A stretch of 64,000 nucleotides of DNA, taken from positions 1 to 64,000 of IMG/VR virus record IMGVR_UViG_3300029911_000025; one strand, written 5' to 3'. Below the pieces are notes generated by a model, which did not search any database, was not told where the DNA came from, and saw nothing but the letters and a program-made list of their open reading frames with translations. This stretch comes from a virus. Positions 1 through 64,000 of the stretch are shown here, in pieces (within the stretch, counting starts at the first letter, position 1; every line of letters begins with the position of its first letter). The position numbers were made by a program, and so were the translations under genes.

Positions 1-1
1 G

Positions 2-205
2 GTCGCCGCATGGGACGTCGCCGGGGACGTCGCAGGGGACGTCGCACGGGACGCCGCATGGGCCGCCGCATTGGCCGCCGCACGGGTCGTCGCAGGGGAC
101 GTCGCAGGGGACGTCGCATGCGACGTCGCAGGGGACGTCGCATGGGACGCCGCACGGGCCGCCGCACGGGTCGTCGCACGGGCCGCCGCACGGGACGCAC
201 TCAAA
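2..205 (+). repeat. 12-bp tandem repeat array
   Basis: About sixteen imperfect copies of a 12-base unit close to GGACGTCGCAGG run in tandem from the window edge. They encode the four-residue repeats of the partial protein above. Variation is mostly at a few fixed positions of the unit, so the length is probably set by slippage. The array may extend beyond the edge. Confidence 0.85.
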
Positions 206-295
206 CCGACCACGACCGCCCTGCAGGCCTCTGCGGTCGATCTGGTCAAGCGCATGTGCACCCTGTCTGACGCAGACCTGGAGCCAACGGCATGA
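2..295 (+). CDS. Partial alanine-rich repeat protein, C-terminal part
   Basis: The gene is cut by the left window edge; only the C-terminal 97 residues are visible. The first two thirds are about sixteen near-copies of a four-residue unit such as GDVA, RDAA or WAAA, written in DNA as a 12-base tandem repeat. A non-repetitive tail of about 34 residues follows. This frame was chosen because it is open to the edge, continues past the repeat into ordinary sequence and ends in an ATGA overlap with the next gene. Another frame gives an Arg/Gly-rich peptide that is an artefact. Proteins with such Ala-rich four-residue repeats are common in phages and have no known role. Confidence 0.6.
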   Translation, partial: VAAWDVAGDVAGDVARDAAWAAALAAARVVAGDVAGDVACDVAGDVAWDAARAAARVVARAAARDALKPTTTALQASAVDLVKRMCTLSDADLEPTA

Positions 296-834
296 CCGAT
301 CACCCGAAGGAAGTGTGGATGGAGAGGTCCAGCGGCCTTCTCTGGCATCAAACATATAGGTATCGCTTCCCCAACGCCATCCGCTACGTCCCCGCCACCG
401 ATCTCGATGCTGCGAGGCGGGAGGTTTGGGAGGAAGCGATCAAACAGGCCGAGGGAACGCCGAAATTCGGCTACGGCCAAACGACGAAAGAGGCCATCAT
501 CAGCAACCTCCGCGCCGCCCGTGATGCAGCGGGAGGGGAGACTGAAACTCGGAGCCAGATAGGTGCGCCTCACGCTGGCTTAAACGATGGCGGGTCACAA
601 GCAGCCACGTCCGAGACCCCATCCCCCGACTTCACGCCCGCTGGCCATCACATCGCGACGGTGGAGGCGGTGTGCAAGCACGTCGGAACGCGTGGAAACG
701 TGCCGACCATGACCAAAAACTGGATCGTGGCTGGCCTACGCGCCCACTTCCTACCGCCCGAACCTCCCAAGATGACACAAGAGGAAGTGGATCGGTTGCG
801 GGAGGCGTGGATCGAGGCGGCGGAGGCTTATTAG
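292..834 (+). CDS. Hypothetical phage protein (180 aa)
   Basis: I do not recognise this protein. It starts at the ATG of an ATGA overlap with the preceding gene. The first 75 residues are mixed charged and aromatic. Residues about 80-115 form a low-complexity Gly/Ser/Thr/Pro linker, and the C-terminus (from about 116) is predicted helical and acidic. The layout suggests two small domains joined by a flexible linker. It is the second gene of the tightly coupled left-arm cluster of accessory genes. Confidence 0.75.
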   Translation: MTDHPKEVWMERSSGLLWHQTYRYRFPNAIRYVPATDLDAARREVWEEAIKQAEGTPKFGYGQTTKEAIISNLRAARDAAGGETETRSQIGAPHAGLNDGGSQAATSETPSPDFTPAGHHIATVEAVCKHVGTRGNVPTMTKNWIVAGLRAHFLPPEPPKMTQEEVDRLREAWIEAAEAY

Positions 835-938
835 CGGGACCCCAGCCCGTTGAGCGCGGGCCATGCGAATAAGGCGGCACGCGACAAAGCATGGACAGCC
901 TACCAAACCGCCCGCACCGCAAGAGAGGGAGAGGGAGA

Positions 939-1088
939 ATGATCCGAGTCTGCCCAGAGCGCGACGCAGTTTGCCCGCACGGCATGGACTGTCCCTACGT
1001 CCTTGACCGCTACGAGTGCAAGCCGGAACCCAGGCCCGAAACGCCACCAATGGCCAACCCTCAACGCCATGCGGAAGAGGTGGGGTGA
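939..1088 (+). CDS. Small cysteine-containing protein (49 aa)
   Basis: The start at 939 is favoured over an upstream in-frame ATG at 891 because a purine-rich GAGAGGGAG lies just in front of it. Four cysteines at residues 5, 12, 18 and 27 could bind a metal, although the spacing matches no named finger that I know. The stop codon overlaps the next start as TGATG. The function is unknown. Confidence 0.5.
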   Translation: MIRVCPERDAVCPHGMDCPYVLDRYECKPEPRPETPPMANPQRHAEEVG

Positions 1089-1363
1089 TGGCTGAAAAGC
1101 ACCACGCCGATCATGGGCCGATCTCTGCCGAGCATCACGCGCTGATGAACAGCCTGGCGCACGGTCTGGACGAAATCTTCAACGGCAAGGACTGCCCCGC
1201 CGACAAGAAGCGCGTCGGCTTCTTCCTGACCGTGTTCAACCTTGATGAATCCGAGGGTCGTTTCAACTACATCAGCAACGCCGACAAACTAGATGTGCGG
1301 GTGATGCTGAAAGACGTTCTAGCGCGCATCGAAGCCAGACTTTCACCAGAAGGAACAGCATAA
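1088..1363 (+). CDS. Hypothetical phage protein (91 aa)
   Basis: The start is the ATG of a TGATG overlap; a longer frame upstream lies inside the previous gene and was rejected. The N-terminus is His-rich (KHHADHG, EHHA), and the rest is an amphipathic helical protein with a central FFLTVFNLDE stretch. Its stop overlaps the start of the Acb2/Tad1-like gene (TAATG), so the two are probably co-translated. Small, compact, with no recognised family. Confidence 0.7.
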   Translation: MAEKHHADHGPISAEHHALMNSLAHGLDEIFNGKDCPADKKRVGFFLTVFNLDESEGRFNYISNADKLDVRVMLKDVLARIEARLSPEGTA

Positions 1364-1605
1364 TGACCACTACAGGCGAAACCCTGACTTTCGGACAAAA
1401 GGCCGTGGGCCTTACATTCAATCCGTCGGCTGATGCCGCCGTGAACGAGTGCAAGCTAACCCACGCTGCGGCCATCGATCAGATGGACACCTTCCGCAAT
1501 CTGCCGACAACCTCGCCGGAGGCGAAGCGGCTCGCGTCCATCGCCATTACCGAACTTCAAGGCGCCCAGATGTGGGCGGTGAAGGCGCTAACGTGGAAGC
1601 CATGA
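1363..1605 (+). CDS. Acb2/Tad1-like cyclic-nucleotide sponge candidate
   Basis: This 80-residue protein has the layout of the Acb2/Tad1 hairpin family: a short N-terminal segment (GQKAVGLTFNPS) and two long helices. The second helix contains PEAKRLASIAITELQGAQM and ends in WAVKAL. Known members are phage-encoded sponges that bind the signal molecules of CBASS (Acb2) or Thoeris (Tad1) and so block abortive infection. They assemble from helical hairpins, which fits the size here. The gene overlaps both neighbours (TAATG and ATGA) inside a cluster of small accessory genes, a typical place for counter-defence functions. The family call rests on motif resemblance; which signal it binds, if any, cannot be read from sequence. 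Confidence 0.7.
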   Translation: MTTTGETLTFGQKAVGLTFNPSADAAVNECKLTHAAAIDQMDTFRNLPTTSPEAKRLASIAITELQGAQMWAVKALTWKP

Positions 1606-2159
1606 CCTCCCCCACAAACCCCACGGACAAGCTGGTGGAGGCGCTGAAACATGCGCGCGGATGGGTTGTGACGTGTTCGGAGTCCGCCAAGGCCAGACGC
1701 GACCTCAAAGAGATCGACGCCGCTTTGGACGCCTACCGCAGCCGCGCACAGGACGATGGAGTGACGATGCTTGTCGGTCAAGAATGGCTTGACCGCAAGA
1801 CCGCCTCTGACCCTGACGACGCCGACTGCGAAGTGCGCCCTCCCCTGATCGTCACGGACAAACTGGTGGAGGCGGTGGCGAGGGCGCTCTGCATCAGTCG
1901 CGACGGGCTCGACCTGTCCCGCGAGAAGGACCGCAAGTATCTCGAAGGCGAATGGTCGGACTGGAAAGACGAAGCCCGCGCCGCCCTAGAAGCCGCCCTA
2001 GCCCGCTCCGGTCCAGCCGAACACGACCGCGAGGAGTTGCTTGACACGATCGCGGACGCGATTGGCGACAGTATGGATATGGACTGGAACTACCGCGACG
2101 GTGCGCGATCAGTGCTTGCAGCGTTGGTGGCTGAAAACATCGTGAAGGTGAAACCATGA
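1602..2159 (+). CDS. Hypothetical protein with repeated helical module (185 aa)
   Basis: The start is the ATG of an ATGA overlap. The protein repeats a motif, TDKLVEALKHAR near residue 8 and TDKLVEAVARAL near residue 86. The second copy is followed by a segment ending ARAALEAAL that is widespread in small phage proteins. The next gene carries a related module (MVEAGARAL to ARAAPTAALEAA), so the two genes probably share ancestry. The function is unknown. Confidence 0.7.
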   Translation: MTSPTNPTDKLVEALKHARGWVVTCSESAKARRDLKEIDAALDAYRSRAQDDGVTMLVGQEWLDRKTASDPDDADCEVRPPLIVTDKLVEAVARALCISRDGLDLSREKDRKYLEGEWSDWKDEARAALEAALARSGPAEHDREELLDTIADAIGDSMDMDWNYRDGARSVLAALVAENIVKVKP

Positions 2160-2707
2160 CAGACTTTGCTTGGCTGATCGAGGCCCCCGGCCCGATGTAT
2201 CTTCGCACCCGGACCATCGGACATCACCCTGACTTTGGGTGGACGCACGAAGCCAACGAGGCCCTCCGGTTCATATCCAAAGACCAAGCCGATGGCGTTA
2301 TGATGGCGGTGCGTCGCATGGAGCCCGCGCTGTTCGCGTTCGAGAGCACGCTTGGCAACGCATGGCCCCGCGAACACGGATGGCTAGCCCTCGCCACGGG
2401 AGCTGGGGGAATGACCGCCGGTCCGATCCTCGCGGTGAACAACTTGGAACAGGTTAAAATCATAGCGGACTCCTACGTTTACAAATCCCGCACCTACACC
2501 GCCGAGGAAGTGGCTGCGGCGCTGGATGGGGTGGTCACGGAGGAAATGGTGGAGGCGGGGGCGAGGGCCTTGGCGGTATCCGTTGCGGACGGCCACGAGT
2601 TTGCCCCTTGGGACAAAAAACACCCGGACACGAAAGCCGAATATATCCGCAACGCCCGCGCCGCCCCTACCGCCGCCCTCGAGGCAGCAAAGGAGACGGA
2701 GCGATGA
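2156..2707 (+). CDS. Hypothetical phage protein (183 aa)
   Basis: Coupled to the previous gene by an ATGA overlap. The N-terminal half (residues 1-100) has a PMYLRTRTIGHHPDFGW segment and a KDQADGVMM helix, as in many phage accessory proteins that begin with a short beta region. The C-terminal half carries the common EEMVEAGARAL helical module. No catalytic motif is visible. Confidence 0.7.
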   Translation: MTDFAWLIEAPGPMYLRTRTIGHHPDFGWTHEANEALRFISKDQADGVMMAVRRMEPALFAFESTLGNAWPREHGWLALATGAGGMTAGPILAVNNLEQVKIIADSYVYKSRTYTAEEVAAALDGVVTEEMVEAGARALAVSVADGHEFAPWDKKHPDTKAEYIRNARAAPTAALEAAKETER

Positions 2708-2913
2708 ACCCTGTCAATGCGCCCTACTGCCGCGCTTACGACTGCATCGGCAAATGCGCTGGATTTTACACCCACGCCACCTGCCCGTTTAACAACCCGC
2801 CTCCCTCTGGAAACGGCATAGAGAGATATGAGCTGCTCAGAGACGTGATGATCCGCCTGAAGTCGTTGGAACGCGCGGTCGGGACGAATACCGTCGTTGG
2901 AGGACCAAAATGA
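2704..2913 (+). CDS. Small Cys-rich protein with coiled-coil tail (69 aa)
   Basis: The start is the ATG of an ATGA overlap; the longer upstream reading lies inside the previous gene. Four cysteines at residues 9, 14, 18 and 27 could form a zinc site. They are followed by a Pro-rich break and a helical C-terminus rich in Leu and Arg. The function is unknown. Confidence 0.6.
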   Translation: MNPVNAPYCRAYDCIGKCAGFYTHATCPFNNPPPSGNGIERYELLRDVMIRLKSLERAVGTNTVVGGPK

Positions 2914-3089
2914 GAATGGTTAGCGAAGAAGTGGAGCGACTGCAGGCGGCTCTAGCGGCTTATCCTAGAGGACATTCCACAAACAATAAGGGGGCGCTCG
3001 TGGTTCAGGTGTTGGTTAACGATCTTCGATACGTTCTCTCTTTAGCTGAGTCCAAATCATCTCGCGCAAAGCTGGACGCGGGGGAATGA
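2910..3089 (+). CDS. Small helical protein (59 aa)
   Basis: This short frame begins at an ATGA overlap with the previous stop and ends in an ATGA overlap with the next start, which is the rule in this operon. It begins MRMVSEEVERLQAALAAYP and looks entirely helical. I see no family match; the tight coupling is the main support. Confidence 0.55.
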   Translation: MRMVSEEVERLQAALAAYPRGHSTNNKGALVVQVLVNDLRYVLSLAESKSSRAKLDAGE

Positions 3090-3280
3090 CCGAGCCCCGC
3101 TGGGTCCGCAGGATCGACTGGGGCCTATGGGCGGCGGCGGCGGCTGGATCAACGGTCGCTTCTCTTGGCAGCCATGCACCCCAGCTGGGACCGCGTATTG
3201 CGATTGGGAGTGTTCGTGTCCCAGCTCTGCATCTCACCGCGCCTCCCATAAACCCAAGGACCACCCATGACCCAGGATGA
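3086..3280 (+). CDS. Small hypothetical protein (64 aa)
   Basis: It starts at an ATGA overlap. The sequence has an Ala-rich stretch (LWAAAAAGSTVAS) near the N-terminus and a Pro-rich C-terminus that overlaps the next gene by 14 bases. It could be a weak membrane or exported peptide, or simply poorly constrained sequence. It is kept because it fills a gap in a fully coupled gene string. Confidence 0.4.
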   Translation: MTEPRWVRRIDWGLWAAAAAGSTVASLGSHAPQLGPRIAIGSVRVPALHLTAPPINPRTTHDPG

Positions 3281-3587
3281 CAACGCGCTGTTTGAGCGCA
3301 TCGAACAGGACTTGCGGGGACGACGCGATCCCAAGTGGGCACACAATTTCGATCCCGCCCTGACGGATGACTATGAAGCCCTCCTCGCCCTCGCCCGCGC
3401 TCAACCGGAGGGGTGGGTGTTGGTGCCGAGGGAGCCGACCGAGGCGATGGTGCATGAAGGCGGCCTTATGTGCGACGACGGGACCGAACATGAAGAGAGA
3501 GCCCGCGCAAGGGGTGTCTGGATTATGATGGTGGAAGCGTCCCCGCTTTGTCCCGCCGCTCCTACCAGTGATGGGGGAGAAGGGTGA
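3267..3587 (+). CDS. Small phage protein with GWVLVP-EPTEAM motif (106 aa)
   Basis: Residues about 46-66 read PEGWVLVPREPTEAMVHEGG, a motif found in many otherwise unrelated phage accessory proteins, where it marks a shared but uncharacterised module. The N-terminus is acidic and helical (ALFERIEQDLRG). The gene overlaps its upstream neighbour by 14 bases and its downstream one as TGATG. The role is unknown. Confidence 0.65.
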   Translation: MTQDDNALFERIEQDLRGRRDPKWAHNFDPALTDDYEALLALARAQPEGWVLVPREPTEAMVHEGGLMCDDGTEHEERARARGVWIMMVEASPLCPAAPTSDGGEG

Positions 3588-3871
3588 TGGGCGAGTCCAT
3601 CTTAGACCTATCCGGCGCACCCTCGGAAGTCCTGCGGGGAAGCGAACCCGAGCCCGGCGACCTCTATCGCAAAGCTGGTGGTCCTCCCGGTTTCTGGTGG
3701 GTCATTTCCGTTGCGCCCTCTGGCGACTGCTACGTTCTCGCGCTGGACCTTGAAGGGCGCTTGACCGGCGCTGGTCGATACGCCGCGAGCTACTTCAACC
3801 GCAACGTCGCGCGGAGGGTTGGATACGCCGAACTGCCGAGCGTCCGCGTAACATGGGGCATTCCACAATGA
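3587..3871 (+). CDS. Hypothetical protein, SH3-like beta fold possible (94 aa)
   Basis: The ATG in the TGATG overlap is preferred to a GTG one codon earlier. The sequence contains GDLYRKAGGPPGFWWVISV followed by GDCYVLALDLEG, an alternation that suggests a small beta barrel of the kind seen in phage proteins that tune transcription or bind RNA. This is only a fold impression; no family is recognised. Confidence 0.6.
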   Translation: MGESILDLSGAPSEVLRGSEPEPGDLYRKAGGPPGFWWVISVAPSGDCYVLALDLEGRLTGAGRYAASYFNRNVARRVGYAELPSVRVTWGIPQ

Positions 3872-3972
3872 CCCTCCTAACCCACGCCCTCTTGCTCCTC
3901 CTCGCCTTCGCAGCTGGGATCATAACCGACATGGTGTTTTTCTCTAAAGGGCCGAAGGGACCGTTTGAGTGA
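3868..3972 (+). CDS. Single-span membrane peptide (34 aa)
   Basis: This very short frame starts at an ATGA overlap and ends at a TGATG overlap. The first 18 residues are almost all Leu, Ala, Ile and Thr (THALLLLLAFAAGIITDMV), a transmembrane segment, and a short basic tail follows. Its role is unknown; the perfect coupling on both sides argues that it is translated. Confidence 0.5.
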   Translation: MTLLTHALLLLLAFAAGIITDMVFFSKGPKGPFE

Positions 3973-4505
3973 TGCTAGAGATACTGGGGAAAGACCTTGT
4001 GCTGACATACCCGCCAGCGTTGGCGCTTACGGCGGTTTCGGCGCAGGCCATGGGCGCTGTGATAAACTCGCACGCGGCCATGTACGGACCAAGCGAAGCA
4101 GCGGCGTTTCAAGCACTAAATGCGATTACGCTGTTCTCGGGTTCGATAAACTTTAACGACGAACAAATGAGCCGTTCGTTCACTGACCAAAAGACAGGGA
4201 CGTTTTACTGGCTGGACACTGAGATCGCGCTGTACTTATCGGCGCCCGTCATGGCTTGCTATTTCTTTCATGACTGCTGGCACATGGTCCAATTCAAACA
4301 AGACGACGGACCAGCGGCTACCCTGAGCGACGAAATAAATCGCGAAGTTGATGCGGTGGCGCGACAAGTCGTTGTGGGCGGTAAGCTCGGTGTCCCGCAG
4401 TATGTTCTTGACTTTCTCACCAAGTATGGCAATGACCGCGCCGCCATTGCCACGCGCATCGGCCAAGGCGTAAACTCTTGCGCTTGCCGCATTGGTCAGG
4501 GGTAA
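3972..4505 (+). CDS. Hypothetical protein with HDxxH motif (177 aa)
   Basis: The start is the ATG of a TGATG overlap. Near residue 97 the sequence reads FFHDCWHMVQF, followed about 20 residues later by EINREVDAVARQ. That spacing resembles small zincin metallopeptidases (His-x-x-x-His plus a downstream acidic ligand), but the usual catalytic Glu of HExxH is Asp here. It could be a degenerate or divergent metalloprotein. It is the last small gene before the polymerase. Confidence 0.6.
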   Translation: MLEILGKDLVLTYPPALALTAVSAQAMGAVINSHAAMYGPSEAAAFQALNAITLFSGSINFNDEQMSRSFTDQKTGTFYWLDTEIALYLSAPVMACYFFHDCWHMVQFKQDDGPAATLSDEINREVDAVARQVVVGGKLGVPQYVLDFLTKYGNDRAAIATRIGQGVNSCACRIGQG

Positions 4506-4507
4506 AT

Positions 4508-6430
4508 ATGAAGCGCCCGCCGCAAGTTGTAACTGTAGACTTTGAGACGCTGCCCATACAGCCGCGTCCGCAATTTCCGCCGGAGCCGGTGGGTGTGTCC
4601 ATACTCATGCCCTCTGAGAAGAAGGCGCGGTATTTCGCTTGGGGCCACCCGGCCGTGAATAACTGCACCAAGCGGCAAGGCGCCGCCGCGCTGAAGACCG
4701 CATGGACTGCGGGTTATCCCTTGCTGTTCCAGAACGCTAAGTTTGATATATCCGTGGCGCAAGAGAAATTGGGGCTTCCTTTCCCCAAAGAATACCACGA
4801 CACGATGTTTCTTCTATTTTTACATGATCCACACGCGCCCGATCTTAAGCTGAAGGAAGCGGCAGAACGCATACTAGGTGAACCACCACTTGAGCGCGAC
4901 ACTCTTAAAGAGTGGATCATGTCTCATAAGAAACAGATCGCTGAAGAGTTTGGTTGGGAATTCACACCTAAAGAGTGGGGCAGCGCCATTGCCTATGCGC
5001 CGGGCGACTTGGTAGGAACCTACGCCAATGGGGACTCTACGCGAACCCGTGGTCTGTTCAACCACTTGTGGCCACGTATATGTGAGCGCGGCATGCAAGC
5101 CGCCTACCAGCGCGAAATCGACATCATGCCCATATTCCTTGAAAACGAGCGGGTAGGCTTGCGGGTCGATGTTGATAATCTGCGTAAAGACGTTGATGTT
5201 TACAACAGAGCGATGGAGACAGCCGATCAATGGTTGCGCAAGCGCCTGAAGACCAAGGACCTTAACCTTGACAACGATGGCGAAGTCGCTGAGGCCCTGA
5301 GCAAGACGGGCGTAATAGCCGCCGAAGACTGGGCTGTGACCGCCACGGGCAGGCGCAGCGTCAGCAAAGCGAACCTTCTGCCGGGCATGTTCAAAGACCC
5401 CGCTGTCGCGAGCGTGCTAGGGTACAGAAATCGGCTGACCACTTGCCTTAAGATGTTCATGTACCCATGGCTCCGCCAAGCCGAGGCGCGGCCTGACCGC
5501 CACATAAGCACGAACTGGAACCAAGTGCGTCAGCCTAGGGGCACAAGCACGGGCGGTACGCGCACGGGCAGGCCGTCCACTGCCGACCCTAACTTTCTCA
5601 ACCTGAGCAAGACTTGGGACGACAAGGACGACGGGTTCATCGAGCCGCACAAGCTTACCGGGCGGAACAAGTCGGACCCCGTACTCCAAAGCCTCCTAGG
5701 CTTGCCCCTAGTGCGCCGCTATATTCTACCCGATGCGGGCGAGACCTTTTGCCACCGCGATTTTAACGGTCAAGAACTTCGGGTCATGGGACACTTTGAA
5801 GACGGCGCGCTTCTTAAGGCATACCAAGAAGACCCAACGATCGATGTTCACTCCTGGGTCAAGGATATGATCCTTGAACACGCGGGGTTGGACTACCATC
5901 GCCACCAAGTCAAGGTAACTAATTTCAGGCGCATATACGGCGGCGGCGCGCCTGCCATGGCAAACGCCCTGCACATCAGCTTGGACGCCGCCAAACAGCT
6001 CCTAACGGCCCACAGTAAGGCGTTGCCGGGGCTTAAGGACCTGCAGGACCAAATAAAGGCGCTCAGCGCGGCGGGCGAGCCTATTGTGACTTGGGGCGGC
6101 CGAGAGTATTATGTGGAACCGCCGGGGTATTCCGAGCGCTTTAAGAGACACATGACTTATGAGTACAAGCTGCTGAATTACCTTGTGCAGGGCTCTGCGG
6201 CCGACATAACCAAGGAAGCGATCTTGCGTTACCATAGGCACCCCAAGCGCACGGGTCGGTTTCTTGTTACGGTGTACGACGAGATCAACGTAAGCGCCAA
6301 GAAAGCGGCGCATGAAATGGAGATACTTCGCCAGTGCATGGAGGGCATTGAGCTAGACGTGCTTCTGTTATCAGATGGTAAAACAGGTCCCAACTGGGGA
6401 ACGCTAACCAAATTCGTGGATACAAGATGA
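4508..6430 (+). CDS. Family A DNA polymerase with 3'-5' exonuclease
   Basis: Replicative phage polymerase of the DNA polymerase I family, 640 residues, without a 5' nuclease domain. The proofreading domain comes first: motif I VDFETLP (D11, E13), motif II FQNAKFD and motif III YANGDSTRT, so exonuclease activity should be intact. The polymerase domain has motif A HRDFNGQELR (usually DYSQIELR), motif B HRHQVKVTNFRRIYG with the nucleotide-binding Lys, and motif C VYDEINV, where Tyr replaces the usual His before the catalytic Asp-Glu. The ATG at 4508 follows CAGGGG at good spacing; a start 30 bases upstream lacks this. It heads the replication block. Confidence 0.93.
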   Translation: MKRPPQVVTVDFETLPIQPRPQFPPEPVGVSILMPSEKKARYFAWGHPAVNNCTKRQGAAALKTAWTAGYPLLFQNAKFDISVAQEKLGLPFPKEYHDTMFLLFLHDPHAPDLKLKEAAERILGEPPLERDTLKEWIMSHKKQIAEEFGWEFTPKEWGSAIAYAPGDLVGTYANGDSTRTRGLFNHLWPRICERGMQAAYQREIDIMPIFLENERVGLRVDVDNLRKDVDVYNRAMETADQWLRKRLKTKDLNLDNDGEVAEALSKTGVIAAEDWAVTATGRRSVSKANLLPGMFKDPAVASVLGYRNRLTTCLKMFMYPWLRQAEARPDRHISTNWNQVRQPRGTSTGGTRTGRPSTADPNFLNLSKTWDDKDDGFIEPHKLTGRNKSDPVLQSLLGLPLVRRYILPDAGETFCHRDFNGQELRVMGHFEDGALLKAYQEDPTIDVHSWVKDMILEHAGLDYHRHQVKVTNFRRIYGGGAPAMANALHISLDAAKQLLTAHSKALPGLKDLQDQIKALSAAGEPIVTWGGREYYVEPPGYSERFKRHMTYEYKLLNYLVQGSAADITKEAILRYHRHPKRTGRFLVTVYDEINVSAKKAAHEMEILRQCMEGIELDVLLLSDGKTGPNWGTLTKFVDTR

Positions 6431-6600
6431 ACATACCGCGCGCCTACACTTGTCCGCTTATCGATCCTAAGCCCGCTGGCGTATGCCCGCATCGGGTGTA
6501 CCCGTTTGTCGGCGTGGCTGGAAAGCAAGTGGCGCCGAACCTTAAGTCTTACTGCAATATTCGTGAAAAATGTTTAGCCAGCGGGAAGGGAAAACCGTGA
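6427..6600 (+). CDS. Small Cys-containing protein (57 aa)
   Basis: It starts at an ATGA overlap with the polymerase stop and ends in a GTGA overlap with the next gene. Cysteines in CPLIDP, GVCPHR, YCNIRE and EKCLAS could form a zinc site. No known family. It is probably a small accessory protein co-translated with the polymerase. Confidence 0.5.
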   Translation: MNIPRAYTCPLIDPKPAGVCPHRVYPFVGVAGKQVAPNLKSYCNIREKCLASGKGKP

Positions 6601-6797
6601 GCACTCATCCCGTAAGATTTCCGCGCTTTGTGTTCGATGGACCGGGCCGCGTAGAAATCACCAAAGCTGACGGAACGCTGCGCTGCCGGCAAGCGGTGAT
6701 GCCGCCGTATTCTCTAACGCCGCGCCAATGTAAGAAGCGCGGCACGACACAAGAAGGTGTTCACTGGCTCTGCCGTAATCATAAAGGATTAAAATGA
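6597..6797 (+). CDS. Small basic protein (66 aa)
   Basis: The GTG of the GTGA overlap is chosen over an ATG nine codons upstream, in keeping with the coupling elsewhere. The sequence has a beta-like N-terminal half (FVFDGPGRVEITKADG) and a C-terminal segment with QCKKRG and WLCRNHKG, giving three cysteines and a histidine that might bind metal. The function is unknown. Confidence 0.5.
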   Translation: MSTHPVRFPRFVFDGPGRVEITKADGTLRCRQAVMPPYSLTPRQCKKRGTTQEGVHWLCRNHKGLK

Positions 6798-7477
6798 CAA
6801 CGCCTCTCGTAACTGCATGGTCGTACACACGGTACGCTGATTACACTCGGTGCCCGCTGTATTTCAAGCTGAACTACTTGGACAAAACCATCAAGTTTGA
6901 AGGCTCGCCCGCTATGCGGCGCGGGTCGAACATACACAAGGAAGCGGAGGACTTCACGCTTGGGCGCACCAAGAAGCTGCCTGACAGCCTGAAGAACTTC
7001 AAGACTCAGTTTGCCGAGCTTAAAGCGCTGAAGCCCATGGTGGAGCAGAACTGGGGCTTTCAGAAAGAATGGTCTTGGATCGGCCGCCCCGGCTGGTTCG
7101 GCGACGACGTGTGGTTGCGCGTGAAGGCCGACGTCTTCGCCCACTACGACGACGATACCGCGGATCTCATTGACCACAAGACCGGACGCAAGTATGGCGT
7201 CAACATGGAGCAGGTGGAGCTCTTCGGCGCCACCGCGTTCATGCGTCTACCCACACTAAAGCACGTGAACATTCGGCTTTGGTACTTGGACATCGCCGAT
7301 CCCAGCCAAAACGAAGAACTGGTCGAGATGACCGCCGCCGAGGCCGTGCTTATCCGCAAGGACTGGGACAAGAAGGTCAAGCCCATGTTCGCCGATCGGC
7401 GCTTTGCTCCGAAGCCAAACGATAAATGTCGCTGGTGTCCCGCGTCCAACGCTAACGGAGGAGTCTGTAAATTCTGA
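6794..7477 (+). CDS. PD-(D/E)XK nuclease, Cas4/RecB-like with Fe-S cysteines
   Basis: The 227-residue protein has the marks of the Cas4/RecB-family exonucleases. These are an N-terminal SYTRYADYTRCPLYF segment, a GSNIHKEAE helix, the catalytic core DLIDHKTG (Asp and the DxK form of the ExK motif) and the QVELFGA helix. Cysteines at 20, 212, 215 and 225 (CRWCPAS, GVCKF) are spaced as in the 4Fe-4S cluster of Cas4 and AddB. Such phage nucleases probably process ends during recombination-dependent replication. No cas1 or CRISPR array is nearby, so a CRISPR role is not implied. It lies between the polymerase and other nucleases in one coupled operon. Confidence 0.87.
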   Translation: MTTPLVTAWSYTRYADYTRCPLYFKLNYLDKTIKFEGSPAMRRGSNIHKEAEDFTLGRTKKLPDSLKNFKTQFAELKALKPMVEQNWGFQKEWSWIGRPGWFGDDVWLRVKADVFAHYDDDTADLIDHKTGRKYGVNMEQVELFGATAFMRLPTLKHVNIRLWYLDIADPSQNEELVEMTAAEAVLIRKDWDKKVKPMFADRRFAPKPNDKCRWCPASNANGGVCKF

Positions 7478-7647
7478 CGTCCAAAGATTTCGCAGTCGTA
7501 TGCTCTACCGCTGTCGCCGCCGTAGAGATGGAGTTTTACGAAAAGAGCGACGCTGACAAATACGCCAAGGCTACGGCCGAGCGTAGCCCACAAGAAGAGT
7601 ACTGGGTCGTTGAGATCAAGTCGAAATATAATGCGGGAGAAAACTGA
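7474..7647 (+). CDS. Small acidic protein, start uncertain (57 or 39 aa)
   Basis: The frame between the nuclease and the cupin gene is open from 7474. A CTG there overlaps the previous stop as CTGA, mimicking the ATGA pattern; otherwise the first ATG is 7528, giving 39 residues. The product is rich in Lys, Glu and Tyr and ends just at a TGATG overlap with the next gene. No family is recognised, and the start is a guess. Confidence 0.45.
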   Translation: MTSKDFAVVCSTAVAAVEMEFYEKSDADKYAKATAERSPQEEYWVVEIKSKYNAGEN

Positions 7648-8066
7648 TGCGTACACCCGACCTCATCATCGGAACTGAGGAAGACCCATACTTGAAAAGA
7701 TGGTGGGTCATACCGCGCAACCCGGTGTTCAACATATATCTGCACCAGATACTGCGGCCCGACAACGACGTGCTGCACGACCATCCATGGTGGAACTTGA
7801 GCATCGTGCTCAAGGGAGGCTATGTGGAGACCACGCCAAAGGACGCTTACACGCGGCGGGCGGGTAGCCTTGTGGCGCGGCGCCCCACGGCCCTGCACAG
7901 TCTTGCGCCGCTCCCAGGCGGCTGCTGGAGCCTGTTCATCACCGGCCCCCGGCTGCGGGTGTGGGGCTTTGCCTGCCCAAAAGGCTGGATACCGTACTAC
8001 AAGTTCAAAAACTACGACAACCGCGCATCGGGCGAAGTTGTCGGTGAAGGAGGATGCGGAGAATGA
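7647..8066 (+). CDS. Cupin-fold protein (139 aa)
   Basis: The sequence LHDHPWWNLSIVLKGGYVE followed by LHSL and an FITGPRLRVWGF segment is typical of a family of small cupin-like proteins in phages and bacteria, related in fold to metal-binding dioxygenases. The two His of HDHP and the later His could hold a metal. Biochemical activity of this family is not known to me. The gene is coupled at both ends (TGATG before, ATGA after). A role in nucleotide or sugar chemistry is possible but unproven. Confidence 0.7.
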   Translation: MRTPDLIIGTEEDPYLKRWWVIPRNPVFNIYLHQILRPDNDVLHDHPWWNLSIVLKGGYVETTPKDAYTRRAGSLVARRPTALHSLAPLPGGCWSLFITGPRLRVWGFACPKGWIPYYKFKNYDNRASGEVVGEGGCGE

Positions 8067-8584
8067 CCCACGTAATGCTTGACCTTGAAACCTACGGCGT
8101 GGCGTCGGGATGCCCCGTGCTGAGTATCGGCGCCGTTGTGTTCAGCCCCGGTAGCGCCCCTAACGAGTTTTACGGCGTGGCGCGTAAAGAGCAACTCCGG
8201 TTCGGCCTATGGGAAGAACCTGAGACTGTGAAGTACTGGCAAGACCAGAGCGAAGACGCACGCAAGGTTCTCACAGACCCGCGCGCCGTTGACCTGGACG
8301 TGCTTCTCAAGCGGTTCGCCGATTGGCTGGACCCCGCTGCGTTTGTCTGGGGCAACGGCGCGGACTTCGACCTGCCTATTTTGGCGACCGCTTATCGGGC
8401 ATGCGGCATGGCTGTTCCGTGGCGCGGCTTCAACGGGCGGTGCTATCGCACCATGAAGAACTTGGCCCCTAGCGTCAAACTCATTCGCCAAGGTACTCAC
8501 CACAACGCGCTAGACGATGCCAAGTCCCAAGCCGAGCATCTGACCCGCGTGCTTGCCGCGCTGGGTGGCCTTACGCTAGGGTGA
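8063..8584 (+). CDS. DnaQ-like 3'-5' exonuclease (DexA/Rv2179c type)
   Basis: The 173-residue protein has the DEDD exonuclease signature: DLET at residues 7-10, GNGADFDLPIL in the middle and HNALDDAKSQAEH near the end. The arrangement with ARKVL and a compact fold matches phage exonucleases related to T4 DexA and to Rv2179c-like exoribonucleases, not the polymerase proofreading subunit. The ATG at 8063, in an ATGA overlap, is preferred to one three codons upstream. Its likely job is removing 3' ends of DNA or RNA during replication. Confidence 0.85.
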   Translation: MTHVMLDLETYGVASGCPVLSIGAVVFSPGSAPNEFYGVARKEQLRFGLWEEPETVKYWQDQSEDARKVLTDPRAVDLDVLLKRFADWLDPAAFVWGNGADFDLPILATAYRACGMAVPWRGFNGRCYRTMKNLAPSVKLIRQGTHHNALDDAKSQAEHLTRVLAALGGLTLG

Positions 8585-8587
8585 CGC

Positions 8588-8950
8588 ATGCCGGGGCGTA
8601 AAGATCACTACGGGACCACGCCCAAGGCGCGGCGCCTTGTGCGGCAGCTCGGGCAAAACGTGCGCGCCTTGCGTCAGCACTACGGCTGGTCTATGGTGGA
8701 ACTCGGGCAGCGCAGCGGTCTAAGCTGGCGTATGATTGAGAAGATAGAGCAGGAAGGCAGCGCGCCAAGTTTTGTCGGTGTGGTATGGCTCGCAGAAGCG
8801 TTTGATGTTACCATAAATCAGTTGGTCTACATGCCGCTTATCTGCGTTGATGGACGGTTGCAGTCGCCTATAGACGGAAGGTTCATAGTACACAATGCGG
8901 CGGGAACGCGAAGAGATAGAGAAGCCGGTACAACGGAGAGCACTTCTTGA
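8588..8950 (+). CDS. Cro/CI-type HTH transcriptional regulator
   Basis: Residues 14-80 form a classic five-helix XRE domain (QNVRALRQHYGWSMVELGQ, then SGLSWRMIEKIEQEGSAPS and the FDVTINQLV end). The remaining 40 residues are unrelated and show no dimerisation or protease-sensitive motif, so this is not a full lambda-type repressor. It sits within the replication operon and not in a divergent switch. Regulation of early or replication genes is likely; lysogeny control is not supported by the context. Confidence 0.85.
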   Translation: MPGRKDHYGTTPKARRLVRQLGQNVRALRQHYGWSMVELGQRSGLSWRMIEKIEQEGSAPSFVGVVWLAEAFDVTINQLVYMPLICVDGRLQSPIDGRFIVHNAAGTRRDREAGTTESTS

Positions 8951-9290
8951 ATTACTTGTACCCTGCATCCCACTTAAGTTGATAGAGGGTAGTGAGACGG
9001 GGTGGCCCGACGGTATCTTCCTTATTCCAGGCGGGCGCCCGTTCTTCATAGAATTCAAATGGCCTGGAGAAGAGCCCGAGCCGAAGCAAGACTACATGCA
9101 CACACTACTAAGGAACTTGGGGTATGACATCGAAGTCCACGACAACGTCGAAGAAGCTCTTGCAGCAATCAGAACCCGCGCTGAAGCGGGTCGCCGTAAA
9201 ATGGGAGCCCCTTCCATACATGAGGCGCGCCGTGAAGTTCTTACTGGAGCACGCGTGCGCCGCCCTGTTCCTCGATCCCGGGCTTCGTAA
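8895..9290 (+). CDS. VRR-NUC family nuclease
   Basis: The core GWPDGIFLIPGGRPFFIEFK (about residues 36-55), followed by WPGEEPEPKQ, holds the catalytic Asp39, Glu53 and Lys55 of the VRR-NUC branch of PD-(D/E)XK enzymes, which cut branched DNA. Homologues usually stand beside a SNF2-like helicase in phages, as here. The ATG at 8895 makes it overlap the HTH gene by 56 bases. Its 3' end overlaps the helicase by about 167 bases, unusually long; the extra C-terminal tail after residue 95 may be little constrained. Confidence 0.85.
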   Translation: MRREREEIEKPVQRRALLELLVPCIPLKLIEGSETGWPDGIFLIPGGRPFFIEFKWPGEEPEPKQDYMHTLLRNLGYDIEVHDNVEEALAAIRTRAEAGRRKMGAPSIHEARREVLTGARVRRPVPRSRAS

Positions 9291-10611
9291 GACTTCCATC
9301 ACCTACGCCGCGTTCTGCTTTCTGAAGAAGCAAGGCGTCGCCGATAAGATGCTTGTGATCGCGCCGATCAAAGCCTGTTACAGGGTTTGGCCTGCCGAAG
9401 CCGCCAAGTGGAAAGACTTCAGCCATCTACGCGTCGTCGTTCTTCATGGCCCTAAGAAGAACGAGCGGCTGCACGAAGACGCCGACGTGTACGTGGTAAA
9501 CCCCGAGGGCATCGAGTGGCTTGTTGGCAGTCGCAGCCTGCGCGAATGGAAGAAGCTTGGCTTTGATACCCTGTGCATAGACGAGCTCACAAAGTTTAAG
9601 AGCTCAAGCGGCAAGCGCTTCAAGATACTCAAGACGGTGCTGGACACTTTTAGCAGGCGGTGGGGCCTTACAGGCAGTCCGGCCCCCAACGGCCTGCTGG
9701 ACCTCTTCGGACAGTGCTACGTGCTGGACCTTGGCCGCACGCTGGGCCGGTACATCACGCACTATCGGTTTGAGTACTTTGTCAACCCCGATAAACAAGG
9801 GTGGAACTGGGCGCTTAAGCCCGGCGCCAAAGAACGCATTTACGAAAGACTAAAGCCCCTTGCGCTGCGCATGAGCGCTGATGACTATTTGGACTTGCCG
9901 CCCATCATTGATATTGGGCTGGAGAAAGAAGAACGCCTTGAGCTGCCGCCTAAAGCGCGGGAACTCTATGACGCGCTTGAGGAAGACCTCATCGCTAAGA
10001 TCGACGCCAAGATAGTCACGGCGGCCAACGCCGCTACAGCCGGAGGAAAGCTTTGGCAGATATGCAACGGCGGTCTGTACGTGGACCAAGACTTGGCGTC
10101 GATTATCAAAGGCGGCGTGGCGGGGCGCTCTACCATGAAGATACACGATGTCAAAACTGATTGGCTGGAAGAACTCATAGAGTCTCTTAACGGCCAACCA
10201 CTTTTGGTCGCGTACCAATACCAGCATGACCTGGAGCGCTTGCAAGAGCGCTTTGGCAAAGACATCCCCGTGTTCGGCGCGCACGATAAGAAGAACTCTC
10301 TCATAGAAGCCGCGTGGAACCGCAACGAACTCTTGTATGTGTTCGGTCAACAGGACTCCATTGCTCATGCTCTGAACTTGCAGGAAGGTTCTGCGGCGCA
10401 CTTGGCGCACTACAGCTTGACGTGGAACCTTGAGACGTATGAGCAGCTTATCCGACGAATTCGCCGCTCGGGTACGCAGGCCAAGCGCGTCTTTAGGTAC
10501 CACGCGGTCATCAAGGATTCCACCGATGAAGACCGCGTGTACTCCATACGCCGCAAGGACAAAACACAGAAATCCCTTTTTGACGCATTGAAAGCGAGGC
10601 ATGGCCGGTGA
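9124..10611 (+). CDS. SNF2-like superfamily 2 helicase
   Basis: A 495-residue phage SNF2/DEAD-type ATPase. Visible motifs are the nucleotide-binding loop FLDPGLRKTS (residues 49-58), IDELTKFK (DExx motif II), WGLTGSPAPNGLLDLFGQ (motif III), and LTWNLETYEQLIRRIRRSGT near the C-terminus (motifs V-VI). In motif I an Arg stands where nearly all relatives have Gly before the catalytic Lys. The start at 9124 is needed to include the EPLPYMRRAVKFL segment that precedes motif I in the family. It probably remodels replication forks or branched DNA with the VRR-NUC nuclease encoded just upstream. Confidence 0.88.
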   Translation: MTSKSTTTSKKLLQQSEPALKRVAVKWEPLPYMRRAVKFLLEHACAALFLDPGLRKTSITYAAFCFLKKQGVADKMLVIAPIKACYRVWPAEAAKWKDFSHLRVVVLHGPKKNERLHEDADVYVVNPEGIEWLVGSRSLREWKKLGFDTLCIDELTKFKSSSGKRFKILKTVLDTFSRRWGLTGSPAPNGLLDLFGQCYVLDLGRTLGRYITHYRFEYFVNPDKQGWNWALKPGAKERIYERLKPLALRMSADDYLDLPPIIDIGLEKEERLELPPKARELYDALEEDLIAKIDAKIVTAANAATAGGKLWQICNGGLYVDQDLASIIKGGVAGRSTMKIHDVKTDWLEELIESLNGQPLLVAYQYQHDLERLQERFGKDIPVFGAHDKKNSLIEAAWNRNELLYVFGQQDSIAHALNLQEGSAAHLAHYSLTWNLETYEQLIRRIRRSGTQAKRVFRYHAVIKDSTDEDRVYSIRRKDKTQKSLFDALKARHGR

Positions 10612-10715
10612 TGTGGTTAAAGATCAAGCAATGGCTATGGGCGGCCAAGCGCCGCCGTTACGAAAAACATCGTACCAAGTGGCGCCGGGCTAACCCTATA
10701 AAGGATGTAAAATGA
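10611..10715 (+). CDS. Very small basic protein (34 aa)
   Basis: It begins at a TGATG overlap with the helicase and ends at an ATGA overlap with the HAD gene. The sequence is rich in Trp, Lys and Arg (WLKIKQWLWAAKRRRYEKHR) and could bind nucleic acid or membranes. No family. The evidence is coupling and composition only. Confidence 0.45.
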   Translation: MWLKIKQWLWAAKRRRYEKHRTKWRRANPIKDVK

Positions 10716-11068
10716 GCAATGCAGGCTGGATCGGCGTAGACCTAGACGGCACGCTGGCGTTCTATGTAGACTGGGTACACCACGCCAATATCGGTGAACC
10801 CATTAGGCCCATGGTGAACCGGGTGAAGAAGTGGATCGCCGACGGCTACAAAGTGAAGGTGTTCACCGCACGTATGTCCGTTGAGGATGAGGCCATACGC
10901 TCTGAGATCGCCGCTGCCATTCGGTTGTGGACCACGCGAAATATCGGCAAGCCCTTGGAAGCCACGTGTATCAAGGACCTCAATATGATCGAACTATGGG
11001 ATGACCGCGCCGTGGGCGTGTTCCACAATACCGGCGAGCCATCCGGGCCGAGCCCGTTAGGGCTATGA
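10712..11068 (+). CDS. HAD-superfamily phosphatase, small phage type
   Basis: The 118-residue protein carries HAD motif I WIGVDLDGTLAF (nucleophile Asp and acid/base Asp), motif II VFTARMS (Thr) and a motif IV-like ELWDDRAVGV near the end. There is no inserted cap domain, so it belongs to the capless class acting on large or nucleotide substrates. In phages such enzymes are often 5'-nucleotidases or nucleic-acid-end phosphatases; the substrate cannot be told here. Confidence 0.82.
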   Translation: MSNAGWIGVDLDGTLAFYVDWVHHANIGEPIRPMVNRVKKWIADGYKVKVFTARMSVEDEAIRSEIAAAIRLWTTRNIGKPLEATCIKDLNMIELWDDRAVGVFHNTGEPSGPSPLGL

Positions 11069-11328
11069 GCACAAAGAATTCACCGATACACAAGCTGAAC
11101 GCGGAAGCTGGTGAAATTGCGCGCACGCTTAAGCGCGCCGAGCGCCGGGAACCCACACTAATCCCAGCAGCAACGCGCGACAAACCTACGATTAAGGTTG
11201 GTATCGTGATGGACGACAAAGTGCTTTCGCCGGAAATCTCCTGGGAAACTATAGGTGGCATGACTCAGGACGAACTTGCCCGATGGATCGTAGATGAGAT
11301 GCGGGAGATAAAGCATGTCAGACATTAG
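11065..11328 (+). CDS. Hypothetical protein (87 aa)
   Basis: Coupled to the HAD gene by an ATGA overlap. The N-terminal half is a charged helix (LNAEAGEIARTLKRAERRE). The middle is beta-like (IKVGIVMDDKVLSPEISW), and the C-terminus is a helix with TQDELARWIVDEM. No family is recognised; the helix-sheet-helix pattern could reflect a small nucleic-acid-binding protein. Confidence 0.65.
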   Translation: MSTKNSPIHKLNAEAGEIARTLKRAERREPTLIPAATRDKPTIKVGIVMDDKVLSPEISWETIGGMTQDELARWIVDEMREIKHVRH

Positions 11329-11875
11329 GCAAAAGCTGCTGGAGTATGGCATCGAGCTCATGCAAGAGTTCTGCACCGCCAATGCGCTTGCCACGCCCCA
11401 TGTAGCGGTCTACCCTGCGGAGCGGTGGAGGTTCAAGAGCGCCTGCGCGTACTACCGGCCCACCACCATTAGCATTTGCCCCACGGAGTGCGCCCACGTC
11501 GGTCGTGCGGGCATGGCGTGGAGCTATCCTGGGTACGCGGTGGACCGCACGCCCTACGGTGTAGTTCAGCACGAATTGGGTCACCACGTAGATTTTGTGC
11601 TGTCCGACAATAAATATTCCTATGGCGGCGACTTCAGCGAGAAGTTACGCGCAGCAACGGGCGAAAAAAGAATAACAAGTTACTGTCCGAATGACCAAGA
11701 ATGGTTTGCCGAAATATTCAGGCTCTTCGTTACTAACTCTGATTTACTGAAGCTTATCAGGCCCATTACTTACGCCGCACTGCGCAAAGTCTATAAGCCT
11801 GTGGTGGACGCCCCATGGCGCAAGGTGCTTAGGCACGCGCCCGAGCGCACGATAGAAATGGCGCCCCGCAAGTGA
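11315..11875 (+). CDS. Putative zinc metallopeptidase (zincin) (186 aa)
   Basis: The motif VVQHELGHHVDFVL near residue 86 is a clear HExxH zinc site. The later EWFAEIFRLFVTN segment supplies a Glu in the position of the third ligand of gluzincin-like proteins. The N-terminal half has CAYYRPTTISICP strands. Similar stand-alone zincins occur in phages, where their targets are unknown. The gene overlaps its upstream neighbour by 14 bases and ends in a GTGA overlap with the next. Confidence 0.75.
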   Translation: MSDIRQKLLEYGIELMQEFCTANALATPHVAVYPAERWRFKSACAYYRPTTISICPTECAHVGRAGMAWSYPGYAVDRTPYGVVQHELGHHVDFVLSDNKYSYGGDFSEKLRAATGEKRITSYCPNDQEWFAEIFRLFVTNSDLLKLIRPITYAALRKVYKPVVDAPWRKVLRHAPERTIEMAPRK

Positions 11876-12543
11876 CACGAAAAAAGCGCTTGCCAACTCC
11901 CTCAGAAAGAGCCTACGATGTTCCATTCGTTGCAATCAACCACGTAAGGAGCGTTGTTGGCGGACGGGCTCTATTGGTAGCTGTGCTTGAAGTTGGAGAT
12001 GGCTTTCTCTGTATCGAGTGGCAGCTAGGGATATCCCAAGTAGTTCTATGCGCCGTGAAGAAGAGTCTCTTCGAGGCGCAGTTCTTCAGTAAGACTCAGG
12101 ACGATTTGTCGGACGTCGTGGCCGACTTTAAGTCTAAGGCATACACCCACGGCGCCACACTGGAGGCTATCCAGCTTTTGAAAGAGCTCACAGAGCTCAC
12201 AACCGAAGAGGAAGACGAAATGGCCAAGACACCGGCTGCGAAGGCTGCGGCGGCTACCAAGCTGTCCAAGGCATCTGAACCCAAGGCCGCCAAGGCCGAA
12301 GGCGGAAAGGCCGGGCGCGCCCCGGCTGAGTTCGACTACAAGGTTGTGAAGGGCGCCAAGAACGATACCCGCGAGGGTACCTGGACCCATCACATGGCCG
12401 AGACGATTCTGGCGCACACGTCCACCGCCGAGGCACGCGCCGCCAACGCCAAGGCCAAGGGCGCCACGCCGAAGGGCCAACCCTTCAGCGAGAAGGCGAT
12501 GGACTTCGCTTGGGCCAAGGAAAAGGGCCTGATCACCTACTAG
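11872..12543 (+). CDS. Two-part protein ending in a phage-repeated C-terminal domain (223 aa)
   Basis: The GTG start is in a GTGA overlap. Residues 1-116 form one module with no recognised family. Residues 117 onward begin with Met after GAGGAAGACGAA, a good internal ribosome site, so a second, shorter product of 107 residues may be made. That part has an Ala/Lys-rich linker and a C-terminal domain (GTWTHHMAETILAHTST to MDFAWAKEKGLITY). Related domains end the proteins at 50164-50763 and 51338-51913. The Lys/Ala-rich linker hints at nucleic-acid binding. A terminator follows. Confidence 0.7.
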   Translation: MTRKKRLPTPSERAYDVPFVAINHVRSVVGGRALLVAVLEVGDGFLCIEWQLGISQVVLCAVKKSLFEAQFFSKTQDDLSDVVADFKSKAYTHGATLEAIQLLKELTELTTEEEDEMAKTPAAKAAAATKLSKASEPKAAKAEGGKAGRAPAEFDYKVVKGAKNDTREGTWTHHMAETILAHTSTAEARAANAKAKGATPKGQPFSEKAMDFAWAKEKGLITY

Positions 12544-12566
12544 TCGGCGACGCCGGCGACGACGGA

Positions 12567-12593
12567 CCCCGCGCCATAACGGCGCGGGGTTTT
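12567..12593 (+). terminator. Rho-independent terminator of left operon
   Basis: A perfect 9-base-pair stem, CCCCGCGCC and GGCGCGGGG around the loop ATAAC, is followed directly by TTTT. It lies 24 bases after the stop at 12543 and 20 bases before the epimerase start, so it separates the replication operon from the modification island. Confidence 0.88.
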
Positions 12594-12613
12594 CGATATG
12601 AGGCTAAGACATC

Positions 12614-13585
12614 ATGCGAATTTTAGTGCTTGGCGGCGGCGGCTTCATCGGCGGTCACTTGACGACGAAGTTACACCGAGAAGGCCACTACGTCGTTCCT
12701 GTCGATATTAAGAACGAACCGGATTATCCAAACGAATTCCATCGTTATATACGCGCAGATTTGCGAGACCCGTACATAGTTAACAGTATCATGAAGAATA
12801 TCGACAGAGAACCCTGGGACGAAATATACCAGCTCGCGGCCGATATGGGCGGGGCTGAGTACATCTTCTCTGGCGAGAACGACGCCAATGTGATGCACAA
12901 CTCGGCGCTGATCAACCTTAACGTCGCGAAAGCCGTGGTGGCGTACGCACCCACAGCGAAGCTATTTTTCTCGTCGTCGGCGTGCGTGTACTGCGAAGAT
13001 CCAGACAACCCGTTCTGCCACGAAGATAGCGCGTACCCCGCCGAGCCCGACTCCGCCTATGGGTGGGAGAAATTATTCTCGGAAAATATGTACGCGGCGG
13101 CGCAACGAAACTATAAGCTTGATGTCAGGGTGGCGCGGTTCCATAATATCTTTGGCCCCAAGGGCACATGGCGCGGTGGCAAAGAAAAAGCGCCCGCCGC
13201 CATCATGCGGAAGATAGCCGAGGCCTCCGAGCACGATATCATCGACGTATTTGGCGCCGGAACCCAAACTCGCAGCTTCCTCCATATCGACGAATGTCTA
13301 GAAGGCGTCCTGCGTTTGATGCGCGCCGATAAGAGCTACCCGCCGACAAATATCGGCTCAGATGAAATGGTATCCATCAATACGCTTGTGTGGATGGTGG
13401 CGGGCATCGCGGGCAAGCAGATCAAAACGCGTCACGTGGATGGCCCGCTTGGGGTGAACGGGCGCTGTTCGGATAACCGACTTATACAAGAGCGCTTGGG
13501 GTGGAGACCTAATGAGGCTCTTGAAGCTGGGCTCCGCAAAACTTACCCTTGGATCGAAGAACAGGTGAAATCATGGAAGTCGTAG
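12614..13585 (+). CDS. GDP-mannose 3,5-epimerase-like NAD-dependent epimerase
   Basis: The 323-residue short-chain dehydrogenase has the NAD loop GGGGFIGG (7-14) and the full catalytic set of GDP-mannose 3,5-epimerase: Cys124 in SSACVY, Tyr149 and Lys153 in AYGWEK, and Lys192 in GGKEKAPAA. The family blocks RFHNIFGPKGTW, TRSFLHIDECLEG, NIGSDEM and GRCSDN are also present. The reaction would convert GDP-D-mannose to GDP-L-galactose or GDP-L-gulose. It starts a new transcription unit after a terminator and overlaps a glycosyltransferase gene, which suggests it supplies the sugar donor. Whether the acceptor is modified DNA or a cell-surface glycan is inference. Confidence 0.88.
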   Translation: MRILVLGGGGFIGGHLTTKLHREGHYVVPVDIKNEPDYPNEFHRYIRADLRDPYIVNSIMKNIDREPWDEIYQLAADMGGAEYIFSGENDANVMHNSALINLNVAKAVVAYAPTAKLFFSSSACVYCEDPDNPFCHEDSAYPAEPDSAYGWEKLFSENMYAAAQRNYKLDVRVARFHNIFGPKGTWRGGKEKAPAAIMRKIAEASEHDIIDVFGAGTQTRSFLHIDECLEGVLRLMRADKSYPPTNIGSDEMVSINTLVWMVAGIAGKQIKTRHVDGPLGVNGRCSDNRLIQERLGWRPNEALEAGLRKTYPWIEEQVKSWKS

Positions 13586-14334
13586 TCCCAAGCATCGGTC
13601 GTGTCCACGATGTCCGCACAATCGAGAGCCTCGTACAGGCGGGCATAAGCCCCGTGGTGGTAACGTGGCCCGCGCAGGCCGCCGCCTACGTCCAGGCGTG
13701 TCCCAAGGAGGCGCGCGTGGTGCTCTGCAAGGTGCGGGGCATTGCCCTAACCCGCCAGTGGGTGCTCGAGAATGTGTCAGACGAAAAGATCGTCATGGTG
13801 GACGATGATCTTAGCTTCCACACGCGGCGGTTGGACGACCCCACCAAGTTCGTTCCTGCGACACCAAAAGATATCAAGTTACTGTTCAAGATGTTCGACA
13901 AGCATCTGAACAAGTACGCTCACGTCTCCATGGTGGGGCGCCAAGGTGGGAACCGAATTCTGACTGACCAGGAGTGCGCCCGGCCTTGGCACGTGTTCGG
14001 GTTCAACGTTCCCCGTGTGCGCGCCGTAGGGGCGAAGTTCCACAAGGGCTTGCTCCAAGACGACTTCGACATGACGCTCCAACTACTGAGGGCGGGCCTG
14101 CCAAACCGGATCATGAGTCAGTGGGCGGTTAATCAACACCATGGACATGGAGCTCCAGGCGGTGCGGCCACATACAGAACGGTGGAGGAGCACAACGCCA
14201 GCGTTCTTCTCCTTGCTAAGCGCAACGCCCCCTTCGTGGCGGTGCGCGAAAAGGAATACGCCCGCAACGATCCTCTCGGCACCCGCCTAGAGACAACAAT
14301 CGCTTGGAAGAAAGCTTATGCAAGTCATTCATAA
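13573..14334 (+). CDS. GT-A glycosyltransferase, TET-associated (TAGT)-like
   Basis: This 253-residue protein opens with VVVPSIGRVHDVRTIESL and has a YVQACP turn, GIALTRQWVLENV, then MVDDDLSFHTRR (D77-D79), the metal and sugar-nucleotide site. The later LLQDDFDMTLQLLRAG matches the second half of the fold. This order resembles the TET/JBP-associated glycosyltransferases predicted to glycosylate hydroxymethylated bases in phages. The ATG at 13573 has AGGTGAAATC in front and overlaps the epimerase by 13 bases. The DNA-glycosylation role is inferred from family resemblance and neighbours; glycan or protein targets are alternatives. Confidence 0.72.
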   Translation: MEVVVPSIGRVHDVRTIESLVQAGISPVVVTWPAQAAAYVQACPKEARVVLCKVRGIALTRQWVLENVSDEKIVMVDDDLSFHTRRLDDPTKFVPATPKDIKLLFKMFDKHLNKYAHVSMVGRQGGNRILTDQECARPWHVFGFNVPRVRAVGAKFHKGLLQDDFDMTLQLLRAGLPNRIMSQWAVNQHHGHGAPGGAATYRTVEEHNASVLLLAKRNAPFVAVREKEYARNDPLGTRLETTIAWKKAYASHS

Positions 14335-14605
14335 ATACCCAGTACTCGCCAAGCCGGGCGAGTCCGCCGATATCGAGATACCTATTGGAGCTAAGATCGT
14401 GCATTGCGCGCTTCAGAACTCAGGGCCGGTGCTTTGGGTTCTGATCGGCCCCATTCGCAATATTACGAAGAAGCGAAAATTCGCCGTGGTCGGTACGGGG
14501 TGGGACTTACCTGATGACGCGGAGCACATCTTCACCTTTATGGTAGGCGAATTTGTGTGGCACGTAATCGAAAAGAAGACCGCTGACGCCGTAACGGTGG
14601 CCTAG
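14318..14605 (+). CDS. DUF7352-like small phage protein (95 aa)
   Basis: The sequence HKYPVLAKPGESADIEIPIG, then KIVHCALQNSGPVLWVLI and ending FTFMVGEFVWHVIEKK, matches a small beta-rich protein family frequent in phages of Gram-negative bacteria. It probably forms a compact beta barrel. No activity is known. It overlaps the glycosyltransferase gene by 17 bases, so it belongs to the same transcript. Confidence 0.7.
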   Translation: MQVIHKYPVLAKPGESADIEIPIGAKIVHCALQNSGPVLWVLIGPIRNITKKRKFAVVGTGWDLPDDAEHIFTFMVGEFVWHVIEKKTADAVTVA

Positions 14606-14637
14606 CTATCACCCCTGTTTAAGTTTATAGTGGCCCC

Positions 14638-14772
14638 ATGTGTACTTGTGGAAACCGCTGGCCTTGGCTCCATTGCGGAAACAATGTCTGCAACTTCACG
14701 GCGTTCACCATGGAGCGGCGAGAAATAGCTTACGCACGGAGGAAGAGACTTGGCACTTTTAACTCTCCATGA
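14638..14772 (+). CDS. Small Cys-rich peptide (44 aa)
   Basis: The frame has four cysteines at residues 2, 4, 13 and 18 (MCTCGN, WLHCGNNVC), compatible with a small zinc knuckle, and a basic helical tail. It overlaps the next candidate gene by 23 bases. There is no strong ribosome site, so expression is uncertain. Confidence 0.4.
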   Translation: MCTCGNRWPWLHCGNNVCNFTAFTMERREIAYARRKRLGTFNSP

Positions 14773-15022
14773 CCCGTACGAATGGTTCGACCCCGAGCGG
14801 GGCCGCCAGGGTGTTCTGATACATTCGTCACAAATAGGTAGCCCCGTGGTGCGCCGTATGCGGGAACAATCAAACTGGATAGAAACATGGGAGGCATTCG
14901 ATGCGCACAAAGGAACTCGTGAAGTTCATCAAGGAACGCGAATCTATAAGGCTGAAGAAGGAAGCGGGCAAACCCCGCCCGTGGACGAAGGACCCGATAC
15001 TCGGCAACTATCGCTTCTGTAA
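14750..15022 (+). CDS. Hypothetical protein with TTG start (90 aa)
   Basis: A TTG start is used because ACGGAGGAAGAGAC lies directly before it, one of the better ribosome sites in the region. Residues 1-50 (LTLHDPYEWFDPERGRQG onward) look like genuine protein. The last 40 overlap the next gene in another frame, so the true protein may be constrained only in its N-terminal part. No family is recognised. Confidence 0.5.
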   Translation: MALLTLHDPYEWFDPERGRQGVLIHSSQIGSPVVRRMREQSNWIETWEAFDAHKGTREVHQGTRIYKAEEGSGQTPPVDEGPDTRQLSLL

Positions 15023-15731
15023 CGTACACCGCGAAGATGACCGGGTTACGCGAGAACTTAAGGCACTGGCCCCCACAGAAGATGCGAACCTGTGGTTCTG
15101 GTGGGTCATGGCGCGGCTGTTCAACAAGCCGCGCACCATGGCGCTTTTGTCCAACATGCGGTACATGGGCAAGCTGACCCTCAACCATGAGCAGATGCGC
15201 AAGACTTTGAAGGAAGCCCGCGAACACGGCCCTATCTTCAACGGCGCGTACATTGTGTCCACGAACGGCGTTTCCATGGACAAAGTGGACTACATAATCG
15301 ACCGCGTGTTGAAGCCGCTGTGGGCGGCGCGTAAAGATTTGCGACCGCTGCAAAACCAATATCTGTCCGGGTACCACGCGGATTTAATGCAGTTTGATGG
15401 GCTCGGAAGTTTCATCGCCGCGCAAGTGGTGGCGGACCTTAAGTACGTGGAGCCGCTCCTAAGCGCGCCTGATTGGGGGACTTGGGCCGCGCCCGGCCCC
15501 GGTAGCAGGCGCGGGCTAAACCGCGTGTTTGACCGACCTGTAGACGCTCCGTGGCGCACTGACGAGTGGCTGGCGCACCTTACCCAGCTACGCGCGGCCC
15601 TGAGCATGCGCGACAGGCTCCATGCGCAAGACCTACAGAACTGTCTGTGTGAATTCGATAAGTACGAACGCGCGCGACTAGGTGAGGGGCGGCCGAAACA
15701 ACTTTACAAGGAGTCCTCGCTATGCAGATAA
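14901..15731 (+). CDS. Thymine-hypermodification protein, HMUDK-helical/aGPT-pyrophosphorylase-like
   Basis: The 276-residue protein shows the pattern of the helical superfamily shared by the 5-hmdU DNA kinase helical domain and the alpha-glutamyl/putrescinyl thymine pyrophosphorylases. The matching segments are RLKKEAGKPRPWTKDPILGN, YRFCNVHREDD, LGSFIAAQVVADL, APGPGSRRGLNR and, near the end, LHAQDLQNCLCEFDKYER. In phages with hypermodified thymine, members act after a kinase puts phosphate on 5-hydroxymethyluracil in DNA, replacing it with another group. No kinase, radical-SAM or PLP partner is in this window; they may lie outside. A thymidylate-synthase relative, dUTPase, glycosyltransferase and sugar epimerase are nearby. 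Confidence 0.78.
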   Translation: MRTKELVKFIKERESIRLKKEAGKPRPWTKDPILGNYRFCNVHREDDRVTRELKALAPTEDANLWFWWVMARLFNKPRTMALLSNMRYMGKLTLNHEQMRKTLKEAREHGPIFNGAYIVSTNGVSMDKVDYIIDRVLKPLWAARKDLRPLQNQYLSGYHADLMQFDGLGSFIAAQVVADLKYVEPLLSAPDWGTWAAPGPGSRRGLNRVFDRPVDAPWRTDEWLAHLTQLRAALSMRDRLHAQDLQNCLCEFDKYERARLGEGRPKQLYKESSLCR

Positions 15732-15850
15732 TCGAAGCACTCGGTTTCATTGTGGCCGCGCTTATATTAGCCGCCACATTCTCCTATGGTGGTTTTGGCC
15801 GCGCTGTAGGAGATTCCCCCCGCTGGCCACAAAAGGAATACTGTCTATGA
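15722..15850 (+). CDS. Single-span membrane peptide (42 aa)
   Basis: The ATG lies within the last bases of the previous gene and the stop overlaps the next start (ATGA). Residues 4-24 (IEALGFIVAALILAATFSYGG) form one transmembrane helix, followed by a short polar tail. The function is unknown. Confidence 0.5.
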   Translation: MQIIEALGFIVAALILAATFSYGGFGRAVGDSPRWPQKEYCL

Positions 15851-16146
15851 GTAAACAACTGAATGTCGGCGCGACTTCCACGGCGACTGTGTCCTACCAG
15901 GACCCGGCTGGCGCTACCGTGCCGGTCGTGGGCACGCCTACGTGGACCGTGGATAACTCCGCCGTCGCAACGGTGGTCCCGGCCGCGGGCGGCCTCAGCG
16001 CCGTGGTCACCGCCGTCGCCGTTGGCACGGCTACCGTGACCGTTACGGCCGAGGGCGATCCGACCCCCGGCGTCGACACGATCACTCTGACCGGCTCGGT
16101 CGTCGTGGTCGACGAAGCCAGCACCGGCACGCTGACTTTCTCCTAA
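15847..16146 (+). CDS. Ig-like (BIG2) domain protein (99 aa)
   Basis: The protein is a single bacterial Ig-like group 2 domain: alternating Val/Thr strands with TWTVDNSAVATV and VTAVAVGTATVTVTAEGD, the usual BIG2 signature. Such free-standing domains in phages often decorate the capsid or tail and bind carbohydrates on surfaces. Here it is far from the late operon and on the other strand, so it may be made at a different time. The ATG at 15847 (ATGA overlap) was preferred to a longer upstream frame. Confidence 0.75.
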   Translation: MSKQLNVGATSTATVSYQDPAGATVPVVGTPTWTVDNSAVATVVPAAGGLSAVVTAVAVGTATVTVTAEGDPTPGVDTITLTGSVVVVDEASTGTLTFS

Positions 16147-16236
16147 GCCTCATGGGGTTCTGCCCGGACTGGGCGGACGCAAGCGCTGGTAGGGCGGCCC
16201 CAGACTAGGACATTTCGCACCACTGGGGAACAACGA

Positions 16237-17313
16237 ATGTATGTGATACGCGCGCGTAATGTGCAGCAAGCACTGCCAGAAGCCCTTCTGGCGCTAAGGG
16301 CACACGGCATCCGAGAATCATCACGGGTGGGAGATGTTCTTCGCTTTCCAAGCCCGGTGACTACCGTGCTGGAGAAACCCATGGAGCGAGTTATCTTTCA
16401 CGCGTGGCGAGACGCCAATCCGTTCTTTCACATAGTAGAAGCTGCGTGGATGCTTGCTGGGCGCGATACCCTTAGCGACCTCACGCCGTATGTGAAGAAC
16501 ATGGAGAATTTCAGCGACGACGGCGGGGTTACTCAGCCCGGCGCTTACGGTAAGCGGTGGCGAGAGCATGAAGGGCCACGCTTCGTTGATCAGCAGATAT
16601 GGCCTGATCAGCTTAACTGGACGGTCAAGCGTTTGCGCGAAAACCCAAACGACCGGCGTGTAGTCGTGCAGATGTGGGACCCCGGCGTTGATATCGAAGC
16701 CGCTGACAACAACGGCAAGGACGTTCCCTGTAATCTGACGATGATACCGTGGGCCATGGGCGGCAAGCTTCACCTGACCGTCTTCAATCGCAGCAACGAT
16801 ATTATCTGGGGATTGTACGGCGCCAACGCTGTTCATTTCAGCATGTGCTTGGAGTACTTGGCGGGCCGCGTGGGTTTGGCCGTGGGAACTATGACCACGG
16901 TGTCCAATAACTTTCACGCGTACGTGGACAAAATACCGCCGATGGCCGTTGTCGAATCAAGCCTGTTCCATGCCGGTGATCCGTATTCAAATGCCCCCGA
17001 TCTTGTGGCGCCCACAAGCTTGTTCGCTGACTGGGGCTTTAAGGTCATGGACGACGCCTACGAGCGCGTGATGCGGGAAGACCTGGACCAGTTCTTTAAT
17101 CACGGGCCAATGGCCACGATGAGTGATGCCCGGTGGCCGTGGCTGCGCCGGGCGCTAGCGCCCATGGCGCTTGCGCACCAACGCCACAAGGGGCCTCGCC
17201 TAGGGCGGCGCGCGGGAACCCTTAGCATACTAAGCAGCGTAGAAGCCTCGGACTGGCGCCGCGCCGCTACCGAATGGGCAGAGCGTCGATACCGGGTGCC
17301 CCATGGGGGTTAG
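16237..17313 (+). CDS. Thymidylate synthase family, candidate dUMP hydroxymethylase
   Basis: The 358-residue enzyme has thymidylate-synthase fold landmarks: the nucleophile in VPCNLTMIPW, FNRSNDIIWGLYGANAVHFS (phosphate-binding RS and the Asn after the loop) and VSNNFHAYVD. Canonical ThyA has PCH at the nucleophile, with GLPFNI in the next block; the departures place this in the phage subgroup that includes dUMP hydroxymethylases and divergent synthases. It would make dTMP, or 5-hydroxymethyl-dUMP for a modified genome. Position among a hypermodification-type protein and dUTPase favours the second reading. Sequence alone does not settle the product. Confidence 0.78.
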   Translation: MYVIRARNVQQALPEALLALRAHGIRESSRVGDVLRFPSPVTTVLEKPMERVIFHAWRDANPFFHIVEAAWMLAGRDTLSDLTPYVKNMENFSDDGGVTQPGAYGKRWREHEGPRFVDQQIWPDQLNWTVKRLRENPNDRRVVVQMWDPGVDIEAADNNGKDVPCNLTMIPWAMGGKLHLTVFNRSNDIIWGLYGANAVHFSMCLEYLAGRVGLAVGTMTTVSNNFHAYVDKIPPMAVVESSLFHAGDPYSNAPDLVAPTSLFADWGFKVMDDAYERVMREDLDQFFNHGPMATMSDARWPWLRRALAPMALAHQRHKGPRLGRRAGTLSILSSVEASDWRRAATEWAERRYRVPHGG

Positions 17314-17476
17314 AGGCCGCCCCGGCGGCAAAGGTCCGACGATGTTCTGGACCGCTAAGGAGCGCGCTTTGGTGCGGGCCGCTCTAAATGACTTAGTACG
17401 AAAGATACCCCGCCACACGCAGCGGGCCATTATCAGCCTTATGTTAAGAATGGAGAGCGGTGAATTCGATGATTAA
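17303..17476 (+). CDS. Small basic protein (57 aa)
   Basis: The start lies inside the last codons of the thymidylate-synthase-like gene and the end overlaps the DUF3310 gene by 8 bases. The peptide opens with a GVRGRPGGKGPTMFW segment and continues as a basic helix (KERALVRAALNDLVRKI). It could bind nucleic acid. No family is recognised. Confidence 0.5.
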   Translation: MGVRGRPGGKGPTMFWTAKERALVRAALNDLVRKIPRHTQRAIISLMLRMESGEFDD

Positions 17477-17849
17477 ACAAGTCGGCGGCGAGCACTACGA
17501 GTACGGAGACCCAGATAACCAACACTGGGATTTAATGGACCGCTGGGACATTGAGTACCTCCCGGCCACGGCAACCAAGTACATCGTTCGCTTTGACCGC
17601 AAGGGAACTCCCAAACTCGACCTTGAAAAGTCGATAAGTTATCTGGAGAAGCAGCTCCAGTGCCATCCGAACAAAGGTTGCCGCCGACTTGTGCCGCTGT
17701 CTGAAATGGAAATTTGGTATCAATCCAATGAAGTGAGCGGCGCAAAAATGGTACTGCTGGAACTTGTTCTCGTAGAAGGCGCGCCAAGGAACTTGCGCCA
17801 AGCAATCAAAATCTTGAAGGAGATTATCAGTGCAGAATATAACAGTTAA
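17469..17849 (+). CDS. DUF3310 phage protein
   Basis: The segment VGGEHYEYGDPDNQHWDLM, then YLPATATKYIVRFDRKGTPKLDLEKSISYLEKQL, is a clear match to DUF3310, a small helical family common in phages and often placed with nucleotide-metabolism genes. The function is unproven. A start at GTG 17460 would add three residues and has a closer GGAG; ATG 17469 is chosen for convention. It overlaps the dUTPase start by 20 bases. The C-terminal 55 residues are not part of the family and look helical. Confidence 0.8.
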   Translation: MIKQVGGEHYEYGDPDNQHWDLMDRWDIEYLPATATKYIVRFDRKGTPKLDLEKSISYLEKQLQCHPNKGCRRLVPLSEMEIWYQSNEVSGAKMVLLELVLVEGAPRNLRQAIKILKEIISAEYNS

Positions 17850-18327
17850 GAGACTTCCCCATAATCTTGACCTCCCGCTGCCCGCGTTCCAAACAAAGGG
17901 TTCGGCAGGCATGGACCTTCCCGCCGCCGTGCAGGTCCCCGTGACTATCGAGCCCGGCGAACGTATGATGATTCCCACGGGGTTGGCCATGGCCATACCG
18001 CAAGGCTTCGTGGGCCTCATCTGTTCGCGCTCTGGTCTCGGTGCAAAGAACGGAGTGGTGGTGCTCATCGCGCCGGGCCTCATCGACTCCGACTACCGTG
18101 GCGAACTATTGGTCACGCTCTTTAATTCAAGCAAGCGCGAACCGTTCACGATTAACCGTGGCGACCGCATTGCTCAGCTCATGGTGACGCCGGTGTTCCA
18201 GCCGGAGTGGCGCGAAGTCGACGAACTTACCGAGACGGAGCGCGGCGCGGGCGGCTTCGGCTCTACAGACAAAAAAGGCCCCGACATTGCTGCCGGGGCC
18301 AGTTCAGGGACGAGGAAGAAAGTTTAG
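17830..18327 (+). CDS. dut: dUTPase (deoxyuridine triphosphatase)
   Basis: All five motifs of trimeric dUTPase are visible in 165 residues: GSAGMDL, CSRSGLGAKNGV, GLIDSDYRGEL, RIAQLMV and the C-terminal GAGGFGSTD arm that closes over the active site. The enzyme converts dUTP to dUMP, keeping uracil out of DNA and supplying dUMP to the thymidylate-synthase-like enzyme encoded upstream. It starts at GTG overlapping the DUF3310 gene. Its last 20 residues are an extra tail whose DNA contains the terminator of the opposing late operon, and its stop overlaps the last late gene by four bases. Confidence 0.95.
   Translation: MQNITVKRLPHNLDLPLPAFQTKGSAGMDLPAAVQVPVTIEPGERMMIPTGLAMAIPQGFVGLICSRSGLGAKNGVVVLIAPGLIDSDYRGELLVTLFNSSKREPFTINRGDRIAQLMVTPVFQPEWREVDELTETERGAGGFGSTDKKGPDIAAGASSGTRKKV
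18271..18300 (-). terminator. Terminator of the minus-strand late operon
   Basis: On the minus strand a 7-base-pair stem (GGCCCCG and CGGGGCC, + coordinates 18277-18283 and 18294-18300) is followed by six T residues. It lies 24 bases beyond the last late gene and inside the dUTPase coding sequence. On the + strand no T tract follows the hairpin, so it should act in the minus direction only. Confidence 0.85.
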
Positions 18328-18539
18328 CTGCCCGCTGCGTCTCGGGCCGCCACATCGGCGTCCAACTTGGCGACATCCGCATCGAGTTGGACGCCGGAAT
18401 TGGCAAACGCCGTATCAAGCTGCGTTTGAGTTTCCGGCGAGAAAGACGCCTTGATCGTATTGTAGTCGTTGTACAGCGCCGGAATGTCGGCGATGCCAGC
18501 GTTGATTGCGGCGAGGATCACGCCTGCAAGTGCTCCCAT
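18324..18539 (-). CDS. Small lysis-region protein with amphipathic helices (71 aa)
   Basis: It is the last gene of the late operon. TAGGAG stands just before the ATG. It begins with a hydrophobic MGALAGVILAAINAGIADI helix and ends in an Ala/Asp-rich coiled-coil-like helix (LDADVAKLDADVAARDAA). Small size, hydrophobic N-terminus and position behind endolysin and spanin-like genes suggest a lysis accessory or membrane role, without family support. Confidence 0.6.
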   Translation of the reverse strand: MGALAGVILAAINAGIADIPALYNDYNTIKASFSPETQTQLDTAFANSGVQLDADVAKLDADVAARDAAGS

Positions 18540-18551
18540 TGTGTCGGTCTC

Positions 18552-19181
18552 CTACTTGGTTGCGGGAAGCGCGGCGGCGACCACGGGGCTCGTGGCGGCT
18601 AGCTGCGTAGGCACGGCCTGGAGATTGGCGAGCTGCGCCGCAGCGAGCACCAAGTTCCCGGCCTTGTAGTACGTTCGCGCTTGCTTGGCGTAGCCGTCGG
18701 CCGCATCGGCGATGGCCTTGATCTTGTCCGCCACCGCGAGGCTCACAGTTTTGGTAGTTACCAAGCCATCGGCGATAAGCACGGCGGCGTCCGCTGCCAC
18801 CTGCGCATCGGTGATCGATTTCTCCACTGTCTGCGACGTGGTAAGCGCCGCGCCGCTAAGGCTGGCACAGCCCACCAATGGGCCACCCAAGCCCACGGCG
18901 CCCCCTACGATCAGCAGGGGAAGCAGGAAGGCCGCCAGCGGCGGCGTTTTGGCCACCACCACACTGCCCGTGGCCGCCGCCGTGGCGATGGCGCTTTTCA
19001 CGTGCAGAAAATCCCACACGCCAAAACCGAACAGAACGAAAGTGGTGAGACCGGCGAACGCGGCGGCTGCGTCCGTACCGGCGATCTTGCCAGAGGTGAC
19101 AATGGGAAGCATCACTGCCGCCCCCGCACCAATGGATTGCAGCGCCTTGATCGCAAGCGCCTTAACGTCGGATTCTGTCAT
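18552..19181 (-). CDS. Membrane protein with internal lipobox, spanin-like candidate (209 aa)
   Basis: The ATG at 19181 (ATGA overlap with endolysin, TTGGGAG upstream) is preferred to a longer frame. Residues 15-60 form two hydrophobic segments. A third hydrophobic stretch, FLLPLLIVGGAVGLGGPLVGC, ends in a Cys preceded by a lipobox-like GPLVGC and followed by Ala/Ser. After it comes a long Ala-rich helical region (SQTVEKSITDAQVAADAAV and onward). The layout looks like a holin or antiholin fused to an outer-membrane spanin-like half, but spanin Cys is usually N-terminal. Tail-to-lysis position supports a lysis role. Confidence 0.6.
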   Translation of the reverse strand: MTESDVKALAIKALQSIGAGAAVMLPIVTSGKIAGTDAAAAFAGLTTFVLFGFGVWDFLHVKSAIATAAATGSVVVAKTPPLAAFLLPLLIVGGAVGLGGPLVGCASLSGAALTTSQTVEKSITDAQVAADAAVLIADGLVTTKTVSLAVADKIKAIADAADGYAKQARTYYKAGNLVLAAAQLANLQAVPTQLAATSPVVAAALPATK

Positions 19182-19609
19182 GAATATTTCTCCCAAGGAA
19201 GTTGAAAATGACCCCAGTCGTGGAAGGTAGACACAACGCCCGGTGTCCACGCGCCCACTGCCGCGCCGCCCCATTCTATTGGGACGTTGAGGATATCTGC
19301 GGCATGTTGTATTTGACTGGCGATTTGCTTGAACGCGCCGCCCTGTGCGTTGGCCACGGCCCAATCTAACTGACCGCCTGTGCCGATCACGCAGACGTCC
19401 ACGGCACACGCCAGCCCGTGTTCGCCCGCTTGTGGCAAGTGGCGGCTATGCAGCGTCTCGGAATGCCCAGAGGCTACCAGCGCCGCTTCGGCCGTTGCCG
19501 TGCGTATGCCGTAAACAACTTGGAACGCAACAGGAGTTTGGGCCGCTGATAGAACGACCTTGGCCAAATCCGGGTGAACGCGCGATAGAAGACCATGCGG
19601 GTCAACCAT
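19178..19609 (-). CDS. Endolysin, M15-type L-alanyl-D-glutamate peptidase
   Basis: The 143-residue protein has SETLHSRHLPQ, then EHGLACAVDV and the C-terminal FHDWGHFQLPWEKY, the His/Asp/His zinc and catalytic pattern of M15 (VanY/endolysin) peptidases that cut the peptide stem of peptidoglycan. The ATG at 19609 is placed by the ATGGTTGA overlap with the holin-like gene and by the typical endolysin opening VHPDLAKVVLSAA; the frame stays open upstream but has no ribosome site. There is no signal peptide, so export should need a holin, and two membrane proteins precede it. Confidence 0.88.
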   Translation of the reverse strand: MVDPHGLLSRVHPDLAKVVLSAAQTPVAFQVVYGIRTATAEAALVASGHSETLHSRHLPQAGEHGLACAVDVCVIGTGGQLDWAVANAQGGAFKQIASQIQHAADILNVPIEWGGAAVGAWTPGVVSTFHDWGHFQLPWEKYS

Positions 19610-19964
19610 GGTGTAGTGGCTTTGGCCTGCATGATATAGCCCACGCGCGGTTGAGATGGCGCCACACATGCACCGGGCGGCGCTGTCCAAGCATGTTTAC
19701 CAGCATGACGAAATTGTAGAACGCCATGATACCTGAGAAAGCAGCGAGCGGAACAGCGGCGTCCCCGGCGAATTTCACGCCGTGGTGGCCGTAGAACAAC
19801 GCGGCCAAGCCGCCGAGCGCCACGGCGGCCAAAAACATAACGACCCGCACGGCGGGCGGCGCGCACGGCCACATCGTGTTCACACCTGACAGAAGTATCT
19901 GGCGCGTGCCAAGACAAATTCCAGCGATACCAAGAAATATCGTTGTTATGAGGTTGATGGTCAT
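19602..19964 (-). CDS. Holin-like membrane protein (120 aa)
   Basis: Three hydrophobic segments are visible: residues 1-25 (LITTIFLGIAGICLG), 35-58 (VRVVMFLAAVALGGLAALF) and 68-90 (VPLAAFSGIMAFYNFVML). A basic tail follows. Directly upstream of the endolysin with an overlapping stop/start, this is the natural holin candidate, although it lacks a named holin family signature. Confidence 0.68.
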   Translation of the reverse strand: MTINLITTIFLGIAGICLGTRQILLSGVNTMWPCAPPAVRVVMFLAAVALGGLAALFYGHHGVKFAGDAAVPLAAFSGIMAFYNFVMLVNMLGQRRPVHVWRHLNRAWAISCRPKPLHHG

Positions 19965-19966
19965 AC

Positions 19967-20290
19967 TTAGTGCCTCGCTCTAATGTTTGTACCGCCCAAA
20001 CGGCGGACTAACCCGGTTCCCATTAGATGAACAATGCTAGGAGCAACCGGGTTGCTTATCATACCAAGGACAACGGCGATGGCTCGAAGGTCAGCAGGTT
20101 GAGACTGGCGCACAACATCTCCAATGAATTGCGTGAACCCAGCGGATCCAATAGCACCGATTGCAAGGGCGATGATACATTCTGCTGTACCCGTAGTTCT
20201 ACGTCCGCCTGCCCACGCTACCAGCAATCGCGGGGCGGCATACACGAAAGCCCCAAAGAACCCCCAGATCGCTAATTCATAGACAAGCAC
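19967..20290 (-). CDS. Membrane protein of lysis cassette, GTG start (107 aa)
   Basis: A GTG at 20290 preceded by GGAGGGGCAAG is chosen; the longer frame from 20365 would overlap the tail gene. Hydrophobic segments lie at residues 5-22 (LAIWGFFGAFVYAAPRLLV), about 35-52 (CIIALAIGAIGSAGFTQF) and 65-85. The protein ends in a basic tail. It may be a second holin or antiholin. The next gene begins two bases after its stop. Confidence 0.65.
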   Translation of the reverse strand: MLVYELAIWGFFGAFVYAAPRLLVAWAGGRRTTGTAECIIALAIGAIGSAGFTQFIGDVVRQSQPADLRAIAVVLGMISNPVAPSIVHLMGTGLVRRLGGTNIRARH

Positions 20291-20354
20291 CTTGCCCCTC
20301 CTTTGCGCAGTGTGCGCTGTTAGCCCCTGCCAACCTGTTTGTAAACCACCGCGA

Positions 20355-21107
20355 CTAGCTTCCACGCCCGTACAGGCTCACAACGGTTCCATTCGTGAAG
20401 GCGCTCCCGCTGTCGATAAAGACCGTGACCGACGTCACCGCCGCCGTGCCGGTCCAAACGCCGGAGACCGAGGTCAGGGCCGAAAAGTTTCCGCCCGCGA
20501 GCATCATCGACTTCGGGATCGTCGAGTTCGCGTAGTTCCCGATCGTGACCTCGAAGTGGCTGGGGTTCGGCGCGTAGCTGGAACCGCTCAGTCCATACCC
20601 GGCGAAGTAGGTCTGCGAGGACGCGGCGGCGCTGACGCCGCTTGAAACGGACCGCATGTATTGGAAGAAGTAGTCGGCGCCGCTGTCCCCGTTTAGCTGG
20701 ACCGCTAAACTATCGTTCGTCACCGCATGGGTCGACGACCCGTCGACGACGACGACGAGGTCGCGGTAGGCGCCGGACACGGACGAAAAGGTCACGCTGG
20801 TAGCGGCCCCCGACGTTATGGTCTGGCTGATAAATTGCAGGGCCCCCGAGCCGCCGCCGGAGCCACAGGCCGCCCCGGCGTCGCCCACCTGATTCGCTGA
20901 GACGAACTTTGCGCAGTTTCCAGAGCCCGGCGTCCCGCTAACCGTCGGATAAACATTTGCTCCCCCGTCGGTCAGGGTGTCCGCCGATTGAAGCTGCTGC
21001 TGCTGGCCGGTCGGGCCGATGACGAGGGGCTTGCGGTTCGCGGCCTCGGCCTGACCGGCGATCAGCGCGGCGGCCCATAGGGCGACGAGAGCGAGGCGAG
21101 TTCTCAT
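20355..21107 (-). CDS. Exported or tail-associated protein with C-terminal beta domain (250 aa)
   Basis: Residues 1-22 look like a signal peptide (RLALVALWAAALIAGQAEA), which is unusual for a virion protein. The rest is Ser/Gly/Thr-rich with a Gly-Ser linker near residue 85, then ALQFISQTITSGAATSVTFSSV and the closing GTVVSLYGRGS. That closing pattern is frequent at the ends of phage tail fibre and receptor-binding proteins. It follows the tail-tip gene with an ATGA-type overlap. A host-recognition or fibre role is likely. Confidence 0.65.
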   Translation of the reverse strand: MRTRLALVALWAAALIAGQAEAANRKPLVIGPTGQQQQLQSADTLTDGGANVYPTVSGTPGSGNCAKFVSANQVGDAGAACGSGGGSGALQFISQTITSGAATSVTFSSVSGAYRDLVVVVDGSSTHAVTNDSLAVQLNGDSGADYFFQYMRSVSSGVSAAASSQTYFAGYGLSGSSYAPNPSHFEVTIGNYANSTIPKSMMLAGGNFSALTSVSGVWTGTAAVTSVTVFIDSGSAFTNGTVVSLYGRGS

Positions 21108-23767
21108 AGGAGTTGGTCCGGGCCGGGGTTGAACAGGAGGCGGGTGGCGTCGATCGCAGTCCCGACGATTTGCAAAGCGCCAGAGGAGGGAACCGTCGCC
21201 GTCATACCGCCGGAGGTCGAAAGGAAGTAGAGCGCGCCAGGGGTCAGGCCGGACAGGCCGGTGATAATCGCGCCGGGGAGATAGACCTGCGCGGTAGCGG
21301 AGGAGGAAAAGGACCCGAGGACGAAGCCGTTCGCCGGTTTCGAGGCATCGGTCGCATCGGCCAACACAAGACCGCTGGCCCCGTAGCTAACAAGTTGTCC
21401 GGCCGTCAGACTGACTGTAGCTGTTCTACTGACCGTCATCGGAACCGGGGCGAGCGGAGTGGCGTTGGCCCCCGTCGTGGCCCCCGACGCCCCGGCGGCG
21501 TTCGCGGCTTCAAGGAAGTAGGTGTAACCGGCGGCGATAGCGAGCGGCGTATCCGTGTAGGACGTCGCGAGGCCGGTCCAGATCACCGAGGCCGATCCGA
21601 ACGACGCGCTAAGGCCCGGCGCGCGGAACAGGGTGTAGGCCGTCACGTTGTCAACTTCCGCATTTGCGGACCATGAAAGGGCCGCACCCCCGGCGACTGC
21701 TGTCGCTGTGAAGCTCGTCGGAGTTTTAGGGGCGCCCGCCGTCCCAGAACCGTAACCCGCGCCCGTGGGCGTGTAAGTGTAGACCGTGCAAGTGGAGATA
21801 TCTTGCACTTGATTGTTGTACGTGTTGAAGCTTTGCAGCTTTATCTTAAGCGCGACCCCTATGTATCCCGCAGGCAGCGGGAAGGTAAACAGGGAGTCAT
21901 CAAGACGTCCGTACAGCGCCCCCGTGGTGTGCGCGCCTGCCGTGGTGCCATATTGGCCCCGATACAGGTCTGTGAGGTCGTATGCGTTCGCTCCAATTAG
22001 TGTGACAGTTTCAGGACTAAGAAGTTCAAAGCTGGTGGAGCAGACGCCGTCCTGGATGATACCAACGGTCACACCGTTAGCCGCGTCCGCAGCGGTGGAG
22101 GCCGAGGCCAACTCACCATTGCTTTCCACGAGACTAACCGCCAGAGTATGCCCCGTATCGGGGTTGGTCCCGCCGTAACTCGCAAGACTAGCGGTGAGGT
22201 ATCCTTGGCGCCCAACTGCCGAGATGGTGCCGATCTCAGCATAAGTCGTTCCGCCATCGGTGGAGACATTCACGAGTGCGCCGCCCCAGTTCGTATCAGA
22301 GCCAGAAGCGAGAATGCAAAGAATCGGGACACTAGAGCCGTTGTTCAAGCGCTGCGCAGCCAAGACATTCGGTTCAAACACAATCGGGTCGTTGGCAGTA
22401 CCAGGGTTCACTTGCTGATTGCTGTAGGCGCGGCTTCCGCCTTGCGTAGTCTGCCCTATTGGTTGGCCAAGCGTACCGGGGAATTCTTCGCATGTAAGCA
22501 TGAGCGAGCCATCATCCTGCTCTTCAATCTCACGTATGCGAACAGGGTAGTTAACAACTTGAAGGATCGTGTCAGTGATCATGCCGCAGTCCATAGGCTC
22601 AAGCTGTGAGTACTCCGGGCCTACAGTGAAAACGTAGTTTTCGCGCAAGTAAGCCATGCGCTGCTCCAGCAAGCTGGCGACTTGAAACGCCATCGGTAGA
22701 TAGCAGATTTCGTGTGCCTGAACCGTAGAACCATAGCGGCGCCCTATGAGCTCGTTCTGGCTTTGGTCTATGACGTCGATCGGAACTGGGTCGTAATTTT
22801 GAGTGCGGTCCAGAACCTCCAGCGCCAGTGCGTTAGACGCATCAAACCAATCGGTGATGCTGACCAGAACAGGATCGGCATCTTTATCTTGTATGTAGTC
22901 TTCGTCAGTAAAGTTGAACACCAACGATATGGGCGGCAAGTAGGTCACACCGTTGCCAGTGACCTCGGCGTCACCAAACGGAACGAACTTCAGGGAGTAC
23001 CCGGTCCAGGCGGGCGCCGTGTTAGTTATTTGCAGCCAGCGCGAAATGATGCCGGACGCCACTTCTTGGTTGTTGATAAACGGTGAAATTCCCCAGCCCA
23101 TCGCCCGGCAATACGTCTGATATGCGCTGTCGCCCGTAGTGGTGGCGTCGGGACCGGATAGTAGTGAGCCACCGTCAAACGACGTAGTATCAAGGAACTG
23201 CGCGGGGAAGAGCGCGCCGTACTCGGGGTTCGTCAAGAACCGCTGGACTTCTAGCGCACAATCTGCGTCGCCCGCGCCGGTGTATCCCGTGTTATAGTTC
23301 GGGGCTTTGAGTTCAAAGGATGTCTGCGGAACCGTGGGCGTGCTGCCAAGATTGTAGTTCTCTGCTGCCATGTAGCAGATACCCTGATAACCGAAAGCAT
23401 CGTTCGGATGCGTGGATACCAAGTACGACCATGGTGATTGCGGTATAGTACCCTCAAAGAATGAAAACCCGGCTGCAACAAACCCCGAGTAGTATCCTTG
23501 GTCCACCCATGTTTTGTCAACGCCGTCGGGGCACGGACCTTCACTCAGCGCCAGGAGTATGGTCGCCGAATAGGTGTAGGATTGCCCCTTGCCGCCGCCC
23601 TTGCCACCGCCCTTGTGGCCGTGAACGGTGTAGTCGGTGTAATAGATCAAGTTAGGTGTCGCGCGCACCAACCCACCGGCGTAAGGTACGCAAGTGACCA
23701 TCGACGATGTTTGGATACTAAGGCCCGAATAGTCAGGGACCGTAGTAGCAGGACCTCTACCTCCCAT
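21104..23767 (-). CDS. Tail tip / host-specificity protein (RcGTA gp15-like)
   Basis: An 887-residue protein at the end of the tail module. The N-terminal part has a Gly/Lys-rich KGGGKGGGKGQSYTYSATI segment. The middle (about 280-430) is the conserved tip region, with DADPVLVSITDWFDASNAL and EQRMAYLRENYVFTVGPEYSQLEPMD. Fibronectin-like segments (TAVAGGAALSWSANAEVDNVT) follow, and a Thr/Ser-rich end (GALYFLSTSGGMTATVP). This matches the large baseplate hub protein of gene transfer agents and related siphoviruses. It follows the NlpC/P60 gene as in RcGTA. The product should contact the cell surface. Confidence 0.85.
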   Translation of the reverse strand: MGGRGPATTVPDYSGLSIQTSSMVTCVPYAGGLVRATPNLIYYTDYTVHGHKGGGKGGGKGQSYTYSATILLALSEGPCPDGVDKTWVDQGYYSGFVAAGFSFFEGTIPQSPWSYLVSTHPNDAFGYQGICYMAAENYNLGSTPTVPQTSFELKAPNYNTGYTGAGDADCALEVQRFLTNPEYGALFPAQFLDTTSFDGGSLLSGPDATTTGDSAYQTYCRAMGWGISPFINNQEVASGIISRWLQITNTAPAWTGYSLKFVPFGDAEVTGNGVTYLPPISLVFNFTDEDYIQDKDADPVLVSITDWFDASNALALEVLDRTQNYDPVPIDVIDQSQNELIGRRYGSTVQAHEICYLPMAFQVASLLEQRMAYLRENYVFTVGPEYSQLEPMDCGMITDTILQVVNYPVRIREIEEQDDGSLMLTCEEFPGTLGQPIGQTTQGGSRAYSNQQVNPGTANDPIVFEPNVLAAQRLNNGSSVPILCILASGSDTNWGGALVNVSTDGGTTYAEIGTISAVGRQGYLTASLASYGGTNPDTGHTLAVSLVESNGELASASTAADAANGVTVGIIQDGVCSTSFELLSPETVTLIGANAYDLTDLYRGQYGTTAGAHTTGALYGRLDDSLFTFPLPAGYIGVALKIKLQSFNTYNNQVQDISTCTVYTYTPTGAGYGSGTAGAPKTPTSFTATAVAGGAALSWSANAEVDNVTAYTLFRAPGLSASFGSASVIWTGLATSYTDTPLAIAAGYTYFLEAANAAGASGATTGANATPLAPVPMTVSRTATVSLTAGQLVSYGASGLVLADATDASKPANGFVLGSFSSSATAQVYLPGAIITGLSGLTPGALYFLSTSGGMTATVPSSGALQIVGTAIDATRLLFNPGPDQLL

Positions 23768-23769
23768 TT

Positions 23770-24249
23770 TCAGCGCACCCTAAAAGCCCGCATCGGGCGG
23801 GGCTTGTTTCCAAATTGTGTCAAGTAAGAAACCATGCTGGTGTCGCTCTTATCTACGAAACCGAAACTGGCGTAGGCATGGATCACAAACGGCCACTCTG
23901 TAACGATGCCGCCGTGGCTGAAACTTTTACCGAACCGCCACACGACGATGTCCGCAGGCTGGATAGGTTCTTCGTGCCAGTCATACTCTTCGGTGTATTG
24001 CAGTATGAACGACAAATAGCGCTCTTCGCCATTGTGCATCATCCAGTCGCGGCCATACTTGCCGGTGGAGAACCATTCGAGCGCGCCGACCGCAGCGTAT
24101 GTTTCGATGAGTATTTGCGCGCAGTCTATGCCTACGCCCTTTAGCTGGCGGCCCGGTCGTTGCTCGCCGTCGCCCATGTGGTGATAGGGCGTTCTTAGCC
24201 AAGTGTGCGCCTCGGCTACAGCGGCGGCACGCAACTCCGGCGACATCAC
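23770..24249 (-). CDS. NlpC/P60 tail peptidase (RcGTA gp14-like)
   Basis: The 159-residue protein has the papain-like catalytic triad of NlpC/P60: Cys43 in GVGIDCAQIL, His112 in SHGGIV and His124 in VIHAY. The opening AHTWLRTPYHHMGDG is also typical. Such proteins sit in the tail tip and open peptidoglycan at DNA entry. Gene order (DUF2163, this gene, large tip protein) is that of RcGTA. It overlaps the upstream gene by four bases. Confidence 0.9.
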   Translation of the reverse strand: MMSPELRAAAVAEAHTWLRTPYHHMGDGEQRPGRQLKGVGIDCAQILIETYAAVGALEWFSTGKYGRDWMMHNGEERYLSFILQYTEEYDWHEEPIQPADIVVWRFGKSFSHGGIVTEWPFVIHAYASFGFVDKSDTSMVSYLTQFGNKPRPMRAFRVR

Positions 24250-25247
24250 AGGCCCATCTCCGCTTGTGGCACGCGCGGCGTGGCGCGAAACGAACTTTGG
24301 CGGCTGAAATAGATACAGTCGCTGACCGACCCTGACGCCAGCGGATCAGCACGGTTACAGCCCGGATAAGCTTTGAACGTGTCCCCCGCCAGTGGCGCCG
24401 TCGTGAACGGGTACGTAAGATAGATATTCGTTCCGTCGTAGGCCCTGATGGTGCGCGTTTGGTTTACCGCTGGGCCGCTCTCCATGAATATCTCGCCGTT
24501 GGCAAACGGGATACTCCCAGGTACGCCACCGCTCCAGGGAATAACGCTGGCGGACGGCCCCGTGCCCACCGTGCCGCTTTGCGCGAATGAGGACTTAACG
24601 GCGCCGCATGAACCAGAGTAGACGGTGTACGTGCAGTTCGGCTGAAACAGATTACGCGGCATTTGGATGTCTAGCATCACCAGCGCCGATTTGACTTTGT
24701 GAAGAACTTGCGTGCGACCAAGCTGGTCTATAGAGCTGGCGTACCCGTAGAACATCGGCATACCGCCAACCGGCGTGGGAAGGCCCGTCGGCGTAAGAAT
24801 ATCCGGGTCAAAGAACCAACGATCTCGTTGAACAACCGCGCCATCAAACGCGCGCTGGCGTACGGCCACCAGAAACGGAACACCGGCAATGGTGGACGGA
24901 ACAGCCGAGTTTAGGTTGGGGGTGAGCATCATCGATTGTTGGTCGACTTCAATGGCGCTTGTTGGGTCATTGCCTGAACCAGATTGGCCCGAAGTGGCTT
25001 TGAATTTGAGCGACCCCTTGTCGATACCTATATCATTCGATATGTAGGTGGTGTTTCCTGTGCCGTCGCATGCGGGCACGGTGAAATCGTACTGGTTCGA
25101 CGTCAAGAACAAGTTGTACCCCTGCCATTGCTGGTAAGCCATGCGTATCGTGATGGCTTCAGCAAACGGCACACTGAATGGGCGCCGTGCCATGAGCGCG
25201 TTGAAATCACCAGTGGTGAACCCCGCGTTAAGTGTGACCGGGCGCAT
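24246..25247 (-). CDS. DUF2163-like tail tip protein (RcGTA gp13-like)
   Basis: The 333-residue protein ends with YPGCNRADPLASGSVSDC, then RQSSFRATPRVPQ. This is the conserved C-terminus of DUF2163 proteins, in which cysteines may bind a metal or Fe-S cluster in tail hubs. Other segments are strand-rich. It overlaps both neighbours by one to four bases and lies in the DUF2460-DUF2163-NlpC order of gene transfer agent tails. Confidence 0.82.
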   Translation of the reverse strand: MRPVTLNAGFTTGDFNALMARRPFSVPFAEAITIRMAYQQWQGYNLFLTSNQYDFTVPACDGTGNTTYISNDIGIDKGSLKFKATSGQSGSGNDPTSAIEVDQQSMMLTPNLNSAVPSTIAGVPFLVAVRQRAFDGAVVQRDRWFFDPDILTPTGLPTPVGGMPMFYGYASSIDQLGRTQVLHKVKSALVMLDIQMPRNLFQPNCTYTVYSGSCGAVKSSFAQSGTVGTGPSASVIPWSGGVPGSIPFANGEIFMESGPAVNQTRTIRAYDGTNIYLTYPFTTAPLAGDTFKAYPGCNRADPLASGSVSDCIYFSRQSSFRATPRVPQAEMGL

Positions 25248-26566
25248 TAGCTAACCTCACTAGAGAACGTGACTTTCTGTAGTTCGTACAGGCGCTGAGC
25301 GAACTCGTTGGTTTCCAGCTTGTCGTCATCAAAGCGACACACGAAGTAATAGTCAAAGTCGGCTGTGACCACCACACCAGAGGCGGGCGCCGTGGCGAAC
25401 ACAATCTGGTTCGGCAGCGTAATAGAGACTTCGCTCGCTTGGTACAAGTGCTGATACGAGATCACCATTGATTGCCCGGCCTGCGCCACATTGAACGTGT
25501 AGACGCCCGCCGCGCTTACCGCGTATTGGTTTGACGCTGGCGTGCCAGAAACCTTTGTGAGCGCCGTGCCAGAATGTGTGACGCCATAGTCTTGAACGAA
25601 GCCCGTGGTATCCGGCGTCAACGTATATGGGCCGGAACCGGGCACTGACAGCGTGGCAGTGCGCGCGCCGTACACGCCAAAGCCCTTGGCAAGCGCTAGG
25701 GTGCCCGTGCCCTGCGTTGTAAGAGTCACGTAGACCCCGGCAAGCGCGTTGGGGCTGGTAGTAGCCAGCCGCACCGTGTTAGCGTCTACAACGATCACCC
25801 AGTAAGCGGTGTTGGCAGCCGCACCGGACGGCAAAGTACCAGACGACGATAAGAACATCGGCCCTTGGCCATTGGTGAACCCATGGCCCGCTATCGTTAC
25901 CTCAGAGTTTGACGTATTGACAGCGGTATACGCGAAGCTGGCGAGCGTCGTGAAATCTACTTGCCCAACGGGCTCCAACACCGTGCCCATGACAGCGGCG
26001 AAGAACGGCCACTGAAGAGTCACACCATCGCCGGTAGTAATGGAACCACCGACCACGTGATAGTCGTCCGGGTCTTGATATAGGAACGTGTACGCGCCGC
26101 CCGCAGTGTTCTTGAACAAGTCAATGATGGACTGCACGGAGTCCAAAGTATTGTTCATGCCTGACAAGTAGCGTGTGTCCGGCATAACTTCATAGTCAAG
26201 TTCGAAATTCCAGCGGGGGTAGACCATAAATGGCGTGACCGCACGCCGCCCCGTCGTCATTTCACGACGCGCGTTGTTGTAAGAGGGATTTTTCGCGCGG
26301 TCCCACTTCATACCGCCGCGCAAACTTGGAAAGCGTAATGTCGCCACAGGCAGAGGTCCTTGTGTTGGGCAGAGCACTTCTATACACATAAGCGCAACGC
26401 GGAGATGGGGGTAGCCAGCCGTCAAAGAATCAATGACGACAAGAGAATCCCTTAGATGAGGGTAGCCCTTGGTAAGAGATTCTGTGATAACAAGAGAATC
26501 ACGCGCGTTCGGAGAACCTTTAGTCAGAGACTCCGTGACAACTAAGGTATCGCGGGTTTTCGCCAT
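25247..26566 (-). CDS. DUF2460-like distal tail protein with repeats (439 aa)
   Basis: The middle region LRFPSLRGGMKWDRAKNPSY, then PRWNFELDYEVM and GGAYTFLYQDPDDY is DUF2460-like, the family of RcGTA gp12 and other distal tail proteins. Before it lie about four copies of an 18-residue repeat around TRDTLVVTESLTKGSPNA, encoded by 54-base repeats at about 26400-26566. The C-terminal half carries an inserted beta module (DYGVT to AGVYTFNVAQAGQSMVISY) that recurs in the tail tube protein. It forms the ring between tube and tip. Confidence 0.8.
   Translation of the reverse strand: MAKTRDTLVVTESLTKGSPNARDSLVITESLTKGYPHLRDSLVVIDSLTAGYPHLRVALMCIEVLCPTQGPLPVATLRFPSLRGGMKWDRAKNPSYNNARREMTTGRRAVTPFMVYPRWNFELDYEVMPDTRYLSGMNNTLDSVQSIIDLFKNTAGGAYTFLYQDPDDYHVVGGSITTGDGVTLQWPFFAAVMGTVLEPVGQVDFTTLASFAYTAVNTSNSEVTIAGHGFTNGQGPMFLSSSGTLPSGAAANTAYWVIVVDANTVRLATTSPNALAGVYVTLTTQGTGTLALAKGFGVYGARTATLSVPGSGPYTLTPDTTGFVQDYGVTHSGTALTKVSGTPASNQYAVSAAGVYTFNVAQAGQSMVISYQHLYQASEVSITLPNQIVFATAPASGVVVTADFDYYFVCRFDDDKLETNEFAQRLYELQKVTFSSEVS
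26400..26566 (-). repeat. 54-bp tandem coding repeats
   Basis: Three to four imperfect copies of a 54-base unit encode the N-terminal 18-residue repeats of the DUF2460-like protein. Shared words include SLTKGYPHLRDSLVV. Unit boundaries fall in frame, so copy number could change without disturbing the protein. Confidence 0.7.
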
Positions 26567-27654
26567 CAGCCTATCGAAATGATTTTCGGCCCCGCCTGTA
26601 GGGCGTTGATCTCAGATTGCGTCCAACCCGCGCTGGTATTTGGATCAAGTTCCCATATGTCTATATCAAAAGTGTAAGTTTCATAGAGTGAGTAGTTTGC
26701 CCCGGTGTAGTTTGTTCCGCCAGTGCGTAGAACATTCACTACGACAATCTCAGTAGCATCGTCCTGCCTGTAGCCGCCGCGCACTTGCACCCCATACGCC
26801 AGCGGCGCATTGACGGTGGCGCCCATGGCGTAGAGGTCGAGATCACCAACAGTTCCGTCATAATTGTAGGTGGTATCGTTCAAGTTCGTATTTGACGCGG
26901 CTTGCCAATTCGTCGACGCTCCGACAGCGGTGAAATCTGTTGTGGCGCCTGCACCGGCCGGAAACTGCGTCTGCACCCGGACGTTTCCGAGGAAGCTGTT
27001 ATTCACCGACCCCGTCAGGTCGAGGAAGTAGAAGTCGTCGATCTGATAGCTAGTTGGCGCGCTCGTCAGTTGTGGTGCGAACAATATGGAGTCGAAGTAG
27101 GCGTGCCCGGTCACCTGCGTCACGCTTCCGGTTATGGAGAAGACGGCCACTCCATTGATCTTCGCAATCAGGCTCCCCGACGTTGCCGAGATCACGGCCT
27201 CGACCTCGAAATAAAACCATCCGCCGGAGACGAAGGTCCCGATCGGCGCTGTTGCGAGGAGCGTCCCGCTTCCCGGTGCCCCGCACCATACGTTCATTAT
27301 TCCGTATTCATGGAAGGAGACGGAACACTGCGCGGCGTTGGCGGAGGAATCGAAGAACGCGATGTAGAAGGGCGCAACCAGCGCCGGGCCGATCTGCAAG
27401 GCCACGCCGACGACGCCGGAGACGCATGTCGAGCCAGGGATCTTTCTTAGAATGTTCGGCGGATTGGGACTTGAAGCCTGCTGATTGATCTCTAGACAGG
27501 TCCCCCCGAAGCGCCCGTTATAGGAACCGGGAACCGAGTAGCCGCTCCCACCGGGCTGGAAATACCAGCCGCCCGCTAGGAGCATTTGCGCCACAAGGGC
27601 GAAGGACGCCCCCGGCGGAATATAGTCGAATCCGTCAATTATACGGAGTGCCAT
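26566..27654 (-). CDS. Virion protein with LamG-like domain (362 aa)
   Basis: The protein begins MALRIIDGFDYIPPG and has alternating strands with INGVAVFSITGSV, then SYQIDDFYFLDLTGSVN, NSFLGNVRVQTQFPAGAGA and YETYTFDIDIWELDPNTSAG. This family is widespread in environmental phages. Its first half resembles concanavalin/LamG carbohydrate-binding folds and the second half a conserved structural domain. It sits between tape measure and distal tail genes, so a minor tail protein is likely. Part of the first half (about 26900-27600) looks richer in GC than its flanks, which may reflect mosaic exchange. Confidence 0.75.
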   Translation of the reverse strand: MALRIIDGFDYIPPGASFALVAQMLLAGGWYFQPGGSGYSVPGSYNGRFGGTCLEINQQASSPNPPNILRKIPGSTCVSGVVGVALQIGPALVAPFYIAFFDSSANAAQCSVSFHEYGIMNVWCGAPGSGTLLATAPIGTFVSGGWFYFEVEAVISATSGSLIAKINGVAVFSITGSVTQVTGHAYFDSILFAPQLTSAPTSYQIDDFYFLDLTGSVNNSFLGNVRVQTQFPAGAGATTDFTAVGASTNWQAASNTNLNDTTYNYDGTVGDLDLYAMGATVNAPLAYGVQVRGGYRQDDATEIVVVNVLRTGGTNYTGANYSLYETYTFDIDIWELDPNTSAGWTQSEINALQAGPKIISIG

Positions 27655-27657
27655 GGC

Positions 27658-30600
27658 CTATGCCCCCGCATACGCGAATTTCCCATTGCGGTGCATTCCC
27701 TTTAGAAGTTTCGAAAAGTGAGTCTGCGCGCCTTCTAGTGCCTTCACCACTTTGCGGCCATCCATGTCTCCGCCGCCAGCACCATGGATATGGACCCCAA
27801 AATCCCCATGGAAGTCGCCACCACGGCTAGAGCGGTTGCCACCCGTCAGCGCGTTCATTATCGCCGTGTTGTCGGCTTTTGGCATGATACGTTCACCTTC
27901 GTGGATTTGCTGCACCATGTCACTCGGCACGTAGTTCGTACCTGTGGCGGCGCCCGCCAGCGCGGCAAAGCCAAGGGCATTGGCCGCCATAGCCTGCCCA
28001 AACGCGGGCGCTCCTAGGTCGATGGGGAAGGGAGCGCCCGCCATACTGGCTACGCCCGCCGCCCCGGCCACACCGGCATAGGATATCACCTGAGACTCGG
28101 CCGCCGTGCTTTGGGCCGCCTTGGCGACAACGAGGTTGACGATCCACTGCTCAACCATTTTCTCAATGGCGTTGATGACCATCGAGATGGCTTGGCTTTC
28201 AATATCTTTTAGCACTTGGCCCCAAGACTTTGTACCTTCGATCAAGCCCTTGATCTCGTCGCCGGTGAACTTCACCATGGGGTCGATCTTGGCGTGCCAA
28301 GCCTGTTGGATCGCTTGGGCGCTGGCGGCGTCCTGGTTCACCATTTGCGCCATCATCTGGCGATGCTTATTGGCGAACTCTAAGTCAGCCTGCTCCTTCG
28401 CCTTCACGGCTTTTGTGTAGGCGTCGGTTCCCTTTTGGGCGGTGTCGATATCATGCTGAAGAAGTATATCGTCCAGCGCTTTTTCTTTGTCCAAATCCGC
28501 CAAGTCTTGCTGCATCACCTGATGCTTCATGGCCGCTATCTGCTCTTCGGCCTTTATCTCCGCAAGCGGGTTTCCCGAATACTTGGCCTTGTACTGAATT
28601 TGGGACTCTGCTTCGCGTTCGTTTTCTTTGCGGATGGCCGCCGTGGTGGCCATGGTCTGCTTGAGTTCTTCTATGGTCCTCGCCGCTTCACGACGTTGGA
28701 TCTCCTGCATAGTTTTTTGGTGTTCGCGCTCAGCATCTTCGATTTTTCGCAGTTGGTCTTGGTACGCCTTGGCGTTGGCATCGCCTTTGTATGTCTTCAG
28801 AATATAGTCGGCTTCGGCCTGTAGATCAGCGCGGTACTTTTCCCAGTGGTCCTTGTCAGCGCTTGCTTGGCGTTCAAGCCCAGCCAAGTACTCATCATAG
28901 GCTTGGTGCGCCAGAGACTTTTGCAGATCAAAGATCTTAGACTGGACATCGAGCCAGTCTTTGGACCCAGCTTTTACAAGCGCAAGTTTAGACCGCCAGA
29001 AGATCAGTTCATCGGCCGTATTATCTCTAAAGAAGTTTTTGCTCGCGATTTCTTGAGCGTGGAGCTGTTCTTCCCACTCTGATACGATACTTGGCCCCTT
29101 GGGGCCTTTTTCGGTTGGGCCAAGCAGATTTTTGGGCGGCGGCCCTTGCGGCGGTGCCTTGGGCTCGGCGGCCATCTTATCCTCGTCTTTGGCGCGATCA
29201 GCGCCGCCGAGTTGCTTAAGATGCTCAAGCAAACCAATCAAACTGCTGAACGGGTTCATCATCCGTTCAACTTGCTTCCCAATTTCTTTGAGTGTGTCAA
29301 GAAGACCAGTCGGCTTTATACCGAGCAGACGCTCAATATCTTCGACGGGCTTGTACAGCTTCTCCATTTTGCCAGTGAAGTCTTCAACGACATGGATCAC
29401 ATTGTTAATCGCGGTAGCCGTGTCATGCACGCCGCGCACAACATCGGCAAAATCGCGACCAAGATGGGCTATGATCTGCCCCGCGCCCGCCGCAATGGGC
29501 GCCAGCGTTATGAACGCCGAGCGCAGTTCGCCATCAATTATGGTCTTCCATTCCCGCATTTTGTCAGCGGCTTTGGAGCTCGTTTCAATAACGTCGGCCG
29601 GTATGATGACGCCGTACTCGTGGGCTTCTGCGATTAGCCCAGCAATGGCGTTCTTGTGGTCGATCAATGACTGAATAACTTCGGGGTCGACCTTGAGGCG
29701 CTTTTCAGCAGCCTCGCGCTCTTGCACGTTCATCTTAGACAAAGCGTCGACTATTTGGGGAATTTGTGTACCGAGATCACCCCAACCCCTGAGTTGCTCG
29801 GGGGTTATGTTGAGTTCGTCTTTGAATATCTTGGTGACTTGGCGCGCGCGCGTACCTCCTGCCTCGATTTGGCCGATGACGGTGTTCAAGCCAGAGAGGC
29901 TCTTTTCACCTTTCGCGACGTCTATACCCAAGCTTTGAAACACAAAGTCAAATTCTTGGAGTTTTGTGGTGGTGAGCCCGAGGGTGTCGGCAGTGCGCTT
30001 TAGCTTTTCAGCCCACTCTGCGTCCTTGGTTGCTTCATGCATGGCAGCGCCAAACGCCACAAGCGCCGCGATGGTCCCCGCCACGGCCACGCCCACTCCA
30101 GAGAACGCGTACTTCATAAGGTCAAGGCGCGTAGCCTCAACGGCGGTGGCGCTAGCCAGCCGCCCCACGTTGCCTGTCAGTATGGCACGCGCCGCCGCTT
30201 CGCCCTCGTACACCGAACGGCCTGAAGTCAACTTCTTGAAGAAGGCCTCTTTAGCCGTGGTCTCAGCATTCTGGGCAACCGTGTTGGCGATGACTTCGCC
30301 GGTTTCTAGCTTCGTGGCTTCGCCAGACTTTAGAAGCGCAATGACTTTTCGATTGTACGCGTTTGTCGCCTGCGCAACCGCCGCCGCGTTTTCTTCTTCT
30401 GTGATATTTCCGGCTTTTAGCTGCTCATTGGCCGCCTTGGTGGCCGCCGCTAGCCGCGCTTGGGCGGCGTAGAGCGGCACAGAGGTCACTACCTTCTCAG
30501 TAGCAACCTTCTCAGCAGCGGCGGCCTTGGCCACTTCCACTTCGCCAGCCTTCTCGGCCTTATAGCTGAGAGACGCGGCCTTTTCTTCCGCTAGTATGGC

Positions 30601-31194
30601 CGCTAGCGCAGCGGCGTCAGCGTCGGCGGTTTCTTTAGCAGCGCTTTTAGAAACGGCGGCCTCTTCAGACGCACGTTGTTTATTCATACGCTGGCGAAAC
30701 GCCAGTGTAGTCGCAGCCGTGGCTTCTTCGTCTTGCGCTGCGGCTTTGGAGGCGGCGGCTTCTTCGGCAAATTGTTGCTTGGTCAGCCGTTGTTGCAGTG
30801 CGAAGTTAGCCGCGCCAGCGGCGACATCTTCGCTTCCGCGTTGCTTTGTCATCGCCATGCGAACGGCGAGTTGCTCTTGCTCTGCTTTTGTGAGCTGAAT
30901 GCGCGCGAGTACTTCAGACTCCACGGCCCTAACGGAAGCCGCACTGTCGACTTGTTGCTGCGCGGCCAAGGCCCGATTGAGCCCGGCCATGAATTCTATA
31001 CCGGCAGCATTTTTGGAGACAGTGCTACCGAGTTCACCGAGCGTGGCCTGCCCGCTGACAATCAGGTCAAAGTATTTCTTTTGCGCCTGCGTCAAGTCGG
31101 CAATCGCCGCCTTCGCCGTAGCGGTAGCCGCTGCGAGCGAAGGGTCGATTACACCGCCGATATGAACTTCAACGTCGTCGTTGTTGTTTGCCAC
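27658..31194 (-). CDS. Tail tape measure protein
   Basis: At 1178 residues this is the longest gene. Long Ala/Glu/Lys coiled-coil runs fill the first 330 residues (repeats of EEAAASKAAA type). A hydrophobic segment follows near 370 (FSGVGVAVAGTIAALVAFGA), then helical central regions. The C-terminus has Gly/Ala-rich segments and the typical YVPSDMVQQIHEGERIMP. By the usual relation of about 0.15 nm per residue the tail would be about 175 nm, a long siphovirus tail. It follows the overlapping chaperone genes, as in lambda-like tails. Confidence 0.93.
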   Translation of the reverse strand: MANNNDDVEVHIGGVIDPSLAAATATAKAAIADLTQAQKKYFDLIVSGQATLGELGSTVSKNAAGIEFMAGLNRALAAQQQVDSAASVRAVESEVLARIQLTKAEQEQLAVRMAMTKQRGSEDVAAGAANFALQQRLTKQQFAEEAAASKAAAQDEEATAATTLAFRQRMNKQRASEEAAVSKSAAKETADADAAALAAILAEEKAASLSYKAEKAGEVEVAKAAAAEKVATEKVVTSVPLYAAQARLAAATKAANEQLKAGNITEEENAAAVAQATNAYNRKVIALLKSGEATKLETGEVIANTVAQNAETTAKEAFFKKLTSGRSVYEGEAAARAILTGNVGRLASATAVEATRLDLMKYAFSGVGVAVAGTIAALVAFGAAMHEATKDAEWAEKLKRTADTLGLTTTKLQEFDFVFQSLGIDVAKGEKSLSGLNTVIGQIEAGGTRARQVTKIFKDELNITPEQLRGWGDLGTQIPQIVDALSKMNVQEREAAEKRLKVDPEVIQSLIDHKNAIAGLIAEAHEYGVIIPADVIETSSKAADKMREWKTIIDGELRSAFITLAPIAAGAGQIIAHLGRDFADVVRGVHDTATAINNVIHVVEDFTGKMEKLYKPVEDIERLLGIKPTGLLDTLKEIGKQVERMMNPFSSLIGLLEHLKQLGGADRAKDEDKMAAEPKAPPQGPPPKNLLGPTEKGPKGPSIVSEWEEQLHAQEIASKNFFRDNTADELIFWRSKLALVKAGSKDWLDVQSKIFDLQKSLAHQAYDEYLAGLERQASADKDHWEKYRADLQAEADYILKTYKGDANAKAYQDQLRKIEDAEREHQKTMQEIQRREAARTIEELKQTMATTAAIRKENEREAESQIQYKAKYSGNPLAEIKAEEQIAAMKHQVMQQDLADLDKEKALDDILLQHDIDTAQKGTDAYTKAVKAKEQADLEFANKHRQMMAQMVNQDAASAQAIQQAWHAKIDPMVKFTGDEIKGLIEGTKSWGQVLKDIESQAISMVINAIEKMVEQWIVNLVVAKAAQSTAAESQVISYAGVAGAAGVASMAGAPFPIDLGAPAFGQAMAANALGFAALAGAATGTNYVPSDMVQQIHEGERIMPKADNTAIMNALTGGNRSSRGGDFHGDFGVHIHGAGGGDMDGRKVVKALEGAQTHFSKLLKGMHRNGKFAYAGA

Positions 31195-31500
31195 TTAAGC
31201 CTCGTAGTCTGGAAGTTCTTGCCCGTACTCTTCTGTCTCTTCCACTTCATCGCCAGGACGATCGTACCCAAAGTAATCCGCAACAAACTCATCCGCTGGC
31301 GGGCACCGCAGCAGTTCTCGACCATATATGTCGGCCCAGTCATGCAGCGTACCGTGATCCAGCCAGTACTCCTTAGTCTGACCAAAGAACCGGATGAGTT
31401 TTCCCAGTATGCGGTTGAAGTCTATGTCGGGGGCTCTTCCGTCCCCAGAGTTTCCCCCGATGGTTCCTGACCCTCCGTACGGGAGCGCCAACCACCACAC
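31195..31500 (-). CDS. Tail assembly chaperone, second frame (GT-type)
   Basis: This 101-residue frame overlaps the preceding chaperone gene by 79 bases and lies in its -1 frame. It contains PDIDFNRILGKLIRFF, WLDHGTLHDWADIYGRELL and an acidic end. In lambda-like phages the second part is made as a fusion through -1 slippage. Possible slip sites are the GGGGG run in the TCG GGG GAA context or the CTG GGG ACG further on. A GTG at 31500 could also start it alone, but no ribosome site is obvious. It lies directly before the tape measure gene. Confidence 0.75.
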   Translation of the reverse strand: MWWLALPYGGSGTIGGNSGDGRAPDIDFNRILGKLIRFFGQTKEYWLDHGTLHDWADIYGRELLRCPPADEFVADYFGYDRPGDEVEETEEYGQELPDYEA

Positions 31501-31802
31501 GCCTTGCGGGCCGCAAAGAACGCGTCAAATAGCTGCGGCGGCGTGATCGGTATTTCGTCGAAAGCCTCTTTGGTCATGTTGGTCTCGGCGGCGCTGCATA
31601 GCAGGAACGCCAGCGCGCCAAGGTCGTCCACTTCGCTGTCAGTAAGCGCCAGAGGTTCTTTTGGCATAACGATCCGCTCGGCCATCCCAGCATTGGACAA
31701 GCGCTGGCAAATCGGGTAGACCTTCATACTGAATTTGAATGGAAGACGCGGTACCGTGTACACGTTGTCACCGAGTTCGATGTCCCAAGTTTCTTCAGTC
31801 AC
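31422..31802 (-). CDS. Tail assembly chaperone, first frame (G-type)
   Basis: The 126-residue protein lies between tail tube genes and tape measure. It is helical, with LPFKFSMKVYPICQRLSNAG, then LTDSEVDDLGALAFLLCSAA and TPPQLFDAFFAARKACGGW. Its C-terminal tail (EGQEPSGETLGTEEPPT) overlaps the second chaperone frame and is the likely site of programmed slippage. By analogy with lambda gpG it binds the tape measure protein during tail assembly. Confidence 0.78.
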   Translation of the reverse strand: MTEETWDIELGDNVYTVPRLPFKFSMKVYPICQRLSNAGMAERIVMPKEPLALTDSEVDDLGALAFLLCSAAETNMTKEAFDEIPITPPQLFDAFFAARKACGGWRSRTEGQEPSGETLGTEEPPT

Positions 31803-32179
31803 ATATCACCTGTTAGTTTGAGTCCTGTGCGTTGGGCGGCTTCCTTGATCATGCCGGGGCTGTCCAGCTTTTGGACAGAAATCTTCGGTATGATAAGTTC
31901 GCTGTCAAGATAGTTTGGTCCAAGCTTGTCCAAGGTCTCTAGAAGAGCCCTTCGGTTTAGCTGGATAGCCCGGATACCTTGATTTTCCAACGGCGGCAGG
32001 TGACGGCGAAAGCGGTATTCGCGTATCTTGCGCCCGACGAATTCCACCTCGTCCCAAACTTCCTTCTCAGAACGACGAAACGTCGCCATGATCTTTTCAA
32101 TTGATACGCCATTGGCGACATTTTGGAAGATCAGGCGACGTTCCTCGCCCCGCTTGCGGGGGTCGACCACTGCTGTCAT
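31799..32179 (-). CDS. Tail-region protein with HTH-like helices (126 aa)
   Basis: The N-terminal half (GEERRLIFQNVANGVSIEKI, then FRRSEKEVWDEVEFV) looks like a helix-turn-helix of the kind that directs small virion-assembly proteins. The rest is helical, ending PGMIKEAAQRTGLKLTGDM. No family name. It overlaps the chaperone by four bases and follows the tube gene, so a role in tail assembly is likely. Confidence 0.65.
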   Translation of the reverse strand: MTAVVDPRKRGEERRLIFQNVANGVSIEKIMATFRRSEKEVWDEVEFVGRKIREYRFRRHLPPLENQGIRAIQLNRRALLETLDKLGPNYLDSELIIPKISVQKLDSPGMIKEAAQRTGLKLTGDM

Positions 32180-32188
32180 GACCTACTC

Positions 32189-32938
32189 CTAGGTCGCTTC
32201 GGCGAACGACAATGTGCCGAGCGTATCGGTACTGTCTGTCGAACACATGAAGTCGAACGTGGGCTTGGCGTAGTCCCCGTTCTTGTTGGCGATGGCGGCG
32301 CCCTGCGTGATACAGTTGTTGAACGTGAACACGTCCTGCTCAGTGCCATACGGCATGACCATGACGCCCTGGAACGAACCTGCCGGACCCATCACGGTAT
32401 TGTCCACCGTGATCTTCGAACCCAGTGTGGAGCTCGTATAGAGATAGCTGACCAGAACATTGAGCCCAGTATCCGCGGCCGCGAACGTATAGACGCCTGC
32501 CGCCACCGAATACTGCCCGGTCGTAGGCGAAGACGCAACCCGCGTGTAGACCTTGCCGGTTGTGTCGGTCACGCCCAGATCGGTAGTCCATGTCGCCGAG
32601 TTGGTGACGGTGACTTGGTACGGCGTGGTCGGGATGGCCCACGCTTCCTTGTCGGACTCCAAGATGGAGCCGGTGCTCTGCGCATCCGAGAACAGCAGAT
32701 CGGCGAACATGCGCGAGTTGTTGGCACCGAGCGTCACCTTGCCGGTGATGGTGACTTCACCAACGGCGACGGCAACCGGCAGGCGGTTTTCACCGAACAG
32801 CGACTTGGTGGCCGCTTTGAAATCGATGGACGAGTCCTGCATCGTTTGAAAACGCGTCGGCGTGGGGTTTGTCACACCATTGATGCCGAAAAACCTCCCG
32901 GCGCCAAAAAGTTTCTTGCCCGTGAGGGAAGTGGTCAT
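32189..32938 (-). CDS. Major tail tube protein
   Basis: The 249-residue protein has the expected size and position, between head-tail joining and chaperone genes. It opens with KKLFGAGRFFGINGVTNPTPTRFQ and contains FGENRLPVAVAVGEVTITGKV, typical of tube proteins of this lineage. In the middle sits an extra beta module (DLGVTDTTGKVYTRVASSP to AAGVYTFAAADTGLNVLVSY), also found in the DUF2460-like protein, probably displayed on the tail surface. Confidence 0.82.
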   Translation of the reverse strand: MTTSLTGKKLFGAGRFFGINGVTNPTPTRFQTMQDSSIDFKAATKSLFGENRLPVAVAVGEVTITGKVTLGANNSRMFADLLFSDAQSTGSILESDKEAWAIPTTPYQVTVTNSATWTTDLGVTDTTGKVYTRVASSPTTGQYSVAAGVYTFAAADTGLNVLVSYLYTSSTLGSKITVDNTVMGPAGSFQGVMVMPYGTEQDVFTFNNCITQGAAIANKNGDYAKPTFDFMCSTDSTDTLGTLSFAEAT

Positions 32939-33297
32939 TCTTCAGTCTCCTTGTCAGAAATTGGCGCGGGTTGCGCAGGCGGAAGAGGAAGTTCAAGTTC
33001 AAGTTGTGGGTGCGGCGGAGCCACGGCGCCGAGACGAACTCTCAGATCAGCAATGGCTGCTCTGACTTGGTTGCCCGCCGCCGTGTTATTGGCGATTGGC
33101 GCGTTGGAGAAACTGTCGCTGGCCCACGCCTCGACAATTCCATCGATTTTTGTGGGGTCTTTCAGATCGCTGAACTTCTCACGAAGGGCGACCGTGGCGT
33201 CCCACACTTGCGCTGCCGAAGCTGCGTCAACGGCGAGCGGTGCGCAGAGCAGCTTCTCCTGCGCCCACTGCGCCACAAGAACATTGTAGTCTGTCAT
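32935..33297 (-). CDS. Hypothetical tail-region protein (120 aa)
   Basis: The first 90 residues are helical (YNVLVAQWAQEKLLCAPLAV, DATVALREKFSDL) and the end is Pro-rich (PPHPQLELELPLPPAQPAP). It overlaps the tube gene by four bases and lies between tail terminator and tube, a slot sometimes holding small assembly proteins. No family. Confidence 0.65.
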   Translation of the reverse strand: MTDYNVLVAQWAQEKLLCAPLAVDAASAAQVWDATVALREKFSDLKDPTKIDGIVEAWASDSFSNAPIANNTAAGNQVRAAIADLRVRLGAVAPPHPQLELELPLPPAQPAPISDKETEE

Positions 33298-33308
33298 TCA
33301 TGCGCTCC

Positions 33309-33818
33309 TTAAGCGAAACGAATTTCAAACGGCACATACGCGACCGCTTGCCGGTAAAGGGGGTCGGAACTATTCTGCCCCAAGTTCTTGACGGATATAC
33401 CAGAAAAGTCGGCGTGCTCAATAAGATCTCCCAACCCTAGGTTCGCGGGATAATCTGGTGTGAGTGCCGCGTTCAGCACATCCAGTATCGGGTTTAGAAG
33501 CGAAGCCGCTGGCGTACCGGGCATAGAGGTCACACCAACATGAAAGTAAACCGTGACTTTCGCAAAAGTCAGCCCAGTGCCACGGTCCACATACTCTTCA
33601 ACAGCTTCGTCCATAAACAAGACGGGCTGGAGCAAGGGCGGCACGCGCTGAACTTCAATAGTCTCCCGGCTTACGATATTGAACGGCTGCGCCGTAGTGG
33701 GCGCTCCGGGCAGTTGACCATCAATGGGTCCGCCCAAGGTCGCGCCCGGCGCCAGCAACGGCGCAAGGAAGTTATTGAAGATCGCCCCGTAAAGGGTTTC
33801 GCGCGCGATATTGAACAT
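33309..33818 (-). CDS. Tail terminator-like protein (169 aa)
   Basis: By position (after the gp10-like gene, before the tube) and content it looks like a tail terminator. It has an RETLYGAIFNNFLAPL helix, IVSRETIEVQRVPPLLQPVLFM strands and TKVTVYFHVGV-type strands. Such proteins cap the tube and join it to the head. Family assignment is by context and fold impression. Confidence 0.65.
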   Translation of the reverse strand: MFNIARETLYGAIFNNFLAPLLAPGATLGGPIDGQLPGAPTTAQPFNIVSRETIEVQRVPPLLQPVLFMDEAVEEYVDRGTGLTFAKVTVYFHVGVTSMPGTPAASLLNPILDVLNAALTPDYPANLGLGDLIEHADFSGISVKNLGQNSSDPLYRQAVAYVPFEIRFA

Positions 33819-34291
33819 TAGAGTTCCCCCGTGGCTTGCGCCACGACTTCGCGGATACCTTGATCAAAATCCCCTCGAAGATCGGCGAGGGCTTTGCTCA
33901 CGTATGGACGGGCTGGAAAATTGCTACCGGGATGGTTGACGCGCTTGGCAAAAACCATGCCCGCAGGGCCTTCCCAAGCCAAAATGGACGCCGTGCGCGG
34001 CAAAATAACGTGCGGGCGGGTTTGGCCACCCTCTTCCAATATACGGGCGTATGGGACGTCCTTAACGCCCGCCACGATGAGACCTTCGCGTTTCCACGCG
34101 TACACAGACTGAAACAGCCGCCCAGTCGAGTGAAACAGTTCAATGATATTGTGCTGTATCTCATCAGACAAGCGCACCGAGAACGCCGTAAGGAATGTGT
34201 CAAGGCTCGACTTGATATTCGGACCAATGGCCGAAAGCTTTCGGTAAGCCCCGACGGCCCTGATTTCAGTGCGGATACTAAGTATTGTCAT
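33818..34291 (-). CDS. HK97 gp10-like tail completion protein (157 aa)
   Basis: The sequence DVPYARILEEGGQTRPHVIL, then KRVNHPGSNFPARPYVSKAL is the signature of HK97 gp10-like head-tail joining proteins. The ATG at 34291 is preferred to one four codons upstream, and it overlaps the connector gene by 14 bases. The stop overlaps the tail terminator start (TAATG). Confidence 0.85.
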   Translation of the reverse strand: MTILSIRTEIRAVGAYRKLSAIGPNIKSSLDTFLTAFSVRLSDEIQHNIIELFHSTGRLFQSVYAWKREGLIVAGVKDVPYARILEEGGQTRPHVILPRTASILAWEGPAGMVFAKRVNHPGSNFPARPYVSKALADLRGDFDQGIREVVAQATGEL

Positions 34292-34757
34292 CTTCAGTAT
34301 CATCTATGGAGGGGAGCGGCGTTCCCTCGTTTCCGACAGGGGCGACCGGCTCGTAGTTCGTATCCATGTTCTTGTTGAAGTCTGGCGCCACGCGGTCAAG
34401 ATCAAGTTCTTGCTGGACCTTATCGGCGATGGAGATGCCGCCCGCGTAAGGCATAGCGCCGCCTCGGGCTTTGCCCTGAATTTCAAGGTCGCGCGCACGA
34501 CGCGCATACGCGCTCGCTTTAGACGAGAGCATTGTGCGCAAATCTTTATCGACGGTGTCCGCTTCGCGCGATAGTTTTGCTGCGAGCGCGCGACATACGT
34601 CGGCTGCCGCACCGTACGGACTTCCACGCTGAGTTAGGGCGAAGGCGATTTCCTCGTCCTGCATCTGCGGGGAAGTCTGCACAGTGTCGCCAATAAGAAA
34701 GCGAACTTGCGCCGTCTTATTGGTCGACAGCGTAGTCGGATCATACGACCAAGTCAT
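34278..34757 (-). CDS. Head-tail connector, gp6-like (159 aa)
   Basis: The N-terminal part WSYDPTTLSTNKTAQVRFLIGDT, with PQMQDEEIAFALTQRG and a helical DVCRALAAKLSREAD region, matches small head-tail connector proteins (HK97 gp6/SPP1 gp15 type) that dock on the portal. The C-terminus is acidic and flexible. It lies between capsid and tail completion genes, as expected. Confidence 0.85.
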   Translation of the reverse strand: MTWSYDPTTLSTNKTAQVRFLIGDTVQTSPQMQDEEIAFALTQRGSPYGAAADVCRALAAKLSREADTVDKDLRTMLSSKASAYARRARDLEIQGKARGGAMPYAGGISIADKVQQELDLDRVAPDFNKNMDTNYEPVAPVGNEGTPLPSIDDTEDDNT

Positions 34758-34760
34758 AGT

Positions 34761-35159
34761 TTAGGCGCTCAGCAAACGATGCCAAGCCGCCGCCGTACCA
34801 ACGGACGCCGCCTTGTACATGGCGAACTTACCAGCCGCCTGAGCGACGCCCGTGCCCGTGGCCACGCCGTTGATGGTGTCGGTGCCTGAGCCGAACACTT
34901 GCATGGAGTTGGAGGCCGCGTTATTCATGACTTCCACCTCTTGACCGATGAACGACGGCACGGGGAGTTTCACCGAGTCATTTGCCGAACCGACCGTATC
35001 GACGCGGTTGAACTGCGCCGAAAGAAGAACAGCGTTGGTCTGCCCGCCGGTCGCGTAGGCCGTTATCCCGGTGGTCGTGCTGCCCGGTACAAAGATATTG
35101 CCCTTGCTGACGATGCCGCCAACCAGGATGCCGCCGAGAAAGCGTTGAAGAATGTTCAC
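34761..35159 (-). CDS. Small beta-rich virion protein (132 aa)
   Basis: The sequence is rich in Gly, Thr and Val with QFNRVDTVGSANDSVKLPVP and QEVEVMNNAASNSMQVFGSG, a pattern seen in many small phage head proteins of unknown role. It lies right after the capsid and coiled-coil genes and overlaps the upstream gene by four bases. It may decorate the capsid. Confidence 0.65.
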   Translation of the reverse strand: MNILQRFLGGILVGGIVSKGNIFVPGSTTTGITAYATGGQTNAVLLSAQFNRVDTVGSANDSVKLPVPSFIGQEVEVMNNAASNSMQVFGSGTDTINGVATGTGVAQAAGKFAMYKAASVGTAAAWHRLLSA

Positions 35160-35584
35160 TTGGTATGCTCCTTCATCTTAGCCTCGGCTTGTGCGCGGCT
35201 GAGGGGTTGGTCGGTGATTTGACGCCCCTTGACGATGTGGAACTTTTTGCCGGTTTCATCCGACATAAGAAAACACTCGCCAGTAGCGGCAGGCGGTGCG
35301 GATTTCTCCGCCAAGAGTTCGTTGAGGAGTTTGATCTCCTCATTGCGCTCTTTAATGGCTGATTTGAGTTCCCGGACTTGTTCGGAAGACGGCTCCGGGA
35401 AAAGTTCAATCAGGTTGAGGTTGATCAGCGAATGAAGGTTGGGAAGAGGAATGCTGGCGAGTTCCTCAGCCGCCAGCATATCCCCGTTCTTGACTTCACG
35501 CTCGCCGAAGGTAAACCGACGACGCACGTATGCGCCGCCAGCTTGCTCGATCTCCGACCCCGGAGTGACGGGACGCGGAAACAT
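35156..35584 (-). CDS. Head-region coiled-coil protein (142 aa)
   Basis: Residues about 20-60 carry an FTFGEREVKNGDMLAAEELA segment. A coiled coil follows (SEQVRELKSAIKERNEEIKLLNELLAE) and then a small beta end (FLMSDETGKKFHIVKGRQI). It follows the major capsid by two bases. No family; a head completion or scaffold-related role is possible. Confidence 0.65.
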   Translation of the reverse strand: MFPRPVTPGSEIEQAGGAYVRRRFTFGEREVKNGDMLAAEELASIPLPNLHSLINLNLIELFPEPSSEQVRELKSAIKERNEEIKLLNELLAEKSAPPAATGECFLMSDETGKKFHIVKGRQITDQPLSRAQAEAKMKEHTK

Positions 35585-35586
35585 GG

Positions 35587-36600
35587 TTAGGCCACGATCG
35601 ACGTGAAGAAGTAGCCCAAGTCCGATCCAACCACCCTCATATCGAAGGCCATTTCCGCTTCACAGCGGGTGGTGGATCCCGGCTTGCCACGATTCGGCAC
35701 GGGTTCGGACCAAGCGCTGACACCGTCAGCGTTGTTTCCCTCAAGCCCGGCCCATCCGAAGATGTACCCGGCGGAGGGGACCATAAGGCCCGGCTCCGGC
35801 GCACTGTGGCAAAGCAGCGCCGTTTTGCCCACGGCGAAGCTGTAGGAGCCCGTAAGACCCTCCTGTGCCGTGTTATAGGTAGCCTTGGCCACCAACACCC
35901 GGTCCACGTCAAACGCCGCTGCCAGGAGCTCCGGCGTAATCGCCTTGGCGTCGGCCTGCATCGTGTATTTGACGCGGTCGATGACGAGGGGATGCTTCCG
36001 GAGTGCTTGGTACACCGGCCACGCGATGGTGAGCATGTTTGCCTCCTGCCCGGTGTTCTGCAGGATGGTGGTCTGACCCGCCGCCACGTCCGAGAACGGA
36101 TCGGAGTTGGCGCCGTCGCTCCACTGGTAGACCTGCGAACCCGTGGGGGACGCTGCGCCAGTGATATCGGTGCCCCAGATGCTGGTCGTCAGATATTTGG
36201 AGGCAAACTGACGGTCGCGCCTGATGAGCAGCTTCTGCATCAGCATGCGCGTCACGGCGACCTCGATATCGACGGCGGGGTCGGCGTTGCGGCGCATTTG
36301 GTCACCGATGTCCTTGTGCAGCGCCCAAACGAGCGCGGCATAGGACGCCGTGGACAGGTTCAGACCGGAGCCGGCAGACTCTTGGCCATCACCGCGGAGT
36401 TGCGCTTCATCGCGGAAGAAGTCGTCCTTGTTCCAGATGTAGTACAGGTCGGACTGAAAGTCCACCGGCACGATCGGAAACACCTTGTCAGCGATGTAGT
36501 TGGCCGCGTCCTGCATATACGCGACGGCGATGTTGGTCAGCGGCGCGTTGGTGTGGACGGAACCGGAAGTGATGGAAGCCTTGCGAAGATCGCGGGGCAT
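35587..36600 (-). CDS. Major capsid protein
   Basis: A 337-residue protein of HK97-fold capsid type. It opens with helices and IADKVFPIVPVDFQSDLYYI, then DEAQLRGDG, and continues with WALHKDIGDQMRRNADPAVD and QLLIRRDRQFA-like segments shared by phage capsids of this group. A C-terminal SDLGYFFTSIVA strand follows. It lies after scaffold and decoration genes in the usual order, and a good ribosome site precedes it. There is no N-terminal scaffold fusion. Confidence 0.9.
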   Translation of the reverse strand: MPRDLRKASITSGSVHTNAPLTNIAVAYMQDAANYIADKVFPIVPVDFQSDLYYIWNKDDFFRDEAQLRGDGQESAGSGLNLSTASYAALVWALHKDIGDQMRRNADPAVDIEVAVTRMLMQKLLIRRDRQFASKYLTTSIWGTDITGAASPTGSQVYQWSDGANSDPFSDVAAGQTTILQNTGQEANMLTIAWPVYQALRKHPLVIDRVKYTMQADAKAITPELLAAAFDVDRVLVAKATYNTAQEGLTGSYSFAVGKTALLCHSAPEPGLMVPSAGYIFGWAGLEGNNADGVSAWSEPVPNRGKPGSTTRCEAEMAFDMRVVGSDLGYFFTSIVA

Positions 36601-36642
36601 ATTCGTATTCTCCTTGTGAATGGGCGCTATGCCCCGTTGGGT

Positions 36643-37017
36643 TTAACCGAGCGAACCGAGATCGACGGTGGCGACGCCGCCCGCGGAACCGGCTTCGATG
36701 GCCACGCCGACGACCGCATTGGTCGACGTCTTGGTCACGAGTTTGCCGGTTGTGGCTTCGGTCATGAGCTGATCACCGGCTGCGAAGCCCGCCGCGCCGA
36801 CTTGGGCTTGGCAAATGCCGCGTTGGACGATGATCGTGGCTTGACCAGCGGCGGGGTTGTTTTGAAGAATCCCGCAGATGGCCACGCCGCCGGTCACTTC
36901 GAGGGTGACCGTGCGCGCCGTGGTGGATTGCCTGACCGCGCAGTATTGCGCGGCGGCGAGAGTGCCGTCGGCAATGCGATTGCCGCCGTCAGTAAGCTGA
37001 GAACCGGAAGTAGCCAT
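36643..37017 (-). CDS. Capsid decoration/stabilisation protein (DUF2190-like)
   Basis: The 124-residue protein is made of short strands with Ala/Gly/Thr (DGTLAAAQYCAVRQSTTA, VTGGVAICGILQNNPAAGQA). This recalls DUF2190 and other small cement proteins encoded just before the major capsid gene. About 40 noncoding bases lie on each side. Confidence 0.75.
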   Translation of the reverse strand: MATSGSQLTDGGNRIADGTLAAAQYCAVRQSTTARTVTLEVTGGVAICGILQNNPAAGQATIIVQRGICQAQVGAAGFAAGDQLMTEATTGKLVTKTSTNAVVGVAIEAGSAGGVATVDLGSLG

Positions 37018-37058
37018 TTGATTTGTTCCTTGTTGATGGGATTAAGCCGCGATGGCGA

Positions 37059-38192
37059 TTAGGCCGCCGCTTCAGCCTTCATGCGCTTGACGATGTCGGC
37101 GTTCGCCGGATCGGTGTACGCCTTGGAGTACGCTTGGGCGGGCTTCAGGTTGGGATTGTTTTTCTTGACCTCCTCCACCTTGGCCAGGAGTTCGCCCTCG
37201 GCGCCGGAGGGGTTTTCGCCGTCACCGCCGAAGCTCTTGAAGAGGCCACCTTGGCGCACCTGCTCTTGGAGACCCTTGATACGCTTCTCGATTTCGAGCT
37301 GCGCCGCGGAGTCGCCCGAGTAAGCTTTGCGGAGAGTCGGGGCGAAATCGGCGCCGAAACCGATATCAGTCGACCGCTTGGCCATGTCGGCAATCGCGGC
37401 GTCTTCCCGTGCCTTGGCCAAGTCAGCACCCTGAGCAACCAGTTTGTCGTTCTGGCTCTTCAGAACCGAGAAGAGTTCGTCGCCGACCTTGGCCTTCGCG
37501 ATCACGACACCTTCCGGAGTGCGGAAAGCGGCGCCATCGGCCAGGGCCTTCTCGATGTCGGGCGCCGACTTGTTGCACTCGGCATCGCGCCCATCGCTGT
37601 CCATCGCCATGAACTTGTCCTTGGCGTCGCCGGTGAGATTGGCGGCGAATGCCTTGTGCTTGTCACTCATCTTGGCGAGGGTTTGGGCTTCAGCCAAATC
37701 GGCCTGAGCCTTGGTCAGGGCTTCAACGGACGCGGCCGACTTGGCCACGTTTTCAGCGAGTGCCTTGGTAACGTCGGCTTCCGTGGCCGTTTCCGGCAGA
37801 CCGAGAACCTTTGCAAGTTCCTTCAACATAGTGTAGTTCTCCTTGGTTATGTCCCACTCCTTGGGAAGTTCCGAAGTTGCCCCCAACGCTTTTGCGCGGG
37901 AGATAATATGGGCGCGAATTGCGGCATGACTCCCGCTACCGCGCCCGATAGCGTGAATGGCGTTGTGGAGATCCTCCACATCGTTTATCGGATAAGAGCC
38001 GTCGTTCATGGCGTGGCCGTTGGCCGCCGCTGCGTCGCGCTCATCCGCTGTGAACTTTCTCTTGCAGAAATCTTCGTACGACTCGCCGCGCTTCATAATA
38101 TCGGCGCTGGCGTGCTCTTGGCACGGGCGGTCGACAGCGGCCACCTTGTCAATGCGAAGTTCACGAAGTATTCGTCGTGTCATCTTTTCCAT
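37059..38192 (-). CDS. Scaffold-like head protein with DUF6582-like N-terminus (377 aa)
   Basis: Residues 1-30 (RILRELRIDKVAAVDRPCQE) resemble the end of prohead proteases. Residues 40-115 (FCKRKFTADERDAAAANGHAM, then SYPINDVEDLHNAIHAIGRG, PKEWDI) match the DUF6582-type domain. The remainder is a long Ala/Lys/Glu helical region (LAKVLGLPETATEADVTKAL onward) typical of scaffolds. So it may be an assembly scaffold, possibly cut by the XkdF-like protease encoded just upstream. The first residues overlap the previous gene by 13 bases. Confidence 0.75.
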   Translation of the reverse strand: MEKMTRRILRELRIDKVAAVDRPCQEHASADIMKRGESYEDFCKRKFTADERDAAAANGHAMNDGSYPINDVEDLHNAIHAIGRGSGSHAAIRAHIISRAKALGATSELPKEWDITKENYTMLKELAKVLGLPETATEADVTKALAENVAKSAASVEALTKAQADLAEAQTLAKMSDKHKAFAANLTGDAKDKFMAMDSDGRDAECNKSAPDIEKALADGAAFRTPEGVVIAKAKVGDELFSVLKSQNDKLVAQGADLAKAREDAAIADMAKRSTDIGFGADFAPTLRKAYSGDSAAQLEIEKRIKGLQEQVRQGGLFKSFGGDGENPSGAEGELLAKVEEVKKNNPNLKPAQAYSKAYTDPANADIVKRMKAEAAA

Positions 38193-38455
38193 CCTAATTC
38201 GCGTTCAGCGCATGGTGTTTGGTCGTACGTGAACGGCTTTAGTTTCATGCGACGCTTTGGCTTTGCTTTTGGCGCGGCCGACGGCTTGCACGGTTTTCTC
38301 TTTCTTAGACGCAGAACATGCGAGGCGCGGTGGGCTACCGAAGCAGAGTTACGCGCCAAGCGCTCCGCGATTTCGTCGTAGGTCATTATCTGGTAGTTAG
38401 CACAGATGAACGCATCATCTGCAGGAGCCCAATATCTGTAGAGACGCGCCCCCAC
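38180..38455 (-). CDS. Small SANT/Myb-like helical protein (91 aa)
   Basis: The GTG at 38455 is chosen, just beyond the stop of the XkdF-like gene; the longer frame lies inside that gene. Residues 8-52 (YWAPADDAFICANYQIM, TYDEIAERLARNSASV, HRASHVLRLRK) look like a three-helix SANT/HTH domain. A very basic tail follows (KPSAAPKAKPKRRMKLK). DNA binding is likely. Its presence inside the head gene cluster is odd. Confidence 0.6.
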   Translation of the reverse strand: MGARLYRYWAPADDAFICANYQIMTYDEIAERLARNSASVAHRASHVLRLRKRKPCKPSAAPKAKPKRRMKLKPFTYDQTPCAERELGWKR

Positions 38456-38456
38456 G

Positions 38457-39404
38457 TTAGTCGTGCTCTTCGTATGCGAGACGCTTGCCCTCGATGCTGA
38501 ACCCAGTGTACTCGCCCGACTGGAACTTCGCGAGAACATCGGGCGGCGGCGCAAAGGCGCACATCAGGCCGGTCTTCTCGGTTGTGATTCCCATCGCTTT
38601 TGCGATATCTGTGGTCAGCGGAAACAGAAACGGGTAATGGCCACGGTCGGGGCCGTCGTGCATTTCATTGCCGGGCGTTGCCCCGGACTTCGTCATGTCG
38701 AAGGCCGCCTTGGTCATGACATCTTCGGGGATATGCTCTGGCACTCGCTCACCCGCGTGGGAGCCCACAGTATCGACGTTCAAGTCGTAGTAATCTTCGC
38801 CTTTGACCTTACAGACGACTGCCCAGCCAAACACAAGGCCGAGGCTCTTGTCGATTTTGGCCACGCGAAAACTCGGGTTCATCGGCGTCGTTGTTTCTGC
38901 CGACATGGACTCTGTCTCATCCTCGTTGCCAAGCGCCGTGGGGGTGTGAACGCTGGAAGCTGTGATATCTTTGCGCAAGCCCTTATCCTTCGCCCAGTTC
39001 TCATTCAGCGGCTGGTGAACCTCAGGCCCAAACTTCAGAGGAAAATCTGGTGGCGTCAACCGTGTCGGGTCAGGGTCTGAACTATCGTAACTAAGTGTGA
39101 CGTGCGGATGATACCCATCGAAATCGTGGCTTGCCCCCGCCGCCATAGCCTGCGTATGCCGCGCTTGAAACGCGTCAGACGCAAAACTTAGGACCAGCGC
39201 TCCTTTGTCGCCCAGCATTTGGACTTTGCGCTTGACAATGACTGTGTCATCTTTGGGCGTAAAGTCTGTTACAGGCGCTCGCGAATAAACTTGTGTGACG
39301 TGCATCTCTTCAGGCGGTACGACGTTCTTGATACCACGCGCCACGGCCCAGTTATAGAGTTGCTCCGCATTGAGCAAAGGCCGGTAGACGTAGAGATTAT
39401 CCAC
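38457..39404 (-). CDS. 2H phosphoesterase fused to XkdF-like prohead protease
   Basis: A 315-residue fusion with GTG start. The first about 130 residues form a 2H phosphoesterase: His35-Val-Thr (MHVTQVY) and His101-Val-Thr (HPHVTLSY), the two HxT motifs that cut 2',5' or 3',5' phosphodiesters. From about 165 on (FRVAKIDKSLGLVFGWAVVC, NEMHDGPDRGHYPFLFP, EYTGFSIEGKRLAYEE) it is the XkdF-like serine protease thought to mature the prohead; the His and the FSIEG Ser are in place. It lies directly before scaffold and capsid genes. The phosphoesterase may cleave RNA, cyclic nucleotides (Acb1 is a 2H enzyme) or neither; its attachment to a head protein is striking. Confidence 0.83.
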   Translation of the reverse strand: MDNLYVYRPLLNAEQLYNWAVARGIKNVVPPEEMHVTQVYSRAPVTDFTPKDDTVIVKRKVQMLGDKGALVLSFASDAFQARHTQAMAAGASHDFDGYHPHVTLSYDSSDPDPTRLTPPDFPLKFGPEVHQPLNENWAKDKGLRKDITASSVHTPTALGNEDETESMSAETTTPMNPSFRVAKIDKSLGLVFGWAVVCKVKGEDYYDLNVDTVGSHAGERVPEHIPEDVMTKAAFDMTKSGATPGNEMHDGPDRGHYPFLFPLTTDIAKAMGITTEKTGLMCAFAPPPDVLAKFQSGEYTGFSIEGKRLAYEEHD

Positions 39405-39558
39405 GATTGCGCTCCAGTGCCTCTGCGATGCGGTTCATCGTGTTCAAAAAGATGCCTACAAGACCCAGCGCGATGCTCGCCGCATTTTTCTCATCGTCGA
39501 TGGCAATGGCGCGCTGAAGTTTCATGAGTTCATTGTTGATGTGGTGTTCGTCGCTCAC
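39397..39558 (-). CDS. Small helical membrane-like peptide (53 aa)
   Basis: The GTG start overlaps the previous stop as GTGA and the end overlaps the next gene by eight bases. The sequence has a charged N-terminal helix (NNELMKLQRAIAIDDEK) and a hydrophobic NAASIALGLVGIFLNTM segment, followed by a basic end. Coupling supports translation; the role is unknown. Confidence 0.55.
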   Translation of the reverse strand: MSDEHHINNELMKLQRAIAIDDEKNAASIALGLVGIFLNTMNRIAEALERNRG

Positions 39559-39905
39559 CGCCAAGCCACCGTCACATCGGCCGCCGTGCCGGTTGCGGTC
39601 AGAACAGTGATGCCAAGCTTGGCCGTCACGTTGTATGTGTAGCAGCCGAGTGACGTAGTGTCCAACGTGGCAATCACTGTGCCGCTGGCAGCGCTGGCGT
39701 TATCGTACACGGCGAGCACGTTGGCGCTGGCGCCCTTGGTGTTCACACAGATTGTGCCCAGTACGCCGGGACGGTTATCGACGACCGTGGTGGCGTTCGT
39801 GGAAATATGCGCGTAGTTATAGGTCGGAACCGAGGGACTGGGAAGCGCCAGCGCGGAAGAAGCCGCGCAGAAGAGCGCGGCGGCAAGAGCGAATTTGCGA
39901 AACAT
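39555..39905 (-). CDS. Exported small protein with signal peptide (116 aa)
   Basis: The ATG at 39905 is preceded by ACAGGACAG and starts a signal-peptide-like segment (MFRKFALAAALFCAASSALA). The longer frame upstream has no ribosome site. The mature part is beta-rich (NYAHISTNATTVV, KLGITVLTATG). An exported protein in the head cluster is unusual; it may act on the host periplasm, or the N-terminus may remain in the virion. Confidence 0.65.
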   Translation of the reverse strand: MFRKFALAAALFCAASSALALPSPSVPTYNYAHISTNATTVVDNRPGVLGTICVNTKGASANVLAVYDNASAASGTVIATLDTTSLGCYTYNVTAKLGITVLTATGTAADVTVAWR

Positions 39906-39906
39906 A

Positions 39907-40212
39907 TTATCTGTCCTGTATGAGAATGGAGACCATGTCTTCAAACGTGCGCCCACCAGCCGTGATGATCTGGATGAGCATGGTATATCTGTTACCAAGA
40001 GTGCCGCCTTCTAGCCAAGTAACCGTTCCTTGGTTTGTAAGCGCGCCCTGCACCGGGCCAACGCCGTGCGAAATAATCACCAGCGCAGTATCCGGCCAAT
40101 CTTGGGGTGAGAGTGTTGTTGACGCAATGGTGTCGGTCCCGAGCCCGCGTGTCGTCCAATTATACCCGTAATCCAAAACTTCGCCGGGTTCTTTGAAAGG
40201 CCATGCGCTCAT
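39907..40212 (-). CDS. Phage fibre-associated small protein (101 aa)
   Basis: The opening MSAWPFKEPGEVLDYGYNWT, then DTIASTTL, TVTWLEGGTLGNRYTML and TAGGRTFEDMVSILI matches a small protein family that accompanies phage fibres and adhesins. It lies directly behind the glycine-rich adhesin gene with a four-base overlap. Confidence 0.75.
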   Translation of the reverse strand: MSAWPFKEPGEVLDYGYNWTTRGLGTDTIASTTLSPQDWPDTALVIISHGVGPVQGALTNQGTVTWLEGGTLGNRYTMLIQIITAGGRTFEDMVSILIQDR

Positions 40213-42494
40213 GCCGCCACAGTCCTATTTTCTTTGGGTGCGTTGATCACCCTATTTTCCGGCCATGCCGTGATTAACCGGGTTTCTTTTGCCGCCGCTA
40301 TTGCCCGACTCGGCGGTATTCCCGATGCAGACGTTATGTACGGCTTAGATATATCCACCGCCGCGCCGGTTTCAACTACATAACTTGTAGGCGCGGGACC
40401 GGCAGTCGAAGAACTATCAGCCGCCGCGCCGGTTTCAGCTACTGCCGCAGCCGCAACGAGCAAGGCGTCGGTGATATCTGCGGCAAGCCCCGTTTCAGAA
40501 ACGCTCTCCGCTATTTGCAGCGAGACCGCGACGAAATCGGTTGCCGCGCCAACTTCGACAACGGAAGCCGAGGCCACTAACGCTGCTGAAGATGTATCGG
40601 TAGCGGTTCCGCTTTCTGTAACCGTAGACTGCGCAGTTAGCTTGGAGCTCACTGCATCAGAGGCCGCGCCACTTTCGGTGACGCTTACACCCGCGCCGAC
40701 GCTCGTCGCCGTGGTATCCGCCGCCGCTCCTGTTTCTGTAACCGCGTTGGCGGACGAAACAAGCGCGTTTGCCGAATCGCTTGTGGACCCTGACTCTGAA
40801 ACACTAGCGGCAAACGCGCCAGCGGCCGAAACTGTATCAGAAGCGGCGCCGCTTTCCGCAATGATGTCAGCGGTAGAAATAAGATCAGCAACGGTATCTG
40901 CCGCGCTGCCGCTTTCCGCAATGCTGTCAGCGGTAGAAATAAGATCAGCAACGGTATCTGCCGCGCTGCCGCTTTCCGCAATAACCACGATAGGCGTGTA
41001 GGTAACGACGATGACACCAGCGCCACCCGTCCCGCCGCCGCCTACGTTGTAGCCGCCGCCCCCGCCACCGCCGTACGCGCCACCGTTAGAGCCGCTTAGA
41101 TCAAAGGAACTACACGCGCCGCCGCCGCCGCCGCCTGACCCAACAACAGTCGGCGTAGAGGCGATGTTCTGGCCCGCAGCACCAGCCGTGGAAGCAACCG
41201 TCGTCGTGGATCCTGCACCCCCAGCGCCGCCGACCGCGGTTCCCGCGCCGCCAGACCCGCCCACTGGCGTAGCAAAAGCGCCCCCACCAACGGTACCAGC
41301 TGCGATATTGCTCCCCGCACCGCCGCCACCGCCACCGCCCCGAGCTGTAACGCCGAGACCACCCGCGCCACCCGCAAAAGACAGCGATCCGGAAAATACC
41401 GAGGGCGCTGCGCCGCCGGATGTCGTAGTAGCAGACGCGCCACCCGCCGCCCCGACCGAGGCGGTACCTACGGAAGTTCCGTTAAACCACGACGCCGCCG
41501 TGCCAGAGCCGCCCGCCGTGCCGCCCGCCGTCCCGACCTGTATATTGATTGACGCGCCGGGAGCGACGTTCACATTGGTTTGCCGCGCGTACCCGCCGCC
41601 CGCGCCGCCGCCCCCACCCGTGGATGACCCGCCCGTGAAACCGTTACCGCCAGCACCGATGACTTCGACAAGGTTGCTGTTCGGATTGAAATCAGACGGA
41701 ACAGTCCACGTAGAACCACTAGTGATAATCGCGACTTTGGCGATCGCGGGAACATACGTGATAACGATAAGGCCGCTACCGCCTACGCCACCGCCCCCGG
41801 CATTGTAACCGCCGCCGCCCCCGGCGCCGTGGCTCCCGCCATTCGCGCCGCCGGTATCGCCTGCGGCAAGAGAGCCGCCGCCGCCGCCGCCGCCGGACCC
41901 GACGCCCGAGAGCTGCGACCCAAAGTTCGTGCCCGACCCGCCGATGTTGGGCGGCGCGCTGGCCGTGCCCCCCGACCCGCCAGCGGCTCCGCCGTTGCCC
42001 GCGCCGCCTGCGCCCCCCGTGGTGGCCGCGCCAGCCGCGCCAAGGGTTCCGTTGCCGGTCGGGCCCGCAGCCCCGCCCCCGCCGCCGCCGCCCACGGCAG
42101 AGCCGCCCGCCCCGCCAACGACGCCGTTCGTGACCGTGCCTGAGCCGGTAGTCCCACCAGCGCCGCCTCCGGTCGCGGAGACGGCGCTAACCCCGCCGCG
42201 ACACCCCGCCGAGGCTGCGGCGACGGAGGCGCCGTTGAACCACGTCGCCCCGGTCGTGCCGCTTATGCCGCCGCCTGCGCCGACCTGATACTGGACCGAG
42301 TTGCCGGGGGTGAGCGCCACGTTCTCGACGAAGGCGTAGCTGCCCGACCCGCCGCCGCCACCGCCGCTTGTCGCCGCCCCGGTGTAGCCGTTGCCCCCAG
42401 CACCAAGACATTCGATCTTGTTGTTAGAAGACCAGTCAGCCGGAACTGTCCATGACGTCCCAGAAGTTAGAAGTATAATATTCGGGACGGCCAT
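40209..42494 (-). CDS. Large glycine-rich adhesin-like virion protein (761 aa)
   Basis: Two homologous glycine-rich domains fill residues 1-500. Each opens with a TSGTSWTVPADW or TSGSTWTVPSDF segment and is packed with GGGGGG runs, as in the glycine-rich tip domains of phage adhesins that fold as polyglycine sandwiches. Then come about eleven Ser/Ala/Asp-rich repeats of 18-20 residues such as ESGSAADTVADLISTAD. The C-terminus is a repeated AAAKETRLITAWPENRVIN pattern. A receptor-binding or capsid-fibre role is likely, though it lies between portal and protease genes and not at the tail end. Confidence 0.75.
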   Translation of the reverse strand: MAVPNIILLTSGTSWTVPADWSSNNKIECLGAGGNGYTGAATSGGGGGGSGSYAFVENVALTPGNSVQYQVGAGGGISGTTGATWFNGASVAAASAGCRGGVSAVSATGGGAGGTTGSGTVTNGVVGGAGGSAVGGGGGGGAAGPTGNGTLGAAGAATTGGAGGAGNGGAAGGSGGTASAPPNIGGSGTNFGSQLSGVGSGGGGGGGSLAAGDTGGANGGSHGAGGGGGYNAGGGGVGGSGLIVITYVPAIAKVAIITSGSTWTVPSDFNPNSNLVEVIGAGGNGFTGGSSTGGGGGAGGGYARQTNVNVAPGASINIQVGTAGGTAGGSGTAASWFNGTSVGTASVGAAGGASATTTSGGAAPSVFSGSLSFAGGAGGLGVTARGGGGGGGAGSNIAAGTVGGGAFATPVGGSGGAGTAVGGAGGAGSTTTVASTAGAAGQNIASTPTVVGSGGGGGGACSSFDLSGSNGGAYGGGGGGGYNVGGGGTGGAGVIVVTYTPIVVIAESGSAADTVADLISTADSIAESGSAADTVADLISTADIIAESGAASDTVSAAGAFAASVSESGSTSDSANALVSSANAVTETGAAADTTATSVGAGVSVTESGAASDAVSSKLTAQSTVTESGTATDTSSAALVASASVVEVGAATDFVAVSLQIAESVSETGLAADITDALLVAAAAVAETGAAADSSSTAGPAPTSYVVETGAAVDISKPYITSASGIPPSRAIAAAKETRLITAWPENRVINAPKENRTVAA
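40859..40980 (-). repeat. 60-bp direct repeat, two copies
   Basis: Two consecutive 60-base segments differ by one base. Each encodes one 20-residue ESGSAADTVADLISTAD-type unit in the adhesin-like protein. Near-identity suggests a recent duplication; neighbouring repeats are far more diverged. Confidence 0.9.
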
Positions 42495-42508
42495 GGGTCA
42501 CACCCCGT

Positions 42509-43093
42509 TTAGATACTCATGGAGTACGATACATTGACCACGTCGCTGGTAAGAACGGCGCGCGTGCCGCCTGTGAACAACCCTGCCGAGATAAGCGTGC
42601 CCGAAGTGTTCATCAAAGTGGCAACCGCGCCGGAACCGCCGACCAGGAAGCAACCTTCCAACGTACCGCCAGAGGTCATTGTGAACGAAAGCGCCGATGC
42701 AAGCGCCTTAGCTCCGCCCGAGGCTGCGGACCAGCCGCCATTGGTAGTGATACGCGCGGTGAACGTAGGTGCGTTGGTCGAACCCGCCTCGGTCCAACCC
42801 GAGTGAGACGCCATGGTGTCACCCGCCACAATGGCCGTGTAAGACACCGAGGAGATAAGCCCCATGAACGGCCCAGTAGCGGTCCACGCCGATCCGGCGA
42901 GCGCTTGGTCGAGAATGAGGTTCTTGCCCACGTTCACGACAAGGTTGGGAAACTCATCCTCCCACTTGATGTTCCCGTCCGCATCGAGGCACTGGGCATA
43001 GTAGATGCCGATAGCCTCGCAACGATCAGCCGCGCCGTTGTTGCCGATAATCATCGCACCGACCATAGCTTGAGCGTTCAATTTATCGTTCAT
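42509..43093 (-). CDS. Hypothetical head-region protein (194 aa)
   Basis: It opens with MNDKLNAQAMVGAMIIGNNG and has GIYYAQCLDADGNIKWEDEF, TGPFMGLISSVSYTAIVAGD and an ending SDVVNVSYSMSI. These features suggest a beta-sandwich virion protein, as in families found near phage fibres. It follows the portal with a four-base overlap. The role is unknown. Confidence 0.65.
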   Translation of the reverse strand: MNDKLNAQAMVGAMIIGNNGAADRCEAIGIYYAQCLDADGNIKWEDEFPNLVVNVGKNLILDQALAGSAWTATGPFMGLISSVSYTAIVAGDTMASHSGWTEAGSTNAPTFTARITTNGGWSAASGGAKALASALSFTMTSGGTLEGCFLVGGSGAVATLMNTSGTLISAGLFTGGTRAVLTSDVVNVSYSMSI

Positions 43094-44694
43094 CTGCTCT
43101 TCTTTCGTTTTGATTTGATGGTGATATAGTTCCCACGTTCTAGGCGGCGGGCCAACATCCCCGCTATGTGCTTCTGCAACGACGCATCCGTGGCCGCAGC
43201 GGCGTTATCCGGCACGCGCCGAGGGTCTTGGACCCCAGGATCAGTGCTTGCCGGGCCTTCAACACCGCTTACTTCGGAGAGTTGACCCTCCGAGAGTTCC
43301 GGAAGGTCCGCAGCTTCGCGCAGATAGTTCTCAAGGTCATTATCAGGGAATAACCGCGCCCCGGCTTGGGACATATTGTAGATAAACGTGCCCAAAGAAT
43401 CAAGGTCCGTGCGTTGTGGCATGCTCGGCACGAACTGCGGCATGGTGTCATCGCCTTCACCGTTCAAATCCCAGAGTCGGCCCACTCCATAATCGTTAAG
43501 AACGGCGGCATTGGAGTCTAGCCAGCCTTCAGTGGCCTGAAAAAACAGGTCCAACTTGGTCACACCAAGCGACTGCGTGCCTCTAGACGAGTGCCCGAGC
43601 ATCAAAAAGTCAGCCAGGACACTCGTCATCATGTCGAGTTTGTACCTTTCGATGGCCGGATCGAAGTTGATCGCTACTCGGCCACTTTGGGGCACATTGT
43701 ACTTGAATTCGTACATGGGGACCGTGCTCGGAGTTCCGTCGGGGTTTTCGTAGGTGTCCGACGGAGTTATGAGCCCCATTTGCTCGTCGACCTTGATATT
43801 GGTCACGATTTTCTTGAATTGCTCGATGCTGGCGAGCGCACCGGGGTCCCCTGTCGCTGCCGCTTCCATCACGGCATTTGGGATTCTATATTCCGGCGTG
43901 CCAGACATGCGCTCAAGGGCGATGGCTTCCTGCTCCTCAAGGCGGCTGGCGAACCACCACGGGCGGTAAGCGCTCCGAAGTATGGAGTTACCCTCGGGAT
44001 TGTTCTTGTGCGCCCTCGGACGGAAAAGCAGCATCTTGTTTATCGGTATATCGATGAGGCCGCCGAACCACGGTTGCTGCGTGAGCCCGGTGACGTCGCC
44101 TTCTTCATCGAAGAACCACTTCAGAATGGTATCTTGTCCACGCAGAGCGATCTTGGCCCAGCCAATCTTACCGTCGTTGAACTTGCTGGACCGCTTCTTC
44201 GGCCCTACACCCGTATTGCGCTGACGTCCGTCGCGCTTCTTATACACAAGTTCGTGCGGTGCGAACCCATACGGGAGCATGCTCAGCGTTTCGGAGACAA
44301 AATCTGGCCATGGCTGGTTCATGTCCTCCATACAAGTCTCAAGGAATTCGGCCCCTTCGATCGCATTGGAGGCATCGCTCGCAGAACTAACCCTCCAAGA
44401 GACTTGGCGCATGGTTTGTTGAATGGCGAACAGGATGGCACCCACGGTTGGGGAGTTGTCTTGCATCTCGCGGTAAGTCCGCGCCGCCTGCCGCCCTCTT
44501 AACTGAGGAAGAAATTCTTCTCGGACCCAGCCGCCATACTGGCGCAGTCCCGAGGAGCCACGCGTCCGCGAAAGTTGCTGCCAAGTAAGGTCGCTCGGCG
44601 GGCTGGGATACCCCATGCTCGCATCTGGGGCGATACCCCTGTTAGTCGGATCCGGGGCGAGAATTCCTCGGCCTCCGCGCGGTGTCTTTGCCAT
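43090..44694 (-). CDS. Portal protein (DUF935/Mu gp29-like)
   Basis: The 534-residue protein has the features of the Mu-like portal group: GAILFAIQQTMRQVSWRV, the ALRGQDTILKWFFDEEGDVT segment, YKLDMMTSVLADFLMLGHSS and LFFQATEGWLDSNAAVL, with an acidic C-terminal region. Portals form the dodecameric ring through which DNA enters and leaves the head. It starts directly next to the large terminase gene, the usual order. Confidence 0.88.
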   Translation of the reverse strand: MAKTPRGGRGILAPDPTNRGIAPDASMGYPSPPSDLTWQQLSRTRGSSGLRQYGGWVREEFLPQLRGRQAARTYREMQDNSPTVGAILFAIQQTMRQVSWRVSSASDASNAIEGAEFLETCMEDMNQPWPDFVSETLSMLPYGFAPHELVYKKRDGRQRNTGVGPKKRSSKFNDGKIGWAKIALRGQDTILKWFFDEEGDVTGLTQQPWFGGLIDIPINKMLLFRPRAHKNNPEGNSILRSAYRPWWFASRLEEQEAIALERMSGTPEYRIPNAVMEAAATGDPGALASIEQFKKIVTNIKVDEQMGLITPSDTYENPDGTPSTVPMYEFKYNVPQSGRVAINFDPAIERYKLDMMTSVLADFLMLGHSSRGTQSLGVTKLDLFFQATEGWLDSNAAVLNDYGVGRLWDLNGEGDDTMPQFVPSMPQRTDLDSLGTFIYNMSQAGARLFPDNDLENYLREAADLPELSEGQLSEVSGVEGPASTDPGVQDPRRVPDNAAAATDASLQKHIAGMLARRLERGNYITIKSKRKKSR

Positions 44695-45969
44695 TTAGGC
44701 TCCTGGTGCTCGGCGCGAACCAGATACTATGATCGGGCGGGCGAAAGGGATCACCCTGTTATGGCGCAGCGGCTCGGCCGCGTACCGCAGGGCATCGATG
44801 ATGTGGTTGTGCTCGTCTTTTAGAACGGGCGTGACCAACTGAGTCTTGGGATCGATCTTGTAAGCGTAGAGGCTGAGTTCGTCGATGGTGCGGATACACT
44901 CAGGATGAACCACGATATCGTAAGACTTGAGAAACTCCACCCCATCTTCTACAGAACCCGGCCCCTTGCGGGCGGGTATCATGTTGAAATTCTTACGCCG
45001 GAGGTAGCTAATGGTCTCAGGGCGGGAGCTGTCAGCGACCACCGTCCACTTGCGGCCCCCCGGCGTAATACTTTCGTTCATGACTTGGTCATAGAACATA
45101 GGCAAATGGTCGATTTCCACACCGACCTTGTAGAGTTCCTTGTCTACATAGAGCGTTCGGCCATCGAGATAGCACCGAATGAGGGTGGAGGGGTCAACGC
45201 TGAACCCAAAGTCGGCTCCAAAATAAAAGAGCGTACGGTTGTTTGTTTGGAACTCGTCATACGTTCCGATGCGCCAGTTCTTGAAGACGCGCGATTCAGA
45301 GTTCTGGCGATATTGCCCCAGCCAGACGTGATTGTATTTGTCGGGATCACGGCGTTTGTCCCATTCCATGTCCTCCCGAAGTGTATCGGGGAACCAAGGA
45401 TTGTCGTAGTAGTTGACCTCGCGAATAATGGACCTCGGCGGCGGCCCAGCCGCGCCACGGAACATCACATCGATAGGGTCGGTAGGGTCCCGGGGGTTCC
45501 AGTCAGCCCAGATTTCTGAATTTTTGGCCCGAATGGTCGGCGTTAGGATATCTAGGCTGGCTTGGCTAACGCTTCGGGCTTCGGTGATATACGCGATATC
45601 GATGCCTTCCATGGAGGCGATTGAGTCTGCATTGGAGCGCATACCGGCAAAAACGAACAGCGATCCGTCTTTTCCCCGTATTTCAGTATCAAGAGACTCA
45701 AAAGAACCATCACCGTTGACGCCCCAGCCGTGAGCCTTGATCTTGTTGTCAAGCAAACGCTTGATAGAGTCGCGGATAGAGTGCTGGATTTCACGAGCAC
45801 ACAGTATCATCAGCGGCTGCGCGCGTGCCTTTACCAGAAGAGCCGTCGCAAAAGAGTGCGATTTTGCGCCGCCTCGGCCCCCGTGGAACATCCTGTACCG
45901 GACGGGGTTCCCGTCATCGGCAAGGGGCTGGAACAGCGGCTCAAAAGCAGAGGGTAGGTTAAGTTCCAA
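44695..45969 (-). CDS. Terminase large subunit (PBSX-type)
   Basis: The 424-residue packaging motor has the Walker A loop HGGRGGAKS (residues 29-37), a Walker B-like IDIAYITEARSV near 122 and the nuclease domain GADFGFSVDPSTL, DSSRPETI, KGPGSVEDGVEFL and HNHIIDALRYA. This belongs to the PBSX-like terminase group. The enzyme pumps and cuts concatemeric DNA. It overlaps the zinc-binding gene upstream by 11 bases and abuts the portal. Confidence 0.92.
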   Translation of the reverse strand: MELNLPSAFEPLFQPLADDGNPVRYRMFHGGRGGAKSHSFATALLVKARAQPLMILCAREIQHSIRDSIKRLLDNKIKAHGWGVNGDGSFESLDTEIRGKDGSLFVFAGMRSNADSIASMEGIDIAYITEARSVSQASLDILTPTIRAKNSEIWADWNPRDPTDPIDVMFRGAAGPPPRSIIREVNYYDNPWFPDTLREDMEWDKRRDPDKYNHVWLGQYRQNSESRVFKNWRIGTYDEFQTNNRTLFYFGADFGFSVDPSTLIRCYLDGRTLYVDKELYKVGVEIDHLPMFYDQVMNESITPGGRKWTVVADSSRPETISYLRRKNFNMIPARKGPGSVEDGVEFLKSYDIVVHPECIRTIDELSLYAYKIDPKTQLVTPVLKDEHNHIIDALRYAAEPLRHNRVIPFARPIIVSGSRRAPGA

Positions 45970-46285
45970 CGCGCTCCCCGTCCTCTACCCACGTGAACTC
46001 GCCATCAAAACCAACCGGGTAGTGGGTCCCACACGTCGCGCAAAAGGTCCCCGAGTAAAAGTACGGGTCCCGCGCGTAGGTTTCGCAAAGAGCGAGCCCC
46101 ATGTGGGTGACGCCGCCGCAACGCGAGTGCTTGTAGGATCGGCGTAGCGGGCGAATGAACCCTTTGGCCCTTTCCTCCACGGAAAGTACGACATAGGCTT
46201 TCTGCATCCCTGTCTTGGGGTCTATGGTGGTGTGGGAATTATCCCCGGGAACGGGGGAGCCATCTATAAGGGTGCGGTCAGACAT
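45959..46285 (-). CDS. Zinc-ribbon-like protein between terminase genes (108 aa)
   Basis: The block SRCGGVTHMGLALCETYARD, then FYSGTFCATCGTHYPVG is a conserved phage sequence with four or five Cys/His that can bind zinc. Homologues are commonly encoded next to terminase subunits. It overlaps both. A packaging-associated or DNA-binding role is likely but not shown. Confidence 0.75.
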   Translation of the reverse strand: MSDRTLIDGSPVPGDNSHTTIDPKTGMQKAYVVLSVEERAKGFIRPLRRSYKHSRCGGVTHMGLALCETYARDPYFYSGTFCATCGTHYPVGFDGEFTWVEDGERVGT

Positions 46286-46877
46286 CGCAGGACTCTACTA
46301 GTGAAAGCGGGGTTTCGGCCGGGGAGGGATGAGAAGGTGTAACATCAATCGGAGGCGAAGCTCTTTCAGCCGCGCCAACGAAGTTAATCGTGATATTTTG
46401 GTCTCGGGGCGCATCGCCTTGACCTCCCCTGCCATCTGCTCCTCGGTCGGCCCACTTGCGGCCATCTCGGTTTGTCAACCAGAACTTGCCCGCGCTGGTA
46501 TCGGGAGGAACATGCTCGATAAGGTCGTGGACTACGCCCTTGCCGTCCTTGCCGACGATGACGCGCTGGCGGGTGTACTCATAACCCGTGGCGCGCTTGT
46601 GCATCGCCTTGGCGACCTGCGCATCGGCCAACGCGCCGCCCCGTGCTATTGCGTCGCGTAGTTCCTCGGAGTGCTTGACATAGTAGAGCCACGTTTCTCT
46701 GTCAACACGAAACAAAGCGGCGAGATCGTCGCCCTTGGCCCCTAAGAGGCTGTAGTTCTCCACTTGTTCGTAGAGATCTGGTTTATCGGAAAGAAGCCTG
46801 CGGAAATCCAGCGCTTTCTGGTTCTTGCTGACCATGATAGCATTGTCTGGCGGTGTGCTAGGCATCTCGCTACTCAT
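46278..46877 (-). CDS. Terminase small subunit
   Basis: The 199-residue protein begins the late operon. Residues 20-75 have an HTH-like helical set (LLGAKGDDLAALFRVDRETW, then IARGGALADAQVAKAMHKRA), followed by the family pattern TGYEYTRQRVIV and IEHVPPDTSAGKFWLTNRD. Small terminases recognise packaging sites. The start is 46877; the upstream bases hold an AT-rich segment that could contain the late promoter. Confidence 0.88.
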   Translation of the reverse strand: MSSEMPSTPPDNAIMVSKNQKALDFRRLLSDKPDLYEQVENYSLLGAKGDDLAALFRVDRETWLYYVKHSEELRDAIARGGALADAQVAKAMHKRATGYEYTRQRVIVGKDGKGVVHDLIEHVPPDTSAGKFWLTNRDGRKWADRGADGRGGQGDAPRDQNITINFVGAAERASPPIDVTPSHPSPAETPLSLVESCDV

Positions 46878-46989
46878 TCATTTGACAACAGAAAAAAAGT
46901 TAAAATTCTGATCTCCGCCCGTGGATCGTGAGCTGCCGTCAGCGCCGTGGCCGATCGTGCGTTGCTGGCAGGGCGCGGCGCCCGGCTGG

Positions 46990-47049
46990 CAGGCCACCAC
47001 GGGGCAGGCCACCACGGGGCAGGCCACCACGGGGCAGGCCACCACGGGG
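46990..47049. repeat. 15-bp tandem repeat, four copies
   Basis: Four exact copies of CAGGCCACCACGGGG stand in tandem in the divergent intergenic region. They lie about 110 bases upstream of terS. Exact tandem units near a terminase gene could be protein-binding sites, for example for packaging or replication initiation; this is only a suggestion. Confidence 0.9.
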
Positions 47050-47178
47050 CAGCGGCGCCCCGTGGTACTAACCTATCACCCTAACCAAATCGCCGTGTGG
47101 CTCGCTTATTTCGGTCTTAGCGTGGGTCTGCATTTATTTTCAGTAAAAGTGAAAATAGGGGCTAGGCAGACTGGATTT

Positions 47179-47210
47179 CAACCCCTAAGCTGCATGCAGC
47201 TTAGGGGTTG
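47179..47210. repeat. Perfect 32-bp palindrome
   Basis: The 32 bases are a perfect inverted repeat with no spacer; each half is 16 bases and begins CAACCCCTAAGCTG. No T tract follows on either strand, so it is not a typical terminator. It ends 30 bases before the start of the 47241 gene. It may be a dimeric operator or form a cruciform at an origin. Confidence 0.92.
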
Positions 47211-47240
47211 GCCCTAAGCCCCAACGGAAGGTCCAAGTAA

Positions 47241-47513
47241 ATGCAAATGTCCAACCTAGTAAAGTTTGCCGCGCGCCTAGCACAATGCAACGAATGCGCA
47301 GTACCAAGCGCGGGCAAAGTGGCCGACATACTGTTTAACGGTGGGTTCGCCACTAGCAAAACACTAACCGAAATAGACGCGTGGCTTGCTACACTTACCG
47401 AAGACCAATTAGAAACACTGGCCGATGGTGAAGAAGAAGAACAGCAAGCTTTGGAAGCAACGGCGCCTCACGAAACGCATAACGTAGTAACCGAATTGTT
47501 TGAATCGCTTTAG
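47241..47513 (+). CDS. Small acidic phage protein (90 aa)
   Basis: The sequence AECNECAV-like start (LAQCNECAVPSAGKVADILF), then GFATSKTLTEIDAWLATLTE and an acidic EEEEQQALEATAP end belongs to a small helical phage family of unknown function. The ATG is preceded by CGGAAGG. A terminator follows at 47563. It stands alone between divergent units, so it may be expressed at a different time from its neighbours. Confidence 0.75.
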   Translation: MQMSNLVKFAARLAQCNECAVPSAGKVADILFNGGFATSKTLTEIDAWLATLTEDQLETLADGEEEEQQALEATAPHETHNVVTELFESL

Positions 47514-47562
47514 TAACCAACGGCGCGCCGCGCTTAACCGCTAACCCAGCCTAGAACTACAG

Positions 47563-47591
47563 AACCCCACGCCTTGTGCGTGGGGTTTTTT
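47563..47591 (+). terminator. Rho-independent terminator
   Basis: The stem AACCCCACGC and GCGTGGGGTT with a short CTTGT loop is followed by a run of T. It lies 50 bases after the stop of the 47241 gene. On the minus strand no T run follows, so minus-strand transcripts from the NusG-like gene could read through. Confidence 0.88.
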
Positions 47592-47708
47592 GTGACTTGG
47601 ACCTGAGCCATAGCGCGGCACTGCATGGCGCCACGCGCCAATGCCCCTCGGTTGCTTGCTGCGGCGCCCGTTGGCGCTGCGATAACAAGTTAACGGAGTA
47701 GATCCAGC

Positions 47709-48221
47709 CTATGCCGCTAGATCTTTAAAGTCTACAATCGCTTTAATGTGCGAGTCTACCATAACGCGCACTGCGCCGTTCTGTTCAATACCGATTACCA
47801 AAGCTGAACGGTTAGCAAAGCTGGACCCGGCTACAAACCGCAGCAGATCACCGGCTGAGAAATCATGTAACAGTGCGCGCGATAATACTTTGCCCGAAGT
47901 ATCGCAGCCCGCCATAATCTTTGCCATTACGTTGTCGGGAAGCAACGCGGGCTCGCCTTCGGCGCTTTTCAGGAGATAGTTCACGTCGCGCGTCGCTTTT
48001 ACTAGCGCCAGTGCAGCATCGTCTTCTGTTCTACAGAACAAGTATCGTGGCCACCGTGGGATCTCTGTGTCTACGGCCTTAAACACTGTGCGCCCACGTG
48101 TAGGGGCCTTGACGCGTTGCTTTTCCACAGTATAGGGGCAGAATACTTGGAGTCCTAGGGCGACCAAGCGGTCGCGCACTAAGAATTCTGTAGCGCCAAC
48201 GGTGACTAGGACCGTCCACAT
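47709..48221 (-). CDS. NusG/RfaH-like transcription antiterminator
   Basis: The 170-residue protein has the NusG N-terminal domain: MWTVLVTVGATEFLVRDRL, FCPYTVEKQRVK, and IPRWPRYLFCRTEDD, the region that clamps RNA polymerase. A KOW-like C-terminal domain follows (HDFSAGDLLRFVAGSSFANRSA, VMVDSHIKAIVDFKDL). In bacteria such paralogues (RfaH, LoaP) suppress pausing and termination in special operons. Here it is transcribed on the late strand and lies 832 bases upstream of terS, with a single gene on the opposite strand between. It probably allows transcription of the 28-kb late operon. An upstream TATACC element may be its promoter. Confidence 0.85.
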   Translation of the reverse strand: MWTVLVTVGATEFLVRDRLVALGLQVFCPYTVEKQRVKAPTRGRTVFKAVDTEIPRWPRYLFCRTEDDAALALVKATRDVNYLLKSAEGEPALLPDNVMAKIMAGCDTSGKVLSRALLHDFSAGDLLRFVAGSSFANRSALVIGIEQNGAVRVMVDSHIKAIVDFKDLAA

Positions 48222-48697
48222 TCGCCTGTATATTCCCCGACTACGCGCAACGGTATGGCCTAGGCTCCTAAAGACGGTATAGGCTCAGGTCTCCGCCTCT
48301 CTGTTCTTCAGTGCTCGCGCGCGTTGGCAGGGTAAAAAACGCCGCAAATGCACAGTATTGGCCACCCCGTAAGTTATTGTTTTTATTAAACCTGAAACAA
48401 GCGTTGCCATGGCTGCGCACGCAACCAAAGTGAGCACAAACTATTAAAAAGCAAAGCAAAAAGGGCAAAAAACTACGAATTGAACATAAGCCTCCGCACG
48501 GTAACCCCATTTTGGTGGAACCTTTACTAAACTAATTGGGATTTATTTAGTAAGGGGCGGAGCATATACTGCTTGCGGGCGGCTGTGTAGCAAACGCCTT
48601 TGTAGCAAAAACCGAATTTACTGAGTAAAAACAAGCACTTACGCGAAAATGCCCAAAAGCTAACCCATTGTTTTTATTAAACAATAAAGGAATTCAA
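48222..48697. other. AT-rich regulatory region with repeats
   Basis: No convincing gene lies here; a minus-strand frame of 80 residues has no ribosome site. The 16-base word ATTGTTTTTATTAAAC occurs twice (48376-48391 and 48667-48682), the second inside an inverted repeat TTGTTT/AAACAA. TGTAGCAAA occurs twice near 48587 and 48601. An imperfect inverted repeat (TTTACTAAA and TTTAGTAA) spans about 48522-48554. A TATACT box stands at 48565. It is likely the control region of the divergent NusG-like gene and the 48698 gene, and possibly an origin. Confidence 0.65.
48565..48570 (+). promoter_or_regulatory. Putative -10 box TATACT
   Basis: A TATACT box is set in AGCATATACTGC. The same hexamer occurs at 54687, 57209 and 61478, each ahead of a gene without coupled upstream neighbour. 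No consensus -35 is seen at 17 bases, so recognition may rely on another factor. It would give a 5' leader of about 120 bases before 48698. Confidence 0.5.
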
Positions 48698-49120
48698 ATG
48701 CGCGAGGAAGTAAAGAACCGACTAATGCGGCAAGTTAACCTTGGAGTAGACAAAGGACTGCGCCTGGAACTGCGGTGGGAATCCGGATTTACAGTAACAG
48801 TCCACTCGTGGGAAGCAGCCGCCGTCATTACCAAGGCCGGACTACAGAAGCGGCAGAATAGTAAGAACAAAGCATCTACGTTTAGAGTAAATTTCTACCA
48901 AGAAGTCTACGCCGACGGAATAATGTGCGTGAACCCGGACACTATGTCCGTAGAACTATGCTTTGTCGCCTTAGTACAGAACGCGCGCCGTGGTCCACCC
49001 GTTAGTGACGAAGTGCGAAAGCGCAAAGAAAAAGAGGTCGAGCTAAAAGTACAGGCGCGCGCTGTGAAGCTAAGAAAAGCCGAACTAGAGTTAGAACGAC
49101 TGAGAGCCAAGCATGCCTAA
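48698..49120 (+). CDS. Hypothetical protein with C-terminal coiled coil (140 aa)
   Basis: The ATG at 48698 has AAAGGAATTCAA in front; an earlier in-frame TTG has none. Residues 1-100 are mixed with strands (FTVTVHSWEAAAVITKAGL, MSVELCFVALVQNA). From about 105 the protein is a highly charged helix (SDEVRKRKEKEVELKVQARA onward) likely to be coiled coil. Base composition here is lower in GC than the arms. The next gene overlaps it by eight bases. Confidence 0.7.
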   Translation: MREEVKNRLMRQVNLGVDKGLRLELRWESGFTVTVHSWEAAAVITKAGLQKRQNSKNKASTFRVNFYQEVYADGIMCVNPDTMSVELCFVALVQNARRGPPVSDEVRKRKEKEVELKVQARAVKLRKAELELERLRAKHA

Positions 49121-49307
49121 AGTAGATCCTCGCTCCCCCGAAGAACTGAAGTACCAAGCTAAACTGAACAAAGTGAACAAACAGATACAGAAACTAAAAG
49201 GAGAACTGATGGCCGACCGCCTTGATGTCGCTTTATACTGGCGTAAGCATTACAGAATCAAGCTAAGACTTGCGCGCCATCACCGCAAAGCTTGTCCAAA
49301 AAGATAA
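49113..49307 (+). CDS. Small basic coiled-coil protein (64 aa)
   Basis: The protein is a single long basic helix (PEELKYQAKLNKVNKQIQKL), followed by a Lys/Arg/His-rich end (YRIKLRLARHHRKACPKR). It overlaps the previous gene and probably works with it, since both are coiled-coil proteins. Nucleic-acid binding is plausible. Confidence 0.65.
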   Translation: MPKVDPRSPEELKYQAKLNKVNKQIQKLKGELMADRLDVALYWRKHYRIKLRLARHHRKACPKR

Positions 49308-50163
49308 ACGGAGATACAGGCCGACGGCGACCCTAGTCGGTGTAATGTTATCACCGCCCGCCCGGTCGGCCTGTATCTCTCGCATTTTGGCCTTTACGGG
49401 CCGTCCCCCTACGCGGGCGGGCGGTTGCCGTACCCCGTGCAGCGCCAGCCGCCCCACGGTCCAAATAATGCTTGCATCTCCCATTAAAACGACCGACAAA
49501 GAGGTCGGCGCATAGTGCGCCTATGGAGAGCCTTGCATTTTGTAAACACGGGGCAACGCCCTAGGACCCGCCTTACTTAGCGACCCGGATGGGCGCCACT
49601 AGGCCAACAGTACAACCTAACGCACAGGCATTGCGTAGGGAGCCCGGTTACAAGCGCCACCCCAAGAAGCGCCCCGCCCGATAATGCCACAGCCCGAGGT
49701 TAAGCCCGCCACAGCGTAGCCAGTGCGGGCGCCAAGGCAGACGGCGCGGCAAAGGGAGGCAGGGATACGGCTAGTAACAGAGCCGCGCTAGGGCGAAGCT
49801 TTGGCTGTATACAGCCGCAACAGTGCAACCGCCCGCCCCGCCATAAGCAACCGGCCACAACTAAGGCGATAGGTGAGACCAAGCGACTATAAGGACCGAG
49901 CAGACCCTAGCGCTACACAATAAAACTCTGCGATGCGCGAAGGGCGGCTGTGGCCAAGCTATAAGCGACGCATGAAAAACGCCCCATACCCGAATTTGGG
50001 GAGCGCCCGTTGGCGCAAATACAGCGACCCCGCCCCGCTATGCTGCAAAGCATGGCGGGGCGGTGACGTTTTACTGAAGGCCGAAACGGCTATGCCGTCC
50101 AGACGTTATACGTTTGCTGACGAGGCCTAATGCCCGATCAGATAACACTGAAGGACCAAAACA
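49308..50163 (+). ncRNA. Candidate large structured noncoding RNA region
   Basis: This 856-base stretch has no convincing gene but a dense series of strong hairpins. A perfect 15-base-pair helix joins 49311-49325 to 49365-49379. Others include CCGAC/GTCGG with the adjoining GGCGCA-TAG-TGCGCC near 49493-49521, ACGCA/TGCGT (49620-49636), GCGCGGC/GCCGCGC (49743-49789) and GGCTGTATACAGCC (49803-49816). A 14-base-pair stem with a GCAA tetraloop spans 50031-50062. Phages are known to carry large RNAs such as GOLLD and ROOL in this size range. I cannot match it to a class; two small frames (49270-49515, 49933-50130) are the alternative reading. Confidence 0.5.
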
Positions 50164-50763
50164 ATGACCAAGACCGTTACTAAAGACACTCGCCCCTCCA
50201 AGGGCGGCGAACCGACCGTGACCAAAGTGGCTACGGCGCCCGCGCACGGCGCAACGGACAAAGCGCCGCATACTAAGCGCGCCGTTGCTGAAAACGCGGC
50301 CGCGACCAAGCTTGCCAAGGCCGAGAAAACCTTGGCCGACGCCAAGGCGGCGGTGACCGTTGCAACCGCAACCGCCACTAAGGCTAAGGGCGCCGCCCGC
50401 AAGGACGCGTTTACCGCCAAGGCGGCGGCCGAACTGGCTGTCATCGCGGCAAACAAGGCGGTCAACGCCCTAAAGCGTGAGGCAATGACCCCGGAAGAAC
50501 GCGCCGCAACCGCCAAGCCCGCCAAGGCGGCGACCAAGACGCCCCGCGTCGCGGTGAACCGGACGATCTCCAAGGGGTCGGTCGTGTACGCCAACGCCAA
50601 GGGCGGCTGGACCTTGTACATGGTCACGCTGACCCTGAAGCACAAGGACACGGACAGCGCGACCGCCGCGCACAAGGATGGCGCCGCGAAAGCGGGTTAC
50701 CCCGCGACCAAGCCGCTGGACTTCAAGTGGATGGACGCCAAGGGGTACATCAAGCTCGGCTAG
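50164..50763 (+). CDS. Lys/Ala-rich DNA-binding-like protein with shared C-terminal domain (199 aa)
   Basis: Residues 1-130 are a histone-H1-like run of Ala, Lys and Thr (ATKLAKAEKTLADAKAAV and similar), probably DNA-binding. The C-terminal 60 residues (GGWTLYMVTLTLKHKDTDSA to LDFKWMDAKGYIKLG) match the ends of the proteins at 11872-12543 and 51338-51913. The start is preceded by TGAAGGACC. A strong hairpin follows the stop by 15 bases. An abundant nucleoid-associated role is a guess. Confidence 0.72.
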   Translation: MTKTVTKDTRPSKGGEPTVTKVATAPAHGATDKAPHTKRAVAENAAATKLAKAEKTLADAKAAVTVATATATKAKGAARKDAFTAKAAAELAVIAANKAVNALKREAMTPEERAATAKPAKAATKTPRVAVNRTISKGSVVYANAKGGWTLYMVTLTLKHKDTDSATAAHKDGAAKAGYPATKPLDFKWMDAKGYIKLG

Positions 50764-50777
50764 TGTCCGCCCGCAAA

Positions 50778-50864
50778 GACCCCACGCCCGAAAATGGCGT
50801 GGGGTCCGAGCGCCTGTCCACGCCTATCGCTGGCGTGCCGATGATGGCCAAGCATGGCCGAAAC
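50778..50864 (+). promoter_or_regulatory. Intergenic regulatory cassette A
   Basis: A perfect 11-base-pair hairpin (50778-50806) is followed by GTCCACGCCTATC (50816-50828), then CGTGCCGATG (50834-50843), a small stem GGCC/GGCC and CGAAAC. The ribosome site AGGAGACC of the 50876 gene follows. The same order occurs at 51901-51984 and 54797-54875, with different stem sequences. No T run follows the hairpin. Confidence 0.65.
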
Positions 50865-50875
50865 AGGAGACCAAG

Positions 50876-51109
50876 ATGGCAAAGCTAACTTGCGCTCGGG
50901 TTATAGAGCGCGGTCCCAGAGGCGGGACCTATGTACGCCACGTTCTGGAAGAGAACGGCACGGAGATCGGGCGCTTTGTTAAGCGCTCCGAATGCCAGCG
51001 CGCCTATGGCAAGCGCCGCGCCGCGTTGCTCGCCGAGGGGAAAAACGTGTTCACGTTCACCCGCGACTGGCATGGTCACTGGGACGGAGTGGACCGGCGT
51101 GCGCTCTGA
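50876..51109 (+). CDS. Small basic protein (77 aa)
   Basis: The ATG is preceded by AGGAGACCAAG. The sequence (MAKLTCARVIERGPRGGTYV, HVLEENGTEIGRFVKRSEC, ending FTRDWHGHWDGVDRRAL) looks like a small beta-alpha protein. No family. It is the first gene behind cassette A and overlaps the next by 11 bases. Confidence 0.7.
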   Translation: MAKLTCARVIERGPRGGTYVRHVLEENGTEIGRFVKRSECQRAYGKRRAALLAEGKNVFTFTRDWHGHWDGVDRRAL

Positions 51110-51341
51110 CCCAAAGCTGAGCGCTGCGGACATCGCGATAGCGGTGAACCGCGCGCCAACCATGTTCAAAGCTTGCCAGCGCGTCGCCGCCCATGGGCGG
51201 GAGCGTTGCACTAGCGAAGACTTCGCCAAAGCGCTGCGCCGCTATGACGCGGACACGGTGAAGCGCTTGGAAAATCGCTTTGCCGCGTTGTCCGCTGGAG
51301 AGCGCGCGGCGATCATATCCGCGCTCATGGCGCGCCTATGA
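51099..51341 (+). CDS. Small helical protein, duplicated domain (80 aa)
   Basis: The GTG at 51099 is chosen because the upstream part of the frame lies inside the preceding gene. Residues 18-75 (APTMFKACQRVAAHGRERCT, EDFAKALRRYDADTVKRLENRF) match the N-terminus of the next protein (APTIFAACQSIS, ARAVQNVDAATLAKAEKRF), so the two genes contain a tandem duplication. The function is unknown. Confidence 0.65.
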   Translation: MRSDPKLSAADIAIAVNRAPTMFKACQRVAAHGRERCTSEDFAKALRRYDADTVKRLENRFAALSAGERAAIISALMARL

Positions 51342-51913
51342 TCGCCCCGACCATCTTCGCGGCATGCCAGAGCATCTCGGCCGTACACTGTACGGTCGAG
51401 GGCTTTGCGCGCGCCGTGCAAAACGTGGACGCGGCGACGCTAGCCAAGGCTGAGAAGCGCTTTGCCAAGGCAAAGCCCGATCAGCAGATGGCCATGGCGC
51501 GTCAGTTCATGTACAACGAAAAACTCCCTCATGAGAAGGAACCGACTATGAGAGATCTCGCCGCAATGTGGACAGGGAAGGCGATCTTTACCGACGCCTT
51601 CCTAAAAGTCCTGCCAAGGCGCCAGACGACCGCCCAAGAGCCTGAGCCGCGTGTGGCGACTAAGAGGGTAGTGACGACCCGCCAGACTCGCGTCCGCCAA
51701 GGCGCGACGATCTACTATACAGCGGGACCGGCTCAGCACCGACGTGGTCGCAACGTGATGAACTGGACGAACTACATGGTCCGGACCATCCTCGCCCATG
51801 GTAACACGCGGGACGCGGTCGCGGCTCACAGAGAGTCCGGCGCGTATCAAGAGAAGAAGCTGGACTTCAACTGGATGTTCAAAAATCAGTACATTACCAA
51901 GGCCGACCCCTAA
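51338..51913 (+). CDS. Protein joining the duplicated helical domain and the shared C-terminal domain (191 aa)
   Basis: Residues 1-60 repeat the helical domain of the preceding gene. The middle (about 60-125) is a linker with LPRRQTTAQEPEPRVATKR and VRQGATIYYTAGP. Residues 133-191 form the C-terminal domain (MNWTNYMVRTILAHGNTRDA to LDFNWMFKNQYI) shared with two other phage proteins. A hairpin overlaps its stop codon. Role unknown; basic linkers suggest nucleic-acid contact. Confidence 0.7.
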   Translation: MIAPTIFAACQSISAVHCTVEGFARAVQNVDAATLAKAEKRFAKAKPDQQMAMARQFMYNEKLPHEKEPTMRDLAAMWTGKAIFTDAFLKVLPRRQTTAQEPEPRVATKRVVTTRQTRVRQGATIYYTAGPAQHRRGRNVMNWTNYMVRTILAHGNTRDAVAAHRESGAYQEKKLDFNWMFKNQYITKADP

Positions 51914-51984
51914 CCGGGTCGGCCGTTCATGTCCAAGGCTAATGCCGCCTTGCCGATGATGACCCAAGGCATAAGGGTCGAAAC
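51901..51984 (+). promoter_or_regulatory. Intergenic regulatory cassette B
   Basis: A perfect 9-base-pair hairpin (51901-51924) contains the stop codon of the previous gene. It is followed by GTCCAAGGCTAAT (51931-51943), TGCCGATG (51951-51958), the stem GACCC/GGGTC (51961-51979) and GAAAC. The order and key words match cassettes A and C, while the stem bases differ but still pair. It leads the AAA ATPase gene. Confidence 0.65.
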
Positions 51985-52001
51985 ATGAACAGGAGATCTA
52001 G

Positions 52002-53105
52002 ATGACAATCTGGAGAGCAAACATATACGCTGCGAAATGCAGTGTATGCGGAATGGAGCTCCCTCCAAACGAGGGGTGCTACCGCGTTGACTCAGTAATG
52101 GGGCGCAAATTCTACTGCGCGACACACAGGTACGAGTTCGACGTAAGCGGCGAACCGGCCCCTGAGCCCGCGTTTGCCAAGAACGCGGCAACGTCAGCGG
52201 TCAACGTAGAGGGCGTCGACGTCGACGACCTTGCGCGCAAGACTGCTGACCTCACCTTCGAAAAGGTGGCCGAGCATTTCGTGGCCACGGTCGGCCCCGG
52301 CGTCGAGAGGATGCTCCCAGCGCTTGTGCGGTCCGAGCTTCTCAAGGTCACCAAGGTCGCGGAGATCAAGATTGGTAAGGCGCCCAGTGTAAAGCTGGAC
52401 AAGAGCCACGCCATGCTCCCGACGATACTTCAGGCCATGGTGGCGGGGTCCAACCCATTCTTGGTCGGCCCAGCCGGTTCCGGCAAGACCACACTGGCGA
52501 AGCAAATCGCCAAGGTCATGGGGCTGAAGTTCTACATGGCGGCGCGAGTCACCAGCGAGTTCAAGCTTATCGGCTTCGTGGACGCCCATGGCGCCACGGT
52601 TCGCACAAGCTTCCGCGAAGCGTACGAATACGGTGGAGTCTTTCTCTTCGATGAGGTGGACGCCAGCGACGCGGACGCCATGACAAGCTTTAATGCCGCG
52701 CTGGACAACGGCATGTGTGACTTCCCGAACGGTCTTGTGCAAGTCCACAAGGACTTCCACGCCATTGCGGCGGGCAATACCTTTGGGCGCGGCGCAGACC
52801 GCCAGTATGTCGGCCGCAATCAACTGGACGCGGCCACTATCGACCGGTTCGACTTCTTCGAAGTCGACTATGATGAAGCGCTGGAGCACGAAATCGCTGG
52901 GGACACGGAATGGACCACCTATGTCCAGAAGATCCGCGCGCAAGTGATGGCGCAACAAGTCCGGCACATTGTCAGCCCGCGTGCCTCTATACGGGGCGCG
53001 CGCATGCTCGCCGCCGGTATGGACCGCGGAGTCGTCGCGGACGCCACGATCTGGAAAGGTCTGGCGGCTGACGTACGGCGCCGCATAGAGAACGGGGTGC
53101 TCTGA
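52002..53105 (+). CDS. MoxR/CbbQ-type AAA ATPase with N-terminal zinc finger
   Basis: The 367-residue protein has an N-terminal treble-clef-like finger (CSVCGM, then YCATH, with C13, C16, C39 and H42). The AAA core follows: Walker A GPAGSGKTTLA near residue 150, FLFDEVDASDADAM (Walker B), AIAAGNTFGRG (sensor 1) and ATIDRFDFFEVDYDE (arginine region). It resembles CbbQ/NorQ/GvpN-type ATPases of the MoxR group, which remodel partner complexes, usually with a VWA-domain protein. The next gene, overlapping by one base, may be that partner. AGGAG precedes the start. Confidence 0.88.
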   Translation: MTIWRANIYAAKCSVCGMELPPNEGCYRVDSVMGRKFYCATHRYEFDVSGEPAPEPAFAKNAATSAVNVEGVDVDDLARKTADLTFEKVAEHFVATVGPGVERMLPALVRSELLKVTKVAEIKIGKAPSVKLDKSHAMLPTILQAMVAGSNPFLVGPAGSGKTTLAKQIAKVMGLKFYMAARVTSEFKLIGFVDAHGATVRTSFREAYEYGGVFLFDEVDASDADAMTSFNAALDNGMCDFPNGLVQVHKDFHAIAAGNTFGRGADRQYVGRNQLDAATIDRFDFFEVDYDEALEHEIAGDTEWTTYVQKIRAQVMAQQVRHIVSPRASIRGARMLAAGMDRGVVADATIWKGLAADVRRRIENGVL

Positions 53106-53944
53106 TGCGCCTGTCACAGTCCGGTAACATAGTCGTTCAGTTTGGTGACTCGTTAGACGACGTTGTGCGTTACTTGCGCACGACGCCGCGTGTCTGGACC
53201 TACAACAACTCCAAGACTAATGACTACGGTCACCGCTGGACTTTTGGCCTTGACTACGAGGGTGCGCTGGAGCTCGCCCTCAAAGGATGGCCCGACGGCA
53301 CGGACCGCCTTGCCAAGGGCGTCAAGGCTATGCCCGCGCCACAAGCGGTCCACCATAAGCGCCAGTTCGATGTCGGGGGTGACTTCCCCGATGTCGGCCG
53401 CTTCGTGAGTGGTCAGCCTGACTGCATGGTCCGGCGCGGGCGCCAGTCCGGCATAAAGCCGGTGATCCACTTGGTAATCGCGCCCATGACTCACAGCGAG
53501 GTCACCGCCTATGAGTTCCTCACCATGGGGACTGCTATGGCATTGGTCATCGACCAGTTGGAGGCCTCGGGACGCCGCGTGGAGCTGGACGTTGCGTTCT
53601 ACCGGCGGCTCCCCAACGGCAAATCGCTAGAGGGCTGGAAGATAAAGCGCGCTGACGAACACTTGGACTTCGGGGCGCTTGCCTTTAGCATTGCGCATCC
53701 GGCCTCTGTGCGGCGCCTCGGGTTCGCTTTGCGGGAGCGCACGCGGTACAGTATGCAGGACGATGACTACGGACACTCCATACCCATCACGGCTGAAATC
53801 CTGCCGCTCATCGACGCTGAGCGCGCCTTGTGTATCAACATAGCGTACTCCGACTGTAAGACCACGCGCGGCGCCGTGCGCTCGTTGGTCAACATAATCA
53901 ACAACGCGGCGGGCGAGACCATTGTGGAGGCAGACTATGACTGA
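53105..53944 (+). CDS. DUF7192-like, VWA-like candidate partner of AAA ATPase (279 aa)
   Basis: The segment KPVIHLVIAPMTHSEVTAYE, then FLTMGTAMALVIDQLEASGR and RVELDVAFYRRL looks like the beta-alpha core of a von Willebrand A (CobT-like) fold, and the whole resembles a phage family paired with MoxR-type ATPases. No full metal-ion-adhesion motif is visible. It follows the ATPase with a one-base overlap, which supports a two-component chaperone, as in CobS-CobT or NorQ-NorD. The substrate in the phage is unknown. Confidence 0.65.
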   Translation: MRLSQSGNIVVQFGDSLDDVVRYLRTTPRVWTYNNSKTNDYGHRWTFGLDYEGALELALKGWPDGTDRLAKGVKAMPAPQAVHHKRQFDVGGDFPDVGRFVSGQPDCMVRRGRQSGIKPVIHLVIAPMTHSEVTAYEFLTMGTAMALVIDQLEASGRRVELDVAFYRRLPNGKSLEGWKIKRADEHLDFGALAFSIAHPASVRRLGFALRERTRYSMQDDDYGHSIPITAEILPLIDAERALCINIAYSDCKTTRGAVRSLVNIINNAAGETIVEADYD

Positions 53945-54110
53945 AGAACCACTGTACCGCATCCAAGTCAAGCGGGGCGACCAATGGTCGTATATTCTAA
54001 AGCCCATGTCGCTCGACATGGAGCGGCGGACTCTGAACAGCCTGCCGCCACCGATCAGGGTGACCGACGAGTTCGGCGCCCCGATCCCGGACCTCGTGTG
54101 GTACAGATGA
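53937..54110 (+). CDS. Small protein (57 aa)
   Basis: It starts eight bases before the previous stop and ends in an ATGA overlap. The sequence (PLYRIQVKRGDQWSYILKPM, then PPPIRVTDEFGAPIPDLVWY) suggests a few strands and no helices. No family. Coupling is the main evidence. Confidence 0.6.
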   Translation: MTEEPLYRIQVKRGDQWSYILKPMSLDMERRTLNSLPPPIRVTDEFGAPIPDLVWYR

Positions 54111-54520
54111 CCGCCCCCTTCACCAGCGCCACCGAAGCACGCGCCTTCGTGCTCGGTGGCAACGCGCGGTTCACCATAGTATCAAAGGTGACCAAGTATC
54201 GGTACACCTATCGCGTGAGAGCCAGTAAGGACAAGCGAATCTCATTCGTGCGCCTGCTGACCGAGCCGGGACACTACACCTATCTCGGCTTCATCAAGAA
54301 CGGAGAGCTCCGCCTTAGCTCGAAGTCCAAGATGACCACTGGATCTCTGCCAGTGGAGGCGTTCGCTTGGTTACTGCGGCGCTTGAACAAGGGCGAGCTC
54401 CATCCCATGCTGGAGATATGGCATGATGGTCACTGCGGGCGTTGTGGCAGAGCACTCACAGTGCCGAGTTCCCTCGCAAGCGGGTTCGGCCCAGAATGTG
54501 TGCTCCATGTCCACCACTAA
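54107..54520 (+). CDS. DUF6011-like zinc-binding protein (137 aa)
   Basis: The C-terminal HCGRCGRALTVPSSLASGFG, followed by PECVLHVHH, is the zinc ribbon of DUF6011, common at the ends of phage proteins. The N-terminal 100 residues form a strand-rich domain (ARFTIVSKVTKYRYTYRVRA, FVRLLTEPGHYTYLGFI). It probably binds nucleic acid. The ATG at 54107 is in an ATGA overlap; the upstream frame extension was rejected. Confidence 0.78.
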   Translation: MTAPFTSATEARAFVLGGNARFTIVSKVTKYRYTYRVRASKDKRISFVRLLTEPGHYTYLGFIKNGELRLSSKSKMTTGSLPVEAFAWLLRRLNKGELHPMLEIWHDGHCGRCGRALTVPSSLASGFGPECVLHVHH

Positions 54521-54683
54521 GCTCATGGCAATCCTTGCCATAGGACCCGTATCAGGGCCGCTTTTGTTTTACGCCTACCATTGCGCCCGCAAGCGCCAAT
54601 GGTGGCGCGTAGCAGCGTCCCTGAGCCTGCTAGGGGCGTTTTATGTGCTGGCGCCCGCCCTGCTAGTTCGCCTGTTAGTTTAG
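54507..54683 (+). CDS. Two-span membrane protein (58 aa)
   Basis: The ATG at 54507 lies within the last codons of the previous gene. Two hydrophobic segments are clear: LMAILAIGPVSGPLLFYAY and VAASLSLLGAFYVLAPALLV, separated by a basic CARKRQWWR loop. It is the last gene before a TATACT promoter candidate. Role unknown; a membrane-active effector or superinfection factor is possible. Confidence 0.65.
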   Translation: MSTTKLMAILAIGPVSGPLLFYAYHCARKRQWWRVAASLSLLGAFYVLAPALLVRLLV

Positions 54684-54686
54684 GCT

Positions 54687-54692
54687 TATACT
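54687..54692 (+). promoter_or_regulatory. Putative -10 box TATACT
   Basis: The context is TTAGGCTTATACTTGC, and AGGCTTATACTT recurs exactly at 61474-61484. It would drive the mini-ORF at 54765 and the string of small genes from 54891. No clear -35. Confidence 0.55.
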
Positions 54693-54764
54693 TGCTTCGT
54701 TGGCTAACCCGCGAGCACGGCTCCGGCCGCGCGGGTAGTTCACAAGTACAGAGGAGAGACCATC

Positions 54765-54782
54765 ATGAATCCCGGAGGTTAA
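54765..54782 (+). promoter_or_regulatory. Five-codon leader peptide (MNPGG)
   Basis: ATG with the strong ribosome site AGAGGAGAGAC is followed after four codons by a stop. A 9-base-pair hairpin begins 15 bases later. The minicistron lies in the leader between the TATACT box and the first full gene at 54891. Translation could influence hairpin folding or ribosome access. Confidence 0.45.
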
Positions 54783-54796
54783 ACCCTTCAAGCCAA

Positions 54797-54875
54797 GGCC
54801 GACTCTTCCTGACCCGCGGAGTCGGCCGGGTCCACGGCTATCTGTCGTGCCGATGTGCGCAACTAAGCGCGAAAC
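54797..54875 (+). promoter_or_regulatory. Intergenic regulatory cassette C
   Basis: The hairpin GGCCGACTC/GAGTCGGCC (54797-54827) is followed by GTCCACGGCTATC (54830-54842), CGTGCCGATG (54846-54855), the stem GCGC/GCGC and CGAAAC (54870-54875). The AAGGAGG ribosome site and the start at 54891 follow. Cassette A shares 12 of 13 bases of the GTCCA word. Confidence 0.65.
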
Positions 54876-54890
54876 CCCAAGGAGGTCCTA

Positions 54891-55100
54891 ATGCTTATGC
54901 AAGGAAACAAGCCGGTGAAGTCCGGTGAACGAGTCATCGATCAGCTTGGCCGGTCGTGGCAGTACGAGCGTGATATTCCGGCCGCAAAGAAAACGCCCGC
55001 CATTGTCACGGTGCGGCGCATCGACATGACCGGCGAGCCCGTGCGCGGCGAGACTAACTTCGCCATCCCCATGTTCCCAGCCTACTGGGTGAAGTCGTGA
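54891..55100 (+). CDS. Small SH3-like protein (69 aa)
   Basis: AAGGAGGTCCTA stands directly before the ATG, one of the best ribosome sites in the window. The sequence (KPVKSGERVIDQLGRSWQYE, then AIVTVRRIDMTGEPVRGETN, PMFPAYWVKS) has the strand pattern of small beta-barrel proteins. No family. Its stop overlaps the next start (GTGA). Confidence 0.7.
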   Translation: MLMQGNKPVKSGERVIDQLGRSWQYERDIPAAKKTPAIVTVRRIDMTGEPVRGETNFAIPMFPAYWVKS

Positions 55101-55276
55101 CCCGCTTTCTCGGCTGTCTGGCGTGCGCCATGCTGGCGTGGTTCGTCGGTGCAGGGCTCCACGTTCCAGTCTGGAACGCGGGCTGGGCGTTAGCCGCCAT
55201 GGGCGACCGCTGTGATATGGCGTCCACGGCGTTCTGCGCCGCGATCTGGCTTAGTGCGGAAAGGAGAAGCAAATGA
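55097..55276 (+). CDS. Small membrane protein (59 aa)
   Basis: The GTG start is in a GTGA overlap and the end is an ATGA overlap. The protein contains two hydrophobic parts (LGCLACAMLAWFVGAGL and FCAAIWLSA) and four cysteines. It is too short for the frame-length cut-offs used in automatic calls but fits the coupling pattern. Confidence 0.5.
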   Translation: MTRFLGCLACAMLAWFVGAGLHVPVWNAGWALAAMGDRCDMASTAFCAAIWLSAERRSK

Positions 55277-55533
55277 TCCGCGAAGACTACACGTTCAGGG
55301 GAAAACCCTTCAGCCGGTTCATCCATATCTCGGGCGAGATCTGGTACACCTATTCCCACGAGACCGGGAATATGAGCATGACCCGGCCGAACCAATGGCG
55401 CCCACTGGCTGTCATGGACCGCATGCCCAGCCGTGGCAAGGGTGTACGCGAGGGCGTGCCTAACGACCCCGCGCATGCTCAGGCCGTGGCCGAGAGCCAC
55501 TTGGTCAACTACCGGCAGAGGACCGCGCCATGA
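55273..55533 (+). CDS. Hypothetical protein (86 aa)
   Basis: Coupled by ATGA on both sides. It opens with MIREDYTFRGKPFSRFIHIS, GEIWYTYSHETGNMS and a basic middle; the tail is helical (DPAHAQAVAESHLVNYRQR). No family recognised. Confidence 0.65.
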   Translation: MIREDYTFRGKPFSRFIHISGEIWYTYSHETGNMSMTRPNQWRPLAVMDRMPSRGKGVREGVPNDPAHAQAVAESHLVNYRQRTAP

Positions 55534-55712
55534 CCGTATCGCCAGAGCGGTTGAAAACCCGCGCCCGCGTTATGGCGGCGTGGCGAAAACGCCGCGAAGC
55601 CAAGGGTCAAGCCCCAACTGCCGACGCCATACAAGCGCGCATGCGGGACGTTTGGCCCACGATGTCACAAGACGAGCAAGAGTTCGTTTTTCAGCAGGAG
55701 GCAAAGCTGTGA
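55530..55712 (+). CDS. Small basic helical protein (60 aa)
   Basis: It starts at an ATGA overlap. Basic first half (PERLKTRARVMAAWRKRREA), then an acidic helix (SQDEQEFVFQQEAKL). The end overlaps the next gene as GTGA. The function is unknown. Confidence 0.6.
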   Translation: MTVSPERLKTRARVMAAWRKRREAKGQAPTADAIQARMRDVWPTMSQDEQEFVFQQEAKL

Positions 55713-55957
55713 CCACATTCATCAACGGCGGGATAGACGTATATCGTGCCCGCGTCATCGCCAGCGGACTAAGGCTCTACGCCAAGACCGGTATGAAGCC
55801 GAACAGCGCCTACACACCAACGGCCATGCTCAGGGCCGCGTCCGCCATCACGGGCGAGACATACAAGCGCGGCGAGTACGAACGCGCGGCGGCGGACCTC
55901 ACCAAGATCGCCGACGAGGACCTGCTCGTCGCCGTGGCGCGTGGGGATATCTCATGA
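55709..55957 (+). CDS. Small phage protein with INGGIDVYRA motif (82 aa)
   Basis: The sequence FINGGIDVYRARVIASGLRL, then AKTGMKPNSAYTPTAMLRAA and ITGETYKRGEYERAAADL is a recognisable conserved family of small helical phage proteins of unknown function. The GTG at 55709 is in a GTGA overlap; a long upstream extension is a shadow. Confidence 0.75.
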   Translation: MTTFINGGIDVYRARVIASGLRLYAKTGMKPNSAYTPTAMLRAASAITGETYKRGEYERAAADLTKIADEDLLVAVARGDIS

Positions 55958-56154
55958 ACCGAGAACGCGAAGATACACTGGGCGAGTGTATCATCGTCGT
56001 TGTGGTCGGGCTGATATTCTTGGTCGGCTACATCAAGCACGAGCATGACGCGATGCAGATAACCCCGCCGCGCGTCAGGGCGCCGCCCTTTATGCTTTGC
56101 CTTGAAGAAGCGCTGAGCGGGGATCCTCTCAACCACTGCAACGGAGTACCGTGA
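55954..56154 (+). CDS. Single-span membrane protein (66 aa)
   Basis: Starts at an ATGA overlap. Residues 11-27 (GECIIVVVVGLIFLVGYI) form a transmembrane segment. The rest is polar with two cysteines and Pro-rich (ITPPRVRAPPF). Role unknown. Confidence 0.62.
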   Translation: MNREREDTLGECIIVVVVGLIFLVGYIKHEHDAMQITPPRVRAPPFMLCLEEALSGDPLNHCNGVP

Positions 56155-56585
56155 TGAAAGACTTATTCGCTGGTGAAATGCGCGACATGACCAAGGAAGA
56201 GGCCAACGTTCTCATGAGCGTTATGTTCGCTGAGACACGCGGCGCGTTACCGCCGGTCAAAGCCCCTGACCTGTTCGCCGACATTGAGCCGCCCGACGTA
56301 ACCAAAATCATCCAGAAACGTCTGGAGCTAACCGATCTGGAGTATAGCCCCGGCGTCGTTCTGGTTCTGAGCGAAGTGGCGGCGTGCAATCCAGGCCGTG
56401 CTGTCATGCTGGCGCATGCGCTGTTCAAGGCGACGCGCGAATACGGCGAGCCCATCACGGTGCTGGCGTTCGGGCTGAATATCTTGCCACGCGGCTACCC
56501 GACCGACGACAATTTCCGCGCTGTCTGGAACTCCCAGAAGATCGGCAGCGGGAACTACTTGGACACGGCGGAGGCGTGGCAGTGA
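56154..56585 (+). CDS. Hypothetical protein (143 aa)
   Basis: The ATG in a TGATG overlap is preferred over the GTG one codon before. It is mostly helical (TKEEANVLMSVMFAETRG, VVLVLSEVAACNPGRAVML), with an LAFGLNILPRGYPTDDNF segment. No family recognised. Confidence 0.65.
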   Translation: MKDLFAGEMRDMTKEEANVLMSVMFAETRGALPPVKAPDLFADIEPPDVTKIIQKRLELTDLEYSPGVVLVLSEVAACNPGRAVMLAHALFKATREYGEPITVLAFGLNILPRGYPTDDNFRAVWNSQKIGSGNYLDTAEAWQ

Positions 56586-56635
56586 GCCGCATGTACAGAC
56601 GGACCCTATTCTGCCTGTTCCTTTTTCTTCATTGA
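56582..56635 (+). CDS. Very short hydrophobic peptide (17 aa)
   Basis: The GTG lies in a GTGA overlap with the previous stop and 17 codons follow before a TGA; the peptide is basic at the start and then hydrophobic (FCLFLFLH). It may be a real leader or membrane peptide or only a chance frame. Confidence 0.25.
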   Translation: MSRMYRRTLFCLFLFLH

Positions 56636-56648
56636 TATGGCGGCCTAA

Positions 56649-56870
56649 GTGAGTATCTTCGATAACATTGTCGTAGAATACGGCGGCGCTCTTGCGATTG
56701 GGTCGAGCGCTGATTATCGCGCGCGCTCATGTTTAGAGTGGTGCCATATCACCTTGCTTAGGCGCGGCGCTCAGAAACGCGCCGAATACTGGGCAGACTC
56801 TTGGTTCTATGAACTTCAATGCGCCCACTACTGGGCGATGTACGCACTAGCCTTGGAGGAAAACTCATGA
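56649..56870 (+). CDS. Hypothetical protein, GTG start (73 aa)
   Basis: The frame opens with GTG, has no strong ribosome site and ends in an ATGA overlap with the next gene. It is Trp/Cys-rich (RSCLEWCHITLLRRGAQKR, YWADSWFYELQCAHYWAMYA) and predicted helical. No family. Confidence 0.55.
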   Translation: MSIFDNIVVEYGGALAIGSSADYRARSCLEWCHITLLRRGAQKRAEYWADSWFYELQCAHYWAMYALALEENS

Positions 56871-57178
56871 TCAACTTCGAACTGAAACATCCACAAGCTA
56901 CGCGCGAGATGCTCGGGTATATCCCCGGCTTCTTAAACGAACACGACAAGGATGATGCCGTGGCGCAGCTTCACAAGTGCTACGCCCATGGGGGCGGGTG
57001 GTGCCCGTTTGAGGGCTTTACGATGCTCCCAAACGGCAACCTCCAGTATCCAGGAGACCCGCCGACCCGGTTACTCGCCGAAGGAAAGCTTCGCAAAGAG
57101 GTAATCCGTATATACGAGCACGCGTGGGTAGCCGTTGTTCAGCCCGACGGGGCGTTTATTGTGGCCCGTATGGACTAA
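56867..57178 (+). CDS. Hypothetical protein (103 aa)
   Basis: Begins at an ATGA overlap. The sequence LKHPQATREMLGYIPGFLNE, then AVAQLHKCYAHGGGWCPFEG and LPNGNLQYPGDPPTRLLAEG resembles small phage proteins with a short beta hairpin. No function. It is the last gene before the primase transcription unit. Confidence 0.65.
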   Translation: MINFELKHPQATREMLGYIPGFLNEHDKDDAVAQLHKCYAHGGGWCPFEGFTMLPNGNLQYPGDPPTRLLAEGKLRKEVIRIYEHAWVAVVQPDGAFIVARMD

Positions 57179-57208
57179 TACCCTGTAGCCAAACCCTTTG
57201 CGGGCGGC

Positions 57209-57214
57209 TATACT
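57209..57214 (+). promoter_or_regulatory. Putative -10 box TATACT for primase unit
   Basis: The context GCGGCTATACTGGTTAG matches the TATACT boxes at 48565, 54687 and 61478. It stands about 98 bases before the primase TTG start and just before a leader rich in inverted repeats. No consensus -35. Confidence 0.5.
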
Positions 57215-57241
57215 GGTTAGTTCCACCTGTGGCCGGGTGGT

Positions 57242-57290
57242 GGGGCGGCGCACTGAAGAGTTCTGGACCTTCGCTTTAGCGCGCCGCCCC
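57242..57290 (+). promoter_or_regulatory. Leader hairpin upstream of primase
   Basis: GGGGCGGCGC (57242-57251) and GCGCCGCCCC (57281-57290) pair perfectly around a 29-base loop. It lies between the TATACT box and the TTG start. With the rare start codon it could modulate primase synthesis; no known riboswitch class fits. Confidence 0.55.
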
Positions 57291-57311
57291 TACTTTAGCG
57301 GGAGGGTCCAC

Positions 57312-59333
57312 TTGTTAGACATTGCGGCGGTAAAGGTTAAGAGCAGCGGGCTGACGCCAAAGGAAGCTGCCGATCTTGGTATGTACAGCATCGAGAGCGC
57401 GCTAGTTCTAGGGTCCAACTTCAAGGCGACGCCCTCCCTTGTCATCCCGTATTACGATATCGCCGGTAAACCGTTGCGCGATGCGACGGTCCCGTTCTTC
57501 CGCGTCAGGTACCTAGACGCCAACCCTTCCGTCAAAGGGTTCAACGCCAGCAAGGCGCAGCGCTACAGCCAGCCCGCCTTTACCAGCGCGCACGCCTACT
57601 TCCCTAAGAGCCTACCGTGGTCCACAATCGCGGAGAACACGGACGAGCCCATAATCATAACCGAGGGCGAGCTCAAAGCCGCCAAGGCCGCAGCGCATAA
57701 CTTCAGCGCCATCGGGCTGGGCGGCGTGCATAACTTCCGCGCAGCCAAAGACGGTATCTTCTGGCTCCCCGAACTTGAGACAATCAAGTGGGCGCGCCGG
57801 GCTGTCTACGTGGCGTATGATTCAGACTATGTGGACAACCCCATGGTCTGCCACGCCATTAACCTTCTGTGTGAAGAACTCCAAGAGCGCGGCGCCAAGC
57901 CCCGGCTCATATCGCTACCCGATGTGTACGCCGATAAGAAGACTGGGCTTGATGACTTTCTGATAGAGCGCGGCGAAGAGAAACTCGTGGCCCTTATGGC
58001 CGAAGCCGAACCACTTGTTATATCAACCAAGCTATGGGAGATGAACGACGAACTAACGTATGTGCGTGACCCCGGCATTATCATAGCCTCATCAGACGGT
58101 GAGTCGTACAATATCAAGATGTCGCCCGCTGGGTTTACCGGTCATAGCGACTGGGCAACCCAAAGCACGCCCGAGCGCGTGGTAAAGCCGGGCGGCTCCC
58201 TTAGCTATGACAAGGTTAGCGCCGCCGCCGCCTGGATAAAGTGGCCACTGCGTAAGTCTGTTGCAAAGATCACCTATGCGCCGGGCGCGCCCAAGTTCAC
58301 CGACGATGGTCTGTTCAACGAGTGGAACGGCTGGGGGTGCGAACCCAAAAAAGGCGACATCAAGCCGTGGACTGATCTTACAAAATTCCTATTCGAAGAT
58401 GCCGAGGCCGAGTTCCTAGATTGGTTCCTGGATTGGTGCGCCTACCCGATACAGTACCCCGGCACGAAGCTGTTCAGCGCTGTCATTGTGCATGGGCGCG
58501 CCACAGGTACGGGCAAAAGCTTGGTGGGATACACGCTAGGCTCTTTGTATGGCTATAACTTCACCAAGGTGACAAACCGCCAGCTCAAGTCAAGCTTCAA
58601 CACATGGGCGGCAAACAAACAGTTCATACTTGGCGATGAGATATCCGGTACAGACAAACGAGCAGAGTCCGACGAACTCAAAGCTGTGATCACTCAAGAA
58701 GAAATTTCCATAAACACGAAGAACGTGCCGGAGTACACAATACCGGACGTGATCAATTACTATTTCACGAGCAACCATGCCGATGCGTTCTATATCGAAG
58801 ACAAGGACCGCCGGTATGCTATTCATGAAGTGACCCAAGATGAGCCGCTGCCTGACGAGTTCTACCGCAAGTATCACGAGTGGCGGACCAACGGCGGCCC
58901 GAGCCATCTGTTCTATTACTTGCTACACAGGGACACGTCTAACTTCAACCCACATGCGCCCGCCTTCAAGACCGCTGCTAAGGCTAGAATGGTTGTTCAC
59001 GGGCGCAGCGACCTAGGGGCGTGGTGCGCAGACCTGCGCGAAAACCCCGACGCTTATCTTATGCTTGGTAAGATGCGGCATAGGCGTGACCTTTTCACTG
59101 CCAAAGATATTCTAGCCATGTACCAGCAGAATCACGACCCATCTGGTAAGGTCACCATCAACGGCATGTCCCGTGCTTTGGCCGCCGCTGGGTTTGCTCA
59201 AGCCCATAAGGGAAACCCCATACGTTTAGATGACGGCTCGCAAAGCCGCTTCTTTATCGTGCGCAATACAGCCAAGTGGAAGAAAGCTTCTTTGGCTGAT
59301 CTTCTAAAGAACACAAAGGTAGGTCCGCTATGA
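57312..59333 (+). CDS. Primase-helicase with TOPRIM-like and SF3/DUF5906 domains
   Basis: The TTG at 57312, preceded by GGAGGGTCCAC, gives 673 residues. The N-terminal half has a TOPRIM-like region: IIITEGELKAAKAAAHNFSA, IGLGGVHNF, VYVAYDSDYVDNPMVCHAIN and GLDDFLIERG, close to DUF3854. From about 380 the helicase core follows: VIVHGRATGTGKSLVGYTLG (Walker A), FILGDEISGTDKRAESDELK and YYFTSNHADAFYIEDKDRR (motif C and arginine), as in SF3/DUF5906 replicative helicases. It would unwind DNA and prime synthesis for the family A polymerase. Confidence 0.88.
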   Translation: MLDIAAVKVKSSGLTPKEAADLGMYSIESALVLGSNFKATPSLVIPYYDIAGKPLRDATVPFFRVRYLDANPSVKGFNASKAQRYSQPAFTSAHAYFPKSLPWSTIAENTDEPIIITEGELKAAKAAAHNFSAIGLGGVHNFRAAKDGIFWLPELETIKWARRAVYVAYDSDYVDNPMVCHAINLLCEELQERGAKPRLISLPDVYADKKTGLDDFLIERGEEKLVALMAEAEPLVISTKLWEMNDELTYVRDPGIIIASSDGESYNIKMSPAGFTGHSDWATQSTPERVVKPGGSLSYDKVSAAAAWIKWPLRKSVAKITYAPGAPKFTDDGLFNEWNGWGCEPKKGDIKPWTDLTKFLFEDAEAEFLDWFLDWCAYPIQYPGTKLFSAVIVHGRATGTGKSLVGYTLGSLYGYNFTKVTNRQLKSSFNTWAANKQFILGDEISGTDKRAESDELKAVITQEEISINTKNVPEYTIPDVINYYFTSNHADAFYIEDKDRRYAIHEVTQDEPLPDEFYRKYHEWRTNGGPSHLFYYLLHRDTSNFNPHAPAFKTAAKARMVVHGRSDLGAWCADLRENPDAYLMLGKMRHRRDLFTAKDILAMYQQNHDPSGKVTINGMSRALAAAGFAQAHKGNPIRLDDGSQSRFFIVRNTAKWKKASLADLLKNTKVGPL

Positions 59334-59533
59334 CTTCTAAATGGGTGGAAAGTTTTGATCATTACGCCGGTTGCGTCGACACGCCGTTGACGCCCCGCCG
59401 TGTTTTCCGAGGCGCGATGATGCTGATGATAGCGCTCGAAAGTGGCGAAGTAATTTTGAGCACGCCGTTACTCGAGGGTGAAACGACGGTGAAGATAATC
59501 AAGCACGGCGACGGGGTTATGGTGCAGCTATGA
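59330..59533 (+). CDS. Small protein (67 aa)
   Basis: Coupled to primase by an ATGA overlap. A short acidic beta pattern (MIALESGEVILSTPLLEGET, TVKIIKHGDGVMVQL) follows a Cys-containing start. No family. It overlaps the next gene by four bases. Confidence 0.6.
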   Translation: MTSKWVESFDHYAGCVDTPLTPRRVFRGAMMLMIALESGEVILSTPLLEGETTVKIIKHGDGVMVQL

Positions 59534-59736
59534 TAATCGACACAATAGAATTCAACATGGCCGTCGAAGAATTTGACAGGTCGTTTCCTAATGCGTTTAC
59601 GCTGATCAACCCAGAGCCCAAGTTCTGCTTCAACGGATGCGCGTTTGTTTTGGTCGAGATTGAAATGGTCCCAGTAGAGGACAACGCGCCGGTCATGCTT
59701 GTGTGTCGCGCTCACCGAACACTTGACATAAAATAG
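59530..59736 (+). CDS. Small protein (68 aa)
   Basis: Begins at an ATGA overlap. The sequence MIIDTIEFNMAVEEFDRSFP, then NPEPKFCFNGCAFVLVEIEM and VCRAHRTLDIK has three cysteines and strand-helix alternation. Role unknown. Confidence 0.6.
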   Translation: MIIDTIEFNMAVEEFDRSFPNAFTLINPEPKFCFNGCAFVLVEIEMVPVEDNAPVMLVCRAHRTLDIK

Positions 59737-59810
59737 TGGATTGTGTCGCGGAAAATATCCGTGCTAGCCTTGACGTACTGGCGCATCCCGCGCTAGCAAA
59801 GAGATACACC

Positions 59811-60050
59811 ATGGCCACACGCTATATCCACGTAGACTTTGCCGGTACGCACAGCGAGGCGACCGGCTACCTAGCCGCGCGCCCCGCGCTGGGCTTGCTG
59901 CGCGTCAGCCGCCACAAGTCACCCAACGGTGACTGCATGATAGGCGCGCACTTGCGCACGCCCGACCACGAGGCGCAAGTGCGCGACCAACTGTTACAGC
60001 TTGACCCCGACCAATGGTCTGCCGACCACATCGCTTGTAATAGGCACTGA
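59811..60050 (+). CDS. Small conserved phage protein (79 aa)
   Basis: The ATG at 59811, after AAAGAGATACACC, is preferred to a GTG at 59736 that would cover a region with inverted GCTAGC repeats. The sequence MATRYIHVDFAGTHSEATGY, then LGLLRVSRHKSPNGDCMIGA and HLRTPDHEAQVRDQL is regular and looks conserved. No function known. It ends just before the methyltransferase. Confidence 0.65.
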   Translation: MATRYIHVDFAGTHSEATGYLAARPALGLLRVSRHKSPNGDCMIGAHLRTPDHEAQVRDQLLQLDPDQWSADHIACNRH

Positions 60051-60052
60051 CG

Positions 60053-60712
60053 GTGAAACGCGCCCTCGACCTATTTTGTGGCGCCGGGGGCGCGACCCGC
60101 GGTTTACAGCAAGCGGGATATCACGTGACCGGCGTGGACATCATGCCGCAGCCCCGCTACTGCGGCGACGCGTTTGTACGGGCAGACGCCATGACGTACC
60201 CGCTAAAGGGGTTTGACTTTATCTGGGCAAGCCCGCCGTGCCAAGGCCACACGCAGATGAACAACGATAAATCTTCGCATGACCCATCTATGCTTGGCCG
60301 CATGCGCCGCCGTCTAGAGCGGCAGACAATCCCGTGGGCGTTGGAAAATGTTGTCAGCGCCAGTGCCCGCGCCGCTATGGGACCTTTGGCTGAAATTCTA
60401 TGCGGCTCCATGTTTGGGCTGGGCGCCAGCCACGCGGGTAAATTCTACCAGCTACAGCGTCACCGGCTTGTGTTAGCGGGTGGCTTTGGCCCTGCGCTGC
60501 CGCCCTGCGCCCATACAGAGCCCGTTGTGGGCGTTTACGGCGGGCACGCGCGTTGTAGGGCCGCAAAGCACGGGGGCCGCGCTACGCGTGATCCCTGGGA
60601 TCACCGCGCCGTGGCGAGCGAGGCCATGGGTATTGACTGGATGACTCTCAGTGAATTAAGCGAGGCAATCCCGCCCGCTTACTCCAAATGGGTGGTAGAG
60701 CAATGGACGTAG
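60053..60712 (+). CDS. Small C5 cytosine DNA methyltransferase
   Basis: GTG start. Visible motifs: I (LDLFCGAGGATRGLQQAG), IV (SPPCQGH, nucleophile Cys63), VI (ALENV, Glu98), VIII-like (QLQRHRLVLAGGFG) and X (IPPAYSKWVVEQ). The whole protein is 219 residues, about two thirds of an ordinary C5 enzyme, with only a short region for target recognition. No restriction enzyme gene is beside it, so it is an orphan methyltransferase, probably protecting phage DNA or marking sites. Its activity on a possibly hypermodified genome would be interesting. Confidence 0.87.
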   Translation: MKRALDLFCGAGGATRGLQQAGYHVTGVDIMPQPRYCGDAFVRADAMTYPLKGFDFIWASPPCQGHTQMNNDKSSHDPSMLGRMRRRLERQTIPWALENVVSASARAAMGPLAEILCGSMFGLGASHAGKFYQLQRHRLVLAGGFGPALPPCAHTEPVVGVYGGHARCRAAKHGGRATRDPWDHRAVASEAMGIDWMTLSELSEAIPPAYSKWVVEQWT

Positions 60713-60945
60713 GCCCCGGCACACCGCTGATATTTATTGGCCCCGAGATTGAAGATTACCCTAGTGGTCTTACCGTCGGCGCGCTGTATTTTGTCGCCGA
60801 AGTCATGCCCGGCTTTTGTACCATGGCTCGCGTGACGCTTCGTGGTGGTCCTGGATATTGGAGAGCGTACTGTCTCTGCGGCTTCAAACCGCTGGGCGAC
60901 CCCGATGAAATTCTGGAAGAAGATAAGGTGCTTGAAGATGCCTGA
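60703..60945 (+). CDS. Hypothetical SH3-like protein (80 aa)
   Basis: Its ATG at 60703 overlaps the methyltransferase by ten bases. The sequence (PLIFIGPEIEDYPSGLTVGA, LYFVAEVMPGFCTMARVTLR) has a strand-rich pattern with a C-terminal acidic helix (DEILEEDKVLEDA). A small beta-barrel nucleic-acid or protein binder is possible. Confidence 0.6.
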   Translation: MDVGPGTPLIFIGPEIEDYPSGLTVGALYFVAEVMPGFCTMARVTLRGGPGYWRAYCLCGFKPLGDPDEILEEDKVLEDA

Positions 60946-61222
60946 CATAATTCTGAAATTCGACGGCGTACCACAATGCCAAGTCTTCTTAGATGGCTTC
61001 GTGCAAACCGGCGCGGTGGAAGTCAACCTTACCCAAGGCTATGTCAAGCGCGCCTTTACAGGTGAACCGGGGCCAGCCCAGACCAAAGTCGGTAGCCACG
61101 GCTACGTCTTCGACTTGGAGCAGGAAGACTTCGTGCTTGAAACTGTCAAAGGTGAGATTCACATAGACTGGGTTGACAAAGCGGCGGGCCGCGCTTGGTT
61201 GGAGAGACACGGTGACGCGTGA
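60938..61222 (+). CDS. Hypothetical protein (94 aa)
   Basis: The ATG at 60938 overlaps the previous gene by eight bases. The sequence alternates strands (MPDIILKFDGVPQCQVFLDG, AVEVNLTQGYVKRAFTGEPG, YVFDLEQEDFVLETVKGEIH) and ends in a helix. No family. Confidence 0.62.
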   Translation: MPDIILKFDGVPQCQVFLDGFVQTGAVEVNLTQGYVKRAFTGEPGPAQTKVGSHGYVFDLEQEDFVLETVKGEIHIDWVDKAAGRAWLERHGDA

Positions 61223-61466
61223 AGAAGCCCTGATCGCACTTGGCATAAACGACCCCGCCGAAGCCAGCGCCGCGTTTCGGCGACTTAGTGTAACATGCCA
61301 CCCCGATTGTCGCACACCCGACGCGGCGCGCTGGGCGGAAATATCTAAGGCCAAGGGTGTTCTCATGACCCCTGTCAAGTGTGTTCTGTGCAAAGGGCAA
61401 GGGCGCTTTGTAACCCGCATCACACAAATATGTGAAGCGTGCAACGGCACGGGCTGGCAATCCTAA
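61212..61466 (+). CDS. Mini DnaJ-like protein: partial J domain plus zinc motifs (84 aa)
   Basis: The GTG start overlaps the previous gene. Residues 5-50 read as a shortened J domain, with AFRRLSVTCHPDC containing the HPD triad (30-32) needed to stimulate Hsp70, and WAEISKAKGVLM matching helix III. Then come two CxxCxGxG motifs (CVLCKGQG at 57-64 and CEACNGTG at 74-81), the zinc repeats of DnaJ. Ordinary DnaJ has four such repeats and substrate domains; here only two. It may recruit host DnaK to a phage protein. Confidence 0.78.
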   Translation: MTREEALIALGINDPAEASAAFRRLSVTCHPDCRTPDAARWAEISKAKGVLMTPVKCVLCKGQGRFVTRITQICEACNGTGWQS

Positions 61467-61477
61467 ATCAAAAGGCT

Positions 61478-61483
61478 TATACT
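61478..61483 (+). promoter_or_regulatory. Putative -10 box TATACT
   Basis: AGGCTTATACTT is identical over its core to the element at 54683-54693. A hairpin GGTGGGGC/GCCCCGCC follows (about 61489-61507), then CGAAAAC and an ACTCGTAACTCGTT word, repeated at 62800, before the start at 61540. Confidence 0.55.
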
Positions 61484-61510
61484 TTCTGGTGGGGCGCTGC
61501 CCCGCCGAAA

Positions 61511-61524
61511 ACTCGTAACTCGTT
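61511..61524 (+). repeat. 14-bp leader word, copy 1
   Basis: ACTCGTAACTCGTT stands here and at 62800-62813, in both cases 17-30 bases before a start codon and just before the ribosome site. The word contains a direct repeat of CTCGT/CTCGTT. It may be a shared translation or processing signal. Confidence 0.7.
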
Positions 61525-61539
61525 CAACGGAGAAATAAG

Positions 61540-61728
61540 ATGCACATATCAGAACACATAGTCCTAAATATATTGAAGGACCTAAATGCCTGCGAAGCTA
61601 TGGCGCTTGCGGCTTGCATCAATGCGAACCCGCGTTACGCGCAAGCTGCGGATTCTCTGCGCGCCGGACAGCGTGGCCCATCGCAACAGCTTCGCCGCGA
61701 AGCCCAAGCCAAGTTGGAGCAACGCTGA
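61540..61728 (+). CDS. Small helical protein (62 aa)
   Basis: The ATG follows AACGGAGAAATAAG. The protein is helical (HIVLNILKDLNACEAMALAA) with a charged end. It is the first gene of the last transcription unit and overlaps the next as TGATG. Role unknown. Confidence 0.65.
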   Translation: MHISEHIVLNILKDLNACEAMALAACINANPRYAQAADSLRAGQRGPSQQLRREAQAKLEQR

Positions 61729-62123
61729 TGCCCACCATGAAATTCCCAAAAAGCATGGCCGCATGCGCGGACTTGCTGTACGACAAGCGCCAAGAGCGCC
61801 TAGCCGCCGATAAGGTGGCCGCCGCCCTGAAGGCCGAAGAAAACGACCTTGTCGAGTACATCATCAACAACCTTCCAAAAGACAGCGGCGGCGCCGTGGG
61901 CAAGCACCACAAGGTGGAAACCTACAATGCCGAGAAGCTGGTCGTCGCGGACTGGGACAAGTTCTACGCGTACATCAAGCGCACGGGCCGGTTTGAGCTC
62001 ATGCAAAAGCGCCTGAGCGAAGGCGCCGCCCAGGAACTCTTCGACGACAAGAAGAACGTCCCCGGCGTGGAACCCTTCACCGTGGTCAAGATCTCTTTGA
62101 CCGCCGCCAAGGGGCGCAAGTGA
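61728..62123 (+). CDS. Hypothetical helical protein (131 aa)
   Basis: The ATG is in a TGATG overlap; the upstream extension was rejected. The sequence KFPKSMAACADLLYDKRQER, then AALKAEENDLVEYIINNLPK, GKHHKVETYNAEKLVVADWD and FYAYIKRTGRFELMQKRLSE resembles phage proteins encoded near ssDNA-binding proteins in replication operons. The function is unproven. Confidence 0.7.
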   Translation: MPTMKFPKSMAACADLLYDKRQERLAADKVAAALKAEENDLVEYIINNLPKDSGGAVGKHHKVETYNAEKLVVADWDKFYAYIKRTGRFELMQKRLSEGAAQELFDDKKNVPGVEPFTVVKISLTAAKGRK

Positions 62124-62317
62124 TGCTGACTTACAAAGTCATCGCCGGTGCGCGAACACTGTTACCCAGCACGACTTCCTGGGTCCGCGCTATCCGCTGT
62201 CTGTTAGACGCGGCGGAGAGCGTGGTTGAAAGCGGCCACGCGCACGTAATTCGCAGCGACGGCGTGGTCATCGCAGGCATAGACCTGGACCTTGGCGTCG
62301 CGATGAGGAGGAAATAA
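62123..62317 (+). CDS. Small protein (64 aa)
   Basis: The ATG at 62123 is in a TGATG overlap. It contains SWVRAIRCLLDAAESVVESG, then HVIRSDGVVIAGIDLDLGV. The end overlaps the next start (TAATG). No family. Confidence 0.6.
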   Translation: MLTYKVIAGARTLLPSTTSWVRAIRCLLDAAESVVESGHAHVIRSDGVVIAGIDLDLGVAMRRK

Positions 62318-62538
62318 TGGAAACCTTGTGTAGAGAAATCGAAGCCGCTGGCTTCATGTGGCTCGTGCGCAACGACGAGCAGGGCGTCTACTTTGCCAAC
62401 ATCACGGTGAGACACCACAGCGCTCAGCACACTAAGCTAGGCGCGGGCTGTTGCTTTCCCAAGTACGCCGACACGGCTGTAAACGCTCTGAGCGCTGCTT
62501 GGGGCGACTGCCGCGCTTTTCACGGCTTGGTGTCGTGA
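62317..62538 (+). CDS. Small protein (73 aa)
   Basis: Begins at a TAATG overlap. It has METLCREIEAAGFMWLVRND, EQGVYFANITVRHHSAQHTK and a Cys-rich AGCCFPKYA. Such segments occur in small phage proteins of unknown role. Confidence 0.6.
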   Translation: METLCREIEAAGFMWLVRNDEQGVYFANITVRHHSAQHTKLGAGCCFPKYADTAVNALSAAWGDCRAFHGLVS

Positions 62539-62777
62539 TGATCACAGCCACACAATATCTAAGGCAGGCGGCGCACGCCGAGCGAATGGGGCGCGATATG
62601 TTGCGGCGGTTCACTGAAGAGAAAGAAGCCGAGGGCTTTACAGTTACAGCCGTGAAAGACTCGGTAGTATGCTCGCCAACCCCGGCGCGGCTGGCGTACG
62701 ACCAACTCTATCCGAACTTCAACCTTGGAGGCTTTGCCTTGTTCCGGCAGGGTTTTGAGGCAGCTAGTAATCCTTAA
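62538..62777 (+). CDS. Hypothetical protein (79 aa)
   Basis: The ATG at 62538 is in a TGATG overlap; the longer frame upstream is a shadow. Helical opening (TATQYLRQAAHAERMGRDML) followed by a charged, strand-like middle and YDQLYPNFNLGGFALFRQGF. No family. Confidence 0.6.
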   Translation: MITATQYLRQAAHAERMGRDMLRRFTEEKEAEGFTVTAVKDSVVCSPTPARLAYDQLYPNFNLGGFALFRQGFEAASNP

Positions 62778-62799
62778 CTGCCGGGTGTAAACTGTTTGC

Positions 62800-62813
62800 A
62801 CTCGTAACTCGTT
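62800..62813 (+). repeat. 14-bp leader word, copy 2
   Basis: The word ACTCGTAACTCGTT is identical to 61511-61524 and stands 18 bases before the start at 62831. GTGTAAACTG upstream of it may be a weak -10 box. Confidence 0.7.
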
Positions 62814-62830
62814 AACTGGAGACTGAATAC

Positions 62831-63661
62831 ATGGCTACCAAAGCAAAGCCGGGGACCGCCGTGGTCGACTGGCAAAAGGAAATGGCGGAGCAGGCGAAGA
62901 TCGCCGCAGCCGCGCAGCGCGCCTCTGGTGGGGGCGGCAAGTTCTTCTCAATGCGCGCCGGGCAGTTGTCCTACGACGGCGTGGCAATGCCGGGCAACAT
63001 GATGGCGGTGATCATCTTGGCCGACACCATGGAGAACAGCTACTACGACACGCCCTTTGATCCGGACACGCCAACGTCGCCCAAGTGCTTCGCGTTCGCC
63101 AAGAACGAGGAAGACCTTGAGCCCAGTTCGGCGGTGGACAACGATCCCTATTTCGAGCGCCAGCACGACACCTGTAACGGGTGCCCGCAAAACGCATGGG
63201 GGAGTGCCCGCACCGGCAAGGGCAAAGCATGTTCCAACGTCATGCGGCTCGCCATGATCCCTGCCGGCGAGTACAAGAAAGGGCCGGGGCGCACCGCCGC
63301 TCTGGAGCTCGAAATGTACGACGAGCCCGAGCACTTCGAAAAAGCCGACGTCGCCTACATGAAGCTTCCCGTGATGAGCGTGAAGAACTACGGGAATTTC
63401 GTGCGCGGCACGGCGGCTGAGCTCTTTCGCCCGCCGCACGGGGTTTTCACCAACGTCGTTGTTGAGCCTGACCCCAAGTCGCAGTTTCGCGTGGTGTTCG
63501 AAGTGATCGGCGCCGTGCCGGATGACCTCATGGCGATCGTCATGGCGCGGCACAAAACCGTGGAAGAAGGCATCGGGTTCCCGTACACGCCGCCCATGGC
63601 GCGTGACGAGCCTGCCGCGCCTGCCAAGCCGACGAACAGCAAGATGACCAAGCGGCGGTGA
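62831..63661 (+). CDS. Conserved phage protein with Cys motif, ssDNA-binding candidate (276 aa)
   Basis: A central DTCNGCPQNAWGSARTGKGK, followed by ACSNVMRLAMIPAG, is a conserved phage motif with three Cys that could bind metal. The N-terminus is Gly/Ala-rich (AAQRASGGGGKFFSMRAG) and the end is flexible (PPMARDEPAAPAKPTNSK). The layout, an OB-like strand-rich core with a low-complexity tail behind replication genes, recalls phage ssDNA-binding proteins, but I cannot confirm it. TGGAGACTGAATAC precedes the start. Confidence 0.65.
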   Translation: MATKAKPGTAVVDWQKEMAEQAKIAAAAQRASGGGGKFFSMRAGQLSYDGVAMPGNMMAVIILADTMENSYYDTPFDPDTPTSPKCFAFAKNEEDLEPSSAVDNDPYFERQHDTCNGCPQNAWGSARTGKGKACSNVMRLAMIPAGEYKKGPGRTAALELEMYDEPEHFEKADVAYMKLPVMSVKNYGNFVRGTAAELFRPPHGVFTNVVVEPDPKSQFRVVFEVIGAVPDDLMAIVMARHKTVEEGIGFPYTPPMARDEPAAPAKPTNSKMTKRR

Positions 63662-63693
63662 TACCGCTGGGCGCGGCGGTGATACCGCTGGGC
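63652..63693 (+). repeat. 21-bp tandem duplication across a stop codon
   Basis: GCGGCGGTGATACCGCTGGG occurs twice in direct tandem with a 21-base period. The first copy contains the stop of the 62831 gene and the second is noncoding. It is probably a recent slippage event. Confidence 0.85.
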
Positions 63694-63790
63694 AATGCTT
63701 GGTTCGCGACCGGGCTAACCCCAGCGGCTAGGAACTGTGTGAAGCTAACCATATCCACAAACTGTCGTGAGTAATCCGGCAGGTCAGACC

Positions 63791-63877
63791 ATGGAAACCA
63801 AAATCACAGTTCTGAGAAGGGGCGGCATAGCGTGCACGGTTGTGTCGCCCCAACTTCTCCGGAGGCCAACAAAATGA
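63791..63877 (+). CDS. Very small basic peptide (28 aa)
   Basis: The short frame ends in an ATGA overlap with the lipoprotein gene, which suggests coupling. It opens with METKITVLRRGGIACTV. Its ribosome site is weak, so it is a low-confidence call. Confidence 0.35.
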   Translation: METKITVLRRGGIACTVVSPQLLRRPTK

Positions 63878-64000
63878 AATTCTTCATTGTGATACTTGTG
63901 CTGCTGACTGGCTGTCAGACCGTCGCCCGCATCGGCGTAGGGGTCACAGAGGCTAGCTGCTTTCCCCACAAGTGCCGCATCAACACAGGAGCCGCCCAAT
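63874..64000 (+). CDS. Small lipoprotein, cut by right edge
   Basis: The ATG follows CGGAGGCCAACAAA. The first residues MKFFIVILVLLTGCQTV form a lipoprotein signal with lipobox LTGC, so the mature protein would be lipid-anchored after Cys14. At least 42 residues are visible before the edge, with two more cysteines (SCFPHKC). It could be an outer-membrane spanin-like subunit, a superinfection exclusion lipoprotein or a surface factor; the truncated end prevents a choice. Confidence 0.65.
   Translation, partial: MKFFIVILVLLTGCQTVARIGVGVTEASCFPHKCRINTGAAQ

Follow-up and report, generated by a model that had tools for sequence, protein, structure and literature searches.

An FNPS-type Acb2/Tad1-hairpin protein encoded ahead of a phage DNA polymerase gene: a candidate nucleotide-signal sponge

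What might a gene for a protein of only 80 amino acids, packed among other small genes ahead of the DNA polymerase gene of a phage, contribute to the encounter between that phage and its bacterial host? The gene in question occupies positions 1363..1605 on the + strand of the window, by which we mean the whole stretch of 64,000 nucleotides that was analysed (bases 1-64000 of a 64,774-base virus record), and the first-pass annotation of this DNA had read it as a candidate Acb2/Tad1-like sponge for cyclic nucleotides or gcADPR. We describe its product as an FNPS-type Acb2/Tad1-hairpin protein and a candidate nucleotide-signal sponge, on the strength of a match to the Pfam family PF24729, a profile match to Acb2 and a structural model. 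An Acb2-like sponge to which no particular ligand is assigned is the most likely identity of this protein.

The reading frame begins with an ATG at 1363, ends with a TGA at 1603-1605 and closes with the residues ITELQGAQMWAVKALTWKP, in agreement with the coordinates, strand, start, size and ending that had been annotated for it. The sequence AAGGA stands eight bases 5' of the ATG. The start codon overlaps the end of the upstream gene by 1 base (TAATG), and the stop codon overlaps the start of the downstream gene by 4 bases (ATGA). Comparison of the gene with those of two relatives by the NG86 method gave dN 0.228 and dS 1.98 for one (L005) and dN 0.228 and dS 1.08 for the other (L067), dS being saturated and without a value for several further pairs; these ratios indicate that the protein is kept by selection. 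The low dN relative to dS and the existence of relatives in 158 records of a phage collection lead us to conclude that the frame is a real, conserved gene, beyond what chance would yield.

In 157 of these 158 records the match covers at least 80% of the query, and 146 of the records are those of Flavobacterium phages; the public relatives include those of Pasteurella phage Pmp11 (64.8% identity) and Enterobacter phage EcP1 (63.9%). A search of IMG/VR found 64 loci, two of which (L003 and L004) carry the 243-base gene in identical form; a scan of the same resource with an alignment as the query found 242 matching loci, of which 80 were kept, and the GTDB genomes contributed 3 loci (a Novosphingobium MAG, a Rickettsiales MAG and Hoyosella altamirensis). 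Alignment A1 has 55 rows and excludes L003, whose protein is the same as that of the window, and the near copies L036 and L048. A larger family set of 112 rows was filtered on the letters FNP, whereby F19, N20 and P21 are invariant by construction; this filter dropped four of the 80 loci, namely a broken one and L217 (INPS), L242 (FNSG) and L265 (FDPH). The locus L006/L198, in which the frame is interrupted, was excluded from all sets. The recruitment of loci relied in part on peptides such as QGAQMWA(V) and EAKRLASI, and conservation at these segments is inflated as a result. For the proven Acb2 proteins, 79 PaP2-type loci were gathered and 59 rows used (duplicates and the six short or fragmentary loci L154-L159 were excluded), 49 of which make up alignment A4, and 35 T4-type loci were gathered and 30 rows used (duplicates, L193 and L194 were excluded).

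The family assignment follows most directly from Pfam. The sole Pfam match of the protein is to PF24729, "Acb2/Tad1, hairpin domain", which we take to be the family also named DUF7681, with 35.9 bits against a curated cut-off of 27 over residues 21-77; the profile comparison that had been proposed for the candidate thus came out in its favour. All 55 rows of A1 match the same family (E <= 0.01), and the two proven Acb2 proteins, scored with the same library as positive controls, reach 71.4 bits (T4 Vs.4) and 66.1 bits (PaP2 Acb2). In whole-record searches the family rises above its cut-off once each in the window's record, T4 and PaP2, and in none of 14 control genomes. Some of this was already known, in that Pfam covers the protein and relatives of it carry the family name in BFVD. 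An NCBIfam scan of the protein gave no match.

The relationship to Acb2 proper can be judged by comparing whole families with hhalign. The 112 family rows matched the 59 PaP2-type rows at a probability of 94.0% (E 1.5e-7) and the combined PaP2- and T4-type rows at 95.8% (E 6.9e-9), and the match to the 30 T4-type rows alone was weak (10.4%); on the same scale, PaP2-type and T4-type profiles match each other at 98.3%. Controls with reversed alignments yielded 0.1-0.2%, and 200 column permutations per target gave maxima of 13.2, 3.6 and 4.6% for the three targets, and at most 4.6% for the combined one. The smaller alignment A1 matched A4 at 92.4% and, weakly in both cases, the single T4 sequence at 41.6% and the single PaP2 sequence at 1.8%. 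An hmmsearch with the family profile ranked the best PaP2-type row at E 1.5e-6 and the best T4-type row at 0.0016, as compared with 0.067 for the best shuffled decoy. From these hhalign and HMM-search scores, the FNPS branch appears to be a true but distant relative of Acb2 that is nearer to PaP2 than to T4. Direct searches of the solved structures were set aside: phmmer with the single protein returned only an unrelated match (E 0.25), and the 55-row profile placed Vs.4 (E 0.11) behind a designed protein (E 0.0039) and is not used here as standalone evidence.

The helical-hairpin layout that had been read from the sequence recurs in the AlphaFold2 model (pLDDT 94.1), which consists of a short N-terminal helix (residues 10-14) and two long helices. 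The first of these spans residues 25-45 (1435..1497, + strand) and includes K31, which the alignments place on PaP2 K26 and T4 K23; the second spans residues 52-77 (1516..1593, + strand) and includes R56, the segment QGAQMWAVKA and T63, which is aligned with T4 T68. The order of helices in the model, a short one followed by two long ones, is the same as that given for Acb2 in two publications (PMC10419184, PMC12043709). A Foldseek search of the PDB placed T4 Vs.4 (PDB 7uq2) at rank 3 with E 1.8, a match that is not significant and is the only solved Acb2 among the matches listed; VIA-align gave Z 6.7 and rmsd 5.6 over 66 residues for the same pair, tied with unrelated helical bundles. The PaP2 Acb2 entries 8h2j and 8h2x are absent among the matches listed by Foldseek (best 50) and by VIA-align, which does not by itself exclude the Acb2 fold. 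A control model of a PaP2-type relative, L087 (pLDDT 89.4; two long helices only), found 8h2j at E 2e-5 and Vs.4 at E 0.0087 by Foldseek, and reached Z 8.4 and 8.3, respectively, by VIA-align. Because the model of the window's protein scores below this control, its predicted fold resembles the solved Acb2 structures less closely than a true Acb2 does, and the sequence evidence gains little from the structural comparison. Against BFVD, the best three Foldseek matches are all named Acb2/Tad1 hairpin proteins, and the best two (A0A6J5LWM4 and A0A411AWH0) were found at E 4.2e-4 and 1.5e-3 with 35% identity; these phage entries ("Acb2/Tad1 hairpin domain-containing protein") are alike in fold and sequence, their names are apparently automatic family labels, and differences were compared in length only.

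The alignments show which residues of the protein stand at the positions that hold the ligand in Acb2. In the Pfam register, residue 7 of T4 and residue 10 of PaP2 fall on profile position 1, and residue 21 of the window's protein on position 4; this register and the hhalign comparison with T4-type rows concur in placing F19 on T4 Y8. According to two reports (PMC12657218, PMC12657230), the Y8A change in T4 Acb2 abolishes binding of cyclic dinucleotides; they also describe F82 of T4 Acb2 as stacking on the ligand, with diminished binding in F82C (PMC12657218), and a reduction of binding by T68M (PMC12657230). Two of these three published positions seem, from the alignments, to be retained as counterparts, Y8 as F19 and T68 as T63. 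F19 is likely to be the counterpart of Y8, in which case the replacement of Y by F would keep the stacking and lose the hydroxyl. The third position, F82, is aligned with T77, which is not aromatic, and W78 is adjacent to it. The protein shares with T4 Acb2 the pattern A.MWA..A near its end. As to PaP2 Acb2 (p26; PDB 8h2j, 8h2x, 8ixz), with which the protein has in common the PF24729 match and the profile match noted above, its residues K26, T74 and R67 align with K31, T63 and R56. We assume that Y11 and K26 of PaP2 Acb2 are residues of the dinucleotide site and R67 one of the trinucleotide site, and that the lysine at T4 K23/PaP2 K26, on which hhalign places K31, is a ligand residue. K31 and R56 are invariant in 112/112 family rows and in all 89 of the rows that differ from FNP onward, T63 is T in 110/112 and in 87/89 of these, respectively, K74 is K in 110/112, and the W78 position is aromatic in 109/112. 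The presence of F19 in 112/112 rows is partly due to the FNP filter; among the three intact rows that the filter removed, two have F and one has I.

The protein differs from PaP2 Acb2 in several respects. PaP2 Acb2 has 93 residues and a longer hairpin loop; its C-terminal end is QPDSF, in place of which the window's protein has TWKP; and its N-terminal motif KIKGYRDLSQ is replaced by TFGQKAVGLTFNPS. The N-terminal motif of the window's protein (residues 10-22, FGQKAVGLTFNPS; 1390..1428, + strand) is specific to the branch in both the 55- and the 112-row alignments, where it takes the form TFGxKAVGLxFNPS with near-invariant positions at G11 (111/112), V15 (109/112) and G16 (108/112). The dinucleotide pocket of Acb2, as set out in PMC10419184, includes the N-terminal segment. 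Since this segment differs, the ligand range of the FNPS branch may differ from that of Acb2. One might go further and suppose that, within the same lineage of sponges, this protein has come to hold a nucleotide signal other than the CBASS dinucleotides, for instance an isomer of ADP-ribose or a different cyclic oligonucleotide, through a reshaping of the pocket by the new motif. Such a shift would fit both the alignment of the hairpin half with Acb2, next to an N-terminal half that differs and is yet nearly invariant, and the structural match that is weak when set against the L087 control; however, the positions of T4 Y8, T68 and K23/K26 are retained, with F, T and K respectively, which favours similar ligands, and we regard the shift as rather improbable. 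About as doubtful is the broader conjecture that the FNPS proteins, spread over phages of Proteobacteria, Bacteroidota and Actinobacteria, form a class of sponges of their own, in which the motif builds a pocket unlike that of either Acb2 or Tad1, for a signal that neither of these is known to bind. If so, bacterial defence would seem to use a nucleotide signal that has been overlooked or underrated. Should the protein be a sponge, the conserved N-terminal motif would offer a direct way of testing its ligand specificity.

The first-pass annotation had left Acb2 and Tad1, and hence CBASS and Thoeris, on an equal footing as the affinity of this protein. An anti-Thoeris role as a Tad1-like sponge for gcADPR would be in keeping with the shared name of the Pfam hairpin family and with the appearance of CbTad1 chains (Tad1 of a Clostridium botulinum prophage; PDB 7uav, 8smd, 8kbf) at Foldseek ranks 7, 8, 11 and 12, where the two-helix hairpin common to both proteins superposes with an rmsd of 2.3 over 44 columns; but these matches, at E 2.4 to 2.6, are not significant. 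The Tad1 protomer, as described in PMC12043709, has an N-terminal beta-sheet that helps to form the gcADPR pocket, and the site itself is composed of conserved loops to which the second protomer adds its C-terminal tail and helices. The AlphaFold2 model of the 80-residue protein of the window contains no beta strand, and just 24 residues precede its first long helix. Because the model lacks the beta-sheet of Tad1, an Acb2-like identity is likelier than a Tad1-like one, and we consider the latter very unlikely. What stands of the original proposal is therefore membership in the family, by PF24729 and the Acb2 profiles; the parity that it gave to Tad1 and gcADPR does not.

The genomic surroundings bear on whether the gene has a fixed partner or a fixed role. 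In the window it belongs to a series of small + strand genes with overlapping start and stop codons, followed by a gene for a family A DNA polymerase (4478-6430; Pfam match above cut-off). The polymerase also has a match below cut-off (130.5 of 500 bits) to the model for DpoZ, which incorporates aminoadenine; no evidence for the use of this modified base by the phage emerged from the present analysis. The upstream gene (1088..1363, + strand) encodes a protein of 91 amino acids that belongs to phrog_35296, and the downstream gene (1602..2159, + strand) one of 185 amino acids; neither has an assigned function, and both are given here as context rather than as parts of a system. The 91-aa protein has relatives in Paracoccus phage Pthi1 and three mycobacteriophages; of its seven matches in phage records, one was inspected. 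As a fixed partner of the hairpin gene it was rejected, since tblastn found it in only 2 of 67 loci, the two (L003 and L004) that encode an identical hairpin protein, and a motif scan revealed no clear further copy. The cluster had also been suspected of containing further counter-defence genes, a suggestion that found no support: none of the 7 neighbours scanned against PADLOC-DB matched, the DNA polymerase alone among 9 neighbours scanned against Pfam rose above cut-off, NCBIfam gave no match of weight around the gene except for the polymerase, and PHROGs near it, besides those of the polymerase, are families of unknown function only.

In other phages the gene has other neighbours. It is found between the lysis genes and the terminase gene in Pmp11, among small genes that follow an RNA polymerase gene in EcP1, shortly after the large terminase gene in DSL-LC05, among unknown genes in FCL-2 and ahead of the terminase gene in Providencia phage PSTCR8lys. 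The proximity to lysis or terminase genes in Pmp11, DSL-LC05 and PSTCR8lys is what might be expected if the protein were a hairpin homologue that has lost ligand binding and become, for example, a small adaptor or structural helper. However, it also occurs near the RNA polymerase genes of EcP1 and, in other cases, next to genes for polymerases, exonucleases and Sak4-like annealing proteins, and its charged and polar residues show strict conservation even between phages whose hosts are very different. A PHROG tally of 97 of 167 upstream and 110 of 162 downstream proteins (at least 120 amino acids, within 3.5 kb; those omitted were mainly near copies and farther genes) found a mixture of replication, packaging and tail families, none of them in more than 9 of the 207 proteins scanned, on which ground a fixed genomic role was rejected. 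We accordingly give the adaptor or helper very little credence. Solitary movement between phages of many hosts, with neighbours that vary, fits an accessory counter-defence gene, a fit that does not amount to proof.

Taken together, these comparisons make it probable that the protein serves the phage as a counter-defence sponge and descends from the Acb2 lineage, in an uncharacterised "FNPS" branch of which the literature searched yielded neither a mention nor a test. Such a protein would be produced from a closely spaced operon that precedes the DNA polymerase gene, probably early in infection, and might assemble through its two long helices into an oligomer that would hold the signals of CBASS, cyclic dinucleotides and/or trinucleotides, without cutting them, whereby the CBASS effectors would stay off. 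An abundant small phage gene would in that event gain a role in the blocking of nucleotide-signalling immunity. Acb2-type sponges also trigger Panoptes, a defence that senses T4 Acb2 (PMC12657218). A putative Acb2 is named in a genome announcement for a Microbacterium phage (PMC13348362).

A sponge would in addition constitute a second, independent layer of counter-defence next to a predicted DNA hypermodification cluster at 12614-17313 of the window. The members of this cluster are genes for an NAD-dependent epimerase (12614-13585), a TET-associated glycosyltransferase (PF20691; 13549-14334), a protein with the helical domain of 5-hmdU DNA kinase (PF18723; 14901-15731) and a member of the thymidylate synthase family (16237-17313), a composition that suggests that thymidine in the DNA of this phage is modified and perhaps glycosylated.

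Several other features of the window were encountered in passing. The protein encoded at 7647-8066 matches the cysteine dioxygenase PHROG phrog_4786 (E 1.7e-47) and no Pfam family at E <= 0.01, and the 186-aa protein encoded at 11315-11875 has as its only Pfam match PF07737, below cut-off at 19.2 of 27.4 bits. An AAA ATPase gene (matching a "porphyrin biosynthesis" PHROG) adjoins that of a DUF7192 protein at 52002-53944; we presume that the two are perhaps a CobS/CobT-like pair. Near the start of the window, positions 4-197 consist of a tandem array of a 12-base unit in about 16 copies (or of a 36-base unit in 5.4 copies) that lies in an open frame, and the start of the window is 83% identical over 113 bases to gp36 of Burkholderia phage Bcep176.

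Follow-up and report, generated by a model that had tools for sequence, protein, structure and literature searches.

The question raised by this locus is whether a phage may carry a nuclease against CBASS signalling as part of its own head. The DNA analyzed here (the window) comprises 64,000 bases of a contig of 64,774, which comes from an uncultivated virus. A first-pass annotation had placed at 38457–39404 a 2H phosphoesterase fused to a prohead protease. Such an ORF is indeed present, on the minus strand, which that annotation did not state. It codes for 315 amino acids in one uninterrupted open frame, with a GTG start at 39404 preceded by a GGAG Shine-Dalgarno-like site (39412–39415, minus strand, 7 nt spacer), and its 5' end overlaps the 3' end of an upstream ORF of 55 amino acids. 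The gene is found with 100% identity in a second contig, and other contigs contain copies with 78%, 53% and about 35–42% identity (tblastn): The fusion is therefore not due to chance or mis-assembly. An assembly artefact, a frameshift or a chance pairing are also ruled out by the single open frame and by the presence of the same pairing in about 20 contigs.

The N-terminal part of the protein (residues 3–140, 38985–39398, minus strand) is an Acb1 domain. PF23474 matches these residues with 121.6 bits (cutoff 27, E=2.8e-35 with Pfam), so the 2H domain of the first-pass annotation is specifically an Acb1 homologue with intact catalytic residues, fused to a head protease. A phmmer comparison with PDB sequences gives 7t26 (FBB1 Acb1) at 7e-11; the Pam3 portal (8hds) is also found, with its C-terminal part. 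The AlphaFold2 model of the fusion, run on an alignment of 19 sequences, has two folded domains, residues 1–139 and 181–307. The Acb1 part is folded, and the top Foldseek matches are the solved Acb1 structures 7t26 (E 1.6e-10, TM-score 0.81 by target length) and 7t27, followed by a phosphodiesterase from phage BCSR5 and then by LigT. Searches with PADLOC and NCBIfam gave nothing informative.

For a comparison of the active site, 95 Acb1 domains were aligned with MAFFT and numbered as in T4 Acb1. T4 Acb1 has a catalytic tetrad, H44/T46/H113/T115, stacking residues Y12, W74, F107 and W147, and a residue, E141, which contacts adenine (Hobbs 2022, PMC9117128). Both HxT motifs previously noted as intact are in the sequence: H35-V-T37 (39294–39302) aligns with H44/T46, and H101-V-T103 (39096–39104) with H113/T115, both on the minus strand. 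The tetrad is kept in 22 of 22 protease-fused domains (one of them with HxS), in 40 of 40 portal-fused domains and in 10 of 10 short stand-alone proteins. The positions of Y12, F107 and W147 correspond to Y5, F95 and W137 of the window protein. W74 is replaced by Q62; of the 72 copies tabulated, only the T4-like one has a tryptophan there. E141 is replaced by Q131, at a position which is variable across the family: It is a specificity residue, which does not define Acb1. Since the tetrad is kept, the chemistry of the domain is predicted to be intact, with an uncertain base preference, and the changes at E141 and W74 suggest that its substrate range may differ from that of T4. In the calculation of dN/dS for the Acb1 part, dS was saturated.

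The C-terminal part (residues 181–307, 38484–38864, minus strand) is an XkdF-like prohead protease domain, as judged by homology to the XkdF family and to the C-terminal part of PHROG 1530. The protease serine which had been described is found in this part, in GFSIEG, as the candidate nucleophile Ser303 (38496–38498, minus strand), beside the candidate catalytic His249 (38658–38660, minus strand). Both are invariant in the 34 protease sequences of our alignment, which contains the window protein and homologous loci. The window protein falls below the Pfam threshold for PF14550 (XkdF, Peptidase_S78_2), which is matched by 14 of the 19 homologous fusions, the best one at 7.9e-10. When the protease model alone was compared with the PDB for a herpes/HK97-type protease fold, the matches were weak, the best one being HCMV protease (E=0.22). 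The GFSIxG serine, the invariant histidine and the position in the head operon are shared with XkdF-like proteases; unlike typical members, the window protein is under the Pfam cutoff and has an added Acb1 domain and a capsid-like motif. A protease of the same family, in L015 (5578–7569), has by appearance a C-terminal domain similar to a thioredoxin-reductase-like flavoprotein.

The gene belongs to a head operon on the minus strand, in the order portal, other genes, fusion protease, Mu I-like scaffold, cement and major capsid protein. The fusion fills the protease slot, with the portal on one side and the scaffold and capsid genes on the other. The portal is of the Mu type (43090–44694, PF06074, E=3.3e-28) and has no Acb1 domain here. 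The Mu I-like or scaffold-like head protein (37059–38192) matches PHROG 328, and PF10123 with 24.2 bits, just under the cutoff of 25.2. The capsid cement or decoration protein (36643–37017) matches PF09956 with 24.7 bits (cutoff 24), and the major capsid protein (35587–36600) matches PHROG 1005 (E=1.3e-80). Between portal and protease there is also a glycine-rich repetitive protein of 761 amino acids, perhaps fibre-like (40209–42494, minus strand), whose gene adjoins a small ORF with a start similar to a signal peptide (39555–39998).

The pairing of Acb1 with an XkdF-like protease recurs with identities from 100% to about 35%, the aligned protease fusions being mostly 40–47% identical to the window protein. 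A ChaB domain match is found in 10 of the 19 homologous fusions. Related proteases have a ParB-like domain, or no module at all, where Acb1 would be: The N-terminal module of these proteases is therefore exchangeable. Some names in the databases are misleading. A protein of Rhizobium phage RHph_Y52 (L031, 4740–5477) and PHROG 1530 are annotated as "DNA methyltransferase/prohead protease". The N-terminal part looks ParB-like (motif ..IADGHHR..), so the methyltransferase name was probably carried over from ParB-methylase proteins. In Roseobacter phage DSS3P8, gp129 (L030, 4989–5441) is annotated as an HK97-family prohead protease and is actually a stand-alone Acb1-like protein.

Acb1 is also joined to other head proteins. 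All 65 other ORFs with an Acb1 domain (up to 1,100 amino acids) match Acb1, and portals account for 36 of the family matches (Phage_portal_3 20, Portal_Mu 12, Phage_portal 4). Other matches are MuF (6), XkdF (3), DUF2213 (2), ART-PolyVal (2) and Peptidase_S78 (1), and one ORF may match several families. The proportions of these fusions are biased, because the sample consists of the best 80 of 404 matches and the query alignment itself included head fusions; stand-alone Acb1 of the T4 type is very common among sequenced phages. Several architectures were checked individually: Acb1-Peptidase_S78 (L137), Acb1-DUF2213 (L138, L122), Acb1-XkdF (L163, L096), portal-Acb1-MuF (L115, L151, L128), portal-Acb1-ART, with an ADP-ribosyltransferase (L154), portal-Acb1-NUDIX-ART (L129) and Acb1-ART (L117). 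Acb1 is joined to at least three protease families and three portal families. Cultured phages with a portal-Acb1 fusion include Rhizobium phages RHph_N17 and RHph_TM26 and Synechococcus phage Ssp-JY40. In an Acb1 tree made by a quick method, with the XkdF fusions L096 and L163 scored as "other", the XkdF label needs 10 changes, at least 5 of them forced by starred branches. On this tree the Acb1-XkdF pairing needs several separate origins.

The isolated phages searched yielded no intact fusion of Acb1 with a protease, and a scan of bacterial genomes detected proteases and no full fusion. A related case is Sansa, a cultured phage of the laboratory bacterium Caulobacter. Its gp24 (L183, 11832–13022 of KT001913) has the gene for head morphogenesis on one side and the capsid gene on the other. 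Both halves of gp24 align with the fusion profile (hhalign probability 95%, E=4e-8), and it appears to be a related 2H-protease fusion. Both HxT motifs are absent from it, with KVN where the first one should be, so a 2H domain can persist without catalysis.

The two domains of the window protein are separated by a predicted disordered linker (residues about 140–178, 38871–38987, minus strand), with pLDDT below 50 over 140–178 in the AlphaFold2 model. The linker contains a motif, LRKDITASSVHTPTAL (residues 143–158, 38931–38978, minus strand), which resembles the N-terminus of the capsid protein when compared at the level of a family profile. The major capsid protein of the same phage starts with MPRDLRKASITSGSVHTNAPLTN, and its N-terminal motif is LRKASITSGSVHTNAPL (36538–36588, minus strand). 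Within this genome alone the likeness of linker and capsid lacks significance, as its score of 40 does not exceed the mean for shuffled sequences (40.8). It becomes convincing only with a family-level profile, a 14-column HMM made from capsid-protein N-termini only and run on 22,531 six-frame ORFs. The top 15 non-capsid matches of this HMM are all proteases, as are 25 of the top 30, although proteases make up just 90 of the 22,531 ORFs. The window fusion protein itself matches with E=0.016. Some protease and capsid pairs are near identical; for example, GDVHVNAPL is found in both proteins of L045. In several relatives the motif is located at the N-terminus of the protease itself, as in L018, with MSQPSASAVHVDSP in the protease and MSQPNFSNVHVNAP in the capsid protein.

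Acb1 precedes the motif in the window protein and in L003, and follows it in L008, L045 and L054. Since its side of Acb1 varies between phages, the motif is not simply a cargo-release site, and a dedicated site for the release of Acb1 or other cargo is disfavoured. The presence of the motif in the protease is associated with capsid type (22 of 42 against 0 of 13, Fisher p=7e-4, ignoring kinship). The motif identity between a protease and its own capsid protein is 6.5 against 5.6 of 14 positions, a value reached in none of 20,000 permutations, again ignoring kinship. There is a single change of capsid type on the tree, which leaves this correlation without independent power, and we have dropped it as evidence. 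Two readings of the motif remain: It may be a docking tag, which would bind the partner of the capsid arm, or a site which the protease would cut in both proteins. In phage P1, the capsid protein and the packaged counter-defence protein DarA share N-terminal processing (PMC12810830). As a tentative proposal, the capsid-motif copy may be an address tag or processing site which places fused cargo inside the prohead, the cargo being in this case an anti-CBASS nuclease. In this way, phages would guard both the protein and the assembly step sensed by CBASS, and deliver the nuclease at the next infection.

The sequences show the architecture, the intact tetrad, where the gene lies in the head operon, that the fusion arose repeatedly, and that a capsid-like motif stands beside the protease. 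We think it fairly probable that this protein is a prohead protease with an N-terminal Acb1 nuclease, brought into the prohead by the protease module, and that it hydrolyses CBASS signals, either from the virion or at the assembly site. The protease module and the capsid-like motif would recruit the fused Acb1 to the assembling prohead, and Acb1 would hydrolyse the cyclic di- or trinucleotides of CBASS. It might act from inside the virion once injected, or else at the assembly site, where a prohead protease can itself trigger CBASS. These results suggest that phages carry or position Acb1 counter-defence with their heads. An Acb1 which rides in the head would fit with its repeated fusion to portals, MuF and three protease families.

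Prohead proteases often do not remain once the head has matured. Moreover, a CBASS sensor reportedly interacts with the prohead protease of phage Bas13 and is triggered by it (Richmond-Buccola 2024, as described in PMC12409349). For these reasons, action at the assembly site has to be taken as seriously as carriage and injection, and it gains weight from the Bas13 report. In its strict form, the prohead or its protease would trigger CBASS late in infection, and Acb1 tethered to the protease would destroy the signal at the place and time of its synthesis, so that packaging or injection would be unnecessary. Both the Bas13 interaction, as described there, and the repeated fusion of Acb1 to three protease families agree with this possibility. 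On the other hand, most of the head fusions sampled are portals or MuF proteins, which remain in the virion, and a shared location inside the head explains more cases than triggering by the protease alone. What portal, MuF and protease fusions have in common is mainly that they are inside the virion, which adds weight to action after injection. We consider such an assembly-site guard possible, if somewhat doubtful.

Other explanations question the role of the domain itself. It might be an enzyme for RNA ends (2',3'-cyclic phosphate) or an RNase, not directed against CBASS: Substrates are varied in the 2H superfamily, LigT and 2'-5' RNA ligase models match weakly, E141 and W74 of T4 Acb1 are not kept, and PHROG 755 is named RNA ligase. 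However, the Acb1 model has E=2.8e-35, compared with 0.004 for 2_5_RNA_ligase2, which is under its cutoff. For the LigT / 2'-5' RNA ligase family, PF13563 gives 17.6 bits, below its cutoff of 27. By fold, 7t26 and 7t27 are far above LigT, and the lid Trp137 and the stacking Tyr5 are kept. A generic RNA-end 2H enzyme is therefore a weaker match than Acb1, and we consider this explanation unlikely. The domain might also be mainly structural, an appendage of the protease for assembly or targeting, as the domain region is retained in Sansa gp24 without HxT motifs and the protease family takes other N-terminal modules (ParB-like, ChaB). This is improbable when catalytic residues are found in all 22 aligned protease fusions, despite their low identity, and when many members of the protease family have no such module. 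Equally improbable is the synthesis of the two halves as separate products, with a free protease starting at an internal in-frame ATG (M167, 38904–38906, minus strand) and the full-length protein as a minor form. This ATG is behind a purine-rich sequence in the window and in the homologue L003 (M162), and the linker is predicted to be disordered; but the sequence before M167 matches only weakly, the upstream start is strong, with its Shine-Dalgarno site, no stop separates the halves, and the repeated fusion would be left unexplained.

Returning to the preferred reading, a head-associated Acb1 may not be the only defence of this phage against nucleotide signals. The first-pass annotation had combined the fusion with an Acb2/Tad1-like gene in the same genome. 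This gene, which codes for an Acb2/Tad1 hairpin-domain protein (1363–1605, plus strand), is confirmed by PF24729 (35.9 bits, cutoff 27), and two layers are therefore plausible, the early-region Acb2-like gene being probably a separate, newly synthesised layer. Early-gene regions of the window also contain one ORF each matching HMUDK_hel (5-hmdU DNA kinase), TAGT (TET-associated glycosyltransferase), thymidylate synthase and dUTPase; because of these matches, the DNA of this phage is probably hypermodified.

The Acb1 domain resembles known Acb1 proteins (T4 gp57B and FBB1 Acb1, PDB 7t26/7t27, PMC9117128) in Pfam family, fold, HxT/HxT tetrad and Tyr/Phe/Trp stacking positions. T4 Acb1 is a stand-alone protein, whereas the window domain is fused to a prohead protease, with glutamine in place of E141 and W74. 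In the virion portal of Pam3 (PDB 8hds, chain A), the sequence of the C-terminal region (residues 472–614) is Acb1-like, although this is a portal fusion and its second motif reads HxS. PDB 8hds is absent among the 50 listed fold matches for the fusion model, and its Acb1-like region is perhaps flexible and unmodelled. Counter-defence proteins are also loaded into the prohead in P1 (DarA) and T4 (internal proteins), as proposed for the window fusion. The N-termini of both DarA and the P1 capsid protein are cut by the prohead protease (PMC12810830). These P1 and T4 proteins differ in that they target DNA restriction and are not enzymes joined to the protease.

Polyvalent 2H-MuF and 2H-portal fusions have already been described, with packaging and injection against nucleotide signalling proposed, in Iyer 2017 (PMC5512222) and Iyer 2022 (PMC9503650). 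They share with the window protein the joining of an effector domain to a head protein, beside late head genes. In the parts available, the domain that the 2022 paper describes on a capsid-processing serine peptidase is Nudix and not 2H, and a 2H-prohead protease fusion is found in neither paper. Neither the pairing of Acb1 with three protease families nor the copy of the capsid motif turned up in the accessible portions of the open-access literature searched. To that extent they are new, while the 2H-portal and 2H-MuF idea dates from the papers of 2017 and 2022.

The Acb1 proteins known so far are synthesised after infection. If Acb1 is repeatedly part of head proteins, counter-defence would be present at injection or at the assembly site. 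The motif shared by capsid protein and protease is a testable candidate for the placement of cargo in phage heads, and the question of head-borne Acb1 can already be tested in cultured phages whose portal is fused to Acb1.

Follow-up and report, generated by a model that had tools for sequence, protein, structure and literature searches.

GOLLD RNAs are often encoded near tRNA genes, although such a location is not an absolute requirement. Large phage RNAs of unknown function, to which they belong, constitute an open problem. Cryo-EM structures have shown that GOLLD and ROOL form RNA-only cages, the function of which is unknown (PMC12286853). In phage ICP1, which carries no tRNAs, the most abundant transcript is a non-coding RNA of ~800 nt, produced from a gene-free gap of ~1 kb (PMC7567579). 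The locus described here, an 856-nt stretch at 49308-50163 on the plus strand, was put forward in the original prediction as a possible new RNA of this kind.

The window analysed, 64 kb of DNA (64,000 nt), represents nearly the whole of a 64,774-base virus record from an uncultured phage. Its family A DNA polymerase is 43-44% identical to those of Stenotrophomonas phage vB_SmaS-AXL_3, Pseudoxanthomonas phage PW916 and MW202621; for its primase the identity is 43-45%. Judged by these two proteins and the terminase, the phage is placed near the Mesyanzhinovviridae/Axeltriavirus group, as a Mesyanzhinovviridae-like siphovirus. The late genes occupy the minus strand as far as ~47 kb, and the early and replication genes the plus strand from ~48.7 kb. 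The early operon begins with a small ORF (48698-49120, plus strand) with no family match and no assigned function, followed by a small plus-strand ORF of 64 aa (49113-49307) that ends at the edge of the stretch. Directly 3' of the stretch lies a Lys/Ala-rich gene (50164-50763, plus strand) of no known family, and then come the gene for an AAA (MoxR-like) ATPase (52002-53105, plus strand; Pfam AAA_5), a DUF7192 gene and the primase gene.

The region from the end of the upstream ORF (49307) to the start of the downstream one (50164) proved to be gene-free, as had been predicted, and no internal frame has a codon-usage score as high as that of real genes. When folded as a whole and compared with 20 dinucleotide shuffles, its plus strand gives -357.9 kcal/mol with a z-score of -4.5; the minus strand also folds well (z -3.8). 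The view that a dense chain of hairpins fills the gap holds for the strong hairpins of the outer thirds, with z-scores of -4.2 and -4.6, but not for the filling, as the middle third (49593-49877) scores +0.9. A genome-wide scan of 285-nt tiles, performed for the plus strand, revealed other tiles with z-scores of -4.6 to -5.7. Thus, the excess of structure in 49308-50163 is real but not unique within the genome. Scanning of the plus strand of the stretch detected no terminator-like, promoter-like or sigma70-like site; an early transcript would therefore continue across it into the gene at 50164. The stretch is regarded as a candidate leader or intergenic RNA.

Two individual helices near the 5' end stand out. 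Helix A, perfect over 15 bp (49311-49325 with 49365-49379; duplex -28.6 kcal/mol), starts 4 bases beyond the preceding ORF's stop codon. This helix was correctly reported before; no other perfect inverted repeat in the 64 kb with a loop of up to 60 bases is as long. Among 200 dinucleotide-shuffled versions of the stretch, no perfect stem exceeded 11 bp, whereas the actual sequence has two of 12 bp or more. Helix B, perfect over 12 bp (49353-49364 with 49414-49425; duplex -28.1 kcal/mol), begins within the loop of helix A and ends beyond it, with 0 bases between the two inner arms; the two helices interlock and may form an H-type pseudoknot. The 49414-49425 arm has an alternative partner at 49828-49838, where a second copy of ACCGCCCGCCC is located. 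Further downstream on the same strand, an inverted repeat allows a 9-bp long-range pairing of GCGCTAGGG with CCCTAGCGC (49785-49793 with 49905-49913), and a hairpin at 50030-50063 is closed by a GNRA-type GCAA tetraloop (50045-50048). The stem of this hairpin, previously counted as 14 bp, comprises 15 pairs including one U-G.

The Rfam 15 covariance models found no family at its gathering score in the window, and the sole match up to E 5 in 49000-50400 was a chance one to narK (18.9 bits against a cut-off of 43.2; E 0.83). None of the models for GOLLD, ROOL and OLE, which had been recommended as a check, matched even at that permissive threshold. The remark that no tRNA lies next to the stretch was accurate, and in fact there is none in the whole 64 kb. 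Without an Rfam match and without a tRNA, an assignment to GOLLD, ROOL or OLE is unsupported, and the stretch is not one of these RNAs. The suggested likeness to GOLLD and ROOL is one of length (~0.65-0.9 kb), phage-borne setting and strong folding; the stretch differs from both in having no covariance-model match, no nearby tRNA and a middle third with no excess structure, and in being known from sequence alone. With the ICP1 RNA it shares a lytic phage, a gene-free gap of ~1 kb and the lack of tRNAs. However, the ICP1 RNA is encoded at the lysis cluster and was detected by RNA-seq, whereas the stretch lies in an early operon. A blastn search with the stretch against 50,697 phage records gave no match, and the likeness to the ICP1 RNA rests on size and setting.

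The same nucleotide search with 6.5 kb around the stretch also returned nothing, and protein searches of bacterial genomes with the flanking genes gave no match. A 22-kb contig met in single-protein searches with the flanking genes carries identical DNA, the only second copy of the stretch to be found; it supports the assembly and provides no covariation. Alignments of three proteins (primase, AAA and DNA polymerase) led to more distant relatives. In L010, L011, L012, L014, L036/L040, L037 and L089-L092, a short gene is followed by a gene-free gap, a Lys/Ala-rich gene and then AAA, DUF7192 and primase, completely or up to the contig limit. No fewer than nine related contigs have a gene-free gap in this position, and most of these gaps code for an RNA fold backed by compensatory changes. 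In L224 the first part of this order is shared, and its record has no AAA match. The AAA protein, the anchor of this synteny, is 49-57% identical to its counterparts in the relatives. The homology of the Lys/Ala-rich gene downstream of the stretch to that of the relatives is established through a C-terminal domain common to the post-gap genes (tblastn: 48% over 48 aa, E 5e-7, in L010; 47%, E 5e-4, in L012). The closest relative by DNA polymerase, L295 (62%), is laid out differently and contains nothing similar to the stretch.

Lys/Ala-rich early proteins with a common C-terminal domain of ~60 aa are encoded in the window at 50164-50763 and 51338-51913, and also in L010, L012, L092, L091 and L290. 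There are two copies in the window, two in L010 and three matches in L012. Searches of Pfam, PHROG and NCBIfam with these proteins gave no match.

The gaps of the relatives measure ~380-900 nt, and the gap of L011 holds two small genes. Those of L012, L091, L092, L089, L090 and L010 are mutually alignable, while the gaps of L014 and L224 share 72% identity over 354 columns. In comparison with column-shuffled alignments, the fold of L089/L092 has z-scores of -8.7 on the plus and -5.9 on the minus strand, that of L014/L224 -7.1 and -4.8, that of L012/L091 -4.5 and -4.2, and that of a four-sequence core (A12) -3.8 and -1.6. The plus strand is favoured in three of these four alignments. The pair L037/L040 is an exception, its minus strand outscoring the plus strand. 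Base pairs that persist although both partners have changed make up 20 of 86, 8 of 93 and 17 of 91 in the relatives' alignments; each of these contains two sequences, and RNAalifold picks the structure that it scores, so the counts are weak alone and the argument for a conserved RNA rests on the shuffles and the strand bias. Covariance model R1, built from L012, L014, L224 and L091, detects the gap of L090, which was absent from the building set (E 0.024), and model R2, built from L089 and L092, detects the gaps of L014, L224 and L010 (E 0.02-0.06). Taken together, these results indicate, with moderate confidence, that the relatives' element is one structured RNA locus.

The last helix of the element in L014 (L293 695-746), L224, L090 and L011 is a 9-bp pairing of CCUGCCCUA with UAGGGCAGG, which overlaps the following gene's ribosome-binding site in part. 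The helix is common to these four divergent contigs and may act as a translation switch. In L012, a module of two hairpins and a ribosome-binding site is duplicated (2310-2393 and 2687-2778, 78% identical), each copy preceding one of two successive genes.

Several relatives carry a sigma54-like site directly before the structured part. The exact motif TGGCAY[GA]NNNNTTGCW occurs 22 times in 2.05 Mb of loci with primase and AAA genes, where a scrambled motif does not occur at all, and nearly all of these sites fall in gene-free gaps, often as facing pairs. Sites matching TGGCAYGNNNNTTGCW were located in L010 (3941, 3961 and 4089), L012 (1595, 1615 and 1893), L036 (3951, 4000 and 4200), L089 (3437 and 3715) and L092 (3197 and 3474), as well as in L169-L288. 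The match to the sigma54 consensus continues into the flanking bases, and the distances between paired elements fall into clusters of 4-6, 22-24 and 32-33 bases, a pattern expected of elements on the same helix face. The sites are seldom immediately 5' of a gene start. A scan of IMG/VR for facing pairs returned at least 120 stretches, and none with a scrambled pair, the sites being concentrated in gene-free gaps of many uncultured phages; among the matches listed, TGGCAYGNNNNTTGCW is present at 614 sites per 1.0 Mb as compared to 1 for the scrambled version. In the window, no such site was found within 2 mismatches between 38124 and 54418, and for this reason these sites do not explain the finding made there. 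The facing sites merit a separate study.

In position, the stretch matches the relatives' element: a short early gene precedes it, and the Lys/Ala-rich and AAA genes follow. Like the RNA of L012, L014, L089-L092, L224 and L010, it is non-coding, hairpin-rich and embedded in the same gene order; unlike that RNA, it has neither the recognisable common fold nor the sigma54-like sites that accompany most of the relatives. R1, run with filters off, scores at most 2.7 bits in the stretch, and R2 at most 4.9 bits. A third model, R3, built from L037/L040, reaches 17.5 bits in the stretch, but also 14.0 bits on the opposite strand at the same hairpin, and it matches its own source on the minus strand; it recognises merely a long hairpin and was rejected. 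Local alignment of the stretch to the relatives' gaps gave best z-scores of 4.4 (L040) and 3.8 (L037), and these alignments were unconvincing by eye. The ORF at 48698-49120 resembles the short gene of the relatives by eye, a likeness unsupported by hhalign (relatives' short-gene family against 48698-49117, E 0.65). The stretch belongs to the relatives' locus by position and not by sequence.

The stretch very probably gives rise to a folded non-coding RNA. The reading that we favour, with a probability of about one half, is that it forms a leader or an intergenic element within the early mRNA, structured, untranslated and possibly processed, and that it has diverged from the RNA of the relatives, or has been replaced, beyond detection. 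It would be transcribed from left to right within the early mRNA and fold into a hairpin-rich untranslated RNA ahead of the Lys/Ala-rich and AAA genes. The 5' helix or pseudoknot and the 3' hairpins could shield the downstream message or mark it for processing, and the same structures may tune the translation of the next gene (50164). In the relatives, the last helix over the ribosome-binding site, together with the sigma54-like site before the element, fits a transcript that begins with the element, or ahead of it, and continues into the genes. Counted against this interpretation are the identical DNA as the only homologue, the blindness of R1 and R2 to the stretch, its plain middle third, the good folding of its minus strand and the minus-strand bias of L037/L040.

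A free-standing large non-coding phage RNA that represents a new family, works in trans or as an assembly of RNA, and resembles GOLLD, ROOL and the ICP1 RNA in size and setting, appears rather unlikely, although it accords with the 856-nt gene-free length, the strong outer helices and the GNRA-type loop, and although ICP1 offers a precedent for an RNA from a comparable gap in a phage without tRNAs (PMC7567579). Neither a promoter-like nor a terminator-like site delimits such an RNA on the plus strand, its middle third would be devoid of excess structure, no Rfam family matches it, and the element of the relatives reaches the gene start. The absence of a terminator-like site on the plus strand and this extension of the relatives' element to the gene start make a leader or intergenic element at least as likely as a free RNA. 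What stands of the proposed new large phage RNA is the phage origin, the non-coding character and the RNA-like structure. A broader proposal, which we advance tentatively, is that the stretch could belong, as a divergent representative, to a new RNA family whose large structured members head the early operon of Mesyanzhinovviridae-like phages, most of them behind putative sigma54-type promoters and acting as free or processed RNAs in host takeover or in the control of early gene expression.

An improbable alternative places the function in the DNA, as a control region such as a replication origin or a binding region for a phage protein, with the hairpins as a by-product. The early-operon position would suit it, as would the perfect inverted 15-mer, which lies where the relatives have comparably placed facing sigma54-like sites. 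However, the stretch lacks iterons, a third copy of the 15-mer and an A+T-rich unwinding segment, there is no clear GC-skew extremum there, and the changes in the relatives keep pairing, with the plus-strand bias described above. Antitermination by a put- or LoaP-like RNA acting with the neighbouring phage NusG-like protein has little to recommend it, apart from the length of the early operon and the gene for the protein itself (47709-48221, minus strand; Pfam NusG, E 1e-7; phrog_6386), which diverges from that operon; no relative of it turned up in the syntenic loci by tblastn, and put-type elements are far shorter than 856 nt. That the stretch is decayed or spacer DNA without function, its few strong hairpins being mere processing sites, is very improbable. 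The unstructured middle third, the other short intergenic hairpins of the genome and the lack of detected sequence conservation speak for it; against it stand the two strongest helices, which interlock and far exceed the shuffles, and a structured RNA kept at the same place in the relatives.

If real, the element would be an undescribed structured RNA locus heading the early operons of one siphovirus group. Owing to the conserved synteny, it is testable by RNA-seq in any cultivated member with the gap, and the compensatory changes and sigma54-like start sites of the relatives lead to concrete predictions about the start of the transcript, what follows it and the effect of a deletion.

Several other features were noted on the left of the early operon. 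At 46996-47066, in an intergenic region adjoining the small terminase gene, ACCACGGGGCAGGCC is repeated four times in tandem and followed by one GCCCCGTGGT able to pair with any of the copies. A perfect 14-bp hairpin with a CATG loop (47179-47210) precedes a 90-aa ORF (47241-47513, plus strand), and behind it, at 47563-47587, lies a strong hairpin that carries a T run and resembles a terminator; together they make up a small separate plus-strand unit, with the late genes on one side and the NusG-like gene on the other. Within the A+T-rich divergent intergenic region 5' of the early operon, an exact 16-base direct repeat, ATTGTTTTTATTAAAC, occurs at 48376-48391 and 48667-48682, 291 bases apart, and the second copy lies just before the start of the first gene.
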